Origin: Norana najaformis
Lineage: Eukaryota; Annelida; Clitellata; Crassiclitellata; Hormogastridae
NCBI GenBank assembly: GCA_964023275.1
Contig: OZ029920.1
Coordinates: forward strand, 3,525,438-3,589,437
Length of the DNA: 64,000 nt
Reading direction: 5' to 3'
The position numbers were made by a program, and so were the translations under genes. Each line of letters begins with the position of its first letter. Position 1 is the first letter of the stretch. The notes under the pieces were generated by a model. That model worked only from the letters and a program-made list of their open reading frames with translations, made no database searches and was not told the origin of the DNA. Positions 1 through 64,000 of this stretch are shown in pieces.

Positions 1-603
1 TTTTTTAACGCCGGAAAACAGCAATTTAAATTTGTCTAAGCGTAACCTTTTTGTTATTTCAAGTCTTCAACGATATCTTATTGCTGGCGTCTATCATATG
101 TTATCAACATAAGTACGCAACTTGTTTGAATCACTGACGATTAAACGAAAACAAGGGTTTATATAGCTTCTGAAGACGCGTTTTAAAGGTGTCGAAACGT
201 ACTCTAATATTTTGTATACTATTGAGTTTTTAAAAGACGCAGTACATATTACTTCATTAGTGGATCAAGAAATTTTCAAAGGACAAGAGGCATGTCAGCA
301 GACCCATACTTAAAAGGGCAGTTTTCTGGATTTTTTTTTAGTTTTTGGGTATTTTGATGATCAATTTTTTTACTTCACAGTTTTAATGATCGACCATCAT
401 GCAAACGAGGCTTGGGGCCGAAATCAATGTCGTAGGCTCCCAAAAGAACTCGAATGGTGGATCATGATCGAATTGGCTGCTCTAAAGCCGCTTTTGCTTT
501 TCCTTTCAGACGAGCACGTGCCAAGCTCCGTTCTTTTTTAACACTGTTGACATTATCTTCACCATACCTTTGGTGAGCCTCCAGCTTGTTTCAGTTAACA
601 GCA

Positions 604-717
604 TAGTAGTAGTTCAGTTTAACGACAGCTTATGGCATCAAAGACCATTGACGTTGCCCTCCTCCTTTATCCAGGCTTGGGACTGGCACTACCCCGAAAC
701 TAGGCAGTGGCGGAGTT
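604..717 (+). mobile_element. Element A copy (short retroposon), reverse-complement form
   Basis: Begins TAGTAGTAGTTCAG, contains TTTAACGACAGCTTATGGC and TTTATCCAGGCTTGGGACTG, and ends GGCAGTGGCGGAGTT. The TAG-triplet end corresponds to the 3' tail of the element, so this copy reads 3' to 5' on the plus strand. It differs from the young copies at 43-47 kb by several substitutions and shows no clear target-site duplication. Confidence 0.75.
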
Positions 718-1339
718 AGTTAACAGAATTGATGGTATACGTGCTTATCAAGGAAAAGTCTCAATGTTTCAAAGGTGTCTTAGAACCATTTCAACTAGAG
801 GTAAACTCTAGTGGGAATTTGTAAATGCGAGTGCATAAATGATTAAGAAAACATGCTTATCACAAATACAAATCAGTTGGAGGACTTGTCAATGAAGGGT
901 TTAATAAATGCACTGGTTGGTAGGCTAATAGGTTTATACACGTCTCCTTTTAACTTCATAACACCTGCATTGTCTAGCGATATGCTAATCATAGCCCTGG
1001 AAATAGAAGCCTATTAGGTCTACCTAAGTAGTTTCATGGCTTCTAGTAACAATAGCCACAATATTAACATTAAAATTAACATTAGGACTAACAACAACAG
1101 TCCATTAGTTAGTAACGTTGGCCGTATAGGGGCTTTTCAAGGGAGACTTTCAGTGTTTCAAAGGCGTACTAGAACCATTTCCGCTATCGATAAACACTGC
1201 ATGGAATTTATACATAATTGATTAAGATAACATGCTTAGCATTATTATAAATGTGTGGAAGGGTTCGCTTTGCCAATTAAGGGGAGAATAAGTGAGCTGG
1301 TTGGTAGGTTAACAGCCCTATTCACGTCAAGTTAAAATT

Positions 1340-1625
1340 TCATAGAATAATGGTTAACGGGGCTGTAGTCGGCTATTGCGATATTCACATACCACTGAAA
1401 TTTCCTGCATTAAAGCGGGACCGGCCAGCTTCTATGCACATAAGCGAATTATACATTTATCTGTTATGCACTTAGGACTGTATATAAAACTATGATTGAG
1501 AGGCGACCTTACTGAAACCTGCAAAATTTTACATGGACTCTAGAATAAAGACGAGCAAACCTTCTCCAGAGTGAAGTCTTATTTGCTTTTTATTTTATTA
1601 AAAGCACTTAAAACCTGTGCAAGTT
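1340..1625 (+). repeat. ~290-bp repeat block, paralogue of 54690-54990
   Basis: It shares a long collinear stretch with 54690-54990, including GGCCAGCTTCTATGCACATA versus CAGCCAGCTTTTATGCACAT, a TTAGGACTG-TATAAAA segment, AAGACGAGCAAACCTTCTCC and TTATTTGCTTTTTATTTTAT. Both copies run into the TTTAACGACATC module. No reading frame is conserved between them. It appears to be one segment of the composite repeat. Confidence 0.7.
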
Positions 1626-1790
1626 CAGTAAATCTGAATCCGAGGTGCGGACCAGTTGGCTACCGAGGACATGGTAAATGGTGGTAGACGGTGAAACTAG
1701 CGATGGATTCTAAGAGTTTAACGACATCTTGTGGCATCAAAGGCCGTTTACGTCGAATAAATAGACCTAAATTAGCACATTTTGCATTAG

Positions 1791-1898
1791 TTAGTTCCTC
1801 AGTTTAACGACAGCTTATGTCAGCAAAGGGCGTTGCCGTCGCCCTCCTCCTTTATCCAGGCTTGGACTGGCGCTACCCCAAACAAGGCATCGGCGAGT
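1791..1898 (+). mobile_element. Element A copy, reverse-complement form
   Basis: Starts TTAGTTCCTCAGTTTAACGA and carries the CCCTCCTCCTTTATCCAGGC core and the CGGCGAGT end. It is slightly diverged (one G lost from the CTTGGGACTGG segment). It lies directly after a GTCGAATAA module of the composite repeat. Confidence 0.7.
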
Positions 1899-2108
1899 CC
1901 AATGGAATAAAATAACGTCTAAGAAAGCGAATTAAAGGTGTGGGAAAATTTCAAATAACTGAACACGAACAGACTATATACAATTTCCTGAAAGTAATTG
2001 AAAGGTGTGCAAAAAAGAGGCTTATATTTTCCTAGCAATACGAAGTGTTACCGACATCTTACGGCTGCATAATCTCACAATTTCTGCCATTCGACGTTTT
2101 GTTGGTAA

Positions 2109-2213
2109 TCTCTGTTTAACGACTTTGTGTCATAATGAAGATGACTAGTGTCGCCCTCTTCCTTTATCTTTTGCTTCGGACCTGAACCGCCAGACTAAAC
2201 GCAGTGGCGGGAT
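2109..2213 (+). repeat. A2 module (relative of element A)
   Basis: Carries the A2-specific variants: CTCTGTTTAACGACTTTGTG, CATAATGAAGATGACTAGTG, a cognate of CTTCGGACTGGCACC, and ACTAAACGCAGTGGCGGG. Comparable copies at 13857, 14905, 32286, 32800, 47455 and 48010 sit in the same neighbourhood of the composite repeat, so A2 appears to be a constituent of that repeat rather than an independent insertion. Confidence 0.6.
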
Positions 2214-3356
2214 TTTATAATTGATTGAAAGAAGAGTGATTTGTTCTCCCTTCCTCAGCGCCACCTATTGCTCAGATTGTGCATAATGCGTTACATGTAA
2301 TTCTAACAGATTTGCCTTAGATATAGAGAATTTTTATGGGTAGAGAATCTTTTGCTTTTGCTAAATATATCCGCCACTTACCAGAAATCTTAGTAATTTT
2401 ATGAAGCCATTTCCTGTCCTTTTTCTACTTTGGTTTATTTCTTCACATTTTATGCCTCTGTTTTCTCATCGTCTCTCAAAAAATTTCGCTGACCTTTCGG
2501 AAATTGACCTGGCTTCATCAATGATATATGGTTTTGGAATGCGTCTTTGACTTGCAGCGACCAACGACTGATGCAATGGACATCATGATAGCGGCGCATT
2601 AGAAGTCTATAGATATGAGATATATTTTCACATGCTTCATTTAATTTCGGTTGCCTTTTATTTCACAAATTCTGGGCACAACTTTCGCCAAAACCGTTTA
2701 TATGGACTGAATCCATTATTAGATATGTTAGTCAGTGGCGGATTTAGCTATTGGCTTGGGGGTGTGGGGGATTTGCCCTCAGCACCTCTCTTGCTTAAAT
2801 GCCGGAGCCCTCAGACCAGACCATTGCATGGTGGATTACCGGAATATGGCTTCCCTCTTGAAATGCTCTCGAACCCCCAACGCAAGCAATCCTGGAGCCG
2901 CCACTATTGTTAGCATGAATAAATGCAATTTAAATGCGTAGCAAGAAAATACAAGCCTCTGTTTACACAACTCTCAATCATTTTTTAGGAAAGTATGTTT
3001 ATCTCTTTCGCTTTGATCGCGGGATTAATTCAAATCATTGAACACCTTTAATTCGTTTTCTTCGATGCTATTTAAACCTTTTCGGCAATTGGGTGCGTTC
3101 AGTAAAGAAGTGTAACCCACTCTAAGTCGACATTAACGGCTCTGGCAGCCACAAGATGTCATTAAACACTTCATAATACTATAAAATACTTATCCGTATT
3201 TGGTACCTTTAAAACATGTTACTCTTCAGATATCATCATTTTATTATTTTTTAATAAGACAAATACTTTATATCCACAATTATAGGCATTTATATTTATA
3301 AATTAATATTTTACAGCGTCGTTAAACAGAAATTAAATGCAAATGTACAGGCCATT

Positions 3357-3476
3357 CTATAGCGACCGTATGGCCTCGGCCCTGCTCATTTTGCAATGAA
3401 TTCATCGGGTGAGATCCTCCAACACCGCTGCAAGTTTGAATGGGCGCCACGCCATTTAAGGTTCCCGTGATAACAC
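3357..3476 (-). repeat. SINE body fragment (CTCACCCGAT family), minus
   Basis: The reverse strand reads TTAAATGGCGTGGCGCCCAT, then CACCCGATGAATTCATTGCA, then a GAGGCCATACGGTCGCTATA segment. This is the 3' body seen after tRNA-like heads at 13970-14220 and 31890-32265. No tRNA-like head is visible next to this fragment. Confidence 0.6.
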
Positions 3477-4799
3477 TGAATATATAGTACTCAACTAACA
3501 GGTACTATTATTATTACCGGTATCGAGTGTTTAACGACATCCTACGACTGCCACGAAGACCGTTCTCCTGGATTTTTCAATGCACAGGCGACATCTCTTG
3601 ATCGCCAGGGCCGATGACATCGACCTTACATAACATAAAATAGCGAACGAGAAAGACATTTGCAATGAAACAAAAACGTGAGTTACACATTATTGGTAGA
3701 AGTGATGTAATGGTATCCAGACGCAGCCTAATATTGTATGCCTAAATACTATGGAGAGTTTAACGAACTCTCAATTTTTTTCTCAATTTTATTTATTTGC
3801 TAAAAGCACTTGTAATGCACCCAAGTTCGGTTAATGGTAAGCGCAAAACTTGCGATGGATTCTAACAGTTTAACGACATCTTGTCGCATCAAAGGCCGTC
3901 AACGGCGATAAGTGAATTGTTATCTTGGATAGTTTATGCAAGAATTGACTTCGTATAACATTTGTAGAACAGCGATTTAAAGGTGTCTAAAAGTAACCTA
4001 ATTTTTTAAAACTACATGAAGTCTAACGACATCTTGTGGCAGCAAAGGGCGCTAATTGGATGAAAATCAATCTGTTGAAGAGAAATTTGCAGGCAACTTG
4101 GCACTATAACACAATAGAGAAAAACGCTTCAAAGGTGTCTAAAGGCAACCCAATATTTTGCAAACTACCGAGTGTTTAACGACATCTTGTGGTTGACATC
4201 TTTGTTTATGTCATTATAACCACGTGTTGGTTGACGTCTTAACTATACTAAAGGCCTTGAAGCATAGAGGCTTTTCAATCGACACTTTCCTTAGCAATTT
4301 ACTATTCAGTCTTTAACAAAATGTTCTCGGTTCCAAGGCCGTTGACGTCGACCTTACAGCTTAACCTTTAGCGAACATGACCCAAGTAGACACATAGTTC
4401 ACTGAAAGGCGTTAAGTTCTTACCTTGCGACATCTGTTACCTAGATTATGCATTACAGTTTGCACGTAATCTAACAGTTTCACTTTTGATATATCATTCT
4501 ATAGTCCCAGTCGGCTTTTGCTAAAAGCGCCTCTGACTTTGTCACGATCTTCGCAATGTTAAAAAGTGTTTTTATGTCCTATTTTCGATTTTTCAAAAAT
4601 TTAACGACATTCTTCTTTTTCTGACTTCTTTTCATTTTCGAACACTTTAAAAGACATTTTCGTTTTACTTTCCTGTCGTCATTAAGGCTCTTTTTGTTAT
4701 TTTTTTGGCCATACAGACTCTTTTTCTAATAATACAACATAACATGCACTAACCAAAATTTACATGGTTTCAGATCCATAGATACACGCACGCACACAC

Positions 4800-4985
<186 letters not shown>

Positions 4986-5689
4986 TTTAAGATCCATGTA
5001 TATATATATATACATCGTAACTATTTACAACGAATTTATATGCAATATTAAATTGCTGATTCACATTTTCCTTCTTTTTCAGTTTTCGTGCGTAAAATAA
5101 TTTCAGATAGTTTTAATTTTTAATTTCACTCAGATTTGGTTGGGTACGTTGTGGTACGGTGAAGCATGCAGGGTAAGTGAGATGAGGGTAGGGCAATGGA
5201 GGCCTAATCACCCTTCTCAAACAGCATTTGTCATCATCAGTTCTCAGAGATGTTATCATCTTCATCGGAGTCGTATAAACTCCGACTGTCTTGTCCAGCG
5301 CAGAATAGAAAGCCAAGTCTTGCAATCGCCGTCTTAACACGGCGCTTGATCAACGTTTAAGCGTTTGGAGTTAATCACAGACCTAAGACAGTCTGTTTAC
5401 GAAGGAATCTCTAGAGAACTTGCGATTTAGCAACAGAAGACTTTATTTTAACTGTTAGCATGAACGCACGTGATATATTTAAAATGCTTAACAGCTCAGC
5501 AGCAGGAACTTAACAGACACCAGTAGCTGAAGTTTCAAGCGGCTTTTGTTGCTCAAGGACCGTTGACATCGACATTGCATTACCTTAGAATTGGCGTAGG
5601 CAACTGACTGTAAATGAAATACATCGCATAAGCCCAACACTTAAAGGTATCTAATACAGCTGATTACTTCAGTCTTTAACGACATCTTG

Positions 5690-5850
5690 CTCCTTTCTCT
5701 ACCCCTCTCACTGCTCCGCAGGCGCCTGGAGACTGTACTGCTTAACAGCGATTTTACTCCTACGGGTCGGAAGCACTTTTGTTCAGTTTATCCTCTAAGA
5801 GGCGCTTTATAAATCTCAAATTACAAATACAATTGTGGCTATCAGAGCCG
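5690..5850 (+). mobile_element. Short 3' retroelement fragment, pair of 22085-22240
   Basis: CAGGCGCCTGGAGACTGTAC, a TTTTACTCCTACGGGTCGGA segment, TTATCCTCTAAGAGGCGCTT and TATAAATCTCAAATTACAAA match the copy at 22085-22240 in order. The GGCGCTTTATAAAT ending with a short repetitive ATTACAA tail resembles the 3' terminus of L2/CR1-like LINEs or the SINEs they mobilise. It is inserted after a TTTAACGACATCTTGC box. Confidence 0.5.
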
Positions 5851-5897
5851 TTGACGCCGACCTTAATTTACCCTAGGCCAACCAAACACGCAAGATA

Positions 5898-6011
5898 TAG
5901 TAGTTCCTCAGTTTAACGACAGCTTATGGCATCAAAGGCCATTGCCGTCGCCATCCTCCTTTATCCAGGTTTGGGCTTGGCGCTACCTCCAAACAAGGCA
6001 GTGGCGAAGTT
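5898..6011 (+). mobile_element. Element A copy, reverse-complement form
   Basis: Full-length copy from TAGTAGTTCCTCAG to GGCAGTGGCGAAGTT with the CATCCTCCTTTATCCAGG core. It interrupts a composite-repeat block whose uninterrupted relatives lie at 11640-11720 and 47040-47100. Confidence 0.75.
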
Positions 6012-6319
6012 AAACCCAAGGTATTAACCAATACGGCAATATAGAGCGTCGAAGAAAGCGAAATATAGGTGTGCGACCATTCGAAATAAGTTCATTCGAA
6101 ATAAGCTCACGACTGTTTAGTTGTTTTTTTTCACGCTCCACAGTGACAATGATGATGAAGTATCATTTTTTAAGCGAATTTTTTGGCTGAATGGCCATTG
6201 ACATCGAACTTACCTTACATGTGATTTTTGTTGAACAATAACTAACGATTAGTTGTAGTAGTTTCCTATGTTTAACGATATGTTATGGCTGTCAGGGCCG
6301 TTGACAACTATCTTAGTTT

Positions 6320-6393
6320 AAAGCGATTTAAAGGTGTGTAAACGTAACCTGATATATGTATTATGCTACGTTTACACACCTTTAAATTGCTTT
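6320..6393. repeat. Near-perfect inverted repeat at an orientation switch
   Basis: The left arm at 6320-6346 (starting AAAGCGATTTAAAGGTGTGT) pairs with the right arm at 6367-6393 (TACGTTTACACACCTTTAAA onward) over 27 positions with one mismatch, around a loop of about 20 nt. Left of it the composite-repeat modules read plus; to the right (about 6394-7060) they read minus. Confidence 0.85.
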
Positions 6394-7300
6394 CATCTAA
6401 CATTACATATAATGCAAATTTTCGTCTCAAAGGCACTTACTTCTTACAAACACTGTTATCGACGTCAACCGCCTTTGATGACATGAGGTGTCATTAAACT
6501 GTTGGAATTCATTGCTTCTTTCATTGCCTTCCATTTTCTATGTAATGTTATGTTCGATGTTAACGGCCACGGCAGACACAAGATCCCTGGCACAGATTCA
6601 GACTAAACGAATTTGCTCTTGTTACAAATGCTTTAAATAAATAAGCAGAACAAAAAGCAAATAAATTCTCGCTAAACCGCCCGATAAATACATACAATAC
6701 TAGGCTAAAACAAAATCATTTGTATTAAATTTATAGTTTAAAATATATTGTTGACAAAGTTTATCAGCAAATGCATATAATGCATAATTTGTGTTGTAAA
6801 TAATGACGATGTGCATATCATGTAGCTGAAGATTAAGTAAATGTATTTAAATATATTTAATACCAGAAAAGGCTATTGTAGTCTTGAAAATAAAAAAAAA
6901 CGGCTTTGTGGCCATGAAAAGATCTTCTAAAGCAAAAAACGACCCATATAATAACTTCGAGAATGCCTTTAAGACCGAAAAGGACTACACAGAAACGCAC
7001 AACACTGCACTAAAATTTGGTTGTGTTTAAACACCTTCAAATCGCTTTACCCGACGTTATATAAGGCTGTTTTACAGCAGCATTCAACAAGAGTATATTC
7101 TCCACGTGTAGAACGAGTTCGGTATTAACTGCTGTGACATACAAAAGAAGTTGTAAAATTAAAAACTAGAGCTTTGTAGTGAAAAGTTGTAAAAACAATG
7201 GGAATTTTAGTTTTTGCATATTGTGGACTGTATTATGTCGGATAATTTAGCTTATGTATTTGTGTAATTAATTCGTACGGACCACTGGGGAACAGTTACC
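6394..7300 (-). repeat. Composite repeat tract, minus orientation
   Basis: Reverse-strand copies of the modules include GTCAACCGCCTTTGATGACA and AAACACCTTCAAATCGCTTT. The 6840-7140 block is collinear with 43870-44300 (TATATTTAATACCAGAAA, GGTTGTGTTTAAACACCTTC, CGGTATTAACTGC). No coding potential is seen. Confidence 0.7.
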
Positions 7301-7361
7301 CGAGGATGTCATTAACGAGAGGCGGATAGGACGCCCGTGATTGACAGGGGGAAGTAAATGA

Positions 7362-7363
7362 GG

Positions 7364-7395
<32 letters not shown>

Positions 7396-7422
7396 CAGAG
7401 ACAGAGACAGAGACAGAGAGAG
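7362..7422. repeat. (GAGACA)n microsatellite
   Basis: About 60 bp of GAGA grading into seven or more GACAGA hexamers. It sits in purine-rich sequence at 7340-7560 that I cannot assign to any repeat family here. Confidence 0.9.
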
Positions 7423-7697
7423 GCGGAACAGAGGGACGCTGATCGGATGGCGAAAGGGAGAAGTTGGATGATTGACAGATGAAGGGGAAAGTTAAGGAAG
7501 GGTGCGAAGCGAAGAAGGCATTCGCTAAACAACGGTCGAAAGAGGGGTTAGGTTCCGGAGAACAGAAGAAAAATAATAAACCTGTATCTCTTAAACGAAC
7601 CTCGCCAGATCAATAGGCCACGGCGAATCAAGGACTCTGATTTTGCTGAATTTGCTGTATATACAGAGTACACACACATACACACACACACATATAT

Positions 7698-7770
7698 ATA
7701 TAACGATTAGTAGTGGTTTCCTGTATATATATATATTAAATATAGGAAACTACTACTAATCGTTATATAT
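7698..7770. repeat. Inverted repeat with AT-rich loop
   Basis: TAACGATTAGTAGTGGTTTC near 7701 pairs with GAAACTACTACTAATCGTTA ending near 7765, around a TATATA loop, with (TA)n on both outer sides. The arm sequence is itself a composite-repeat word (compare 6240-6270 and 47300-47330), so two copies lie head to head. Confidence 0.8.
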
Positions 7771-7852
7771 ATATATTATATATATGTATATATTATATAT
7801 ATACTAGGTGGTAGCTCCCATTCTTTGACAGCCTGACGGATTCACTAATTTT

Positions 7853-7977
7853 GTAGTAGTGTAGTAGTTCCTCAGTTTAACGACACCTTATGGCATCAGA
7901 GGCCGTTGCCGTCGCCCTCCTCCTTATCCAGCAGGATTGGGACTGGCACTACCTCTAAACAAGGCGGTGGCGGAGTT
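7853..7977 (+). mobile_element. Element A copy, reverse-complement form
   Basis: Preceded by repeated GTAGTAGT triplets, it contains CGACACCTTATGGCATCAGA, GCCGTTGCCGTCGCCCTCCT and the GGCGGTGGCGGAGTTT end. A small insertion (AGCAGGA) splits the TCCAGGCTTGGG segment. Confidence 0.7.
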
Positions 7978-8334
7978 TGCGAATTAGCTATTTAACGCCG
8001 AATTTTACAACGCCTAAAACAGCGATTTAAAGGTGTCTAAGCGTGACCTAATGTCGGTAAATACCCAATAGCATTCAAAATATTAAGACTACGGTTAGAC
8101 ACCTTGAAATCATGTTTTCAGACGCTATTAATAATCTCGTTCTCGTTCCATCGTTAAATTTTTCCTCTGCCTCTGTGAGTAGTATCACGAGGTTGATATC
8201 AACGGCAAATTCAGCCGTAAGATGTCATAAATACTCAATTGGATACAAAACATGAGACTACGTTTATACACCTTTGCAGCTTATATTTAGACGCTCTAAA
8301 TTCCTCGTTCCGTTTTCAATTCATGAGATTTTTT

Positions 8335-8438
8335 TCGTTTGGGGGTAGTGCCAGTCCCAAGCCTGGACAAAGGAGGAGGGCGACGGCAACGGTCTTTGAT
8401 GGCATAAACTGTCGTTAAAATGAGGAAATACTACTACT
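8335..8438 (-). mobile_element. Element A copy, 5'-truncated
   Basis: Reads TTGGGGGTAGTGCCAGTCCC, then AAAGGAGGAGGGCGACGGCA, ending AATACTACTACT. The first ~20 nt of the element (AACTCCGCCACTGCC) are missing, which fits 5' truncation during reverse transcription. Confidence 0.7.
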
Positions 8439-8762
8439 CCTTAATACTGGGACTCATTGATGTTGTGAGAAAGGTAAAGATGTCGCTAAATAAAGAGTGG
8501 AACAAGAGGGTTGCTTAGAATTTCAGGTTTGTGCAATTTCTAAAACCCAAAAACCTATAAAATTAACATATTGGGTTTGCTCTTGTGTGTCTTGGATGAA
8601 ATTTTAAAAAAATGGATTTTCTTTTTTATATTTTCAGTTCAAATACAAATTATGATTAACCAACACCGAAGCGATTGCTATCTTTTAGAGAAAGTAGAAA
8701 TACTCTAAATTCCAACAATTTTTGCTATGTTTGAACACCTTTAAATCGCTTTATCCGACATT

Positions 8763-8879
8763 ACTCCGCCATTGCCGTTATTTGGGGTAGTGCCAGTCTC
8801 AAGCCTAGATAAAGGAGGAGGGAGACGGCAACGACCTTTGATGCCATAACCTGTCGTTAAACTGCGGAAGTACTACTAC
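8763..8879 (-). mobile_element. Element A copy
   Basis: From ACTCCGCCATTGCCGTTATT to the AGTACTACTACA tail. It abuts a CCTTTAAATCGCTTTATCCG module; the same module context recurs at 42100-42125 next to another A copy. Confidence 0.7.
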
Positions 8880-9825
8880 ATCTTATGGCATTTAAGGCCG
8901 TTGACGTCGCCCTTCTTTACCGACATCTCATGATCACCAGCTCCGATGATGTCGATCTTAAATTACTGACAGCAGCGTAATATGAATACTTAGGCAATTG
9001 AATTAAAAACGTGGAATACACAGTGTCGTTGAAAGTGATATAAAGGTGTCGAGACCTGGCCTGATCTTTTGTGCCATCGGTTGATGCCTTGTGCATTAGA
9101 CACTGGCGCATTAGAAGTTGCTAATTATTATTATTATTATCTTGGAAATGTTATCGAGCGTTAAACGACATGTTATTTGCTATTTAATTTTATTTATTCA
9201 TTTTTTGTTTGTTTATTTATTTATTTATTAAAATCACTAGTAGCGCACGCAAGTTCAGTAACTCTGAATCGGAGGCACGGATCTTGACTTTCGAGGACAT
9301 TGACGTCTATCTTGCAAGAGCAAATGGTAGGCAGTGAAACTAGTGATGGATTTCAGCAGTTCAACGACATCTTGTGGCTTCAAAGGCTGTTAACGTCGAC
9401 AACTGTTAAAGAGGTTTGATATTTCATGAAAACTTGCACGAAAATAGCAGTGTATAAGGTTAGAAAATAAACGATTAAAAGGTGTCTAAACGTGACCCAA
9501 TATTTCGTGTGCTATCGTGTGTTAAGCGATATCAAGTGCCTGACACCAAGGTACACGTCTACCTCAACAATTAGGTGTAGTCTTCATATTTTAGCTATTA
9601 GCTTTTAAGTTCCAAATTTTAACGACATCATAACGATATCAAACGCAGCTGCCGTCATTACGAAAACATTTTGCAATCAGTTCTCCTTTAACTCTAGTTA
9701 AAATGTTGACGGTAGAAGAGCTTTTCAATTGAAACATTCAGCGTTTTAAAGGTGTCCTATAACCATTTCAAATATAGATAAACACTAGTACGAATTCGCA
9801 AATGAATGCCTATAGATAACATGCT

Positions 9826-9906
9826 TATATATATATATATATATAGCATGCTATAACAATATAACAATTATATACAATATAACATTATAACATAATATAT
9901 ATATAG

Positions 9907-9937
<31 letters not shown>

Positions 9938-9990
9938 TATATATATAGTATATATATATGTATATATATATGTATATATATATATATATG
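9826..9990. repeat. (AT)n microsatellite with interruptions
   Basis: TA dinucleotide runs broken by TAGTA and TGTATA words, flanked on both sides by GATAAGCATG / CATGCTTATA copies. In paralogues at 45410-45440 and 1215-1250 the corresponding position reads simply CATGCTTA plus a short AT stretch, so the expansion is local to this copy. Confidence 0.9.
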
Positions 9991-10784
9991 ATAAGCATGT
10001 GTGTGTGAGGATTCGCTTTGCAAATTAAGAGGTTAATAAGTGAGCTGGTGGGTAGATTATAACTTCATAACAACCTTCGTTTTGTACAATTGATATGCTA
10101 ATTGAAGCCTATTAGGCCTACATAAGTATTTTAATGGCTTATTCTTAAAATAAACATACTATTTAAAATAAAATTGACAATATGAATACCAGTGAAACTG
10201 CACACTGCTATCCATTTACAAATAAAGTATTACATCAGATTCTGTTACACGTCGTAATATTTTTAATTTTTTGCAGCCTTGTCTTAATTGCCCTAAGTGG
10301 CTTACTGATAAGATACACTTACTGTTTTTGAGCTTAGCTTTGGTAGAAAATAATTAACTGTTAACTAACTAATTATGTTCGAAATAGTTTTTATAGCTAT
10401 TTGGCTCTCTCAATTAAGGTAAAATTCTTTCGGTGTACAGGTAAAAAATTATATCCTCCCTGATTTAAAAAGAACTCGCATTTCTAAGTGTTAGTACATA
10501 AATTTTAAATTGTTCAGCGAAATTCCAGATGACAAGTAATTAGTTTTGCTTATACAGTGGAGTCTTGCGTGAACTTCATCGTCAAGTAACAAAAGAGTTA
10601 AATGTACGTAGTTCTTTTTCAGTGTGTCTAGGTCAGCTGTCCCCTTCCTTCGAAGGAACTCAAAGAAGAGGCGAAAATGTAGGGTCACGTTGACTCCTTG
10701 CCCTTTGCACAAAGCGTGGCTCCTCCTAGGATCATCTTTCGTTCTCACCTCACATCTCTAACCTGTCTCGCACCTGTCTCATTC

Positions 10785-10945
10785 GTAATCGTAATCTCTT
10801 TCGCACATGTCTCATTCCTATTCGTGAAAGCTAATCGCCGGAACCAGTTTATTCACAGGCGCTCAGTCAAAATAAAATCGACAGGCAAAAAGGGTTCGGT
10901 TCCAGGTCAAGACAGCCTGGGCCAAACAGCGGGGCTCCTTGTGGT
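10785..10945 (+). repeat. S-repeat (GGTTCGGTTCC family)
   Basis: TTATTCACAGGCGCTCAGTC, a segment close to AAAACAAAATCGATAGGC, and AAAGGGTTCGGTTCCAGGTC mark this SINE-like family. GGTTCGGTTCC is close to a Pol III box B. Other copies lie at about 46310-46480 and 48545-48655 (plus), 16025-16225, 52745-53220, 60345-60560 and 62275-62390 (minus). No convincing box A was found. Confidence 0.6.
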
Positions 10946-11380
10946 AGTGATTTGGTGTTGGCTTATAAATTTTTCATTCGTTTAAAGTGTTTTTCCTTAA
11001 CTGCTTAAATCCGGAGTAGAGAGGAGTAGGAACTCGGCTAGAGAGCAAACAGACTATTCATTACATATGGTAGTTTCCATTTGCTAACAAAAGTTTGTGG
11101 ATGACAGGGCCGTTGGAGTCAGATTTACAACGAGGAATGGAGCATTCATTAGCTATTGAAAAAAATTACATTTAAATAGGGATGGAAAATAGCGATTAAA
11201 AGGTTTCTGAAAACAACCGAAAAGTAGAATTTTTATACTCAGTCTTTAACGACATCGTGGGGTGCCAGAGTCGTTGACGTGGACTTTACTTTGATTATTA
11301 AATATAATATATCCACCTCAAACTCATGTGTGTATGTGTGTTTATGTGTGTGTGTATGCTTGTGTGTGTGTGTGTGTGTG

Positions 11381-11484
11381 GTTTCGGTTAACGACGCTGT
11401 ATCATAAAGCAGATGGTGAGCGTCGCCCTACTCCTTCATCAGGCTTTGGACTGGCACCACCGGACTAAATGCGGTCTCAGAGTG
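11381..11484 (+). repeat. A2 module
   Basis: GTTTCGGTTAACGACGCTGT, GGTGAGCGTCGCCCTACTCC and CACCACCGGACTAAATGCGG. It is immediately preceded by a (GT)n run at about 11325-11380. It is absent from the matching place in the paralogous unit near 46780. Confidence 0.55.
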
Positions 11485-11771
11485 TTAAGGAAGTAGTTAT
11501 CAATTTTCAGTGGCAACTTATCGCTACCAGGGTCCCTGACGTCACCCTTGCCTTAGGGTTGACGGAGGTAACTGAGTATAAACGAAATATATTGCGGAAG
11601 AACACTTAGCGCTATCCAATACAGTTGATCATTTCAGTTTTAAACGACATCTGGTGACTGTCAAAGCCGTTCACGTCGACCTTAATTTACCTTCAACCTT
11701 TTTGATACGCACAACAGCGAGTAAACGAAAATCACCTATATAGCCTCGGAGTAAGCGAAATAAAGGTGCCC

Positions 11772-12886
11772 TTTGTTCTGTTCTGTTCTGTTCTCAGCCT
11801 TCCTCGTCCCGAGATTCGGCCGCATCATGCACAATGTTCCTCCAGTGTCCTCTGTCTTCCACCAGCCTGAGCATCTCCTCCATTGTTAGCCCAGTCCATG
11901 CCCTGATGTTGCCCAACCAGTTTATTCTCGGTCTTCCTCTTTTCCGTCCTCCCGGTATTGTGCCTTGTATTATCTCCTTCTCGATGCATGTTCCCTCCTT
12001 CCTCATGATGTGGCCAAAATAGATCAATTTCCTTTTCCTTACTGTCTTCAAAAGATTCCTCTCTACTCCAGCCGCTTCCAGTACCCATTCATTTGACCGC
12101 ATTTCCATCCACGATATTTGCATGATCATTCTTAGACATTTCATCTCGAATGCTTCTATCCTCCTCTCTTCCTCCTTCCTCAAAGTCCAACTCTCACATC
12201 CGTACAGTGCCACCGGTAATACTAATGTCATCAAGAGCCTCATCTTTGTTACCAGTGATATGCCATGGCTTTTCCATATTTTTTTAAGATTTGTAGCCAT
12301 TGCATATCCCTTTGCAAGTCGTACCCTTATCTCTGCTCCACAATCGCTGTCCCTGTCGATCCTCGAGCCCAAGTACATGAAAGTATTCACCTGCTCCACT
12401 GTTTCCTGACCTATGCTGATCTGACACCTGGTTTCTGCTGTTGTCATGACCTTTGTTTTATCCGTGTTAATCCGCATTCCATATTTCCTTCCTGCTCTGT
12501 CTAATCTTTCAACCAGTGTTTGTAATTCCTTCTCAGATTCTGTTATTAGTACTATGTCGTCTGCATATCTTAAGTTTGTCAACCGCCTTCCCCCTATCTG
12601 CACTCCTCCGTCAAAACCCTCCAAAGCCTCTCTCATTACCCTCTCCGCCAGAATGTTAAATAAACTTGGAGACAACACGCATCCTTGTCTCACCCCTCTC
12701 CTGACTCTGAACTCTCCAGATAGTGTTCCTGCCACTTTGATCTTTGCGTTTTGTTTCTTGTACAGCTTGGATAACAACTTTATTATGTGTCCAGGAAATC
12801 CCATTTCTATCATTGTTGTCCATAATGTTTCATGTGCTATTGAATCAAAAGCTTTTTTGAAGTCTACAAAGCCTTTGATTCAGTCT
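11772..12886 (-). mobile_element. LINE reverse transcriptase fragment, 5'-truncated
   Basis: A single open frame of 339 codons (12813 to 11794, minus) encodes the distal part of a non-LTR retrotransposon polymerase. Motif B reads RGVRQGCVLSPSLF (residues 39-52) and the catalytic box YADD is at 83-86. It is followed by a YLGSRI thumb segment and a C-terminal region with YGCESWTLRKEEERRI, YFGHIMR and GRPRINWLGNI. Upstream of the first Met the frame extends to about 12870 and contains motif A (VDFKKAFDSI). The endonuclease and fingers are missing. The stop codon is followed directly by a (GAACA)4-type tail at 11772-11793, so there is essentially no 3' UTR. The frame has no internal stops, suggesting a fairly young copy. 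The clade is uncertain; an RTE- or Jockey-like group is my guess from the C-terminus. Confidence 0.85.
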
Positions 12887-13374
12887 TAAATAAGCTGGTT
12901 CCCGCGACTTGGCTTTCGTTGGACGCTGTTGAAATCTTGATCATAACAAATACATTTTTCGAGTACATTGTAAACAGTCATTGTATTTCCTTTTCTACTA
13001 CTGTGACATATTTCTCGATTACATTACCTGCTTCTGTTTCCTACCTTCGCTTATGTATCTCTTTCTGCAATAGTCTCATTATCATTTAAATTCACAATTG
13101 ACTTGGCAAATGAGGCCAAAACCGGTTTTGGTTCCGCTCGATGTGATGCACACTAAACGGATGATGCATGGGCAGATTACTGTTCTAGATCCGTTGATCC
13201 ATGTGGTTCAATTATATGGGCCATATTACTGTACCATGTGGAAATATGGTTCTGTATTAAGCTCCACATTGGTATGCTGGCAGGGAAGTTTCACGGTTGC
13301 TCAATCGCGTTTTTTGAAAAATAAGAAGCCTAACGTGAGTGTAAGTCGCGAGTCGTTTCGCAATGGATAATATT

Positions 13375-13480
13375 TATTATTATTTTTAATTGTTATTATT
13401 GTTGTTATTGTTATTGTTACGGTTATTGCTACTGATAATCCTACAGTGCTACTGCTAATGTTACTGTTACTGTTATTGTG
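13375..13480. repeat. (TTA)n-(TTG)n-like microsatellite
   Basis: TTATTATTATTTTTAATTG, then GTTATTGTTATTGTTACGGT and irregular TACTGTTACTG repeats. The flanking 12960-13375 segment shows no repeat family or gene that I recognise. Confidence 0.8.
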
Positions 13481-13856
13481 GCAACGAGAGCAATGAACTT
13501 CGTTTTCGTGTTCAAGGTCCCAGTATTACGCTAAGAATTGAACAAAACGATATTTTATAGCATCTTAAAATACGATTTAAAGGTGTGTAATCGTAGCCTA
13601 ACTTTGCATGCTGTTCAGTTTTTACTGACATCTTGTGGTTGCCAGGGTCTTTCATGTATACCCTACCTCATTAAACGATCAAGAAATTTACAGAGGGCAA
13701 GGGGCATGTCAACAAAACCGTAATTAACATCGAAGATTCTTATTTGCGCTGATTTTGAATACCTATTTTTACTGCACAGTTTTAGTAGGGAAACGGCTTC
13801 CAAACATTGTACACAATTTCTGACAGTAACAGCTAACGCGACGATTGGTCTGCAGC

Positions 13857-13960
13857 TTCTGTTTAATGACTCTGTATCATTAAGAAGAGAATATACCTTC
13901 GTCATTCTCCTTGATCCAGGCTCCGTACTGGCACCGCCAGACTAAGGGTGGGGCGGATTT
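13857..13960 (+). repeat. A2 module followed by tRNA-like SINE
   Basis: TTCTGTTTAATGACTCTGTA, TTGATCCAGGCTCCGTACTG and GCACCGCCAGACTAAGG. It is joined directly to the tRNA-like segment at 13965, an arrangement repeated at 14905-15190 and 31780-32265. Confidence 0.55.
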
Positions 13961-13964
13961 TACT

Positions 13965-14222
13965 CAAGCTAGTATGTGCGCACTGGCTAGGTTTGATCAT
14001 TGGTCAAGGCTTACATCAAGGTTCCTCATTGGGTGAGAATGCCGGTTCGCGTCCTGGTCGTGACTATATTTCAGAGATTTTAATTGTGGGTATAACTGGG
14101 ACCCTAAATGGCGTGGCGCCCATTCAAACGGGCAGCGGTGGTGAAAGATCTCACCCGATCAATTCATTGCAAAATGAACAGGGTCGAGGCCATACAGTCG
14201 CTATAGAAAAACGCGTTCGTTG
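13965..14222 (+). repeat. tRNA-like SINE with CTCACCCGAT body
   Basis: Head: GCACTGGCTAGGTTTGATCA (box-A-like) and GCCGGTTCGCGTCCTGGTCG (box-B-like, compare GGTTCRANTCC), about 50 nt apart. Body: ACCCTAAATGGCGTGGCGCC, ACGGGCAGCGGTGGTGAAAG, TCTCACCCGATCAATTCATT and GAGGCCATACAGTCGCTATA. Copies with the same order are at 15025-15190 (decayed) and 31890-32265 (split by a purine microsatellite); body fragments are at 3357-3476 and 58745-58930. Confidence 0.65.
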
Positions 14223-14455
14223 AGAATTAGTTTCTGTTTCTTGACGCGGTGTCAAAAAATATCTGAAGGGCAACATGTTTTAAAGGTCCTAAAACATCTG
14301 AGTTTTTGTAATATTTAAATATTGTTTAATCACATCTCGTCACCACCAGAGCTGCTGACGTCGACTTCAACTTAAAGGATCATATTGTGGGTAATATTTT
14401 AATGACAAAACTAAAATTAAGAGAAATCTAATTAAAGGTGTAAGGCAATTTGAAT

Positions 14456-14571
14456 TAGTAGTAGTTCATCAGTTTAACGACATCTTATGGCATAAAAGGC
14501 CGTTGCCGTCGCCCTCCTCCTTTATCCAGGCTTGGGACTGGCACTACCCACAAGCAAGGCTGCGGGGGAGC
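14456..14571 (+). mobile_element. Element A copy, reverse-complement form
   Basis: From TAGTAGTAGTTCATCAGTTT through CGTTGCCGTCGCCCTCCTCC to GGCTGCGGGGGAGCT. The right end is slightly diverged. Confidence 0.75.
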
Positions 14572-14904
14572 TGGGCAGAGATTAAACGAAAACGACGTTA
14601 TTTATAGCATTTGAAAACACGATTTAAAGGTGTGTAACCGTAGCTTAATATTTTGCATGCGGTTCTGTCTTTAAATGACATTTTGTCCCTGTCAGGTTCT
14701 TTTGACGTATGCCTATATTCATTAGCGGTAGAGAAGTTTTCAAAGGACAAAGGGCATGTCAGCAAATCCGTAATTAACGTCACAGATTCTAGTGACCATT
14801 AATTTTTATGACATATTTCGAGCGAACAGTTTTCTCAGCAACCATCATCGAAGCCATGCACACAATTTCTACCAGTATGAGGTTATTGGATAAATGGTAT
14901 GTAG

Positions 14905-15190
14905 TTGCAGCTTGACGACTCTTTGTCATAACAAAGAATATTCCTCTTCGCCATTCTTTATCCAGGCTTCGTACTGGCACCACCCAACGAAAGGCAGGGG
15001 CGGAGTTTACACAAGTGAGTGTAGTAGTACTGGCTTGGTTACATCGGGGCACTTCTTTGCGTGAGGATTCCAAATCGCATGTCGAAAGTGGTCATATTTG
15101 AGAGATTTGAATCTCGGGCTAGCACGTATACGGGGATCTTAAATGGTTTGGTGTACATTCACACGGGCAGAGGTGTTACAAAAAGGTAAG
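14905..15190 (+). repeat. A2 module plus decayed tRNA-like SINE
   Basis: A2 (ACGACTCTTTGTCATAACAA, CTTCGTACTGGCACCACCCA, GGCAGGGGCGGAGTTTACAC) runs into TACTGGCTTGGTTACATCGG and a body with ATACGGGGATCTTAAATGG and ACACGGGCAGAGGTG. The box-B-like region is mutated (TTCCAAATCGCATG), so it is unlikely to be transcribed by Pol III. Confidence 0.55.
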
Positions 15191-15779
15191 AGGTATGTCA
15201 ACAAACCCGTAATTAAATTCGCAAATTTCTAATGAACATTTTTAGTTTCCCTTGATTCAACGCTTCGATGCATTGTCAGTGAACCATGAAAACATTGGCT
15301 TCCACAATTAATTCTTGAACCACTAGTTTCGAAAAATATGGGTAGCATTAGGATATCCTGTTCTTCACTGAATCATATGATGCGATGGTTTGTATCTCTT
15401 ATGGCGGCCAGGGCCGTTGAAGTCGACCTAACCTCACTTTACATGAAGACCTTTGATCGGCAAGTTCAATGGTAGCAATTGAACGGAAACGGAATTTACA
15501 GCGATTTAAGGGTCTCTAGACGTTCTCTTTTTTTATTATACTATTAAGTTTTTAATGATGTATCGAGTAGTCTACAAAACGGACAAAGTGGGTATTTAAG
15601 CAAATCTATACAGCAATTCGCAGATGTTGGACGAGCACTTTTCATCTCCTCGCATTTTGATGACCTGTTTTTACTAGAGAGCTGTAACAGTCAACCATCA
15701 ACGAATCCATGTCAATAGCGTTGACTCCAACAAGACAAATAGTGGACCAAGACAAGGTTGACTCCCATGAATCCGCCCT

Positions 15780-17185
15780 CGCTTTACCTTACAGAAAATC
15801 CACAAAAAATATTCAAGCAACGTTCTTAATTAGCAGTGTTCACGGATTAGAGACATTTTAGGAGAAACTTGCATTGATTTTTTATTCATTCTCTCCACCC
15901 GCCTTTCGTTCTACCATCCTACGTTCTAACATCCTACGTTCTACCATCCTACGAACTCACCAACTTTCCACTTACTCCAATACCTGTGCAGGTATTTTAT
16001 TTAAAAGTTGAAGCATTCCTTTTCCTTATCCTATCCTGATTCCGTCTCTTCCTTTAACTTCTATCGCCGCTCCAATTCTAAACATCATACAACGAAGCCC
16101 TCTAATTGCTACTTGCCTGATCCTTGGGTCTGCACTTGGAACCGAAGCCTGCCTGCCTGTCGATTTTGTTTTGACTGAGCGTTTGTGAACAAGCTGGTTC
16201 CTGCAACTTAGCTTTCGTTGGCTATGTAGAAATTTAGAGATTACGAGTACAAATACGATCATCGCTAGTGCTCCTCTGGAACGACTTAGCCAGGCAGAGA
16301 ATTACTAATACAGCATGGACTACAGAATGGAGAGAAATTAATAAAGAAATATTTTATAATTTTAAATCTCAACTCTAAATTGCAAATTAAAATTAGGAAA
16401 TTTTTCATGCACTTTTAGACACCTTTAAATCTCATTTCTTGTTATCATATATTCTGCTTTTCGTGAATCGGTCATTGTGGTGCCTACGTCTCTATTTCCT
16501 AATTTGATTTTGCAACTCGCTGAATGGCTTATATATATATATATATATATCTCCTTAATTAAAATTTCTAACAAGCTATCTTCGGCTGTCTCGTTGCAAT
16601 TTAGTTTTATTTAATATTTACCAGAGCTTCGCCTTTTTTGATGTTTTCAGTATTGCAGATCTATGTCTGTTCCTCCACGCCACTCAAAATCACTTCGGAA
16701 ACGGCCTACATCTTTTGTTGTCTTTTATGATTTTCACGTTATTTCTGTAACTGTTGTCCTTTTCGAGGCGTTTTCTTTGCTATGGCTCGACTAAAGATCG
16801 AATCTTTCCAGTGCCGTCATAAGGGTCTTCTGCTCCCAGGGACAAGGCAAGGTCATAAGGTCACCCTTGTTCTTACTTACCCAAATTGTTCAATTCCCCA
16901 AATTGTTCAATTCTTGTGGATTCCGGCGTAGGTGCTCATCCACGACAACTCGTGTACGTCGAGCATTGACTGACAAGATATTAGTATCACACGCTTCGAT
17001 GGGACGTAATTGCCTATCTGATGAGATTCATAAAAATCTTTTACTATCTCTCTAATAAAAGGTGTGCAAATTGACGATGCTGTTTTGTTAATTAAAATCA
17101 CAACTGAAACAAATCCTATAGTAGTAGTTTTATTGTTTAACATCCTATGGCATCAAAGGCCGTTGACGTTGACCCCACGTTGCTA
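15780..17185 (+). repeat. Repeat block with S-repeat and AT site, paralogue of 52540-54070
   Basis: The order matches 52540-54070: a GGTTTAGAGACATTTTAG-like word, CCTTTCGTTCTACCATCCTA, ACCTGTGCAGGT, a minus-strand S-repeat (16025-16225), GCCAGGCAGAGAATTACTAA, the ATTAAAATTAGG inverted repeat, a short (AT)n at 16529-16550, then a TTTGCAGATC/CCTCCACGCCAC block. Partial copies lie at 40600-40740, 49085-49830, 56465-56910 and 60220-60830. Reverse-strand relatives of the final block appear at 51400-51730. No coding signal is seen. Confidence 0.7.
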
Positions 17186-17299
17186 CACATATTGTCAGAC
17201 AAGGACAAAGATTACGCGGGAAGGGGCCTCATCTAGAAAGTCGGGCAGATCGGAGTTTTCTCCCAGTTGAGGTTCATCGCCGAAGCCAGCTGAAAATCT

Positions 17300-18330
17300 A
17301 AACATATAAAACACTGAAATGCGATGGATTACAATAGAACATAACATAGCCTATGCAATGACGTAACGGAACACGGCTGACTGTGACACGGCTGACTAAC
17401 TTTAACCCTGAAAATGATCATCTCATGCATTTAGTATGCATTTAGTATGAAACCAAGGATACACTATGGCTCCGTAATCGCGAGCTGTTTACATTCAATT
17501 GGACAGATATATTGGCCAAGCTTAGGCCTAATCATTCTAAAGCACATGCAGTCGGCCTAGTTCACTGCCTTTCTGATTTAACACTGCTACGCATCGATTA
17601 AAAAATTGACTCAGATAGATGACGAATGGAGGAAGTTATGGGTTGAAAATATCTATCCTGTCTGGAAAATGTTATTCGATATATGAAAGGGGTAGGTGTG
17701 AAGTTTGAGGTATTACCCTATCGGAGGGTGTTAACTGTTCACTGCCCTTAAATTGGCCCCCTGATGACTGGTAGATGCATTGCTGTCAAGTCGTGTTGGT
17801 CATAACCAACAGAAGCGAATTTAGAATCTGCAGCGTTGCAAACACCTTTACATGTATTTTCTAAACGACAACGAAGCTGATGAATCGAGGAAGTCTCTCC
17901 GAAAATGAATCGGAAACTGCAGTTGCTGTTCTGCCTTTTGGCCATTTTGAAAGGTTAGGCCGATTTGAGTCAGGTAGTAAAATGTACCAAAATCCTCTTT
18001 AACTCTGCTGCTACCAGAATAAATGACATCTGCAATATCTTTGTTTGATCTGCAACATTTTGAAACAAAGACTGGACAGTTGGAATGAGAGACATGGGCA
18101 CTAGAAGCTCATGAGGCTTACCAAGCCAATTTACTGTACTGTAACAGTGGCTGATTATCATAAGATGTTTTTAGACTGTTGAAAATAATAATTACAATAA
18201 CTGATTAGCCGAGTTCTATATCCTCCCTCCATTTGTATTTTTCAATTTTGTAATTTTCAACCAGTTAATTGTAAGTTGAAGATTGTTTCGGCTGAAGCCT
18301 AAATAACGCAGCAGCAAACTTACGTTTCTA
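17300..18330. repeat. Older repeat unit, homologous to 23620-24065 plus 28014-28310
   Basis: The left half (17570-17990) matches 23620-24065: GGTAGATGCATTGCTGTCAA, TGGTCATAACCAACAGAAGC, CGACAACGAAGCTGATGAAT and CATTTTGAAAGGTTAGGC. The right half (18011-18330) matches 28014-28310: ACCAGAATAAATGACATCTG, CAAAGACTGGACAGTTGGAA and TGAAGATTGTTTCGGCTGAA. Short frames on both strands are not conserved enough to call a protein. 17300-17570 shows nothing recognisable. Confidence 0.65.
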
Positions 18331-18359
18331 GGTAATCGTACAATGAAAACAAAGACAGT

Positions 18360-18475
18360 TTCGTCTTGTTCTTGTTCTTCTTGTTCTTCTTGTTCTTGTT
18401 CTTCTTGTTCTTCTTGTTCTTCTTGTTCTTCTTGTTCTTCTTGTTCTTCTTGTTCTTGTTCTTCTTCTTTCGGTC
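18360..18475. repeat. (TTCTTG)n polypyrimidine microsatellite
   Basis: About 115 bp of TTG/TTC triplets in a TTCTTGTTCTTC pattern on the plus strand. The KNKKNK frame on the reverse strand is an artefact. Confidence 0.9.
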
Positions 18476-18479
18476 CATT

Positions 18480-19970
18480 GGTTCAAGGCCGTTGGTGACG
18501 AGCACATGATTCACTTAGATTTCCACTGTTCCGTGTCATGTACCTACAGACTAATTCTGCGCACCTTCCATTCCCACCTGTCTCTGACGTCATCCAGCCA
18601 TTCGCTGTTCGGTCTACCTCTGATCCTTCTTTTGTATGCACAGTTTTTCAGTATGCTTATATTCACAGATGTAAGCCTATATAGGTCTGCATATCCAGGC
18701 TTGCCAGTAGATATTTATGTTCAACCAACAAACATCTGCAACTGATAATCAACGTCTGAAAGTATGATATAAACTTTTATACATATAAACGTGACTATCG
18801 AAGTCTATACACGTGACATCTGCGTATGACACTTGCAAAGTTTAGGACCCGATTTCAGAATGAGTTTGAAGTGATGTGTGTGAAGCTTTACGTTTGACTC
18901 AGAATAATGTTGTCTGCTTTAGTTTACCGCCTTCGAAAATGTGATGCGCAGTTTTCGTTGAGTCACTGGAGATGTGTATTCGCTGTCCTTGACTGTGACG
19001 TATTGCACTTTTAATAACTGTACAAGAAACTGATAATCTATTGGATGAATTTATAACAATCAACAAAAATTGTAATCGTAAACTCGAAAAGCCCTCAAAC
19101 GCTATTTGAAAGCTAAGCACAGAGTACAAAATTATTTTCGTGCGCTCCGTCAAGTCAGAAGGCTGTGCAGAGATGCTGCCCAAAGAACAAGATCTTGTTG
19201 CAGGGATACAAGAAAGGAAAAGAGACAGAGTACCTGGGACGGTGGATTGTGTATAGGTTGAGAGAGAAACGGAAAGACGACGCATTGGAAGAATCGGGAC
19301 AAGATTTCTTGAAAAGGTGGGACTTCACTCTGAAATGGAAATTTAGAGGAGTGACAGATAGAAGGGCTTGAGACAGACGATGCTGGGTGAACGACAGGAG
19401 ATGTGAAGGAATTCGACCCGGCTTTTCCAACGGATTATTATTTTTGATTTTTTGCGATTTTCACTTGAAGCTACCAGTGACCGATTCCTTGGGCATCATG
19501 ATAATAAGTCATTAGATTAGATTTGCTAGATTAGAAGGGAGAATTTTCACAATTCAGCGGGAGATCGTTCGAGAGACGAGGTGCAGTGTAGGATATTGAT
19601 AAATCGGAGAAAAATAAAATTATGATATATAAAACATCTCCAATCACCGTCATATCTTCAAACTTTCCTTATTATCTAAACTGACTGAACAAATTGTCGT
19701 CGTTGATCCCTAAATGAAGCTTTACTTTTCATTCACTTATCAATCCATACCAATGATATTCCTTATCACTGACTTTCAATCGCTGCTTTCGCTCTACTCA
19801 GTACACAAGTCTTTGCAATGTTAATCAGCAAGTCTCCTGCCTCTGTCTTATGCTGCATTTTACACCATTGGTAATGACATATACCTTTTGTGCCAATCTT
19901 CTTGGTTTGGCATTTCTGATCCTGCCTGCCCCATTGTGGATCAAGGTCAACTTGTCTTTTCACTTCTTTT
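18480..19970. other. No gene or family recognised
   Basis: Unique-looking sequence without the composite-repeat hallmark boxes. Several open frames of 60-130 codons occur on both strands around 18900-19430, but none shows a motif I know, and their codon use and low-complexity content give no support. A short purine-rich stretch (19195-19310) could encode a basic peptide, without further evidence. Confidence 0.4.
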
Positions 19971-19984
19971 ATTTAAAAGCTAGC

Positions 19985-20075
19985 GGTATCTGTATGCATG
20001 TATGTATGTATGGTTGTATGTATGGATGTATGTATGTATGTACATATGTATATATATGTATGTATTGTACAATAT
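19985..20075. repeat. (ATGT)n microsatellite
   Basis: GCATGTATGTATGTATGG and GATGTATGTATGTATGTACA repeats, imperfect. It lies about 65 bp upstream of a LINE fragment that itself ends in an ATGT array. Confidence 0.85.
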
Positions 20076-20137
20076 GTATTTTTGTCCACCAATGTTTTGA
20101 AGATTGAATATGATGTGGATGACGAGCAGCATATCAG

Positions 20138-20600
20138 CAAGAACAAAAGTAAAACTGTATGGAACATTTGTCAATCCAGTGCTGTTGTACAGATCGGAAT
20201 GTTGGTGCGAACGAAAGGAGGATGAAAGGAGAATATTCTTGGCGTAGATGGGTTGGTTAAGAAGAATATTTGGAAGAACCAGACGAGATAGGGTTCATAA
20301 TGAGGTGACCCGAGAGGGAGAGAATCTTAGACAAGATTTGAAAAAGAAGACTGACCTGGTTCGGATATGCAACAAGGATGGACAACAAGAGATTACCAAC
20401 CAGAGCACTGTATGGCCACATGAAGGTAACACGGAGTAGAGGAAGACAAACGAAGACTTGGATGGAAGATGTGAAAGAAGATCTAAAAGCGCAATACATG
20501 AACATAAAAACTGCCCTTCACATTATCAGACACAGAACGAAATGGAGACATCGTGTTCAAGCCTCACTGTCTGCACATACCAGACGGGATAGAAGAAGAC
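20138..20600 (+). mobile_element. LINE C-terminal fragment with (ATGT)n tail
   Basis: Translation gives GTFVNPVLLYRSECWCERKE (from about 20158), a stop, then WLRRIFGRTRRDRV and, after a frameshift near 20370, MDNKRLPTRALYGHM, GRQTKTWMEDVKEDL and RHRTKWRHRVQ. This is the typical end of a non-LTR polymerase: the YGSECWTLRKEDE-type thumb/connection, then a R-R-L-x-W-x-G-H-type basic segment, here partly frameshifted. The fragment is 5'-truncated and lacks the endonuclease and the YADD catalytic box. It ends at an ATGT array, its probable 3' tail. It is not the same family as the 11.8-12.9 kb fragment, although its C-terminus is built on the same plan. Confidence 0.75.
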
Positions 20601-20703
20601 GATGTATGTATGTATGTATGTATGTATATATGTATATATATATATGCATGCATGTATGTATGTATGTATGCATGTATGTATGTATGTGTGTGCTTGCATG
20701 CAT
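20601..20703. repeat. (ATGT)n microsatellite between two LINE 3' ends
   Basis: ATGTATGTATGTATGTATGT with TATATA and GCATGCATG interruptions. The plus-strand LINE fragment ends at its left edge, and a minus-strand LINE 3' terminus abuts its right edge. Confidence 0.85.
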
Positions 20704-20770
20704 TTAGGTATCTTAGCATTCGCATAGAGCGTTTTAAGAACCATATAAAGGCGCTGAGGTACAGCTATAG
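20704..20770 (-). mobile_element. L2/CR1-like LINE 3' terminus, minus
   Basis: The reverse strand reads CAGCGCCTTTATATGGTTCT, then TAAAACGCTCTATGCGAATG, matching the 3' end of the 56938-57405 element (CAGCGCCTTTGTGAGTTTCT, TAAAATGCGCTATACAAGTG). The upstream sequence (20770-21010) has no recognisable LINE coding and may be 3' UTR or unrelated. Confidence 0.55.
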
Positions 20771-21330
20771 GCATTCAAGAGGTCGCGTGGCGTCGCTTGC
20801 ATCATTCCACGGCCCTCCTCCGCTCCTGATACTGCTGCTGGTGGTGGTGGTTATGCTGGCGGTGATGCTAAGGCTGCTGAGACTTATGCAGTGGGTCTCC
20901 GAGTCGTCGTTGCGTGCACTGGCGTCACCAACTGCAGACGCTTTGCATGGAATTTGGTTAATGGAGGACGAACAGCGAGGAAGAGGCACCTTAGGCTTCA
21001 AACCAGCAGCGCATTCCTTTCTTCTTCACTCCACAGGGAGCAATCCAGTCTTTCCCTCTCTTTCTCTGTCCCTCCCTCCATTTTCCCTGTCTTACATCTG
21101 CTTCACGATCTCCAATCATCTACCCAACCATCTACACTCTTGGCCTATACATATTCAAGTGCTTGTGCATATATATGTATGCATATATATGTATATGTAT
21201 GTATATATATAAATGGGATTTTCATTCAGTGACTTGGATATAATAGATCATGCAACTATTCAGTTTCTGTTGATGCTTTATGCTGAACACATCTGAACGC
21301 GATGCTTGATGCGCTCAGTCACCCGCGACA
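20770..21330. other. No gene recognised; low-complexity stretches
   Basis: Contains a CTGCTGCTGGTGGTGGTGGT triplet run (20830-20850), a pyrimidine-rich stretch (21040-21080) and a TATATGTATG run (21170-21210). The long plus-strand frame through 20553-21212 starts inside a microsatellite and shows no domain. Confidence 0.4.
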
Positions 21331-21332
21331 CC

Positions 21333-21400
21333 AATAGAGACAGACAGACAGACAGACAGACACAGACAGACAGACAGACAGAGATGTACACTCAAACACA
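21333..21400. repeat. (GACA)n microsatellite
   Basis: GACAGACAGACAGACAGACA followed by ACACACACAC-type sequence. Confidence 0.9.
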
Positions 21401-22084
21401 CACACAAATACAGGCACGCAGACAAACGCACACACTACATAGGCACGATTCAATAACTGAATGGTCCTCGGTAGCTGAACCAGGCAAGTTGGAATGCTGA
21501 ATGGTTGTATACTTTCATACTAAAACTGCTATTTTTCTCTTAATTGTTATACCAACATTACTCGATGATCTCGAGTAATAAAACGCTGTGTCAATCGAGA
21601 TCAAGGCTTAACAGACAAATTCGAATTCCCGCGATAACACAGACCCGACAGAGTTGTCGATTTACCTTCGGGTAAATTGACAACTCAAATCGATAGACAA
21701 GAAGGGTTCGGTTCTAGGCCAAGACCTATGAGTCATGCTGATGTTTGGAATTGGATCTGCAGGATAGATAAGTGGAAGAACAGGATAGGAATTGCGAAAG
21801 AGGAGAGTGTTTTCAATTTTGAGTTAAAGATTTGCGAAGAGATTGCAATGAGTGAAGTGATGGGAAGTTCGAATGATGACTACAATATGAATACAGTCGT
21901 CAAACCTAACTGAATTACAATGTACACTGCCCAGTCAGAGGTTTATAGAAACGTCTGATATTCAGAATCTTTACATTCACTTGTGCCCAGAGTTCAAAGA
22001 ATGGAGGACACAATATAATTCCAAAACTTCTGAAGGAATGTCAGTGATACAAACTATGGGGGAATCGTCACCCTCGAGAATTGC

Positions 22085-22240
22085 GACTTGATCTCCTTTC
22101 TTTACCCTCCTCAGTGTTCCGCAGGCGACTGAAGACTGTACTGGTTAAAGGTGATTTTACCTTTTCGGGTCGGAAACACCTCTGTTGAGTTTATCCTCTA
22201 AGAGCCGCTTTATAAATCTCAAATTACAATTATAATTACA
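22085..22240 (+). mobile_element. Short 3' retroelement fragment, pair of 5690-5850
   Basis: GTTCCGCAGGCGACTGAAGA, TTTTACCTTTTCGGGTCGGA, TTATCCTCTAAGAGCCGCTT and TATAAATCTCAAATTACAAT. It has the same order as 5690-5850 and a repetitive ATTACAATTATA tail. Probably a LINE-mobilised SINE or LINE 3' end. Confidence 0.5.
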
Positions 22241-23330
22241 ATCAATTCTGGGTGCTATTCTAAACACAGTGCCGTCACAAGATTTACATCAATATGTATA
22301 AGCTTGAAAATTGAGCCATCATCCGAAACATGGGGTAATCTGTTGTTAGTGAACTCAGTCTAATGACTTCTGTAGCGCCGTAATCACAATGCGCTAAACA
22401 TTAGTCGATGGTCACTTCAAGTCAAAATCGCAATCCAAAAATTATAACCCGCTGGAGAAGCCAGGTCGAATTTCGATAGGTGACAGAAACCAGAAGCCAG
22501 ATACGGTGGGTAAGCAAGTTGAAAGAGATACTTTTCAGCTTAAACCTGAATGACATCAAGAAACTGAGAGCCCGAGTGAAACTTCCAATGAATTAACTCA
22601 AAAAGACGAATAAAGAAGACTGTTTTAAATGTATTTGAATCCACTGACTCTGACACCATAGATTTGGTATTGGTAAATTTTATTTCCAATTAACTGAAAC
22701 CGAAAGAGCAATTATATTTCCAATTAACTGAACCAAAACTGTGATCGAAACCAAATCACTATAACGCTACTAAAAAGATAAGCTTAGGGCTTCATGAGTA
22801 CTAAGTCCAATGAGAGGGGTTGAACAGAAGTATCGTGGGGAATTACAAAGATCTTGTGCCTGAAGAACAGAGGCCTTAACATTTCTCTGCTTAAACGACA
22901 TGGCTATTCAATCGAGTCTGATATGCTTAAGCTACTCTCGGACATTCTGACGGCTGCACACAGAGCTGAGGTCACATTGCTCGGACTTTTGCTCGGCACT
23001 GTTGACCTCTAAATCTAAACCTAAATTTTTGAATTGTTCAACTAAATGTTGAAACTATTTTCCAGCATCGAAAAGATGCTGGAAAATCAGTTGATCTACT
23101 CAATCTCTTGTCATTTCAGTCTCAACTTCAGACTATTTCAGTTGGCTTATCTTCCATAAGCAACTTCTTCGGGATTCATCGGGCTGACTTTCTGGATACT
23201 GACCTGATTACGGCTTGATATTGGTGAACCATCGGTTGATGATTTGTGAATTATACATCGGCGTTATAGTAGTTGAAAATTACAATGGCCCCAATGGCTT
23301 AGCGGCTCAATTGTTGTAAGCCATAATATG
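22240..23330. other. No gene or family recognised
   Basis: Moderately AT-rich sequence without long frames or composite-repeat boxes. A short direct word pair (ATTTCCAATTAACTGAA at about 22682 and 22712) is the only internal repetition I see. Confidence 0.35.
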
Positions 23331-23347
23331 TATTGTTGTTGTTGTCA

Positions 23348-23384
<37 letters not shown>

Positions 23385-23470
23385 CGCCACTACTATTGTA
23401 ATTGTAGTAGCAGTAATAGTAGCAGTAGTAGTTGTAGTAGTGATGGTGGTAGTAGTAGCAATAGTGGTAG
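23330..23470. repeat. (TTA)n and (GTA)n microsatellite
   Basis: TTATTATTATTATTATTATT at about 23350-23382, then GTAGTAGCAGTAATAGTAGC and GTAGTAGTTGTAGTAGTGAT. Frames reading YYYY or SSSS through it are artefacts. Confidence 0.9.
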
Positions 23471-23619
23471 GTTTTGGGGTTGTCGTTGTGTGATTTGGAA
23501 GTGCATTTTGTACCTTTCGAAGATTACGCTACGATCCGACTTACTCTGTCGTAGTGAGCTGTTACAAGCAATTGAAAAGATGCATGGGCTAATCTTACTA
23601 GGCAGACTGAAACGCACAC

Positions 23620-24065
23620 ACTTCACTGCATTTCTGATTTAGTACTGTTGCGCGTCGTTCAGGAAAAAAACTGACTCCGATAGATGATCAAAGGAGAAAT
23701 TTCGGGTTGAAAAATATGTTCTCTGTCTCGAGATAGTTAGTCAATATTTGAAGAGGTAGTTGTGACGTTTGAGATATTACCCTATAGTGGGGCGGGGTCG
23801 CACAAAGTTCACTGCCTTTAAATTGGCCGTTTGAAGACTGGTAGATGCATTGCTGTCAAGTCTTGTTGATCATAACCAACAGGAGCGAAGTTAGAACCTG
23901 CAGTGTTGCAAACAGCTTCCACGTATCATCGAACCGACAACGAAGCTGAAGAATCGAGGACGTCTCTCCGAAATGAATCGGAAGCTGCATTTGTTGTTTT
24001 GCCTTTTGACCATTTTGAAAGGTTAGGCAGATTTGAGTTAGATATAAAAAATTATCAAAATCCAG
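23620..24065. repeat. Left half of split old repeat (matches 17570-17990)
   Basis: ACTGGTAGATGCATTGCTGT, GATCATAACCAACAGGAGCG, CGACAACGAAGCTGAAGAAT and GACCATTTTGAAAGGTTAGG match the 17.6-18.0 kb copy in order. The homology stops near CAAAATCC (about 24065) and its continuation is found again at 28014. Confidence 0.7.
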
Positions 24066-24309
24066 TATTACCAAGAAGTTTTATTAGATTTAAAAATTGT
24101 GTTGTAATTTTAATAATGAGACGAAACGTACTGTATTCGAAACGCGTTTTTCTATTCTGACACCGAGTAAGATTTCGCGATAATACTAACAGATACTGAA
24201 TCGAATGAAAGAATTTTTGATCAGTGCCAGTCTTTAGGTAAGGCAACATAGTCACTAAGACGAGTTATACATATTCCACAAGACGTAGGGGATTACAAGC
24301 CTAATTTAC

Positions 24310-24550
24310 CTTACCTCATTTTCTTTAGGTCACTGAGCCAGCAATAGACGAATCCCAAGGTCCTGGACACTTGGTCGGTCCATCGCAGGACTTAAAGTTT
24401 ACTTCCCAGCTTGCGCTGGTAAAATATTCTACTGCTTAGTGACAGAGGCACGGTGTCCGCAAACAACTTGCCCAGGGTCGTTGCCCGAAGTCGAACCCAC
24501 AACCGCATGATCACTGACCAAACGCGTAACCGATAGACCACCGTGCCGCA
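24310..24550 (-). mobile_element. tRNA-derived SINE
   Basis: On the reverse strand from 24550: GCGGCACGGTGGTCTATCGG, then TTACGCG (box A region), about 30 nt, then TGTGGGTTCGACTTCGGGCA (box B, GGTTCGACTTC). The unrelated body contains GGACACCGTGCCTCTGTCAC and TCCTGCGATGGACCGACCAA and ends in GAGGTAAGGTAAATTA, a GGTAA-type tail. The CGATGGAC body word resembles a central domain I recall from widespread metazoan SINEs; that assignment is from memory. Confidence 0.75.
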
Positions 24551-24854
24551 CATAATCTGTCATTTTCCCAAACCAAAATAGACATTATTCCTCTAAGTTG
24601 TAGTCACAGATTGAAGTGTTAGAAATCGGCTCTTTGTATGACTTTATCTGCATAGTTGTATAACGCATTTTTGAGAACTCTCAAAAGCTGTGAACATGTT
24701 TTTCAAAAAGAACTGAACAGGTGCGTCTTAACATGAAAAGAGAATTTGAAGTGAGCTAGATGAAACAGTATGTATGTTCATGCGTGTAACCTTCACCTAT
24801 TGTACATAATTAAGGTGGCTCTAAGGAATAACTGAACTCTTCAGCGATTTCTAA

Positions 24855-25085
24855 TCGAAATCGTCAACTCGAAATTTCTATAACGCCCAAAGAATGCTAA
24901 ATCGCGAAATTCGGATGATATACAGGCGCTTGATGAAATCGAACTCGCTAGACATGCAAGGTCACGGGTTCCGGTGAAGATCCAAGGACCAGGCAGGTGG
25001 ACAGGCAAAGAGCCACGGTGGATGGTTTTTAGGATTGGAGCGACAAGAGAGGTAAGAGGAGAGGGGGAATCGGGATTAGTGGATA
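24855..25085 (+). repeat. S-repeat, diverged long form
   Basis: TCGAAATTTCTATAACGCCC, ACAGGCGCTTGATGAAATCG, CACGGGTTCCGGTGAAGATC, GACCAGGCAGGTGGACAGGC and CCACGGTGGATGGTTTTTAG follow the S-repeat order, including the right part that is seen in reverse at 16025-16130. The box-B-like motif is altered to GGTTCCGG. Confidence 0.55.
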
Positions 25086-25257
25086 AGTTTTTAATACCAG
25101 CGGCTTCTTCATAATGTCAGGACTTCAAATATTTTTATTATAGTTTAAGTTTACTCTTGGGTGTTAGAAGGATTTTAATGTCTAACGTCTTAACTGTGCA
25201 ATTTTGGACGGAATTTAACTTCGCAAGCTAGTCCGGTAAGACGGCTATTACGTCATA

Positions 25258-25722
25258 GTGCCGTCGCCTAGCAACGCTCTTCTGAGATTTATGTTTACGT
25301 TGTGCTGCGTCGTTCCTATCGGCTTGATCACCAGTACATACTCGACTATTCACGCCAGCTGCTCCGTTGACCCTTACGTCAGCGAATATCCCACGTACCT
25401 GTTTGCGGTGGCCGCCGTCCTTCCTGGCCAACCCGTGACATGCGCAGGACTTCAGCTGCTCAGCAGCGCCTGTTTGGCTCTACCGGGACCACGCGGCTTC
25501 TACCGACCAGCTCGTCATCGTTCGCCCGCTTGCGTATTTGTTGCGCTACCGCTTCTGCTAGGAGGAGTCGAACCCAAATCAGGTCCTGCTTCAACATACC
25601 AACGTTCCGAGCCACTTACCTCTGGAACCCTGAACGCGCGCAGCGCCGTCCGCAAAGGAGCACTCATAGTCGATTTGATTGAATCGAACCAGTTAGATGT
25701 ACTTGGAGTCTGCGAGACTTAG
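25258..25722 (+). pseudogene. CR1/L2-like LINE: leader, 2A-like motif, start of endonuclease
   Basis: The open frame runs from before 25291 (first ATG in frame) to 25722. Residues counted from 25258: a hydrophobic leader, then LLLGGVEPKSGP (99-110), then LTSGTLNARSAVRKGALIVD (120-139) and LDVLGVCET (146-154). The last two are the conserved first strands of an APE endonuclease (Asn of LNARS, Glu of CET). The motif at 25564-25587 is a decayed 2A-like ribosome-skipping sequence (usual LINE form D-V-E-x-N-P-G-P; here G-V-E-P-K-S-G-P). The frame breaks at a TAG at 25720. It continues as a LINE in other frames downstream. A host origin is unlikely. Confidence 0.75.
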
Positions 25723-25762
25723 ATAGATCTCTGCTGATGATCCTAATGTCATCAAGTTTGAC

Positions 25763-26388
25763 ATGAACCCGCCAGGGTACGTCTCCAGACACGTCCATTG
25801 CTCAGACCCTGGACGAACGGGCAGAAACAGCGGTCTCGCGATCATCCATCGTAATACGCTTACCGTAAGAACTCATCCGCTTCAGAATATTGCGACAACA
25901 AACAGCTTCCACTTCCAAGCTGTCCGATTACCTCTAGCATCTCATTCCTCTTCATTAACATCTACCGCTGGCCAGGTTCCAACCTCAATGAATTTTACCA
26001 CGAATTAAGCAACTTTCTTGCTGCAACTACCACCGTGATTGGTAGCGACCGACTTATTCCCAGCGGAGACTTCAACTGTCCTGGAAACAATTCGTCCAGC
26101 ATCTCCGAAGACCTATCCACAGTACTAGACGTTTTCGGCTTAAAGCAGCTAGTGCTAGGTCCAACCCGTACGGGACCGACCGGCGACAGTCTGCTTGATC
26201 TTGTCATCTCCGGACTGAATTCGACATCGATCAAGAATGTACAGGTGTGTAGTAGCCAGGGATTGTCCGACCGTAGTCTGGTGAAATGGACGGTTGCACG
26301 AAGCCTCAACAGAAGGCAACCGATTACTATCGTCTATCGGAAGCTTGAAACACTCGATCTTGACTCCATCCGACAAGCGTTGAATTAA
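25763..26388 (+). pseudogene. CR1/L2-like LINE: endonuclease domain remainder
   Basis: The first frame (25763-26008) shows GRTGRNSGLAIIHRNTLTV, the degenerate GGG-x-A-I strand. Near 25945 it shifts to a second frame reading FINIYRWPGSNLNEFYHELS, then IPSGDFNCPG (catalytic Asp/Asn of GDFN), LDLVISGLN (LDL-x-I strand) and LSDRSLVKW (SDH-type strand, with His replaced by Arg). The loss of that final His, the GGG change and the frameshift mean the endonuclease cannot be functional. The order and spacing are normal for CR1/L2-clade ORF2. Confidence 0.75.
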
Positions 26389-26472
26389 TTCGTCACTGTT
26401 CTTGGCTCCTGATGACACCCCGACGGCTTTGCTTGTCAGACAGACGACGTTGTCACCGACATCCTTGACCAG

Positions 26473-26781
26473 TTGGCTCCGCTGAGGAAATTTACAAAAT
26501 GCCCAAGAAAAAAGATCAATCGCTGGCTATCTCCTAAAGCCACAGCTGCAAAACGACTTCGTAGACGCTTAGAAGGGCGTTGGAAGGCTACTGATGATGA
26601 ACTCGTTCGACGCGTGTATCGGTCAGCTTGCCTTAACGCCAACAAACTGATCAACGACTCAAGCCGACAATACTACTGTGATACCATATCGGAAACGCCT
26701 AACGGTTCTCATCTACAGTGGTCGGCAATAAAGGATGTACTACACTCCACGGTGCCATCTGAGACGTTACCGAATGAATAA
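26473..26781 (+). pseudogene. CR1/L2-like LINE: linker between endonuclease and RT
   Basis: The frame reads LAPLRKFTKCPRKKINRWLS (in frame from about 26467), then RLRRRLEGRWKATDDELVRR and YYCDTISETPNGSHLQWSAI. This is the usual EN-RT linker (APLR-x-W-P-LSPE; R-RR-ERRWR; Y-x-x-x-I). It ends at a TAA at 26779. A further decayed stretch to about 27030 (e.g. LLSSLAGKSSQMDAFPPSLL, 26953-27012) carries linker and finger sequence. Confidence 0.7.
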
Positions 26782-27029
26782 TGTCAGAAACGCTGTTCCA
26801 AGTTCTCAGGCTTCTTCATAAATAAGATCAAGTCAGTAAAGGCATCAATTGCCAAGCAGTTGATTTGATAACCCATAGAACCTCTTGCATCATATAGAGA
26901 CTATGTCGGCACACATCTTGATCACCTCAGACCCGTGGACGGGGTAGAGATCTTCAAGCTACTGTCTTCCTTGGCCGGAAAATCATCTCAGATGGATGCT
27001 TTCCCACCTTCTTTGCTAAACGTGCAGAC

Positions 27030-27815
27030 GTGTTCACTCCAATCATCGCTCGTCTCTGCAATTTGTCTTTCAGTTGCGGACGGTTTCCAGCCTGCTACAG
27101 ACCTGCCTCTGTTACACCTTTGCTGAAAAAGGAAGGCCTTGATCCTGGTGATCCTTCCAACTACAGGCCGATCTCAAATTTACATACCCTGTCAAAAATT
27201 TTGGAACGTGTCTTTTTGGCACGTCTATTGCCGCATGCCAGTAGCTCCGGCAACTTTAACAGTCATCAGTCAGCTTACCGTGAGCATCACTCGACTGAAA
27301 CGGCCTTACTGAAGATCCTAGATGATGTCTACACCGCTTCCGGACGACGACAGACCACCCTGCTTATCGGTTTCGACCTCTCCTCTGCCTTTGACACGAT
27401 CGACAAAACAAATCTCATCACTAGGCTGCAGAAAACATTCGGCATCTGCGTTGTTGCGTTAGATTAGATCCGTAGCTACCTGTCTGACCGGTCACAACAT
27501 GTCAGCATCGGATCATCAAGGTCGCAGCCGACTACCTGCGAATACGGTGTCCCACAATGGTCGGTTCTTGGCCCGATTCTTTTCACGTTGTATGTGGCTC
27601 CAGTCGCTAGTGTCATTTCCGCACACGCCATCAGTCACCACCAGTATGCCGATGACACCCAACTATACATAGCGCTTGATCACATTGACTCTGATACAAG
27701 CAACCTAACACCAAGTACCGAAGCAGTACGCTGCTGGTTTCTAACTAATGGACTGTGTCTAAATCCAAAGAAGTCTGAAGTCATTGTACTCGGCACAAGG
27801 TTATCGTGCTGGGTT
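27030..27815 (+). pseudogene. CR1/L2-like LINE: reverse transcriptase, 3'-truncated
   Basis: Motifs in order: PACYRPASVTPLLKKEGLDP, NYRPISNLHTLSKILERV, QSAYREHHSTETALLKI, motif A LIGFDLSSAFDTI, IRSYLSDRSQHVS, motif B GVPQWSVLGPILF (27549-27587; normally GVPQGS, here Trp for Gly) and motif C YADDTQLYIAL (about 27645). One in-frame TAG at 27465 replaces the Trp of the LDWI-RSYL box. The polymerase match ends around LNPKKSEVIVLGTR (27810), so the thumb, C-terminus and 3' tail are absent. LINE copies are normally cut at the 5' end, so a later deletion or recombination probably removed the 3' part. Confidence 0.8.
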
Positions 27816-28013
27816 TGTAACGCGGAGAGTATGGATTACAGCCTTCCGTGTGGCGCTTATTGTGTAGTTACCTTGAACAAGTGGCCCTACTTCGATCATA
27901 ATTGCTCATCGCCACTAATTGATGGTTAGTCAGATAGTAGAGCTTCATAAGTGTGGAAATATTAATTGAAAATTCTTTTCAGCCGGGGAACTGCGGGTCA
28001 TTGGGAACGACAA

Positions 28014-28310
28014 CCAGAACAAATAATACCTGCATTGAACATTTTAAAACAAAGATTGGACAGTTGGAAGGAGAGATATTGGCACTAGAATGTCATGTTC
28101 ACATAGCTCACATACTAACTAGCCTATTTATTAACTGTACTACAACGGGGGCTGATCTAGATAAGATGTCGTTAAACTGTGGACAATAATGATTAAAGGA
28201 GGTTTGCAGCCGATGTGTAAACCCTCTCTTTTCTTTGGATTGAACCAGATGAAGATTGTTTCGTTTGGAGCCTAAATAGCACAGCGCAATCCCATATTCA
28301 CAGGTAATTG
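28014..28310. repeat. Right half of split old repeat (matches 18011-18330)
   Basis: ACCAGAACAAATAATACCTG, AAACAAAGATTGGACAGTTG, ATTGGCACTAGAATGTCATG and AGATGAAGATTGTTTCGTTT match 18011-18330 in order. Confidence 0.7.
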
Positions 28311-28334
28311 AATTTGAACTTTAAGATAAGCAAT

Positions 28335-28452
28335 AAACTCCACTGCTGCCCTTATTCGGTTAGTGGCAGTCCCAAGCCTGGATAAAGGAGGAGGGCGACG
28401 TCCACGGCATTTGATGTCATGAGATGTCATTAAACATTGGAACTACTACTAC
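28335..28452 (-). mobile_element. Element A copy, older
   Basis: CAATAAACTCCACTGCTGCC, GCAGTCCCAAGCCTGGATAA, AGGAGGAGGGCGACGTCCAC and an AACATTGGAACTACTACTAC tail. It shares the ACATTGGAACTACTACTACT ending and DNA-wide ATGTCATTAAAC variant with the 31375-31488 copy, suggesting an older subfamily. Confidence 0.7.
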
Positions 28453-29240
28453 ACAAGCGATTTAGAAGAACGAGCACATACATGGAGAGACTTCCAAAAT
28501 TTAGGTCCGCAACTGAATAAGCTAGCTCACCAAGAACAGTTCTAGTCTTAGGGTTTGCCGAGAAAAAGACAATCAGATTCCTTGTTGAATGATGATAAGT
28601 CTGGGAAATGAGGACCGATTTTAAGGATTGTACTTGGCCATATACTAGTTCAATGTTTTATAAACTATGAGCCAAATACAAAATAATTCTTTGCTGAACA
28701 GGAAGCTAATGCAGAGATACAGGTGCAGAAGCCATATGCTCATATTTTGACGTATTAGTTATGGTTCTACCCAAGGAGTTCTGCACTCATGTGCATTTCC
28801 GCATGTTTGACTGTGTGACATCAACAAAAATCGAGTGTGGGAGGGAATCGTCGGTTTTATTCTACACCGCAAAAATCGAATTTTAGACTAAAAAATGATA
28901 AGCCATAAAAACGTTGATTTTTCATTTGATTTATAATTTTTCCTGAAGTACGATTGATCTCAGGAATAGAAAATGTTTATTTACAAAAACAAATGTAATT
29001 CGTGAAAAATCAGGCTTTACCTCCAATACTATCCGAAAGAGCACTTTTGCATTGGGCCACTAATTATTTTATTATTGACTGGAGGGCTAGTGAATCCGAA
29101 ACTGAGGCAGAGCCAAGTGTTGGCGAATATCTTTCACATGGTCGTTACACAGATTCTGTTGTTTCGTAATGTCATGCCAAAGGCTATGTTATGTTTTCTT
29201 GTCATTCATCGCAATTCCATGTCTTACATGTTTTGATTTT
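28453..29240. other. No gene or family recognised
   Basis: AT-rich sequence upstream of the candidate exon. No upstream exon is identifiable and the composite-repeat boxes are absent. Confidence 0.35.
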
Positions 29241-29243
29241 CAG

Positions 29244-29557
29244 CTGGCTTCGGAGATGAACCTCAACCGGGAGAAAACTTTGTCGAAAAAGAGCCGTCGG
29301 GGATTCCTGAAGAAAGTTTGAAAACTTCTTTGGGGGACGCAGCGCCAGCTGAAACACCAGTGAAAGACTTCCCCCCAGAGCCTTATGAAGAACCGGCTCC
29401 GGCTGAAGGGTCGGGTGAACGGCCAACTCAGGAGGCGGTTGAGGAGCAAGTTGTGAAGCCAGTTGTGAAGCCGTATGCATATCCGATTAGGATTCCAGTT
29501 CCAGAGCCGTATGTTTATGCATCTAGTTTAGCGCGCTGGTTGCGAACCCAGTTTTGA
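29244..29557 (+). CDS. Candidate terminal exon, acidic/Pro-rich protein with VKP repeats
   Basis: A pyrimidine-rich tract and acceptor (TTTTGATTTTCAG, ending 29243) precede a frame open from 29246 to a TGA at 29555-29557. The frame has no ATG near its start, as expected for an internal or 3' exon entered in phase. It encodes about 103 residues: FGDEPQPGENFVEKEPSG, then DFPPEPYEEPAPAEGSGE, then VVKPVVKPYAYPIRIPVPEP and YVYASSLARW. The Glu/Pro-rich then Val-Lys-Pro/Tyr-Pro composition suggests a secreted or extracellular structural protein, but I recognise no family. A +1 shift near 29530 would extend the VKP theme (NPVLKPVV, then TAG at about 29570), so either this copy has a frameshift or the end differs. 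AATAAA follows at 29591. It could be a pseudogene or chance; there is no upstream exon in view. Confidence 0.4.
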
Positions 29558-29590
29558 AGCCGGTTGTGTAGAAAGTAGTCAGATCAATTG

Positions 29591-29596
29591 AATAAA
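29591..29596 (+). promoter_or_regulatory. Candidate polyadenylation signal
   Basis: AATAAA 34 bp after the stop of the candidate exon at 29244-29557. The spacing is plausible for a compact 3' UTR; no cDNA evidence is available. Confidence 0.35.
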
Positions 29597-29599
29597 CCG

Positions 29600-30430
29600 A
29601 CTATCCTTCAACAGCGACGAATCCAAAAGCCGAAAGGTTGTCCAACATCGATGCAGAACACACGAATGCTAGCAACTGCTTGAAATTTACTCTTAGCTTT
29701 AGACAACATGCTTTTCTTGATTCCTCCGAACTTCTTAGAAACGAGACTTAATTTGACAATTGGAAGATCATGTAACGAACTCTAATGTTTTATTTCCTCA
29801 CATGAAACTTCTCACAACATGTAAAAATTAAATTTCAAACTTCTAATAATGCTATATTTTACTCTTTCTCTCTGCAGTTTACCTCATCAAGCATAATGAA
29901 AACCTACATGTTTGTTTATTTTTTTTGAGTGAAGTCCTCATGTGCAGAGGCTCTTTTAAGGTTTTAATATCTTGGTGTAAATATCACCTTGGTGCCCGCC
30001 CAGACTTAGGTCCCATGTGACCAAGGTGTTATAAGATCCACTGTACTTGTCGCCACTGTTATGAATTATGTAGCTAGTGCATAACTGTGTATTAGCTGTT
30101 CCACCTAATACACCGATGTTAAACGCGCCTCAGCTTGTTTCTGCTTTGCAGGAATCGTCGTCATCTTCTTCTATTGATCCAAAGTGAAGAATGATATAGT
30201 TTACAAATACAATACAACTAATTGATAGGCTATGGGCTGCCCACCCATAAGGTGGCAAAAGTTCCATTTAATTAGGGCCGCCTGCAAAATTAACTCGGTA
30301 GAAAGTGGGATTGCTATTGGCGCATCAACATAATTAAAACATGTACATTGCATGATGAAGTACAATATTTCCATGAGGCCTTTCAAATCTGCAATGTGTA
30401 AGAATTTGGTTCCCTCTTTCGGAAAAAATA
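29600..30430. other. No gene recognised
   Basis: Mixed sequence, with a pyrimidine tract and CTCTCTGCAG acceptor-like site at about 29866-29879 but no convincing open exon after it. Confidence 0.3.
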
Positions 30431-30435
30431 GGCCA

Positions 30436-30495
30436 AAGTAATAATAATAATAATAAAAATAATAATAAGAAGAAGAAGAAGAAAGAGAGGATTGG
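30436..30495. repeat. (TAA)n-(GAA)n microsatellite
   Basis: AATAATAATAATAATAAAAA grading into AGAAGAAGAAGAAGAAAGAG. Confidence 0.9.
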
Positions 30496-30682
30496 ATGCT
30501 TTTGTAATGGACACACAAGGAGAGAGATAATAATTATAGTATCTTCTAATTCTGGTTCTATGCCCTCAGGCAGGTTCAAACGTCCGATGACGCCACTTCT
30601 GTCGGTGCTGAGCCTCCTCTTTCAGCCTGCTTTATCCGTCTGTCATCGTTAGAGTAAATAATTACAGTAAATGACTCATAAC

Positions 30683-30777
30683 CCGTGTTCTGGGGGTCTC
30701 AGTCCGAAGCCTTGATAGAGGAGGAGGGCGACGCTTATCGTCTTCGTTAACACGCAGCACCGTTAAACAACAAGTAG
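30683..30777 (-). repeat. A2 module
   Basis: TCTCAGTCCGAAGCCTTGAT, AGAGGAGGAGGGCGACGCTT and CGTTAACACGCAGCACCGTT, the reverse form of the A2 signature. Confidence 0.5.
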
Positions 30778-30879
30778 CAAACCTACTACTAATACTAGTA
30801 GCGGGTTATAGTATCGGATAAACACACACAAGCAGACACACAAAACACTTCTTCTAACGAATAAAATATAGGCCTTTAA

Positions 30880-31374
30880 AAAGACGGTTATAACAAGATA
30901 AGACACGGTCGACATAAACGGCCTCGGCAGCCGTAAGAATTCCTAGAAACTAATAAGGGATGCTAATAATATTAGCCTACGTTTAGGATTTTGACAGCTT
31001 TAATTTGCTTCTTCAAAGTTATACTCAATTACGAAGGTCAGATTACACTAGAAACCTAAGCTAACTTTGCTATCGACGACCCTGGCCACCATAAGTCGTT
31101 AAATATTCGATTCTGTTATTAATATTAGGTTGCGCATAGAAACCTTAAAACCACTTTTATTCAGCTTCGTAATATCTGATTTTCGTTTAGTCGCTGGCAT
31201 TTCACATAAATTTTACTACCTATACGTGAGGAGATATCGAATTCAACGGCCATGGTATCCGTAAGATGTTGTTAAGCATTTGATTATATTAATAATATTA
31301 GATTTCACTTAGATACCTGCAAACTACTTTTGTTCAAAATCAAATGTAACTCATTTTCGTTCAATTGCTGGAAT
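30880..31374 (-). repeat. Composite repeat tract, three minus modules
   Basis: Reverse-strand boxes at about 30908 (GTCGACATAAACGGCCTCGG), 31068 (TATCGACGACCCTGGCCACC) and 31235 (CAACGGCCATGGTATCCGTA) are spaced about 160-170 bp apart, the clearest regular monomer-like spacing in the window. Each is followed by a GTTAAATATTCG-like word and by TTAAAACCACTTTTATTCAG-type sequence, the degenerate AAAGGTGT box. Confidence 0.65.
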
Positions 31375-31488
31375 AACTCCGCCACTGCTGTGCTAGGGTG
31401 GTGTCAGTCCCAAGCCTGGATTAAGAGGGCGACGTGAACGGCCTTTTATACCATAAGATGTCGTTCAACATTGGAACTACTACTACTA
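31375..31488 (-). mobile_element. Element A copy, older
   Basis: AACTCCGCCACTGCTGTGCT, GTCAGTCCCAAGCCTGGATT and AACATTGGAACTACTACTAC. The target looks like TCGCTGGCG (TTGCTGG remains on the left, TCGCTGGCG on the right), suggesting a short degraded duplication. Confidence 0.7.
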
Positions 31489-31779
31489 TCGCTGGCGTGT
31501 CCCATAAATTCTACTGCTGAAACATGAAGAGAGGACAATGTCAACGGCTCAATAATTTGCATCCTATTCAGTGTTTAAGGACTTCATATGGCTGCCAGGG
31601 TCGTCAACGTGTACCTTCCAGCATTATCCGATCGATAAGTTTACGAAAGACAGAAGACTTGTCAACAAATACGTATTTAACGTCGCAGATTTCGATGACC
31701 TAATTTTAATGTGTAAATTATTCGCACAGTTTCTGTTAATATGAGCTCATTCCACGATTGGTCGGTAGTTTTAGCTGAC

Positions 31780-32015
31780 GAAGAATATATAATTTCGCCA
31801 TTTTCTTTTATACAGTCCCCGTACTAGGACCACCCGGCTAAAGGCAGGGGCAGAGTTTACACAAGCGAACTCAGCACACATATGGCTTAGTAAGCTGCAT
31901 TGGTTAAAGCGTACGTCAAGGCTCCTTCGAGCGTAAGGATGCCGGTTCGCATACCGGTCGTGGCAGGGAGGAAGAGGAAGAGGAAGAGGAAGAGGAGGCG
32001 GAGGAGGAAGAGGAG

Positions 32016-32047
<32 letters not shown>

Positions 32048-32265
32048 GGGGGAAGGAGGAGGAGTAATAAGAGGAGAAAAGTGGACGAGGAGCGGGAGGA
32101 AGAGGAGGAGGAGAAAAAAGAGGAAGATGAGGAGGAGGAAGAGGAGGAAGAAGAAGCAGGGAGTTTAATCTCGGGTTTTCACGATCCGAACACTTAAATG
32201 GCGTGGCGTCCTTTTTAATGGGCAGCGGTTGTAAAGAATCTCACCCGATAAAGTCATTGCACAAT
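31780..32265 (+). repeat. A2 module plus tRNA-like SINE split by purine microsatellite
   Basis: A2 (CCCCGTACTAGGACCACCCG, GGCTAAAGGCAGGGGCAGAG) continues into TGGCTTAGTAAGCTGCATTG (box-A-like) and TGCCGGTTCGCATACCGGTC (box-B-like). After GTGGCAGG a purine tract (31960-32160) intervenes. The body resumes at TTTAATCTCGGG with ACTTAAATGGCGTGGCGTCC and TCTCACCCGATAAAGTCATT. Confidence 0.65.
31960..32160. repeat. (GAGGAA)n polypurine tract
   Basis: About 200 bp of uninterrupted or nearly uninterrupted purines on the plus strand (GAGGAAGAGGAAGAGGAAGA, then AGGAGGAGG variants), embedded in the SINE. Confidence 0.95.
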
Positions 32266-32285
32266 TAGTTGGCTCTGTATATACA

Positions 32286-32393
32286 TTTAGTTTCTATTAA
32301 CGATGCTATGTCATTACAAAGACGAATAGGGCCGCCTCCTCGTTTATCCAGGCTTCGGATTAGCACCACTCGACTAAAGGCAGCGGATGAGTT
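32286..32393 (+). repeat. A2 module
   Basis: TTTCTATTAACGATGCTATG, CGTTTATCCAGGCTTCGGAT and CGACTAAAGGCAGCGGATGA. It is followed by composite-repeat sequence (32460-32760) collinear with 47530-47960. Confidence 0.5.
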
Positions 32394-32459
32394 AATTGAG
32401 TGTATATCATATATGCAGCAGAAGAACAACACTTTTTATGGGTTCAGAGGAGTATTTTA

Positions 32460-33159
32460 AAATATTATTCAGTATTTAATGACATCTTTTGTCCGTCAGA
32501 GCCGTTAACGTCGACTTTAGCTTAATGGAAAGAACATGCTGATTTACACGCATGACATAGCTTAATAAAATGAAGAATAAATAGCGTCGAAAAAAGCGAA
32601 TTAAAGGTGTGTTACAATTTGACTTGATCTAACAAACGAATGAGAACGACCGATATATATATATATTCCTCTAAAGTGCTAAAAACGTGTGCAAACAGAG
32701 GCTAATAGTTTCTTAGCAATATGAAATGTTCACGACATATTACGGCTTCCTAATATTTCACAGTTTCGACCAATGTGAGCTTAATAGGCATTTGGTTGGT
32801 AGCTTCTGTTGGACGACGCTGTGTCATAACGAAGATGATTAGCATCGCTCTCCTCTTTTACCCAAGCTTTGGGGTTGCACCAATTTGATTTCAATATTAG
32901 AGAATTCTACGGCCAGACATTTTCTGCTTTTGCTAAATGTGTCTGCCACTTGGTCTTAGTAACTTAGTCTTAAGACATGAATGACTAAATCATGATTTCC
33001 ACTTTCGCTCATTTCTTGGCGACTTTTTCTGCCATGTTTTGCTATCTTCATATTCTTCGTTTTCTTTAGGACTGCATTTTATTTCACAATTTATTATTAC
33101 AACTCTCTCCAAAACCGTTCATGTGGTCTGGAACCATTAGTAGGGCTTGCGTTTCATAA
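32460..33159 (+). repeat. Composite repeat tract, left flank of DNA transposon
   Basis: Boxes ATTTAATGACATCTTTTGTC (32468), AAAGCGAATTAAAGGTGTGT (about 32593), an A2 relative (about 32800-32890) and a CTTTTGCTAAATGTGTCTGC word (32926), in the same order as 1920-2400 and 47580-48180. The DNA transposon at 33160 interrupts the next segment (ACCGTTCATGTGGTCTGGAA). Confidence 0.6.
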
Positions 33160-33276
33160 CACTGGCCAACACATAATTTGTTGCCTCAAATGTTAGAACT
33201 GTTTCTGGGTATATTTGACCTGCTGATTCCAGAAAAGGCACCAGTTTTCTCCCAGCAGGTCTAGTTTTCGAGATAT
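33160..33276. repeat. Left terminal inverted repeat
   Basis: Begins CACTGGCCAACACATAATTT and ends CAGGTCTAGTTTTCGAGATA-T. It aligns with the reverse complement of 35657-35783 over its length with several small gaps. Confidence 0.85.
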
Positions 33277-33357
33277 AGAACATTATGCCATATACCAGTC
33301 CTTGACTCTGCTCGCCCATAAAACATAAGGCTATAGCTATAATTATGTAGTGCTCAA

Positions 33358-33363
33358 TTTATT
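33358..33363 (-). promoter_or_regulatory. Candidate polyadenylation signal of the transposon gene
   Basis: TTTATT on the plus strand (AATAAA on the coding strand), about 113 bp downstream of the stop codon and inside the element. Confidence 0.45.
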
Positions 33364-33475
33364 ATGTGATACACTAAATAAACATAATAATACAAATACT
33401 TAAAAGAAAATGGTAGTACCTGAAACTGTACTTATATGATACCAAACAGAACAAGTTTGTTATAAAAATTTCAAG

Positions 33476-35179
33476 TCATTCGACACCGAAGAAGCTCCTT
33501 TTGTACGATTTCCGAGTGTGGCATCTGCCGGAACAATCGCGCATAATATTCCAGCAATAGTCTGCCATCATGTGTGCATCCCATCTTCCTTGATATCGAT
33601 TTTCCATTGTTTTGATGTCTTGGTGAAATCTTTCACCTTGTTCTTCGCTGAAGTCACCAAGATTCTCTGGAAAGCGATCTAAGTGACTGTGGAGATAATG
33701 GACTTTAATGCTCATGTTGCAGCCAAGCTTGTTGAAATGAAGAAGCATATCCTCTACTAGTTGTGCATAATTGTCTGCCTTCTTGTTGCCAAGAAAATTT
33801 TTAGTTACAAGAACAAAGGAAGACCAGGCACAAGATTCGATTTCATTCATTGATGGTATGAAAAGTGGGTCATTCATAAGTTGCCTGATCTGTGGACCAT
33901 CGAAGATTCCAGCCTTCAATTTTTCCATTGTAATTCCTGGTAACTTGTGTACTATGTATTCGAAGCATGAACCTTCTTTATTCAAAGCCCTGACAAATTG
34001 TTTCATCAGGCCTAGCTTTATATGTAGTGGTGGCAGTATGATCCTATCTCGTGCCACCAAAGATTCCTTGATTACATTTTGAGCTCCAACCACCATGTCT
34101 TTCCTCGAAGGCCAATCTTTTCTTGTCCAATGTTCATGCTTGGCTCTACTGTCCCAAAGACACAAAAAGCAGGGATACTTTGTGTAGCCACTTTGTTGAC
34201 CAAGGAGGAAATTTACCATCTTCAAGTCTACACAAATTACCCATTGATGTTCTTTGTATTTTATCTTTTCCAGTACTAAAGAGATGGCATTGTACTCTTC
34301 TTTCATCCTGGTGGAGTGACCGATTGGAATAGAACCAAATTTGTTGCCGTTATTTAAAAGCACACATTTCAGACTACGTTTTGAACTGTCGATAAAAAGA
34401 CGCCACTCATCTGGGCTGTAATCCGACAGACCAATTTTCTTCAATAAGTTGCTGATGTCATTACAGAATACTACGTTGTTGTCTTCGGTAAAGAATGGCA
34501 GCAAATCCTTTTCTCTGTTTCTATAAATTGTAATTTTCGTTCCAGGCTGAAGTGCATTCTTTTCCTTTAGTCTGGACGCAAGCAATTTAGAGGACTCTTT
34601 GGAAAGATTTAAGTCCCTGATCAGATCACTCAACTCTTTTTGGTCAAAACGTTCACTGTGTGAAGTTGATTGGAAATCACTGTCACTGCCCCCACTTTCT
34701 TCACTTTCGTCATCTTGTCCGATATTGGACATGCAAGTCTCATCGTCTGAGAGCTGAGGTAGTTCGCGAAAAGGTGGAACTGGTACAATATCCGAATGCG
34801 GAACAGGTCTCCTGGCTGAAGGTATATCAGGGTAAGACAACTTGTGACGATTATTTCGATTGATGCCTATGATATTAACCATACAAAAGTAACAGTCGTC
34901 GAAGTGGTTTATCTGTTCCCTCCAAACCATCGGTACACCAAATTTCAGGCAGCTTCTCTTTCCAGTTGTTCAGTGGCGCAACTGTTCAATACAAGTTTTG
35001 CATACTGTATGAGGAGCCCATTGCTTATCTTGATCTCCAAGTTTGACACCAAAATAACCTACATATGCTCTTTTTACAAACTCAGAAATCGGTTTCCTGT
35101 TTGCTTTTAGTGTGTATTCCCCACAAATGTAGCAGAATATGTCTGGATGGTTAATGCAGCTCCGTCTGGAAGTAGCCAT
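33476..35179 (-). pseudogene. Transposase-like protein of unknown family, one nonsense codon
   Basis: The frame starts at ATG 35179 and runs 567 codons to a stop at 33476, interrupted only by TGA at codon 70 (34970-34972), where family members I recall have Trp. N-terminal zinc-ligand pattern: C16-x2-C19 and C60-x2-C63, then C96-x2-C99. A Ser/Asp/Glu-rich linker follows (about 142-170). The core has three acidic positions typical of an RNase-H-fold DDE/D nuclease: D264 in RLFIDSS, D318 in VICVDLKM, and E512/E513/E516 in FSEEQGERFHQDI. An inserted C337-x2-C340 (YPCFLCLWDSR) and H386 (PPLHIKLGL) lie between. I recall near-identical proteins as high-copy, unnamed genes in many invertebrates. The flanking TIRs and the acidic triad support a transposase; that function is inference. 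A downstream Met at codon 84 could start a shorter product of 484 residues lacking the first zinc motif. Confidence 0.75.
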
Positions 35180-35656
35180 AACCTTAAGGATGTTCGCATC
35201 TGAGGAATTAAGTGACTAACCTAAAAAATAGTAAGAACATGTAGTTATTTAATGTTCACATTCACATATTGTTCTTGCGACCAACTCTTAATATGCCCTA
35301 AGACGACTGCGGCTGCTCTAGCTTTCAGGAGGCGGTTTATATAGGCTATAAATGCTGACTTCAGCATAATCTATTTACATAGTTCGAAACCATGAAACGC
35401 TGTATAAGCACAAATAAATTCTAAATGAGGCCATGAATTTAGTGCTGAGTAAGCTGTAGGCTACGGAATAGTTATTTCGTTGAATCAGCAATATCTCAGC
35501 ACGCGGCAAGATATGCTAATTTTACATTATAAGGATGTAGGCATTATATGAATCAGCAAGAATTATAATTAGCCATAAATAAACTTATTATGACATTTTA
35601 GTTTTGTCAAAGACATCGTTTAAAGAGTGGACTGGGTTTTCTTTACAAAATCGACG

Positions 35657-35783
35657 ATATCTCAGAAACTAGACCTGATGCACTCAATCCAATGACATTT
35701 TCTGAATCAGCGCCCAAAATTACCCCAAGAACAGGTCTAAAACCGAAGGCAACAAGAAAAAAAATTTTTTCTGTTGGCCAGTG
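35657..35783. repeat. Right terminal inverted repeat
   Basis: Begins ATATCTCAGAAACTAGACCT and ends TTCTGTTGGCCAGTG. It includes an A/T homopolymer stretch (35757-35770) absent from the left TIR. Confidence 0.85.
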
Positions 35784-36575
35784 AAATAGCATTTGGATGG
35801 AAAGACATAGGCACTTAAAGCAAACAAAGATTAGCCTATTAACTGCAATTGTAGCTGTAATATTGATTCGTGTAACGACATCCTACGTAGAAATCATTGG
35901 CAATTGAAGCAAAAGGTGTGCTACTCAGTGTCGCAAAAAATGATATAAAGGAATGTGCTATCGAGCGTTTGACGACATCTTAATTGCTTCTATATTTAAT
36001 TTCATTATTAAAAGCACTTATAATGCGCACAAGTTCAGTAAATCTGTTTACTGACATCTTACGCCATCAAGGGCCGTTGACGTCGCCCTCCTCCTTCACG
36101 ATGGCTTCGGACTGGCACTACCGACTTAAAGGCAGTGGTTGACATAGATAACAATGCTGAGAACGTATTACATGGAGTGCGCGAAAATAAGCAGTATATG
36201 AATTTAGAAAAAAAGCGTGTTAAAGGTGTCTAAACGCTACTAATATTTCGTGTACTATCGAATGTTTACCGACATCTTACGGTATCAAAGACCGTTTACA
36301 CCTCCCTCCTCTTTTACCATGGCTTCGGACTGGCACTACCCGATTAAAGGCAGTGGTGGAATATAGGTAACAACGGTCAGAACATATATTATATGGAGAG
36401 CGCGAAATGAGCAATGTACGAAGTTAGGAAAAAAGCGAATTAAAGGTTTTCTAAACGTTACTAATATTTCGCGTACCATCGAATGTTTAACGATATCCTG
36501 TGACCGCCTCGTTGTTGACATTTCTAAAGTGAACCTCCTGTTTATTTAAGCTAATAGCAGGTTAGGTTCCCACAG
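35784..36575 (+). repeat. Composite repeat tract with two A-like modules
   Basis: Boxes GTGTAACGACATCCTACG (about 35871), GTTTGACGACATCTTAAT (about 35967), then two A/A2-like modules (36042-36143 and 36262-36360; both CTTCGGACTGGCACTACC), each followed by a CGTGTTAAAGGTGTCTAAAC or CGAATTAAAGGTTTTCTAAA box. The two modules plus boxes form a direct repeat of about 220 bp. Confidence 0.6.
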
Positions 36576-37048
36576 TTTAACCACATGGCCTAACTGGCCC
36601 TCGGCTCTACGACGTTGTCCGAGCCACAACACTGGCCAGGATGCTGTATCCTTCTCCCGTGTGGTGGGGCTATGCTGGGGCACAGGCCAGGGCTCGGCTC
36701 CAGACTTTGATGCGGAGACTTGTGCGTCTCCGCTATCTTCCTGGGAACTCCCCAACGTTCGATGAACTCTGTGGCACAGCTGATGCTCGTCTCTTTAAAG
36801 CAATCTTGAACAACCCAAATCATGTCTTACATCAGCAACTCCCACCAATTAAAACCCTCAGTTATTCCCTTCGGCCCCACACCCATGATCCTATTATTCC
36901 TCCTGCTGACAATTTAACGCGTAAATGTTTTATTGTTAGGATGTTGTATGAATATTAAGTTTTCTTGTGTTCTTAAATACTTGTAAACCGATGTGCGATT
37001 AGCTATTGGTTAATAAAGAATATACTTACTTACTTACTTACTTATATC
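36575..37048 (+). mobile_element. LINE C-terminal fragment with (ACTT)n tail
   Basis: The frame reads ALYDVVRATTLARMLYPSPV, WWGYAGAQARARLQTLMRRL, NSPTFDELCGTADARLFKAI, LNNPNHVLHQQLPPIKTLSY and LTRKCFIVRMLYEY, then TAA (36956-36958). This is the conserved C-terminal domain of a non-LTR polymerase family common in invertebrates (WWG; LF-x-x-IL-NP-HVLH-LLPP; F-x-x-RML). After the stop comes a short 3' UTR, AATAAA (37012) and an ACTTACTTACTTACTTA tail. The copy is 5'-truncated at CACATGGCC, the same point as the 50792 copy. Confidence 0.8.
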
Positions 37049-37054
37049 CTATAG

Positions 37055-37135
37055 CATCAAAAGCCGATGGCTTCGCCCTCCTCCTTTTATTCAGGCTTCG
37101 GACTGGCACCACCTGACTAAACTCAGTGGTGGGGA
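37055..37135 (+). repeat. A2 module, partial
   Basis: CTATAGCATCAAAAGCCGAT, CTTCGGACTGGCACCACCTG and ACTAAACTCAGTGGTGG. The left end abuts the LINE tail. Confidence 0.5.
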
Positions 37136-37139
37136 TCTA

Positions 37140-38190
37140 CAATAACTGGACGAAGATTGATGCGTTCTTCCTAAGCGCCACCTATTGCCCAGACTGTGCA
37201 CAAAGCGATATACGTTAATCTAACAGATTCGGTTTCCATATTATAGAGGCTACGCCCCCCTTTTGCTTTTTATTTGTTCAGAATCGCTGGGTTGCCGTTA
37301 GACACCCGTATTTAGCTGTGTTTAAGCATATTTAGTACAATTTAAGAGTGTCGTTATCACCTATTTCGGGGAGTATATCGGTATCTCCAGTCTCTCCTGT
37401 ATATAAGTGAGCCTATAAATAAATAAATAAATAGATAGATAAATCAATTTAAAAATATAAAAATATGGGACTAGGTGTGACGCGTTAGTTAGTTGAGTTA
37501 GAGTTCGTTCGAGATTAATCGGAGAGTCGAGGGAAAATAGTAGAAGTAGGAACGTTATAGATACAGCTGTATGGACGGACGGTTTAGCGAACTTCAGGAC
37601 TTTCCGTTGGAGGTGAATATTTGCAATTGTTGTTTAAAATAAAAGTTTATACAGTACGTTTGACTATCTGTCTGTCTCTGTATCTGCTTCTCTCTGTCTG
37701 ACTGTCTGTCTGTCTGTCTGTCTCTATCTATCAGTCTCTCTATCTATCTGTCTGTCTGCCTGCCTGCCTGTCTGCCTGCCTGTCTGTCTGCCTGCCTGTC
37801 TGTCTGTCTCTTTCTCTGCCTCTGTCTGTCTGTCTGTCTCTCTCTTATTGACTTTCTCCCCGAATATTTCGGGAGGCCTACTCACAACGAGGGGACGGGT
37901 AGACACGGCATATCTAGGGGAAGAGGGAGAAGCCCAAGAACGTCACAATATAGAGAATTCAGTTAACTGCTTTTGCTAGACATGTCTCCCACTTACAAAG
38001 ATTTCTATGGCTTGACAGTTAGCAAAAGTCTGATTAATTTTAAAGAGTCAATTTTTGTCTTTTATCCCATATTCGTTCATATCTAGGACATTTTCTGCCT
38101 TTCTTTCCAATCTCTACTTCTCTCATTTCCTTTTGTTGCTCATTTTTTTTTAAATTTCTGCGGGCAAGAAACCATTATTGCATCTTTTTT
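37140..38190. repeat. Composite repeat segment with (CTGT)n array
   Basis: TTCTTCCTAAGCGCCACCTA at about 37166 matches 2252-2275 and 48150-48170. A (TCTG)n/(CTGC)n array occupies about 37665-37845. The segment resumes at about 37950 with TTTTGCTAGACATGTCTCCC. The 37260-37660 part is unassigned. Confidence 0.6.
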
Positions 38191-38356
38191 GCATGGCCCA
38201 TATTTACGGCCCCACACCCATGATCGTATTTTTCCTCCAGCCGATAATTTAACGCGTAAATGTTTTATTAGGATGCTGTATGCATATTAAGTTTTTCTTG
38301 TGTTCTTTGATCCGTGTAAACCGATGTGCCATTAGCCATTGGTTAATAAAAAAATG

Positions 38357-38389
<33 letters not shown>

Positions 38390-38416
38390 GCTTGCTTACT
38401 TACTTACTTACTTACA
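38190..38416 (+). mobile_element. LINE 3' end with (ACTT)n tail
   Basis: GGCCCCACACCCATGATCGT, AATTTAACGCGTAAATGTTT, TTAGGATGCTGTATGCATAT and CCGATGTGCCATTAGCCATT match the last part of the 36575-37048 copy. It ends in ACTTACTTACTTACTTACTT. It is a second, more severely 5'-truncated insertion of the same family. Confidence 0.8.
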
Positions 38417-38439
38417 ATGTATTTAAATACGTAACATGT

Positions 38440-40600
38440 TGGTACTACTAGGAATATAGTACTAAACTAACAGAACTTAATATTATTACTAGTGTTAGGT
38501 TTTAACGACATCCGACGACTGATACCAATTTAAAATCATTACTATTACATAACGTAAAAGAACAAGTCATTTTTACAATCATTGTTGAGCGACATCTCTT
38601 GACCGCCGAGGGCGATGACATCAACCGTACTTTGCTCCTTAAATTAATAGGAACACATTTTCAAATGTAGTTCCTCAGTTTAACGACAGCTTACGGCATC
38701 AAAGGCCGTTGACGTCGCCCTCATACTTTATCCAGGCTTGGGACTGGCACTGCCCCCAAACAAGGCAGTGGCGGAGTTTATGTATTAGCTGCGCACGAAA
38801 ATTATTTATATATAGCTTTAGAAACAGCGATTTAAAGGTGTATTGACGTACTCTAATAGTTTTCAGTACTATCGAGTGTCTAACGACATCTTGTGACTGA
38901 CATCACTTTTGACGTCAATCTCACCATACCTTACGTGAACTTTTTGCTTAAAACTTAATGGCGTAGCAGTATTTCCAATGTTTAGCGACATCTTATGGCA
39001 TCAAATGCCGTTGACGTCACCCCCTCCTGTATCCGGCCTTTACCCGAAATAAAGATTTAAAGGTGTTCATGCGTAGCGGAAATTGTTTTAAACGAATCTG
39101 CTCTTTTATGCAGTTTCAGTGTTTTAAAGGTGTCCTAGAATCATTTCAACTCTAGACAAACTTTTGTGCAAATTTGTTAATACTAAGGCAAAATTGCCTA
39201 AGAAAGCATGCTCTACATAAATGTAAATGTGTGTGGGGATGACTATAGCAGTTAAGGAGTTAATAAACATCTCTACTATCGAAATGCTAATTATAAACCT
39301 ATGCGTGGAGGCCGGTGACCTTTGAGGAATTAGCGCCCTTGATTTAGCCCTTGTCTTATGTTCCAGAATATCATGTCAAGCACAATTAATATGGTATTAT
39401 TCTGTCTTCAAGAACATGTTCTCGGTTCCAAGGCCTTTGACATCGACCTTACAGCTTAACCTTTAGCGAACATGACCCAAGAGGGTACATAGTTCACTGA
39501 AGAGCGTTGAGATCGTCCTTTGCGACATCTGTTGCCTAGATTGTGCATAACAGTTTGCACGTACGTTTAACAGTTTCAGTTTCGATATATCGTTCTACAG
39601 CCACAGTTTGCGTTTGCTAAACACACCTTTGACTCAGAGAGGTCTCGCAATTTTAGGAAGTTTTGTCTGTCCTTTATTCACTTTCGTGTATTTTAAACGA
39701 CTTTTTGCTTATATCTTGCAGTCATAAATCCTTATTATTCTATTGTATTATTTCACAATTTTTTGTCAAAACCTGTTTGTGGCCAGAAACAATGAATATA
39801 TCTGTTCCCTAACAGCCACGTTCGTTGGAAACGCATTGGACCCATATCTGGCCATCGATTGCGATCAGTGGTATGATTCTGGCCCATTCTAACCCAGTGA
39901 ACATGGCTGTCGATGTTAACGTGAACACTCACGATGAATTTAAACACATTTAGTGGTCTAAAAATTTGGTATAACATATGGAGTACTGAACTAAACTGAA
40001 TCGATTATTTTTAGTAGTATCAAATGTCTTGTACCGGTCAGCGGCTTTAATATCGATCACACGTTGAAAGGTTATTAAAGATTTAATGAAAATGAGGCTT
40101 TTATAAATCCCGGAAACAACGGTTTAAAGGTGTCTAAGCGCAATCTAATAGTTTTTGTAGTATCCAGTGTTTAACGACATTTTACGGCTTCCGGTGTCGC
40201 TGAAGTCGAACTCGTATTCCTCGAACGAACTAAATCACAAGCTAGCGAATGAACGTAAAAGAAGACATTTATAGCGATTTAAGTTGCAATTTAAAGGTGT
40301 CTGACGTACTCTAATATTTTTAAACCCTTGAGCGTTTAGTGACGCATACCTTAGCTCATTAGCGGATCGAAAAATTAACGAAGGACAAGGGGCATGTCAG
40401 GAAATTCGTCATTACACTTCGCAGATTTCTATTAACCCTTTTTTTAATTTCCGAGGTTGAAATAGTCAACTCAATCATCCAAACTAGCTTCGGCCCAAGT
40501 GAATAACGTGGAATCCCAAAAGCACCTACTCTAACAAGACAGGATTGGCTGCTTTGAATCTCTCCTTGACGTTAATTATCTCACAGAAAATCACTTAAAA
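38440..40600 (+). repeat. Composite repeat tract
   Basis: Boxes at about 38500, 38875, 39400, 40165 and 40330 (TTTAACGACAT-type) alternate with AAAGGTGT boxes at 38833, 39058, 39125, 40120 and 40293. It includes an AGTGTTTTAAAGGTGTCCTA block (39116-39300) and a GTTCTCGGTTCCAAGGCC segment (39418) matching 4320-4600. Element A copies at 38667-38779 and 38972-39050 are embedded. Confidence 0.7.
38667..38779 (+). mobile_element. Element A copy, reverse-complement form
   Basis: TGTAGTTCCTCAGTTTAACG, TATCCAGGCTTGGGACTGGC and AAGGCAGTGGCGGAGTTT. Near full length. Confidence 0.75.
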
Positions 40601-40835
40601 TCAAGCACAGTTCCTAATTGACAGTGTTGACGGTTTAGAGACATTTTAAGAAAAATTCACATTTCTTACATTTATTCATTCTCTCTCGTCCTGCGAACTC
40701 ATCAACAACCCAGCTATTTCAGTATCTGAAAATGAAAAGCTCACGAGTATTAAAAATTAGAGAACGTATGTACACCTTTAAATCGGATTTTCAGACGTTA
40801 TAAATTCATGGTTCTCTATTATTACGTAGGAAAAA

Positions 40836-40951
40836 TTCCCTACTGCCTTGTTTGGGTGTAGTGCCAGTCCCAAGCCTGGAAAAAGGAGGAGGGCGACGGC
40901 AACGGCCTTTGATGTCATAAGCTGTCGTTAAACTGCGGAACTACAACTACA
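40836..40951 (-). mobile_element. Element A copy
   Basis: AATTCCCTACTGCCTTGTTT, GTGTAGTGCCAGTCCCAAGC, GGGCGACGGCAACGGCCTTT and a CGGAACTACAACTACA tail. Confidence 0.75.
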
Positions 40952-41642
40952 TCGATAGATAAACTCGATTTTCACGCAGAGCCTATGTAACGGCCTTGAC
41001 GGGCACAAGACAGTCGATAATACTAAAAATAATAGACTGAGTTTAGTTGAGGACTACATCTGCTGCCAAACTGTTAGACCACAAAGTGTTCAAGTTCATC
41101 GTAAGAGTTCATGCTAACCCAGACAGTAATATTCATTGGGGTTAGAGCGGCCCAAGGTCATACCACTGTTCGCTATTGATGGTACGTTATGGATCAAGTG
41201 TGGCTCCTACGAACGTGTCTGTCAGGGAACAGGTATGATGATAGATGAATAGTTTCTGGCCAGAAAAAGCATAAAGGATATAGAGGAATGACGACTGCAA
41301 TATAAATTTATGAAGTCTTTGTGTCTTCTTTTCACTGTCGCACATTTTAAACGACCTGTTGCTAGTGGTTTCCTAGGATCTCGTCTGAGCCAGAGGCGTG
41401 TTTAGCAAAGGCAAACCATCGCTATAGAACAACATATCGAAACTGAAACTGTGAGATTACCAACAAACTGATATAATTGATGGAGGTAACTGAGTGTAAA
41501 TGAAATATGTCGCACAAGACCAACACTTAAATGTATCTAATACAGCTGATTACTTCAGTCTTTAACGACATCTAGTGGCTGTCACAGCCGTTGACGTCGA
41601 CCTTAATTTACCTTGTAGCAAACAATTGATTTCTTGAAAGTG

Positions 41643-41738
41643 ATAGTAGTAGTTCCTCAGTTTAACGACAGCTTATGCCCTCCTCCTTTATCCAGCTTGG
41701 GACTGGCACTACCCACAAACAAGGCAATGGCGGAGTTT
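41643..41738 (+). mobile_element. Element A copy with internal deletion
   Basis: TAGTAGTAGTTCCTCAGTTT and GGCAATGGCGGAGTTT ends are intact, but about 20-25 bp between CTTATG and CCCTCCTCC (the ATCAAAGGCCGTTGCCGTCG part) are missing. Confidence 0.75.
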
Positions 41739-42161
41739 AATGGAGTTGGCACGAAGATAGCAATATATAATGTTACAAAATCAACGCTTTAAAGGTGTCT
41801 AAACATAACCTAATATTTCGGGTACTATCGAGTGTTAAGCGACATCCTGTGGCCGACATCGCTGTAGACGTCAAGCCCATCATACCTTATTGTCTCATTG
41901 AGGGTCTCGTACCCACATACAACGCGTTGAAAGGCGAGTGCTCAGCAAAAATAGCAATCCAAACTGTTGAGTCAGAGATGTTTTTACCATAAAGGCAAAA
42001 ACTTATGGGGCAAATTTCGGGATGGGTTAAAATTCAAATAGATCTTCATTGAGAGAAAGAAGAAACACTCCAAACTCCAACTATTTTGGCTCTGTTTCAA
42101 CACCTTTAAATCGCTTTATCCGACACTATTAAGGGCTCCTATATAACATATACCTCATCGA

Positions 42162-42272
42162 ACTCCGCCACTGCTTTGTTTGGGGGTAGTGCCAGTCCCA
42201 AGCCTGGATAAAGGAGGAGGGCGAAGTCAACGGCCTTTGATGCCATAAGATGTCGTTAAACTGCGGAACTAC
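42162..42272 (-). mobile_element. Element A copy with target-site duplication
   Basis: Flanked by TATACCTCATCGAACT at 42149-42164 and 42273-42288; the AACT may be shared with the element start. The body runs from CTCCGCCACTGCTTTGTTTG to CGGAACTAC. The right duplication abuts a second A copy. Confidence 0.8.
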
Positions 42273-42284
42273 TATACCTCATCG

Positions 42285-42396
42285 AACTCGGCCACTGCCG
42301 TGTTGGAAGGTAGTGCCAGTCCCAAGCCTGGATAAAGGAGAAGAACGACGGCAACGGCGTTTGATGCCATAAGCTGTCGTTAAACTGAGGAACTTC
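42285..42396 (-). mobile_element. Element A copy, tandem neighbour
   Basis: AACTCGGCCACTGCCGTGTT, GTAGTGCCAGTCCCAAGCCT, AAGAACGACGGCAACGGCGT and TTAAACTGAGGAACTTC. It is separated from the preceding copy only by the 16-bp duplication, and shares its orientation. Confidence 0.75.
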
Positions 42397-42399
42397 TAT

Positions 42400-43155
42400 A
42401 CACACACCGAACACACATTCGTTGTACATTTACGAGGGTATTATCGAAGAAAACTGCGCTGACAGCGACAACAGAACATTAAGCGCTGAATACTATAATA
42501 ACCAAAAGGAGAGCTTCAGCCTATATCGAGTGAATTGGTCGATGTTATTATAACCCACTTGTATTTGTTAAGTTCTAAAACTGGTATATGATGCCGGAAA
42601 TATCGACTCAGCGTTTGATTTTCTTCAGGAAGGAAAGCAGTTGGCGATGTACAAGTTTTACTAATTCTGCTGTAATGAAATATTATAGTGCGTCCGTAAG
42701 CACCTTGGAAAACTTTGTTTGAAATGATGTATTGAACGATAAAAGGTTTTAGTAGCCATGCAAAAAATTATGGACATTTCTTAAAGGTGATGACGATGAC
42801 GAAGACAATGATGATGATCAAAGCGATAGACGTAGTTCTTGTCTGGACAAAGAAAACTGTTTTCTGGTGTTCGACATATTTTTATGAAGCCTTCATCCTT
42901 CAGACGGTTAGTGTGTAGGGATCTTGACGAAGTCCTTCATTCACAATTGCTCACCCCCGTCGTCTAAATATGGGTTGTATAGTCGTGTGGACGATTCTAA
43001 ACTTTCAGTTTTTGTTCAATCGTTGGCCTATATCCAACAATGAAATGCTTAATATTCACAAGATGTCGCTAGAAATTCGATGCTCCAAAATATTGTTATC
43101 TGATTGGACACCTTAAAATCCGTGTCCTCAATGCTACATAATTTCCCACATTATT
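42400..43155. other. Mostly unassigned sequence
   Basis: No gene is visible. 42780-42840 has a GATGACGATGACGAAGACAA-type stretch. A minus composite-repeat box at 43060-43130 (CAAGATGTCGCTAGAAATTC, GGACACCTTAAAATCCG) leads into the A insertion. Confidence 0.4.
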
Positions 43156-43169
43156 CTAATCGGATATTA

Positions 43170-43279
43170 ACTCCGCCACTGCCTTGTTTGGGGGTAGTGC
43201 CAGTCCCAAGCCTGTATAAAGGAGGAGGGCGACGGCAACGGCCTTTGATGCCATAAGCTGTCGTTAAACTGAGGAACTA
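43170..43279 (-). mobile_element. Element A copy with 14-bp target-site duplication
   Basis: Flanked by CTAATCGGATATTA at 43156-43169 and 43280-43293. The body runs ACTCCGCCACTGCCTTGTTT to CTGAGGAACTA. It is almost identical to the copies at 44117 and 46801. Confidence 0.9.
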
Positions 43280-43299
43280 CTAATCGGATATTACAAGCG

Positions 43300-44940
43300 A
43301 AAGTTGAATCTAAGGTCTCTCGAAGCCACAAGACGTCGTTAAAACTGGATAATGTAATTATTGTTAGACTTGTCTGCTCTCAATTTCTTACAACAGATTG
43401 CAACAATTCCGTGGTTATAAATAATAATAAAAAATTATGCTTCTACAACCACTGTGATAATGCTCAAGGTCGATGGTCGCCAAAAGAAATTGGTGCGAAA
43501 GCCAAGAGGGGATAATTGAAGAGGTGATTTCTTGTAAAGGTCTGAAAAGTGTTTGAGAGACAGTTAAACCGGTTAAGATAGTTTCAGGAAAGGCGCACAA
43601 AAAACATTGCAGAAGATACATCACATGAAAAGTAACGTATGTCTTAATGTTACTAATTTATGGCTATAGCTCGGAAACTTTTAATCGCTTTACCCTACAT
43701 TATATATTCCTTATGTTCGTTCAATCGCCAGTTTGTACTGAAGACTGTTTGCAATTCGGGATCGTCCATAAAGGACGCCCGCAAAATGATCTCCCTTTGG
43801 TCCCTAGCTCCCCTTGTCCTCATTACATCCCTATTCCCACTCCCATTTGCGACCGTTCACACTTAACCTGTAAATATATTTAATACCAGAAAGAGTCTTT
43901 TTGGTATAAAAAAATGAAAATAGCCTTGTGACTTTGAAAAGAGCCTCTAAAATAAAAAGAGCCGACATGATAACTTCGTAAATGCCGTTTTGACCGAAAA
44001 GGTCCTCACAGAAACGCAAGAGACTGCTCTTCTATTCGGTTGTGTTTAAACACCTTCAAATCGCTTTATTCGATGCTATATAAAGCTACTTGACAGCGAC
44101 AGCAACATTCAACGTATGAACTCCGCCACTGCCTTGTTTGGGGGTAGTGCCAGTCCCAAACCTGGATAAAGGAGGAGGGCGACGGCAACGGTCTTTGATG
44201 CCATAAGCTGTCGTTAAACTGAGGAACTACGTTCAACGTACGCATCACGTCGAAATGCTTCACGTGCAAGACAAGTTCGATATTAACTGCTCTGACTAAC
44301 ACAAGAGGTTTTTAAATAAAGAAACTGGAGATTAAAACTATAAGCCTGCGTTTAGAATCCTTTTAATTGTTTTTCCAGTGTTACACATATTACTCATTAG
44401 CATTCAACTGGTAACGTTTTACTCCATGTTTTCCACTGCTGATGATATTTTCCACCATAAGTTGTGTTATAGGTCGACGAGGACAACCTCTGGTAACCGT
44501 CAGATGTCGTCAAACACTCGATATTACGAATCGGATTTGACTCTGTTGGACAAATTAAAGTCGTTTTTCAGACCTTATACTTTCCTCATTTTCGTGCAAT
44601 CGCTAGTGAAATTCCATCTCTGCCATAGTCATTCAGTGTTAGAATTTAAGAAAATGTTGCTAATGAAGTTCAGCTGAGTAAGAGGAACAGGTAAACGAGA
44701 GGGATATGAGGAGAAGATGCAAACATGCCACTGAATTGCAACATAATACTGTTTTAATCCGTTGGGTTAATGAAGAACTAAACCGAGTTCAAATCGCACT
44801 AAACAAATTAAGCATCGGGTTATATTTAAACAACTTTCAAATAACATTTTTATTGGCATAAAATATTTGCTAAAATGCATGCATATACTTTGACGTCGAC
44901 TGCACATTGGTGTATTAGACAGCTTGGAAACTGGATCGAT
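43300..44940 (-). repeat. Composite repeat tract, mainly minus
   Basis: Minus boxes at 43310-43350 (CACAAGACGTCGTTAAAACT) and 44465-44515 (GTCGACGAGGACAACCTCTG). The 43870-44300 block is collinear with 6840-7140. Short open frames at 43647-43883 and 44378-44677 lack motifs. Confidence 0.6.
44117..44231 (-). mobile_element. Element A copy with target-site duplication and empty-site paralogue
   Basis: Flanked by TTCAACGTA at 44108-44116 and 44232-44240. The paralogous block at 7080-7130 (CAGCATTCAACAAGAGTATA) lacks the insert, providing an empty-site comparison. Confidence 0.9.
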
Positions 44941-46309
44941 GGATAGTAGCAGTTCCAATGTTTATCGACATCTTATGGCTTCAAAGGTCGTTAACGTCTG
45001 TAGGAAGAAATTTCGGTCAAAACACAGTTGTGCTGACTTTGCACGAAAATAACAATACATAATGCTACAAAATAAACGATTTAAAGGTGTCTAAATGTAA
45101 ACTAATATTTCGTGTACTATCGAGTGTTTAGCGACATCTTGTGGCTGAAATCGACATCAATTCACCACACTTTACGTGGAGCCTCATATTTTAGATAAGC
45201 TCCCAAATTTCAACGACATCTTAACGACATCAAAATCAGTTGCCGTCATTACGAAAGCATTTTCCTAGCAGTTCTCCAAACAATTCCAGTTAAAAATGTT
45301 AACGGTAGAGGGTGGTTTTTCAAAGGGAACTTTCAGTGTTTTAAAGGTGTCCTATTAGAACTAGTTCAAATATAAATAGACAACAGCACGAATTTGTAAA
45401 TAAATGTCTAAGATAACGTGCTTACCACAAGTATAAATGTTACAAATTAAGATGTTAACAAGTGAGCTCTTTGGTAGGCTAATAGGTCTATTCACGTCAC
45501 TTTATAACTTCATAGCAACCTGCGTTCTGTACCATTGATATGTTAATCATAGTTCAACGCATTGAAGCCCATTAGGCCTACATAAGTAGTTTAATAGCTT
45601 AATGTTAAAATAACCACAATATTTAAATTAAAATTAACAATAGGAATAACAATGAAGGTGCACGCTGCTATTCAATTACAAATAAAGTATTACATCAGAT
45701 TTTGTTACATGTCGTAATATTTTTTATTGCTTTTAAGCCTTGTCTTAATTGGTCTAAGAAGTTTACTGAAAAGATACACTTACTATTTTCCGCTTAACTT
45801 TGGCCCAAATAATTAATTGTTAGCTAATAAGTTACGTTAGAACTAGTTTTTTATAGTTTTCTCGCTGTTTCTATTAAGGTAAAATTCTGCCAGCGTACAG
45901 GTCAACTTGTAACCTCTCTGCATTTAAAATTGTTAGTACATATAATTTAAATTATTTAGCGAAATTCCAGAACGACAATTCATTAGTTTTACTTATACTT
46001 TGCGCCTTGCGTAAACTGCATCGTAAAGTAACAAATGATTTATATGTATGTAGTTCTTATTCAGAGGTATCATTTCCGTGTGTCTAAGTCACCTGTCCCA
46101 TTCCTTCGAAGGAAGGTCATGACCTCGATTGGGCGGTGACCTCAGGAAAGGTCAGAAGAAGGATGGAGATATGGGAAGAAGATGATGCAACTCAAAGAAG
46201 TGGCGATTATGAAGGGTCAGGTTGACTTATCGCCCTTTACATGAAGCGAGGTTCCTCCTTTGGTTATATCTCTCGCTCTCAAATCAAATCTCTATCCTCT
46301 CTCGCACCT

Positions 46310-46480
46310 GTCTCATTTGTAATTGTCACCTTTTCGCACCTGTCTCATTCATATTCGTGAAAGATTATCACTGTAACCAACATATTCACAGGCGCTCAGT
46401 CAAAACTAGATCGATAGGTAAAAAGGGTTCGGTTCCAGGTCAAGAAATGTTGGTCCAAACAGCGGGGCTCTTTGAATTAG
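46310..46480 (+). repeat. S-repeat
   Basis: ATATTCACAGGCGCTCAGTC, AAAACTAGATCGATAGGTAA and AAAGGGTTCGGTTCCAGGTC, at the same position within the long unit as 10785-10945. Confidence 0.6.
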
Positions 46481-46800
46481 TCATTTGACTAGTAAAAGTT
46501 TCATTCGTTTAGGTTGTATTTCTCTGACTGATTAAATCCGGAGTAGAGAGGAGTAAGAACTCTTTTTAGAAAGCAAAGTGACTACTCATTGCAGATGGTA
46601 GTTTTCACTTTCTATCGACAGTTTGTGGCTAACGGGGCTGAGGTTGAAAAATTCACACAAGCAAGGATCTCTTCAGTAGATACTGAACGATATGACAGGT
46701 ATATATGGACGTAAAAGGCAATTTAAACGTCTCTGAACACACCCTGAAAGTATAATTAATACTGGGTATATAATGATGTCTGGCGGCTACCACGGCTGTT

Positions 46801-46914
46801 AATTCCGCCACTGCCTTGTTTGGGGGTAGTGCCAGTCGCAAGCCTGGATAAAGGAGGAGGGCGACGGCAACGGCCTTTGATGCCATAAGCTGTCGTTAAA
46901 CTGAGGAACTACTA
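46801..46914 (-). mobile_element. Element A copy with 14-bp target-site duplication
   Basis: Flanked by CTACCACGGCTGTT at 46787-46800 and 46915-46928, splitting a GGCTGTTGACGTCAACC composite-repeat box. The body runs ATTCCGCCACTGCCTTGTTT to AACTGAGGAACTACTA. The paralogue at 11525-11545 is uninterrupted. Confidence 0.92.
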
Positions 46915-47326
46915 CTACCACGGCTGTTGACGTCAACCTTACCTTAAAATTGGCGAAGGTAACTCAATGTAAATAAAATATATCGCATAGGAGCAACACT
47001 TAATGGTATCTAACACAACTTATTACTCTAATTCTAAACGACATCTGGTGGCTTTCAGAGCCGTTGACGTCGACTTTACCTTAAATCAAGGTTAACACTA
47101 GTAAACGATAGGCGTAATGGGAATATATAGCGTCGAAGAAAGCGAAATAAAGGTGTGCGACAATTTGAGAAGCGCACGACTGTAGTTTTTGTTATTTAAC
47201 ACACAATAGTCACATATATGATGCTATATCAAGTTTTAGGCGAATTTTGTGGCTCAAGGGCCGCTGACATCGAACTTGCCTGACATTTGATTTTTATTGA
47301 GCAAATACTAACGATTAGTAGTATTA

Positions 47327-47381
47327 GTTCCTCAGTTTAACGACATCTTATGGCATCAAAGGCCGTTGACGTCGCCCTCTT
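47327..47381 (+). mobile_element. Element A copy, truncated
   Basis: TTAGTTCCTCAGTTTAACGA to GTTGACGTCGCCCTC, then breaks off into TTCATTCGAAATAACC. Only the 3' half of the element (in its own orientation) is present, consistent with 5' truncation. Confidence 0.6.
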
Positions 47382-47454
47382 CATTCGAAATAACCTGACG
47401 AATGAGTAGTTGTTTATTTAACAACGCCATAATGATACAGTTTTCATAACAAAG

Positions 47455-47525
47455 ATGAAGAGCGCTCCCTCCTCCTTTACCCAGGCTTCGTGCTTGCACC
47501 ACCCTACTAAAGGCAGTGGACGAGT
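47455..47525 (+). repeat. A2 module, partial
   Basis: GAAGAGCGCTCCCTCCTCCT, CCAGGCTTCGTGCTTGCACC and ACTAAAGGCAGTGGACGAGT. Confidence 0.5.
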
Positions 47526-47653
47526 TAATTGAGTTTATGATATATTCTGAGTATTTTGTAGTATTATTCGTTGATTAATTACATCTAGCGACCACCAGAG
47601 GCGTTAGAGTAGACTTTTCCGTAAAAAAAGCATTGGACAATTAACATTATCAA

Positions 47654-47766
47654 GTGGTTCCTCAGTTTAACGACAGCTTATGGCATGAAAGGCTTTTGCC
47701 GTCGCCCTCCTCCTTTATCCAGGCTTGGGACTGGCACTGCCCCCAAACGAGTCAGTGGCGGAGTTC
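47654..47766 (+). mobile_element. Element A copy with 13-bp target-site duplication, reverse-complement form
   Basis: Flanked by TTAACATTATCAA at 47641-47653 and 47767-47779. The body runs GTGGTTCCTCAGTTTAACGA to GTCAGTGGCGGAGTTC. Confidence 0.92.
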
Positions 47767-47779
47767 TTAACATTATCAA

Positions 47780-48180
47780 CTAACATAAAGAGTCGTTATA
47801 TAGCATAGAAGAGAGCTAATTAAAGGTGTGGGTCTTTTTGAATTAATCGCTGGACTCAAGTAACTTTGAACGGGAAATACATAATATCGGGAAGGGTGAT
47901 TGCAAGGTGTGAAAATAGAGGCCCATATTTGTTTCTTAGTAATGTGAAGTGTTAACGACATCTTGCTGCTGCCTAATATCACAGTTTCTACCAGTATGTG
48001 ATTACTCGACGTTTGTTTAGTAGTTTCTGTTTAACGACTCTGTCATAACGAAGACAATTAGCTTCGCTCTCCTCCTTTTGACTGGCAACACCCGACTAAA
48101 GGCAGTCGCCGAGTTCTACAATAATTGAATGGAGAGGAGTACGTGCTTCCTCAGCGACACCTGTTGCCCCGTTTGTGCTT
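47780..48180 (+). repeat. Composite repeat segment with A2 module
   Basis: GAGCTAATTAAAGGTGTGGG (about 47814), GTTAACGACATCTTGCTGCT (about 47951), A2 at about 48020-48110 (TGTTTAACGACTCTGTCATA, CACCCGACTAAAGGCAGTCG) and a CAGCGACACCTGTTGCCCCG word. Same order as 1920-2280. Confidence 0.6.
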
Positions 48181-49080
48181 AATATGTTACATGTAATTCT
48201 AAATTTAAAGGTGTCCTAGAACCATTTCAGCTATTTATAAACACTGTTGGAATTTGTAAATGCGAAGGCATAAATGCGTAAGAGAATGTACCTGTCATAA
48301 ATACAAATGTCTGGTAGGGTTAGTTTTGTCAATTAAGGGGTTAATAAGTGCGCTGGTGTGTAGTGTTAACAGACTTATATGAATCATGTTATAATTGGAT
48401 AACAACCTGCATTTTCTACAATTGATATGCTACTTATAGTCCAGCGCATTGACGCCTGTTAGGACTAAGTAGCTTAATGGTTTATAGTAACAGTAACCAA
48501 AATATTTACATTTAAATCAACATTGGGGATAGCCACAAACGTAATCGTAATCGTAATCCCAAGATTTCCACAGCGCCCAACGAGAGCCGCGCCGCGGGGA
48601 CCAGCTTATTCACAGGCGCTCAGTCAAAACAAAATCGATAGGCAAAAGGGTTAAACGTAAAGATAATAAAGCTAAAAAAAGATAACTGGCATCCAGAAAC
48701 AAATGAAATATTACATCAGATACTATTCCACATCGTTAAATATTTTTCAATCTTGTCATTATTGACCAAAGAGTAAATGAAAAGCTGTAGGCCCAACTAA
48801 CAATTTTCACCTTAAACGTTAACCCAAAAATAATTAAGTGTTAGCTGATTAATAAATTAATTACTTTTGATCTAGTTTTTAAAGGTTTTTGCCTGCCTCT
48901 GTAAAGGTCAAAATCTGCCAGAATACATGTCAAGTTTAGAAATTCCATGATTTAAAAATGCACCTGGTATTTCTAAACGATAGTAAATATTATTTATATT
49001 ATTTAGTGAAATTATCAATGATAAGTCATTAGTTTTTGTATCTACTGTTAAGTCTTACGTAACCCATAGTAAAGTAACAA
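48180..49080 (+). repeat. Third partial copy of the long unit (compare 9740-10740, 45330-46250)
   Basis: TTAAAGGTGTCCTAGAACCA, AATTAAGGGGTTAATAAGTG, GAAATATTACATCAGATACT and a TAATTAAGTGTTAGCTGATT segment follow the same order as the other two copies. An S-repeat (48545-48655) is present earlier in the order than in the other copies. Confidence 0.65.
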
Positions 49081-49084
49081 ATTT

Positions 49085-49880
49085 TAATTTCCAACAAGAT
49101 ATCTTGGGCCGTCTCGGTAAAGTTCATCAGTTTTACTTAATATTTACGAGAGGTTCGCATCTTCTGATGTTTTTACTATTTGCAGATCTCTGCTCCTCCA
49201 CGCCACACGAATTTGCTTGGAAAATTTGCTCGATCGTCTGTCTTTTGTGATTTTCGCGCCAGTTCTATGTCTGTTGGGGTTTTCCAATCTTCTTTGTTAC
49301 AGTTTGACGAACGATCAACTCTTCCCAGTGTAGGGCAGCTAGGCTGTTCTGTGCTCGAGGACAAAACACAAACTCTACACCCCAAACCCAAAGCCTAAGC
49401 TAAATATCTTGAATATTCAGACGTCTAATTATTATTTTACTCCCTTACTTATACCAACTAAGCATATGCCACAAAAGTCGCCATCTGTCTGCCCTCTAGC
49501 CGTGTCTTTGCCTCTTCCAAATGGAGGGCAAACTTCCAAGGTCAACTGTACATAGGTCATAGGTCATAGGTAACCCATGTTCATCTTAACTAACTTGTTC
49601 CATGCTTGTGGATTCAGTAGAGGTCGCTCATCGACACAAATATCTTTAAAAAAGGTGTGCAATCTGCAGTGCTATTTCTTAATCGAAGAGTATTTGTCTG
49701 CTCAATATGATTCATCAAATAACATTTCGCTAATTGTAATGAAACTCTTTATTATGCACAAACGATCGCAAAAGAACAACCGCAATAGTTTTAGTTTTCA
49801 TTGTTTGACGACATTACATTCGCCAGAGCCGTTATATTTGACGCCGTATTCCTTCGCAAATGTTCCTAAAATATACTCCC
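49085..49880 (+). repeat. Repeat block (TTTGCAGATC/CTCCTCCACGCCAC family)
   Basis: TTTCCAACAAGATATCTTGG, TTTGCAGATCTCTGCTCCTC, TTGTGGATTCAGTAGAGGTC and AAAAAAGGTGTGCAATCTGC match 16560-17110, 53755-54060 and 55790-56030. The two 70-codon frames on opposite strands at 49176-49398 have no recognisable domain. Confidence 0.6.
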
Positions 49881-50099
49881 CGTCATGATGATGAGCCAGG
49901 GTTTAACGTCGTCTTTTGGCCACAATGGTCGTTGACGACAACGAGATGTGGTTCGTATTTTCATTGAATTGTTTACAGACTGCTTTTTGATTTTGATGTC
50001 ACCTTCAATGTACTTTCTTGCAGTTCGTTTGCCTCGTGATAGTGCAGAGAATTTTCCATTTACAATGTCAAACATTTAGATAACAAATTTAATTTAAGG

Positions 50100-50300
50100 T
50101 AATTTTTTCTCTGTTCGCCATTTTCATATTTTTTCTCTTTTCTTATTTTTTATATATTATTTTTTTCCATTTCTCTTTTTATCATTTTTTTCTTTTCTCC
50201 GTATAAAAATATTTTTCTTTCCTTTTCTCTTTTTTCATTTTTTCTTTTTTCTTTTTTTCCCATTTTTTGGCATTTTTTTCGTATTTATTTCTTTTTTCTC
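50100..50300. repeat. Pyrimidine-rich low-complexity stretch
   Basis: T-rich (TTTTTTCTTTTCTC, CTTTTTTCATTTTTTCTTTT) for about 200 bp with no regular period. Confidence 0.8.
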
Positions 50301-50329
50301 TCGAAGGAGGAGTTTATAGAGTCTTGAAA

Positions 50330-50680
50330 TACGATTCACAGGTGTGTAAACGTAAACAATTATTATGTAGCCTATTGAGCATTTAGTGACATCTTGTGGC
50401 TGCCAGGGTCTTTGGCCCATGTATCACCTAAATTAGGGGACTGAGAAGTTTACAAAGGGAAAGGGGCACTTAAGCGAATACGTAATTAACATAGCAGATT
50501 CTAATCACCACTGATTTTGATGACCTAATTTTACTTTACAGTTACCATCTTCCAAACCATGCACACAATTTCTGCCAGTGACTTATTCGAAGATTGGTTG
50601 TTAAAATATTAGCCTACGTTTCCACACCTTTATATCGCATTTTCACAAGCTATAAAGTTCCTCGTTCTTGTTCATCGCTT
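50330..50680 (+). repeat. Composite repeat segment
   Basis: ACAGGTGTGTAAACGTAAAC, GAGCATTTAGTGACATCTTG and GTGGCTGCCAGGGTCTTTGG match 13570-13660 and 56210-56290, followed by a CCAAACCATGCACACAATTT word shared with 13800-13815. Confidence 0.65.
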
Positions 50681-50791
50681 GTGTAAAAGTGGCGTGAAGT
50701 TAAATCTTCCTGTCTTCTAAGTGTCACGGTCCGGCAGGATTTTTCCCACTGCAACAGGACTGGTGCCAAATTTATTAATTATTTATTATCA

Positions 50792-51085
50792 CATGACCTA
50801 ACCGGTCCTCGGTTCTACGACGTTGTCCGAGCCACAACACTGGCCAGGATGCTGTACTCCTCTCCCGTGTGGTGGGGCTAAGCTGGGGCACAGGCTAGGG
50901 CTCGTCTCCAGGTTTTGATGCGGAGACTTGTGCGTCTCCGCTGTCTTCCTGGGAACTCCCCAACTTTGGATGAACTCTGTGGCATAGCCGATGCTCGTCT
51001 CTTTGAAGCAGTCTTGACCAACCCAACTCATGTCTTACATCAGCTACTTCCACCAATTAAGACCCTCAGTTATTCCCTGTTTATT
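50792..51085 (+). mobile_element. LINE C-terminal fragment, same family as 36575
   Basis: The frame reads VLYDVVRATTLARMLYSSPV-type sequence (CTCGGTTCTACGACGTTGTC), then a TAA replacing Tyr in WWGY (50879-50881), then VLMRRLVRLRCLPGNSPTLD, ELCGIADARLFEAVLTNPTH and VLHQLLPPIKTLSYSL. It starts at CACATGACC, the same position as the 36575 copy, and breaks off after TCAGTTATTCCCT, before the 3' UTR and ACTT tail. Confidence 0.8.
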
Positions 51086-51399
51086 GTTTACAAGCTTATC
51101 AAGTCGTGGCTCAGTGTTAAACAGTGCAATACGCAAAAGAGAGCGAATATTGGTTTTCGTTTACAATCGCTGAAATACATTTACTGTCATTAGAAATCTT
51201 TTTAATTTATATGAGAAATAAGCGGAACCATTTCATCTTGGTTGCGGACCGGCATCTGAGAGCTCGCGGATCCCCATTTTGGGGAGCGCTGATGTAAGTT
51301 ATTGTGAAATAATACGAGGTCGATGTCTGCGCAGCTTGCAACCAAAAGATGTCGTTTAACAAGGAAAACTAGATTAATTTCAGTTGTGATTTTGTGAAC

Positions 51400-51730
51400 G
51401 CTTGTGCATAATACGGAGTTTTATAACAACTATGAACATATTATTTGGTGCAGTTTGTAGAGCAGACAAGCAATCTACAACTTACAAAACAACATTGCAG
51501 ATTAAACACCTTTCAGTACAGAGAGCGACAGATTTTAACGTACTGTATATCACAAAACATGAAAAATGTCCCATCGAATCGTGTGATGGTTCAACTGAAA
51601 TAGTGACTTCCTGCCAGTCGATGTTCGATGTACATGCCTGTCGTGGATGAGAGATCTCCGCTGGAATCCACAAGAATGGAACAATTTGCCCAAGGATGAG
51701 CTAGGGTGACCTATGACCTATGCACTGTCT
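51400..51730 (-). repeat. Repeat block, inverted relative of 16880-17120
   Basis: CCTGCCAGTCGATGTTCGAT, GTCGTGGATGAGAGATCTCC and a TCCACAAGAATGGAACAATT word are the reverse of 16900-16975 (TGTACGTCGAGCATTGACTG, CTTGTGGATTCCGG). No coding is inferred. Confidence 0.6.
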
Positions 51731-51821
51731 TTCTTGCAAGCTTAGGCCTCCACGCGCAGCAGCTGTTATAATGATTAATACGATAATAATTGCTGAATTC
51801 GTATAAATCATCGATTACTAG

Positions 51822-51922
51822 TTCAAGTGTTTAACTACATCTTATGGTTTAAAAGGCGGTTGACCTCCTCCTTTATCCAGGCTTGGGACTGGCACTACCC
51901 TCAAACAACGCAGTGGAGGAGT
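51822..51922 (+). mobile_element. Element A copy, diverged
   Basis: AGTTCAAGTGTTTAACTACA, CCTCCTCCTTTATCCAGGCT and CGCAGTGGAGGAGTTT. Lies 13 bp from the next A copy, same orientation. Confidence 0.65.
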
Positions 51923-51935
51923 TTAATGCAGCGAT

Positions 51936-52047
51936 TAGTAGTAGTTCCGCAGTGTAACGACAGCTTATGGCATCAAAGGCCGTTGCCGTCGCCCTCCTCC
52001 TTTATCCAGGCTTGGGACTAGCACTATCCTCAGGCAGTGGCGGAGTT
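51936..52047 (+). mobile_element. Element A copy, second of a tandem pair
   Basis: TTAGTAGTAGTTCCGCAGTG, CCGTTGCCGTCGCCCTCCTC, CAGGCTTGGGACTAGCACTA and CAGGCAGTGGCGGAGTT, with a small deletion of the CCCAAACAA part. Confidence 0.75.
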
Positions 52048-52049
52048 AT

Positions 52050-52540
52050 TTATAACTTTAGAAAATGAACGATTAAAAGGTATCTAAAGGCAACTTATTA
52101 TTTCTTGTACCATCCCGTGTTAAGCGACATCTTGTGGCATCAAACACTGTTTACGACTTTACGTCATTTAATGGCGTGGATAACGGTATATAAAGTTATT
52201 TGCGAAAATTAGCAATATATAAGGTCAGAGATAACCGATTTAAAGGTGTCTAAACGTAACCTAATATTACTGTTGAGTGTTTAACATCTTGTGGCTGATA
52301 TCACTATTAACGTTAACCTCACCATACATTGGGTGGCGACTACTACATACGGAAGATCGACGGTAAAGGGGCTTTTCAATGGAAACTTTCACTATTTTAA
52401 AGGTTTCCTATAACCATTTTAACTGAAGATAAACCTTAGTAGCAGTTTTAAAAGCGTAAGCATTAATGCGTAAGATAACATTATTACCATTATTATTAAA
52501 CAGACGTTTATAAAGCGTGCAATTAACAACAGCCTCAAAG
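52050..52540 (+). repeat. Composite repeat segment
   Basis: GAACGATTAAAAGGTATCTA, GTGTTAAGCGACATCTTGTG, ACCGATTTAAAGGTGTCTAA and GAGTGTTTAACATCTTGTGG occur in series, followed by a GGGGCTTTTCAATGGAAACT block. Confidence 0.7.
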
Positions 52541-52825
52541 ACGTTTGCAATGACAGAAGATCACATAAAATCAAGCATCATTCTAAATTAACAGTGTTGG
52601 CGGTTTAGAGACATTTTTAGAAAGACTTACACTGTTTTTTTTATTAATTCTATCCGCCTGCCTTTCGTTCTACCATCCTATGAACTCTCCATCACCCCAC
52701 CTATTCCAATACCTGTGCAGGTCTTTCATTAAAAACTGAAAACAGTCCTTTTCCATATCCTATCCTGATTCCGCCTCTTCCTCTAACTTCTACCGCAGCT
52801 CCCATTCTAAATACTATCCACCGTC

Positions 52826-53094
52826 GCCTGCGTGCGTCCCTGCGTGCGTGCCTGCGTGCGTGCCTGCGTGCGTGCCTGCGTGCGTGCCTGCGTGCGTGCC
52901 TGCGTGCGTGCCTGCGTGCGTGCCTGCGTGCGTGCGTGCCTCCCTGCCTGCGTGCGTGCCTGCGTGCGTGCCTGCGTGCGTGCGTGCCTCCCTGCCTGCG
53001 TGCGTGCCTGCGTGCGTGCCTGCGTGCGTGCGTGCCTCCCTGCCTGCGTGCGTGCCTGCGTGCGTGCCTGCGTGCGTGCCTGCGTGCGTGCCTG
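52826..53094. repeat. (CGTGCGTGCCTG)n minisatellite with 48-bp higher order
   Basis: Twelve-bp units CGTGCGTGCCTG. A variant unit containing GTGCCTCCCTGCCTG occurs at about 52941, 52989 and 53037, giving a 48-bp higher-order period repeated three times. The array sits inside a minus-strand S-repeat. The long frames on both strands (ARTQ, RACV) are artefacts. Confidence 0.92.
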
Positions 53095-53493
53095 ACTCTT
53101 GGATCTTGACCGGGAACCGAACCCTTCCTGCCTATCAATTTTGCTTTGCTTGAGCGTCTGTGAATAAGCTGGTTCCTGCAACTTAGCTTTCTTGGGCGTT
53201 GTAGAAATCTCGACAATACGATTAAAATAACGTTCTCTGTGGAACGACTTAGCTAGGCATAGAATTACTAATACAGAAAGAAATACAGATTGAAATGGAA
53301 TGATAACAATAAAGAGATATTTCCTAATTTTAATATGAAACACTCGTTTGTAAATTAAAATCAGGAATTTTTTCTGATACTTTTATACACCAATAAATCT
53401 GATATCGCGTTATTATATAGTCTGCGTATTTTCGAGTCACCCAGGGCATCCAGTTAGTCTTAAAATTTCCTAATTTTAATCCGCAACGAGCCG

Positions 53494-53713
<220 letters not shown>

Positions 53714-54049
53714 CACACAACATATATACATTTAAAATTATATGTATATAATTTTATCTTGGAACAAGATATCTTGACATTTCTTCAGTTTTATATAAAA
53801 TATTTACGAGAGGCTCGACTGTTTTAATGTTTTTTATTATTTGCAGATGTCTGCTCCTCCAAATCACCCGAAATCAACTCATAAACAGGCCGCCCGGTCG
53901 ATCTTTTGTCGTCTTTTGTGATTTCTATGACATTTTGAGACTTTTTTGTTTGTTGTGGTTCGACTAAAAGGTCTGCTCTAAAATGATGTTTTGCAAACTG
54001 TAATAAAACTCTAACGTTATCAAAATTACAATTGAAATGACTCCAGTAG

Positions 54050-54162
54050 TAGTTTTTCATTGTTTACAAACATGTTATGGCTTCAAAGGCAGTTGACGTC
54101 GCCCTCCTCATTTATCCAGGCTTAGGACTGGCACAACCCCTAAACAAGGCAGTGGCGGAATT
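54050..54162 (+). mobile_element. Element A copy, diverged
   Basis: GTAGTAGTTTTTCATTGTTT start region, GTTGACGTCGCCCTCCTCAT, CAGGCTTAGGACTGGCACAA and AGGCAGTGGCGGAATTT. Confidence 0.65.
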
Positions 54163-54299
54163 TCCACTAGAGATTGAATGAAAACTACAGGTTGTGTGAA
54201 AACGAGGTATTTATAGAGCCTCAAATGAGATTTAAAGGTGTGGTAACGTAGTCTAATACTTCAGATCCGTGATGAATTGACCAACCTTCCTCGTACATG

Positions 54300-54690
54300 T
54301 ATTTAATAGGAGAGATGGAGTCTACAATCATACTATAGTGTGTTCAGAAACAATTCAGTGAAAGTAATTCTCAGCGTTAAATTAGAAGTGTTAGTGTCAA
54401 ATAAACTTATAGAAGTAGTCCAACTTCTTACGACAGCGGAAAGAAATGTTTCTCATACGGTTTGCACACTCCGGAATGTCGACCGGTGACAATGTTACGT
54501 CACCGGAAGATAAGTACCACAGCTGACCACGTGACAAACGGAATCGTTTGCTGTCAGAGGGCGAATTGGGGGTGGGACTGGATCAGCTGATGACGCTATG
54601 TATTGCTGGTGAGGGACCACACTGTACAGGCGGCCAGAATGTTTTAAGCAGTCTAAGCAATTAAGTGGCGTTGATATACACGGAGGAATG
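54300..54690. other. No gene or family recognised
   Basis: GC-richer than its surroundings (CACCGGAAGATAAGTACCAC, CAGAGGGCGAATTGGGGGTG), without composite-repeat boxes. It contains short inverted words (GACCGGTGACA and CGTCACCGGAAG). No frame of note. Confidence 0.35.
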
Positions 54691-54990
54691 CATTACGGGC
54701 CTGTAGTCGGCTATGAACATAACCGAATAATGCACTTGTGCGATATGCATATACCCGGAGTTGTCTTCCATTGAAATATCCTGTATTTATACAGGACCAG
54801 CCAGCTTTTATGCACATAAGCGAATTCTGCATTTATCCGTTATTTGCTTAGGACTGAATATAAAACCATGATTGAGAGCTGACCTTACCAAGACTTGCAA
54901 AAGTTTACTTGGACTTGAGAAAAAAGACGAGCAAACCTTCTCCAGAGTAACATCTTATTTGCTTTATATTTTATTAAAACCACTTAAAAC
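54690..54990 (+). repeat. ~300-bp repeat block, paralogue of 1340-1625
   Basis: TGTAGTCGGCTATGAACATA, CAGCCAGCTTTTATGCACAT, AAAACCATGATTGAGAGCTG and AAGACGAGCAAACCTTCTCC, in the order of 1340-1625, with a local insertion (CGAATAATGCACTTGTGCGA). Confidence 0.7.
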
Positions 54991-54999
54991 TCGCTCAAT

Positions 55000-56470
55000 A
55001 TCGATTGATTCTTAGAGTTTAACGATATCGTCTGGCATCAAAACCCGTTTACGACGAAATGAAGAGCATGAAAACAAATGAGTTCACTTTGCTAAAAATA
55101 AAATTATAACGTTAGTAAAGAGGGATTTAAAGGTGTCTAAACGTAGCAGAAGTAACATGAGTCGAACGAAAAGCATGGTCTGCACAGTTTCGTTAAAAGT
55201 GATGTAAAGGTGTCGAGACCGGACCTGATTTTCGAAATGCTATCGAGTCTTAAACGATACGTTATTTGCTTTTTATTTCGTTTATTCATTAAAATCACTT
55301 ATAAGGAACGTAAGTTCAGTAAATCTGAAACTGAGGCTTGGATATTGTGGCTGTCGAGGCCGTTGACGTCCATCTTGCCACAGCAAATGGTAGACGGTGA
55401 AACTACCCATGGATTCTAACAGTTGAACGACCTCTTGTGACATCAATGGCCGCTTGCGCCGAATAAATTGAACCTTTAGCATGTCATTACAGTTCGCATA
55501 AAATTAGCAAAATAATTATAACGTTAGTAAATAGGGATTTAGAGGTGTCTAAACGTAACCGAATATTTGTGTACTATCGGGTTTTTAACGACATCTTGTG
55601 ACTAACATCGCTCTTGAGGTTAACCTCACGATACCTTATATGATTTCCTACATATAGTATTTAACAGCGTAGTAGTTCCAATGTTTAACGACAGCTTATG
55701 GCATCAATGGCCGTTGACGTCGGCCTCCTCCTTTATCCAAGCTTGAGACTTGCACTATCCCCAAAGAAGGAAGTGGCGGAGTTGCTTTATTGCGAACTGA
55801 TTCAGATTCGTCAAAATCTTTTTCTATCTCCCTAAAAAAGGTGTGCAGTCGGCAGTGTTGTTTTGTAAATCGAACCCCAAATGTCTCCACTATAAACTGC
55901 ACCAAATAATGTTTTGCAATCTGTAATAAAACTACCTAAAGCTCGCACAGTTACAACTGAAATGACTTTAGTAGCAGTTTTTACATTGGTTGACGACATC
56001 TTATGGCTGCAAGGGCCGTTGATATCGATCACGCATTACTACGTTTACGGGGACTTTAAATGGCTCTAATATTATTTTTGTCATTGTATAACGACATCTT
56101 ATTATAGCTGCCAGGGCCGTTGATATCAATCGTGTATTACTCTAAGGAAAGGTACGTTTAATACTAACCATTGAAGACAAAGAGAAATTTATTGAGTCAG
56201 AAAATGGTATTTAAAGGTGTGTAAACGTACTCTAATATTTTGTATCCTGTTACATGTTTACTGACATCTTCTGGCTACCAGGGTAGTCGATTTACACCAT
56301 CTCTCGTTAGGGGATCGAAATGATTAAAAAAGACAAAGCAAATCCGCCGAAGATTCTAGTGACCGCTGATTTTAATTAAATATATTTACTGCACAGTTTA
56401 ACAGACAACCATCTTCCAAACTATGCACAGAATTTCGGCTACGATTGGTCCATAGTTTCTGCTTAACGAT
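55000..56470 (+). repeat. Composite repeat tract, dense plus modules
   Basis: TTTAACGACAT-type boxes near 55017, 55248, 55423, 55577, 55683 (within an A copy at 55669-55783), 55989, 56087 and 56263, alternating with AAAGGTGT boxes near 55128, 55205, 55540, 55840 and 56214. This is one of the clearest runs of the alternating-module pattern. Confidence 0.75.
55669..55783 (+). mobile_element. Element A copy, reverse-complement form
   Basis: GTAGTAGTTCCAATGTTTAA, CGACAGCTTATGGCATCAAT, CCTCCTCCTTTATCCAAGCT and GGAAGTGGCGGAGTT. Confidence 0.7.
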
Positions 56471-56857
56471 TGCGATAATAATTTTCGCTCGCTGGAACGA
56501 CATAGCCAGGCAGAGAATTACTAATACAGAAAAGAATACAAAATAAAATGAAGAGAAAATAATAAAGACATGTTTCCTGATTTTAATTTTTAACTCTGAT
56601 TTGCAAATTAAAATTAAGAAATTTTTTTATATACTTTAGACACCTTTAAATCTCATTTCTTTTTTTATATAAACTGCTTTTGTCGAATTGCTCAGTGTTT
56701 TATAGATTGAAATTTCCTAATTTCAATTTGCAACAATCTGAATGCCTTACATACATGTATATATGCGTATATATACATCTACATAAACATAAACATATAT
56801 GTGTCTGTGTGTGTGAGCGTGTGCGTGCGTGCGTGTGTGTGTGTGCGTGTGTCAAAA

Positions 56858-56906
<49 letters not shown>

Positions 56907-56937
56907 ATATGTATGTATGTATGTATACAGGCACTTG
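56465..56937 (+). repeat. Repeat block fragment ending in AT/(GTAT)n
   Basis: GCCAGGCAGAGAATTACTAA, the inverted words CCTGATTTTAAT and ATTAAAATTAAG, CACCTTTAAATCTCATTTCT and a GCAACAATCTGAATGCCTTA site followed by TATATGCGTATATATAC, (GT)n and (AT)n to 56912. The (GTAT)n at 56910-56930 belongs to the 3' tail of the adjacent minus-strand LINE. Confidence 0.65.
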
Positions 56938-57405
56938 TATAGCGCATTTTAAGAAACTCACAAAGGCGCTGCAGGGTGGGTATCGAAGATTACCGAAAAG
57001 GTGCGTCTTAAGACGAGCCGAGAATGTTTCTTGAGATGCTGAGGCGGCGAGAGATCGAATTTCTGGGGGTAGACTGTTCCAAAGAAGTGGTCCCACACAG
57101 GACAAAGCACGATTTGCCCGTGCCGTCCTGCAGGCGCGCGGAACTGTGAGCTGGCCACGAGCAGCAGAGCGCAGCCTTTGACGACCCGGTTGGCTCGCAA
57201 CAGGTATGAGAAGCTCTCTGTTGTATTCTGGAGCCGAACCAACAATCGACATCCTGTCTATTAGAAGTATTTTGAACTGGATTCTCTTCTCGATCGGAAG
57301 CCAGTGCAGAGTATCACGCATATAGGTTGAGATGTGCGAGAATTTAGACAGGTTGGCTAAGATCCTGGCCGCACAGACACGCACACACGCATCATACACT
57401 ATACG
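56938..57405 (-). mobile_element. L2/CR1-like LINE C-terminal fragment, 5'-truncated
   Basis: A single minus-strand frame from about 57399 reads RDTLHWLPIEKRIQFKILLI, SAPEYNRELLIPVASQ, RSAARGQLTVPRACRTARAN, CVGPLLWNSLPPEIRSLAAS and FSARLKTHLF. This is the conserved C-terminal domain of L2/CR1-type polymerases (HWLP-x-x-x-R-I-x-FK; P-x-Y-x-x-LL; RAFS-x-x-GP-LWNSLP; FK-x-x-LKTHLF). It ends in CAGCGCCTTTGTGAGTTTCT, a GCGCTATACAAGTGCC word and a (TACA)n tail. No stops occur in the domain, so the copy is relatively young. Endonuclease and RT are absent. Confidence 0.85.
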
Positions 57406-57860
57406 ATCAACTGTTAAACAACATCTTATGGCTGCGAGGGCCGTTGACGTCGACCGTATCTCATCCTACATAAAAACTTCGACACTGGGATAATGACGCT
57501 AACGACTGACCGAAAACTAAATGTTTACACAGTCTTAAAAGGCGATTTAAAGGTGTCTAATTTTTGCATACTGAGTGTTTATTACGTTTATTATGTTTAT
57601 TACGTATGCCTAGCTTCATTAACAGATCTTTACAAAGGCTACCTTACCTTACATGCAATCTTTAATGGAACAGGAAGTTATCGATTAGTAGTAGTTTCCA
57701 CTGTTGAACGACTTCTTGTGGGTGCAAAGGCCGTTGACATAGACCTTTCCATGCCTTACCTAACATAGTGTTGTTATTGGAGGTACTGATTGAACCCAAC
57801 AGTTTAATGAAATCTTATGGCATCAAAGGGATCGACTGAAATTATTTTGACAATTCTCAC
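57406..57860 (+). repeat. Composite repeat segment
   Basis: CTGTTAAACAACATCTTATG with GAGGGCCGTTGACGTCGACC (57410-57460), GGCGATTTAAAGGTGTCTAA (about 57541), a TTATTACGTTTATTATGTTT triplicated word, CTGTTGAACGACTTCTTGTG (about 57701) and AACAGTTTAATGAAATCTTA. Confidence 0.7.
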
Positions 57861-58091
57861 CGTTAGGCATGTGACCGATTCCGTTAGGCATGTGACGGAT
57901 TCCGTTAGGCATGTGACGGATTCCGTTAGGCATGTGACGGATTCCGTTAGGCATGTGACGGATTCCGTTAGGCATGTGACGGATCCCGTTAGGCATGTGA
58001 CCGATTCCGTTAGACATGTGACCGATTCCGTTAGGCATGTGACCGATTCCGTTAGGCATGTGACCGATTCCGTTAGGCATGTGACCGATTA
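57861..58091. repeat. 21-bp tandem repeat, 11 copies
   Basis: The unit reads CCGTTAGGCATGTGACCGAT plus T. Copy 1 and copies 7-11 carry GACCGAT; copies 2-6 carry GACGGAT; copy 8 has TAGACATG. The period is a multiple of three, so both strands stay open, which explains the RHVTDSV frame. Confidence 0.95.
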
Positions 58092-58303
58092 GCAGTTTCC
58101 ACTGAATGACGACATCTTATGGCAGCAACGGCCGTTCATGTCATTTGGAAAAAGTTTTGTTCATTCTGACTGTATTAGACTACTTTTAAGTTCTCACTGG
58201 TTTTTGCAATATGGCACTGTTTTAACACCGATTTGACGAAACTGAAGAATTTATAAAGCCAGAAAGAACGATTTAAAGGTGTCCAACGGGAGCACCAGCG
58301 TTT

Positions 58304-58418
58304 GTAGTAGTTCCTCAGTTTAACGACAGCTTATAGCATCAAAGGCCGTTGACGTCACCCTCCTCCTTTTTCCAGGCTTGGGACTGGCGCTACCCCCAAA
58401 CAAGGCATTGGCGGAGTT
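58304..58418 (+). mobile_element. Element A copy, reverse-complement form
   Basis: TTGTAGTAGTTCCTCAGTTT, TCAAAGGCCGTTGACGTCAC, CAGGCTTGGGACTGGCGCTA and AAGGCATTGGCGGAGTT. Confidence 0.75.
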
Positions 58419-58419
58419 C

Positions 58420-59470
58420 AGCACAGGCTTTGAACGAGAACGAGACAAATAAAGCGTCGGAAAGGGCGATTTAAAGGTGTCTAAAATGAGTAACTAAATC
58501 TTGTGGCTACCAAATCCGTTGACGTCGAAAGTTCTTTACCTCTTTGGCCGATCGAGAAGCCTACAAAGTGCCAGGGACGATTAGCCTGAGCAAAACCATC
58601 ATTAACTTCACCGACTATACCAAGATGCTATTTACTAAAATTATTATGTCTTTTGACGACTTATTTTGTTTAGCTTAACAGACTTTTGTTGACTGTTTTT
58701 AGTTTTTCGGGGGTTTTGATGGCAGGTTTTGTACTCATTTAGTAGGCAACCCTCATCCACGCCAGTTTGGGGTAATCTCAGTGGCATGTGCCCAGAAAAT
58801 TAAGTGGTGGGCCATTCCCAGATTGACTCCCTGGATTGGCCCTTGCACGGGGACCTTAAATGGCGTGTAGCGGTGGTGAAGGATCTCACCCAATAGGGTC
58901 GGGGCCATACGGTCTCTGTAGATAAACGTATACAATATATTTTTTTTACAATTTTTGATCTGACTTTACTTCTCCTATTCACGGTTTAGCGGCTTTTCAA
59001 GGGACACTTTAAAATTTAAAGGTGTCTTAGAACTATTTCAACTGTCTACAAGCATTGGTAAAAATGTATAAGTGAGAAAGCATAGGCCTAAGTGCGTAAG
59101 AAAGCATGCTCAACATAAATAAAAATGTGTGGGAAGGCTGAATTTATTTAGCATTTAGGGAATTAATAAACAACCTGCATTTTCTACTACAAATATATTA
59201 ATTATAGTCCTATGCATGAAAGATCAGCGACCGATGGCAAATTATCGGCTTTGTCTTGGGTTACAGAAAAACTGTATCAAGCACCGTTATTACTTGGCAT
59301 TATATCATTCAGTCTTTAACAACATCTTCCGGGTTCCATGTCTTTTGACGTCGTCAACCTTAGATTCCTACCTAAAACATCAGATTTAGCGAAATAAGGA
59401 CTTTATAGCAACAGAAAATAATAAGTTAAAGGTGTCTAAGCGTAACCAATATTTTTATTTGTAGCTAGTG
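58420..59470 (+). repeat. Composite repeat tract with SINE body
   Basis: GGGCGATTTAAAGGTGTCTA (58465), a SINE body at 58745-58930 (GGACCTTAAATGGCGTGTAG, AGGATCTCACCCAATAGGGT, GGGGCCATACGGTCTCTGTA), then AAATTTAAAGGTGTCTTAGA (59012) and TAAGTTAAAGGTGTCTAAGC (59423). No tRNA-like head precedes the body. Confidence 0.65.
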
Positions 59471-59571
59471 TTTCATGACATGTTGTGGCATCAAAAGACC
59501 GTTGACGTCGCCTTCCTCTTTTATCCCGGTTTGGAACTGGCACCATCCGACTAAAGGCAGTGGCAAAATTC
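59469..59571 (+). repeat. A2 module
   Basis: GTTTCATGACATGTTGTGGC, TTATCCCGGTTTGGAACTGG and CACCATCCGACTAAAGGCAG. Confidence 0.55.
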
Positions 59572-59710
59572 ACCACAACTGCCTTCAGTAGGGAACGTAG
59601 TAGCATTAGTTCATGACATCAAAGGCCACTTACGTCGTTTGGAAAAAATTGTACAGTTTTCACGTTTTTTTTCGATTTAAAAAATACTCAATCTCATTCC
59701 GAACTCGATC

Positions 59711-59823
59711 TAGTAGTAGTTCCTCAGTTTAACGACATCATATGGCATCAAAGGCCGTTGCCGTCGCCCTCCTCCTTTATCCAGGCTTGGGACTGGCACT
59801 ACCTCAAGCAAGGCAGTGGCGGA
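59711..59823 (+). mobile_element. Element A copy, reverse-complement form
   Basis: TAGTAGTAGTTCCTCAGTTT, CGTTGCCGTCGCCCTCCTCC, GGGACTGGCACTACCTCAAG and AAGGCAGTGGCGGAAG. Confidence 0.75.
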
Positions 59824-59829
59824 AGACGT

Positions 59830-60830
59830 GAACGAACTTTTCACAGCCACTGAAGTTGCGATTTAAAGGTGTCTAGACGTACTCTAAATGTTCTTTTTTA
59901 TTATCGAGTCTTTAATAACGCATACCTTAGCTCATTAGCGGAACAGGGAATTTGCAAAACACATTGGCATGTAAGCAGATCCGTACTTAACGTCGTAGCT
60001 TTCTATTAATCACTTTTAGTTTCTTTTTTTAAAATTCATGACGTATTTTTACTGTGGGTAACCATCATCCTAAGCATGTTGGGGTCAAATCAATGGCACG
60101 GTTTGCAAAAAGAAATCAAGTGGTGTGAACAATGACTGAATCGGCTACTCTTTCCTTTTTGCTTTTGCGTTTCTTTCGGCTCTGTAGTTAACGCTTTTTC
60201 ATGGTTTAGAGGCTTTTTGAGAAGAAATTTTCATCATTTTTAAAGAAAATTATTCATTGTCACCCACCTTTAGATCTGCACATCTTGCGAACTCACCTTT
60301 TTCTGATATATGTGCAGGTCTTTGAAGACACTCCTTTTCCAAATTGTATCCTGATTCCGCCGCTTCCTTTTAATTCTTTCGCCGCTTCGATTCTAAACAC
60401 CATCCACCGTCGTTGTCTGACTGTTATCTGCCTGACTCTTGGATCTTGACCTGGAACTGAACCATTCAGGACTGTCTATCGATTTTGTTATGACTGGGCG
60501 CTTGTGAATAAGCTGTTCCTGCATACGTAACTTTCTTTGGGCGCTGTAGAAATCTCGAGCTTACGATTACATTAATGATTTTCTCAAGGGCCCCTCTGGA
60601 ACAGCTTAGCCAGGGAGAGAATTACTAATACAGAAAAGAATACAAAATTAAATGAAGAGAAAATATTTTCTAATTTTAATTTTTAAATCTAACTTTCAAA
60701 TTAAGATTAGGACATATTTCATTTACCTTTGCACACCTTTAAATCTTATTTATTGTTTTATATAAGGTGCATTTTGCCTCTCCACGTCATTATTTCCTTA
60801 TTTTTGGTCCAGAAACAGAAAATGCTCGTT
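59830..60830 (+). repeat. Composite repeat with minus S-repeat
   Basis: GTTGCGATTTAAAGGTGTCT (59855), then a segment matching 230-540 and 40330-40560, then the 15780-type block (a TGTGCAGGTCTTTGAA word, minus S-repeat 60345-60560 with TCTTGGATCTTGACCTGGAA, GAGAGAATTACTAATACAGA). This is the right edge of the composite-repeat domain. Confidence 0.65.
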
Positions 60831-61380
60831 TACCCAGAACAGTTCTAGTCCAAGGTATGAGAGACAATCAGATGACCTTGCAGAATAATGGTAAGATTAA
60901 TGACCCTAGGAAGAGCTTCGAATCGTTTTAAAGTGGCGCGAAGTCTGTTTTTAATATCTTGTCGATAACCTCGTTTTTATGTTGAATTTAAATTTTTAAA
61001 AATAAGAAAGGCTACTCACTAAAACTTAATCAAAGCTTGGAGGTTAAGTTGAGATGTTTCTATCCGATTCGCCGAGACAATACATCATCGGTCTTAGGTC
61101 GCTGTTGATCGCTTGATGGCTGCCAATTGTACAATGGCTGTGGCCATCTGGCGAATAAAGCAAAGGTTCCTGTTATACCTCCATCGATTGCTAGGTGACC
61201 TTAATTTTAAAACTCCCCAGATTTAAGCGATCTTAAATTTTTGTTTGATTGGCAATTTCCAACTATTTAAAAATGGCTTAATTTTTGAGAGCATTGAACT
61301 GACAAGCTTAGAATTTATAACCGAAGAACTGGAAGTTGCATGAATGTGATAATATTGCTTCATCAGGTAGTTTGAAGTTG
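60830..61380. other. No gene or family recognised
   Basis: Unique-looking 5' flank of the tRNA gene, without composite-repeat boxes and without a recognisable upstream element. Confidence 0.4.
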
Positions 61381-61383
61381 TCA

Positions 61384-61455
61384 GGGGATGTAGCTCAGCG
61401 GTAGAGCGTTCGCTTTGCATGCGAAAGGCCCCGGGTTCGAGACCCGGCATCTCCA
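61384..61455 (+). tRNA. tRNA-Ala, anticodon UGC
   Basis: A 72-nt cloverleaf. Acceptor GGGGATG pairs with CATCTCC and includes the G3:U70 wobble that marks alanine identity; the discriminator is A. The D arm begins GCTCAGCGGTAGAGC, the anticodon loop TTTGCAT gives UGC, and the T arm is CCGGGTTCGAGACCCGG. Box A (TAGCTCAGCGGTAGAGCG) and box B (GGTTCGAGACC) are intact. There is no intron and no encoded CCA, and a T run (CTTTTATTT) starts within 10 bp downstream as a Pol III terminator. All stems pair fully, so a functional gene is likely. Confidence 0.97.
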
Positions 61456-61458
61456 AAC

Positions 61459-61462
61459 TTTT
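61459..61462 (+). terminator. Pol III terminator of tRNA-Ala
   Basis: TTTT four nt after the discriminator base, followed by ATTT. Confidence 0.7.
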
Positions 61463-61496
61463 ATTTCAAATTTAATTTTATTTTAATTTTTACTAC

Positions 61497-61935
61497 TTAG
61501 GATATCACAGTGGTCAAGATATTGGACCGTCAACCAAGAGTTCGGTGTTCAAATCCCCCCAGGACAAACGGATGTGACGAGCTGTCTTCTGCAATAGCGA
61601 ACTTAGTTATAAAACGAGTACAATGACCGTCAAATCATACGGCGAAGAAAACTGCTGACCACATACCCTTCTATGCCGAGGCCAAGAAAATGAAGTTGCT
61701 AACACTTTGTACCAGTGACTGGTTCACTTCAAGGACATCAACTTGACTGCTGACCACATACCCTTAGATGCCGAGGCCAAGAAAATGAAGCTGCTAACAC
61801 TTTGTACCCGTGACTGGTTCGCTTCAAGGACATCAACTTGACTGCTGACCACATACCCTTAGATGCCGAGGCCAAGAAAATGAAGTTCCTAACACTTTGT
61901 ACCCATGACTGGTTCGCTTCAAGGGCATCAACTTC
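61497..61935 (+). mobile_element. tRNA-like SINE running into a 95-bp tandem repeat
   Basis: The head TAGGATATCACAGTGGTCAA and GATATTGGACCGTCAACC resemble a D arm and anticodon arm, with box B AGTTCGGTGTTCAAATCC ending at about 61557. A spacer with GTGACGAGCTGTCTTCTGCA leads to three 95-bp direct repeats (61651, 61746, 61841), each starting ACTGCTGACCACATACCCTT. It begins about 40 bp after the tRNA-Ala gene on the same strand. Confidence 0.65.
61651..61933 (+). repeat. 95-bp tandem repeat, three copies
   Basis: Starts at 61651, 61746 and 61841. Shared words are ATGCCGAGGCCAAGAAAATG, CTAACACTTTGTACC and GACTGGTTC-CTTCAAGG. Copies 2 and 3 share TTAGATGCC and GTTCGCTTC against TCTATGCC and GTTCACTTC in copy 1. 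Confidence 0.92.
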
Positions 61936-62274
61936 TTCATCACCATCACATCATCATCTCCTTCCACATTTTCGCAAGTTCTCTGCTAGCTTAGCAATCA
62001 TGAGCCACCCCAAACATTCCATAAACTCAATAAATGAGTTTGGTGTCTGACTTATGGAAGAGTCTTCCTTGTTAGCAGTCTAACTGTCTCTGAGTGGTAA
62101 AGGTTTATAATGGGCGAGGGAGCAACAAGACCGTTTTCTCTAATCAATCCTCAATCTAACCTTTTCAAGAAATCCCACTCTGATCAGTCTTTCCATTTCT
62201 CTCAGCTTAAACACAACCCACCCTAGTCTCCTCTCCCCTCTTCTCTCTGTCTCCTGGCAACCGGATTTTGTTCT

Positions 62275-62395
62275 TGATATGGCATCTTTGGGCAATCCCA
62301 CAGACTTGACGCAGCGCTCATGAATAAGCTGGTGCGCTGTGCTTAGTTTTGAGTGCTTTAGAAATTTCGAGTTTACGATTACGAATTAATAAGAC
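62275..62395 (-). repeat. S-repeat, diverged
   Basis: GACGCAGCGCTCATGAATAA, GCTGGTGCGCTGTGCTTAGT and TTAGAAATTTCGAGTTTACG are the reverse-strand left part of the S-repeat (compare 53150-53215). The box-B region is not recognisable. Confidence 0.55.
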
Positions 62396-62399
62396 TAAA

Positions 62400-62810
62400 C
62401 GAATCACAATTATTTACTATGAAACATTTTATTAGTACGGAAAAAACATGACATTATTCAGTCAACGATGACTTCAAAATTTTCTCATAAGTTTCATTAG
62501 TTTCTGATTACACAAGACTCTAGTAATAACGGTCACTAAAAAGTGTAAGCAGCACTAGATATGCATTGTATTGCATAGCCCATATTAGCTGGATCTTCAT
62601 ATTTACAAGAATTTAAAATAATAATCACAGGGGTTAAAGCAAATTAGAAAAATTAATAAAAAATATTCAGAAATCATACATAATGCACAAAAAACTCATG
62701 TTGCACTCCAAGAAAAAAAATTGAACAAATCCCTAAAGAATTAAAAGAATTTATAACGTAACCTATTCTTGATATTCCACTGGTGCAAAGTGATCTAGAG
62801 TAAAGGTAAA
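62400..62810. other. AT-rich sequence, nothing recognised
   Basis: High A+T without long frames, microsatellites or family boxes. Confidence 0.4.
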
Positions 62811-62814
62811 CTTA

Positions 62815-63215
62815 TTCCATTGAATTCTTTAATTACAACAAATTCATTATTACAGCAAATTTATTTATCAATATAATAAGCAAATATATTTCTCAAAGTA
62901 ACCAGTGAATTTAATTATTACAGCGAATTTATTACAGTGAATTTATTATTGAAAGTAATCAGTAATTTTTACAGTGAATTCATTTATCAAACTAACAGCG
63001 AATTAATTTATTTCAGCAAATTCAGTTGCTATGGTAAATTTATGAATTAAAATAATCAGCAAATTTAATTAATCATGTGAATTTAGATCCTATGGTAAAT
63101 TTACATCTTAAAATAATCAGCAAACTTAATCAAACATTTGAATTTAGTTACTACAATAACGTTATTTATTAAAATAATTAGTGACTTAAGTTATTACAGT
63201 AAATATATTTATTAA
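62815..63215. repeat. Degenerate AT-rich tandem repeat, ~60-bp unit
   Basis: GGTAAATTTATGAATTAAAA and GGTAAATTTACATCTTAAAA are 61 bp apart and each continues with a TAATCAGCAAA-TTAAT segment; shorter, more diverged units (ACAGTGAATTTATTA, ACAGCGAATTTATTA) precede them. Confidence 0.65.
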
Positions 63216-63387
63216 ATTAATTGCATACAATGTCCTCTCAACAAATGCAAACTGACCTAAAATTAGCTGACTACATACAATGCTCTATAAATTCTCATTT
63301 CCATGTTACATCATCACATCTTCAACACAAGAGAAGCAAGTGTATTTGTTACATGTCTCTTGCAAATACAGCATCCTCAGTGTAGCG

Positions 63388-63750
63388 TGTGTCTTCAGCA
63401 GCATAACGTAACTGTGTCTTCAGAATAATGTGATTGTGTCCTCAGCATAATGTAATCATGTCCTCAGCATAACGTAACTGTGTCCTCAGCCTAGCGTAAT
63501 TGTGTCTTCAGAATAATGTAATCGTGTCCTCAGCATAACGTAACTGTCTTCAGAATAATGTAATTGTGTCCTCAGCATAATGTAATTGTGTCCTCAGAAT
63601 AACGTAACTGTGTCTTCAGAATAATGTAATCGTGTCCTCAGCATAACGTAACTGTCTTCAGAATAATGTAATTGTGTCCTCAGCATAATGTAATTGTGTC
63701 CTAAGCTAAACGTGATTGTATGCTCTGCGTAACATAACTGTATCCTCAGC
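63388..63750. repeat. 22-bp tandem repeat with 108-bp higher order
   Basis: About 17 units of GTGTCCTCAGCATAATGTAA plus TT, with variants (GTCTTCAGAA, AACGTAACT) and some 20-bp units. A five-unit block starting GTGTCTTCAGAATAATGTAA at 63502 repeats at 63610. The units at the right edge (63700-63750) are more diverged. Confidence 0.92.
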
Positions 63751-64000
63751 ATAATAAAAATTATTTATTATTATGCACTTATTCAATCCTAAATTTCTCG
63801 TATAGAAAAGTTTAAGCACAGAGCACTTAGGAAACAGCAGATACTAATGCAGCTCAAACAACAAGACAAACTGAGCCAACTTTCCATGATTATCGTGGCT
63901 CATCATTAGATATTTTCTTCTGATTTCAGTAAAAAGGCCACACGAATTATCTCAAAATACTCGCCCGTAAAAACTGTTACGACGCAACATTTAGACACGC
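63751..64000. other. Nothing recognised
   Basis: Short AT-rich flank to the window end, with no frame or repeat family seen. Confidence 0.4.

Follow-up and report, generated by a model that had tools for sequence, protein, structure and literature searches.

The 64-kb stretch of Norana najaformis DNA analysed here (the window) contains a long open frame between two inverted termini, which raises the question of whether this frame belongs to a mobile element and, if so, to which group of DNA transposons. The original prediction had described a DNA transposon, nearly intact and perhaps of an unclassified group, that carries a protein common among invertebrates. Each terminus is a perfect copy of the 12-mer CACTGGCCAACA, the two being inverted relative to each other (33160-33171 on the plus strand and 35772-35783 on the minus strand), as had been noted, and the imperfect inverted similarity described as continuing some 120 bp inward reaches position 117 on the left and 127 on the right, with an insertion of about 10 A/T base pairs in the high-coordinate repeat of the pairwise alignment. 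The exact 12-bp ends and the extended inverted similarity bear out the identification as a DNA transposon, with a length of 2,624 bp according to boundaries read from one copy. No other perfect copies of CACTGGCCAACA occur in the window; with up to two mismatches allowed, there are seven sites against 3.6 expected by chance. The features of the element are collected in Table 1.

Table 1. Features of the element and its transposase gene (positions in the window; residues numbered in the 567-codon frame)
Feature	Position	Strand	Basis
Whole element (coding strand minus)	33160..35783	-	Exact 12-bp inverted ends and extended inverted similarity
Terminal inverted repeat, low-coordinate end (3' of gene), about 117 bp, imperfect	33160..33276	+	Pairwise alignment
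Terminal inverted repeat, high-coordinate end (5' of gene), about 127 bp, imperfect	35657..35783	-	Pairwise alignment
Candidate target duplication TAA, with A before it at 33156	33157..33159	.	Sequence; Chapaev3 rule (TWA after A) from the available part of PMC4079192
Candidate partner of the duplication, AAA, differing from TAA at one base, with T after it at 35787	35784..35786	.	Sequence
Transposase frame, 567 codons and terminal stop, interrupted once	33476..35179	-	tblastn of P0001, 96.5% over 567 aa
In-frame TGA at codon 70	34970..34972	-	Trp in 28/28 sequences of alignment A1
Longest intact ORF, 484 aa, start downstream of TGA	33476..34930	-	ORF reading
ZAD-like N-terminal zinc domain, residues 9-77, C16xxC19 and C60xxC63; disrupted by TGA in the present copy	34949..35155	-	Fold and profile matches
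Further CxxC (C96/C99), residues 96-99	34883-34894	-	119/120, with one gap (best 120 of 2,444)
RAG1/Transib-like catalytic core, residues 176-556	33512..34654	-	Predicted fold
D264, putative catalytic Asp (first of two), located on the first RNase-H strand (259-265)	34388..34390	-	Homologue conservation and predicted fold
D318, second putative catalytic Asp, directly after strand 314-316	34226..34228	-	Homologue conservation and predicted fold
C337xxC340, 19 residues past D318	34160..34171	-	Homologue conservation
H386 of LH motif	34022..34024	-	Homologue conservation and motif list in the available part of PMC4079192
H494-x4-H499 motif	33683..33700	-	Homologue conservation and motif list in the available part of PMC4079192
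E513...E516, catalytic Glu candidates, at start of helix 511-528	33632..33643	-	Homologue conservation and predicted fold

The local alignment of the inverted ends has a score of 50, a value reached by none of 5,000 first-order Markov resamples of the element's two 150-bp ends (maximum 35). Ten of 1,790 geometry-matched random placements in the window do reach it, and the window is full of copies of a dispersed repeat of about 220 bp in both orientations (42 blastn pieces at E≤1e-5), so that the termini might be thought a product of chance or part of a different, nested repeat. All ten placements sit at two places within this repeat (starts 5844-5901 and 41633-41671), and they can match or exceed the score because of similarity through the repeat, not through terminal inverted repeats; the element's own ends are no part of it. 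As the CAC/GTG termini are also those predicted from the fold of the transposase, we consider a chance or nested origin of the ends extremely improbable. The dispersed repeat also forms a tandem pair, 82% identical, at 36045/36263 (36045-36485). Elsewhere the window contains a 339-aa ORF (11794-12813, minus strand) that resembles part of a non-LTR reverse transcriptase, with a YADD-type motif recognized by eye, a tRNA at 61384-61455 on the plus strand (Rfam RF00005, 70.5 bits), and a tandem array of the 12-bp unit GCCTGCGTGCGT in 22 copies (52826-53094) within long repetitive minus-strand ORFs.

The transposase frame extends on the minus strand from an ATG at 35179 to a stop at 33476-33478, with a TATATAA word upstream and an AATAAA word downstream of the gene, both of them motif matches only. 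The description of a single, nearly intact frame of 567 codons did not hold, since a TGA interrupts it at codon 70 and the longest ORF has 484 aa. Uninterrupted copies exist, because the protein collection includes a relative (P0001) of 567 aa that is 96% identical; presumably they are located in the same or a near genome.

P0001 tops a list of 2,444 homologous proteins (E≤1e-3), in agreement with the original description of a common, unnamed, multi-copy protein: none of the best 120 of the 2,444 has a functional name or a precomputed Pfam domain. An organism is named for eight of these 120, namely Pyrocoelia pectoralis (two proteins), Callosobruchus analis, Rhineura floridana, Onthophagus taurus, Caligus rogercresseyi, Hydra vulgaris and one bacterial metagenome-assembled genome (MAG). 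The strong conservation over the 28 aligned members (A1), and the annotation of the named entries among the best 120 just as uncharacterized or hypothetical, might suit a host gene present in many copies, or a domesticated transposase, next to which inverted ends lie incidentally. This reading is very improbable, however, since the frame is enclosed by the exact inverted ends at distances of 316 and 604 bp, clusters at 90% identity are large (378, 128 and 112 member sequences for P0056, P0110 and P0055), and relatedness within the family is discordant with that of the hosts, the Hydra protein being 77.1% identical to that of the lizard Rhineura and the latter 62.2-67.9% identical to four beetle proteins. 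From the sequences compared, such discordance fits horizontal transfer, which is reported for Chapaev3 transposons in the available part of PMC4079192. In Caligus rogercresseyi, 7,607 CMC-Chapaev-3 copies have been annotated (PMC7878743, available part), and our guess is that they belong to the same family. The protein labelled as from the bacterial MAG (P0098) is encoded on a 2.7-kb contig and probably represents eukaryotic contamination. Pattern-based scans of IMG/VR with P0001, A1 and P0056 and of GTDB genome contigs with A1, as well as tblastn against phages and against plasmids, found no relatives, and a prokaryotic or viral origin was rejected on these grounds. Three IMG/VR contigs recovered by a scan with the terminal repeat pattern do not resemble the element in either tblastn or blastn and were discarded as chance matches.

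Among the best 120 of the 2,444 homologues, ten residues of the transposase are invariant (D264, D318, C337, C340, H386, H499, E513, H519, E526 and D540, each 120/120), and E516 (119/120), L385 (119/120) and H494 (118/120) nearly so. Of the acidic sites originally proposed, D264, D318 and the glutamates at 513 and 516 are thus conserved, but position 512, also listed, is mixed (E in 79 sequences, D in 41). The suggestion of an RNase-H-fold DDE enzyme with an inserted CxxC is upheld in that these motifs fit such an enzyme and the predicted fold agrees; the positions of the residues on predicted strands and helix, together with the fold match, suggest that D264, D318 and E516 (or E513) cluster. 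Of the two glutamates, we favour E516 as the candidate for the catalytic one, from the sequence around the catalytic Glu in Transib and RAG1. Sequence searches of the PDB gave an unrelated best match at E 0.87 for the 484-aa ORF and nothing for the full-length profile of A1.

The predicted core has among its closest known systems RAG1, an enzyme responsible for antibody gene assembly, and the Transib transposase (HzTransib, PDB 6pqx). Mouse RAG1 has D600, D708 and E962 as catalytic residues and C727/C730 and H937/H942 as zinc pairs (PMC4914335, available part). The two proteins have Cx2C and Hx4H in common and the same distance of 19 residues from the second Asp to the first Cys; they differ in the distance between the two Asp residues (54 in the element's transposase, 108 in RAG1) and in that from the last His to the Glu (17 or 14 as against 20), and the best rows of the comparison have 10-11% identity. 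H386 may be the equivalent of H795 of RAG1, an active-site residue (PMC7204232, available part).

The hallmark of the CMC/Transib (CMCT) clade is a DDE triad with C(2)C and H(3-4)H between the second D and the E (PMC12730594). The sequence contains this arrangement, the tips of the element (CACTGG...CCAGTG) have the 5'-CA...TG-3' form of the clade, and the predicted core has its RAG1/Transib-type fold. Membership in the clade is near certain, and the view that the superfamily is not evident and may be unclassified was rejected, since the clade can be recognized from the motifs, the termini and the fold. Within it, Chapaev3 is the likely placement. The available part of PMC4079192 names C(2)C, LH and H(4)H as the motifs typical of Chapaev. 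All three are present, each of their residues in at least 118 of the best 120 of the 2,444 homologues. The same source describes Chapaev ends as invariably CAC...GTG, as they are here, and duplications as generally 3-4 bp, with Chapaev3 (Merrow, Garfield, Conan) inserting at TWA between A and T. The original prediction saw no target duplication, and a perfect one is indeed absent, but the element lies between A followed by TAA on one side and AAA followed by T on the other, where the outer A and T fit the Chapaev3 rule and two of three duplication bases agree; both boundaries and duplication length are read from one copy at one imperfect site. In size the element (2,624 bp, 567 aa) is close to Merrow_PM (2,451 bp, 78+484 aa) and Garfield_BM (2,289 bp, 78+478 aa), that is, 2.3-2.5 kb and 556-562 aa in the same source, and sequence similarity across hosts is at odds with host phylogeny in both groups. 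Unlike the two-exon Merrow and Garfield, the element has a single frame, like most other Chapaev3 transposases, which are single-exon (PMC4079192, available part); the likeness is drawn from published descriptions.

A lineage of the CMC/Transib clade separate from Chapaev3, either a superfamily of its own or a member of Mirage, EnSpm, Transib or a CNEST-related animal clade, is unlikely, if a good deal less so than a host gene. The best 120 of the 2,444 homologues include no functionally named relative, and the imperfection of the target duplication also agrees with such a lineage. Transib duplications have 5 bp, which does not fit the flanking CATAA and AAATA. DUF1280 (PF06918), which the available part of PMC3985635 assigns to Chapaev, matches none of the 28 members scanned at E≤1, another point in favour of separation, and neither does Transposase_21, the EnSpm/CACTA family of the same source; a Pfam scan of the window ORF at E≤10 returned one unrelated family only. 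A CMC clade of unclassified animal transposases, reported in 2026 (PMC12810828, available part), also speaks for separation. CNEST elements, with about 7.2 kb, CACGG ends and a 2-bp TA duplication, differ from the present one in size, ends and duplication, and a CNEST-type assignment was rejected. Against any separate lineage, length, motif set, CAC/GTG ends and the flanking A, TAA, AAA and T all fit Chapaev3. On the strength of the published motif sets, the CAC...GTG ends and the predicted RAG1/Transib fold, we conclude that the element is probably a cut-and-paste transposon of the CMC/Transib clade, present as a broken, non-autonomous copy and best placed with Chapaev3.

Ahead of the core, the best fold matches of the N-terminal region are ZAD domains of insects (the top four of 17 Foldseek matches and six of the seven entries listed by VIA-align), and the first and second CxxC are in register with the M1BP ZAD. 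C96/C99, which follows the ZAD-like domain and is not covered by the matches to ZAD structures, has a CxxC of the RAG1 N-terminal domain as its counterpart in the alignment. By sequence, the N-terminal profile (A2) aligns weakly to that RAG1 domain (21wb, E 0.54) and to ZAD (E 0.55), each below significance alone, and a column-permuted control profile gave two unrelated matches at E 0.14 and 0.15, no worse than these; the RAG1 and ZAD matches still count only because of their identity, their register and the independent fold result. Pfam RAG1_imp_bd matches weakly (E 0.011 in one of 28, 0.5 in one of 10 and 0.046 in one of 16). Pfam zf-AD matches 14 of 16 real N-terminal pieces at E≤10 (best 4.6e-4) as against none of 10 cysteine-preserving shuffles, and the N-terminal piece of P0001, at 18.2 bits, is below the curated cut-off of 28. 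FYVE has a better best E-value (8.4e-5) and matches five of the 16 pieces; we regard it as a zinc-ligand look-alike, because fewer members match and none of the listed fold matches is to FYVE. Of the 28 full-length members, 13 match zf-AD (E≤1, best 2.9e-3), a value surpassed by the unrelated SQS_PSY in one of 28 (E 6.7e-4). As a tentative proposal, which we hold to be somewhat improbable on balance, this zinc domain would form a single homologous module with the Chapa/N-terminal domain of RAG1 and with the ZAD found in ZAD-zinc-finger regulators of arthropods.

RAG and Transib act through synapsis of the ends, nicking, hairpin formation on the flanks and joining of the 3' ends. By analogy, intact copies of the present element would encode one transposase of about 567 aa, consisting of the N-terminal zinc domain (ZAD/Chapa-like), the further CxxC and the RAG1/Transib-type core, in which the triad of D264, D318 and E516 (or E513) would coordinate metal ions, while a structural zinc would be held by C337/C340 together with H494/H499. 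Two subunits would bind and synapse the inverted ends, nick at the CAC tip and probably leave hairpins on the flanking DNA; the 3' ends of the excised element would then be joined to a TWA-like site between A and T, where a 3-bp stagger would yield a 3-bp duplication. In the present copy, the TGA would cut the N-terminal domain ahead of the core and abolish the full-length enzyme, and re-initiation at Met84 could yield a 484-aa protein devoid of that domain. The copy would be mobile only if an intact relative supplied transposase and, judged from its sequence, is likeliest a non-autonomous relic, possibly still mobilised by an intact copy.

Proteins of this family, for which the annotation in beetles, a copepod, Hydra and a lizard reads uncharacterized or hypothetical, are on present evidence transposases with a RAG1/Transib fold; their sequences can be masked as transposable elements, and the family can be used as a relative in studies of the origin of RAG1. 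ZAD is a dimerisation domain, and the BED domain is common to transposases and host regulators. The THAP domain is likewise shared between them (PMC9810180, available part). If the N-terminal zinc domain, ZAD and the RAG1 N-terminal domain are one module, the dimerisation domain of the insect ZAD-ZNF regulators, a very large family, would have come from a transposon of the Chapaev/RAG type, a source that can be tested.
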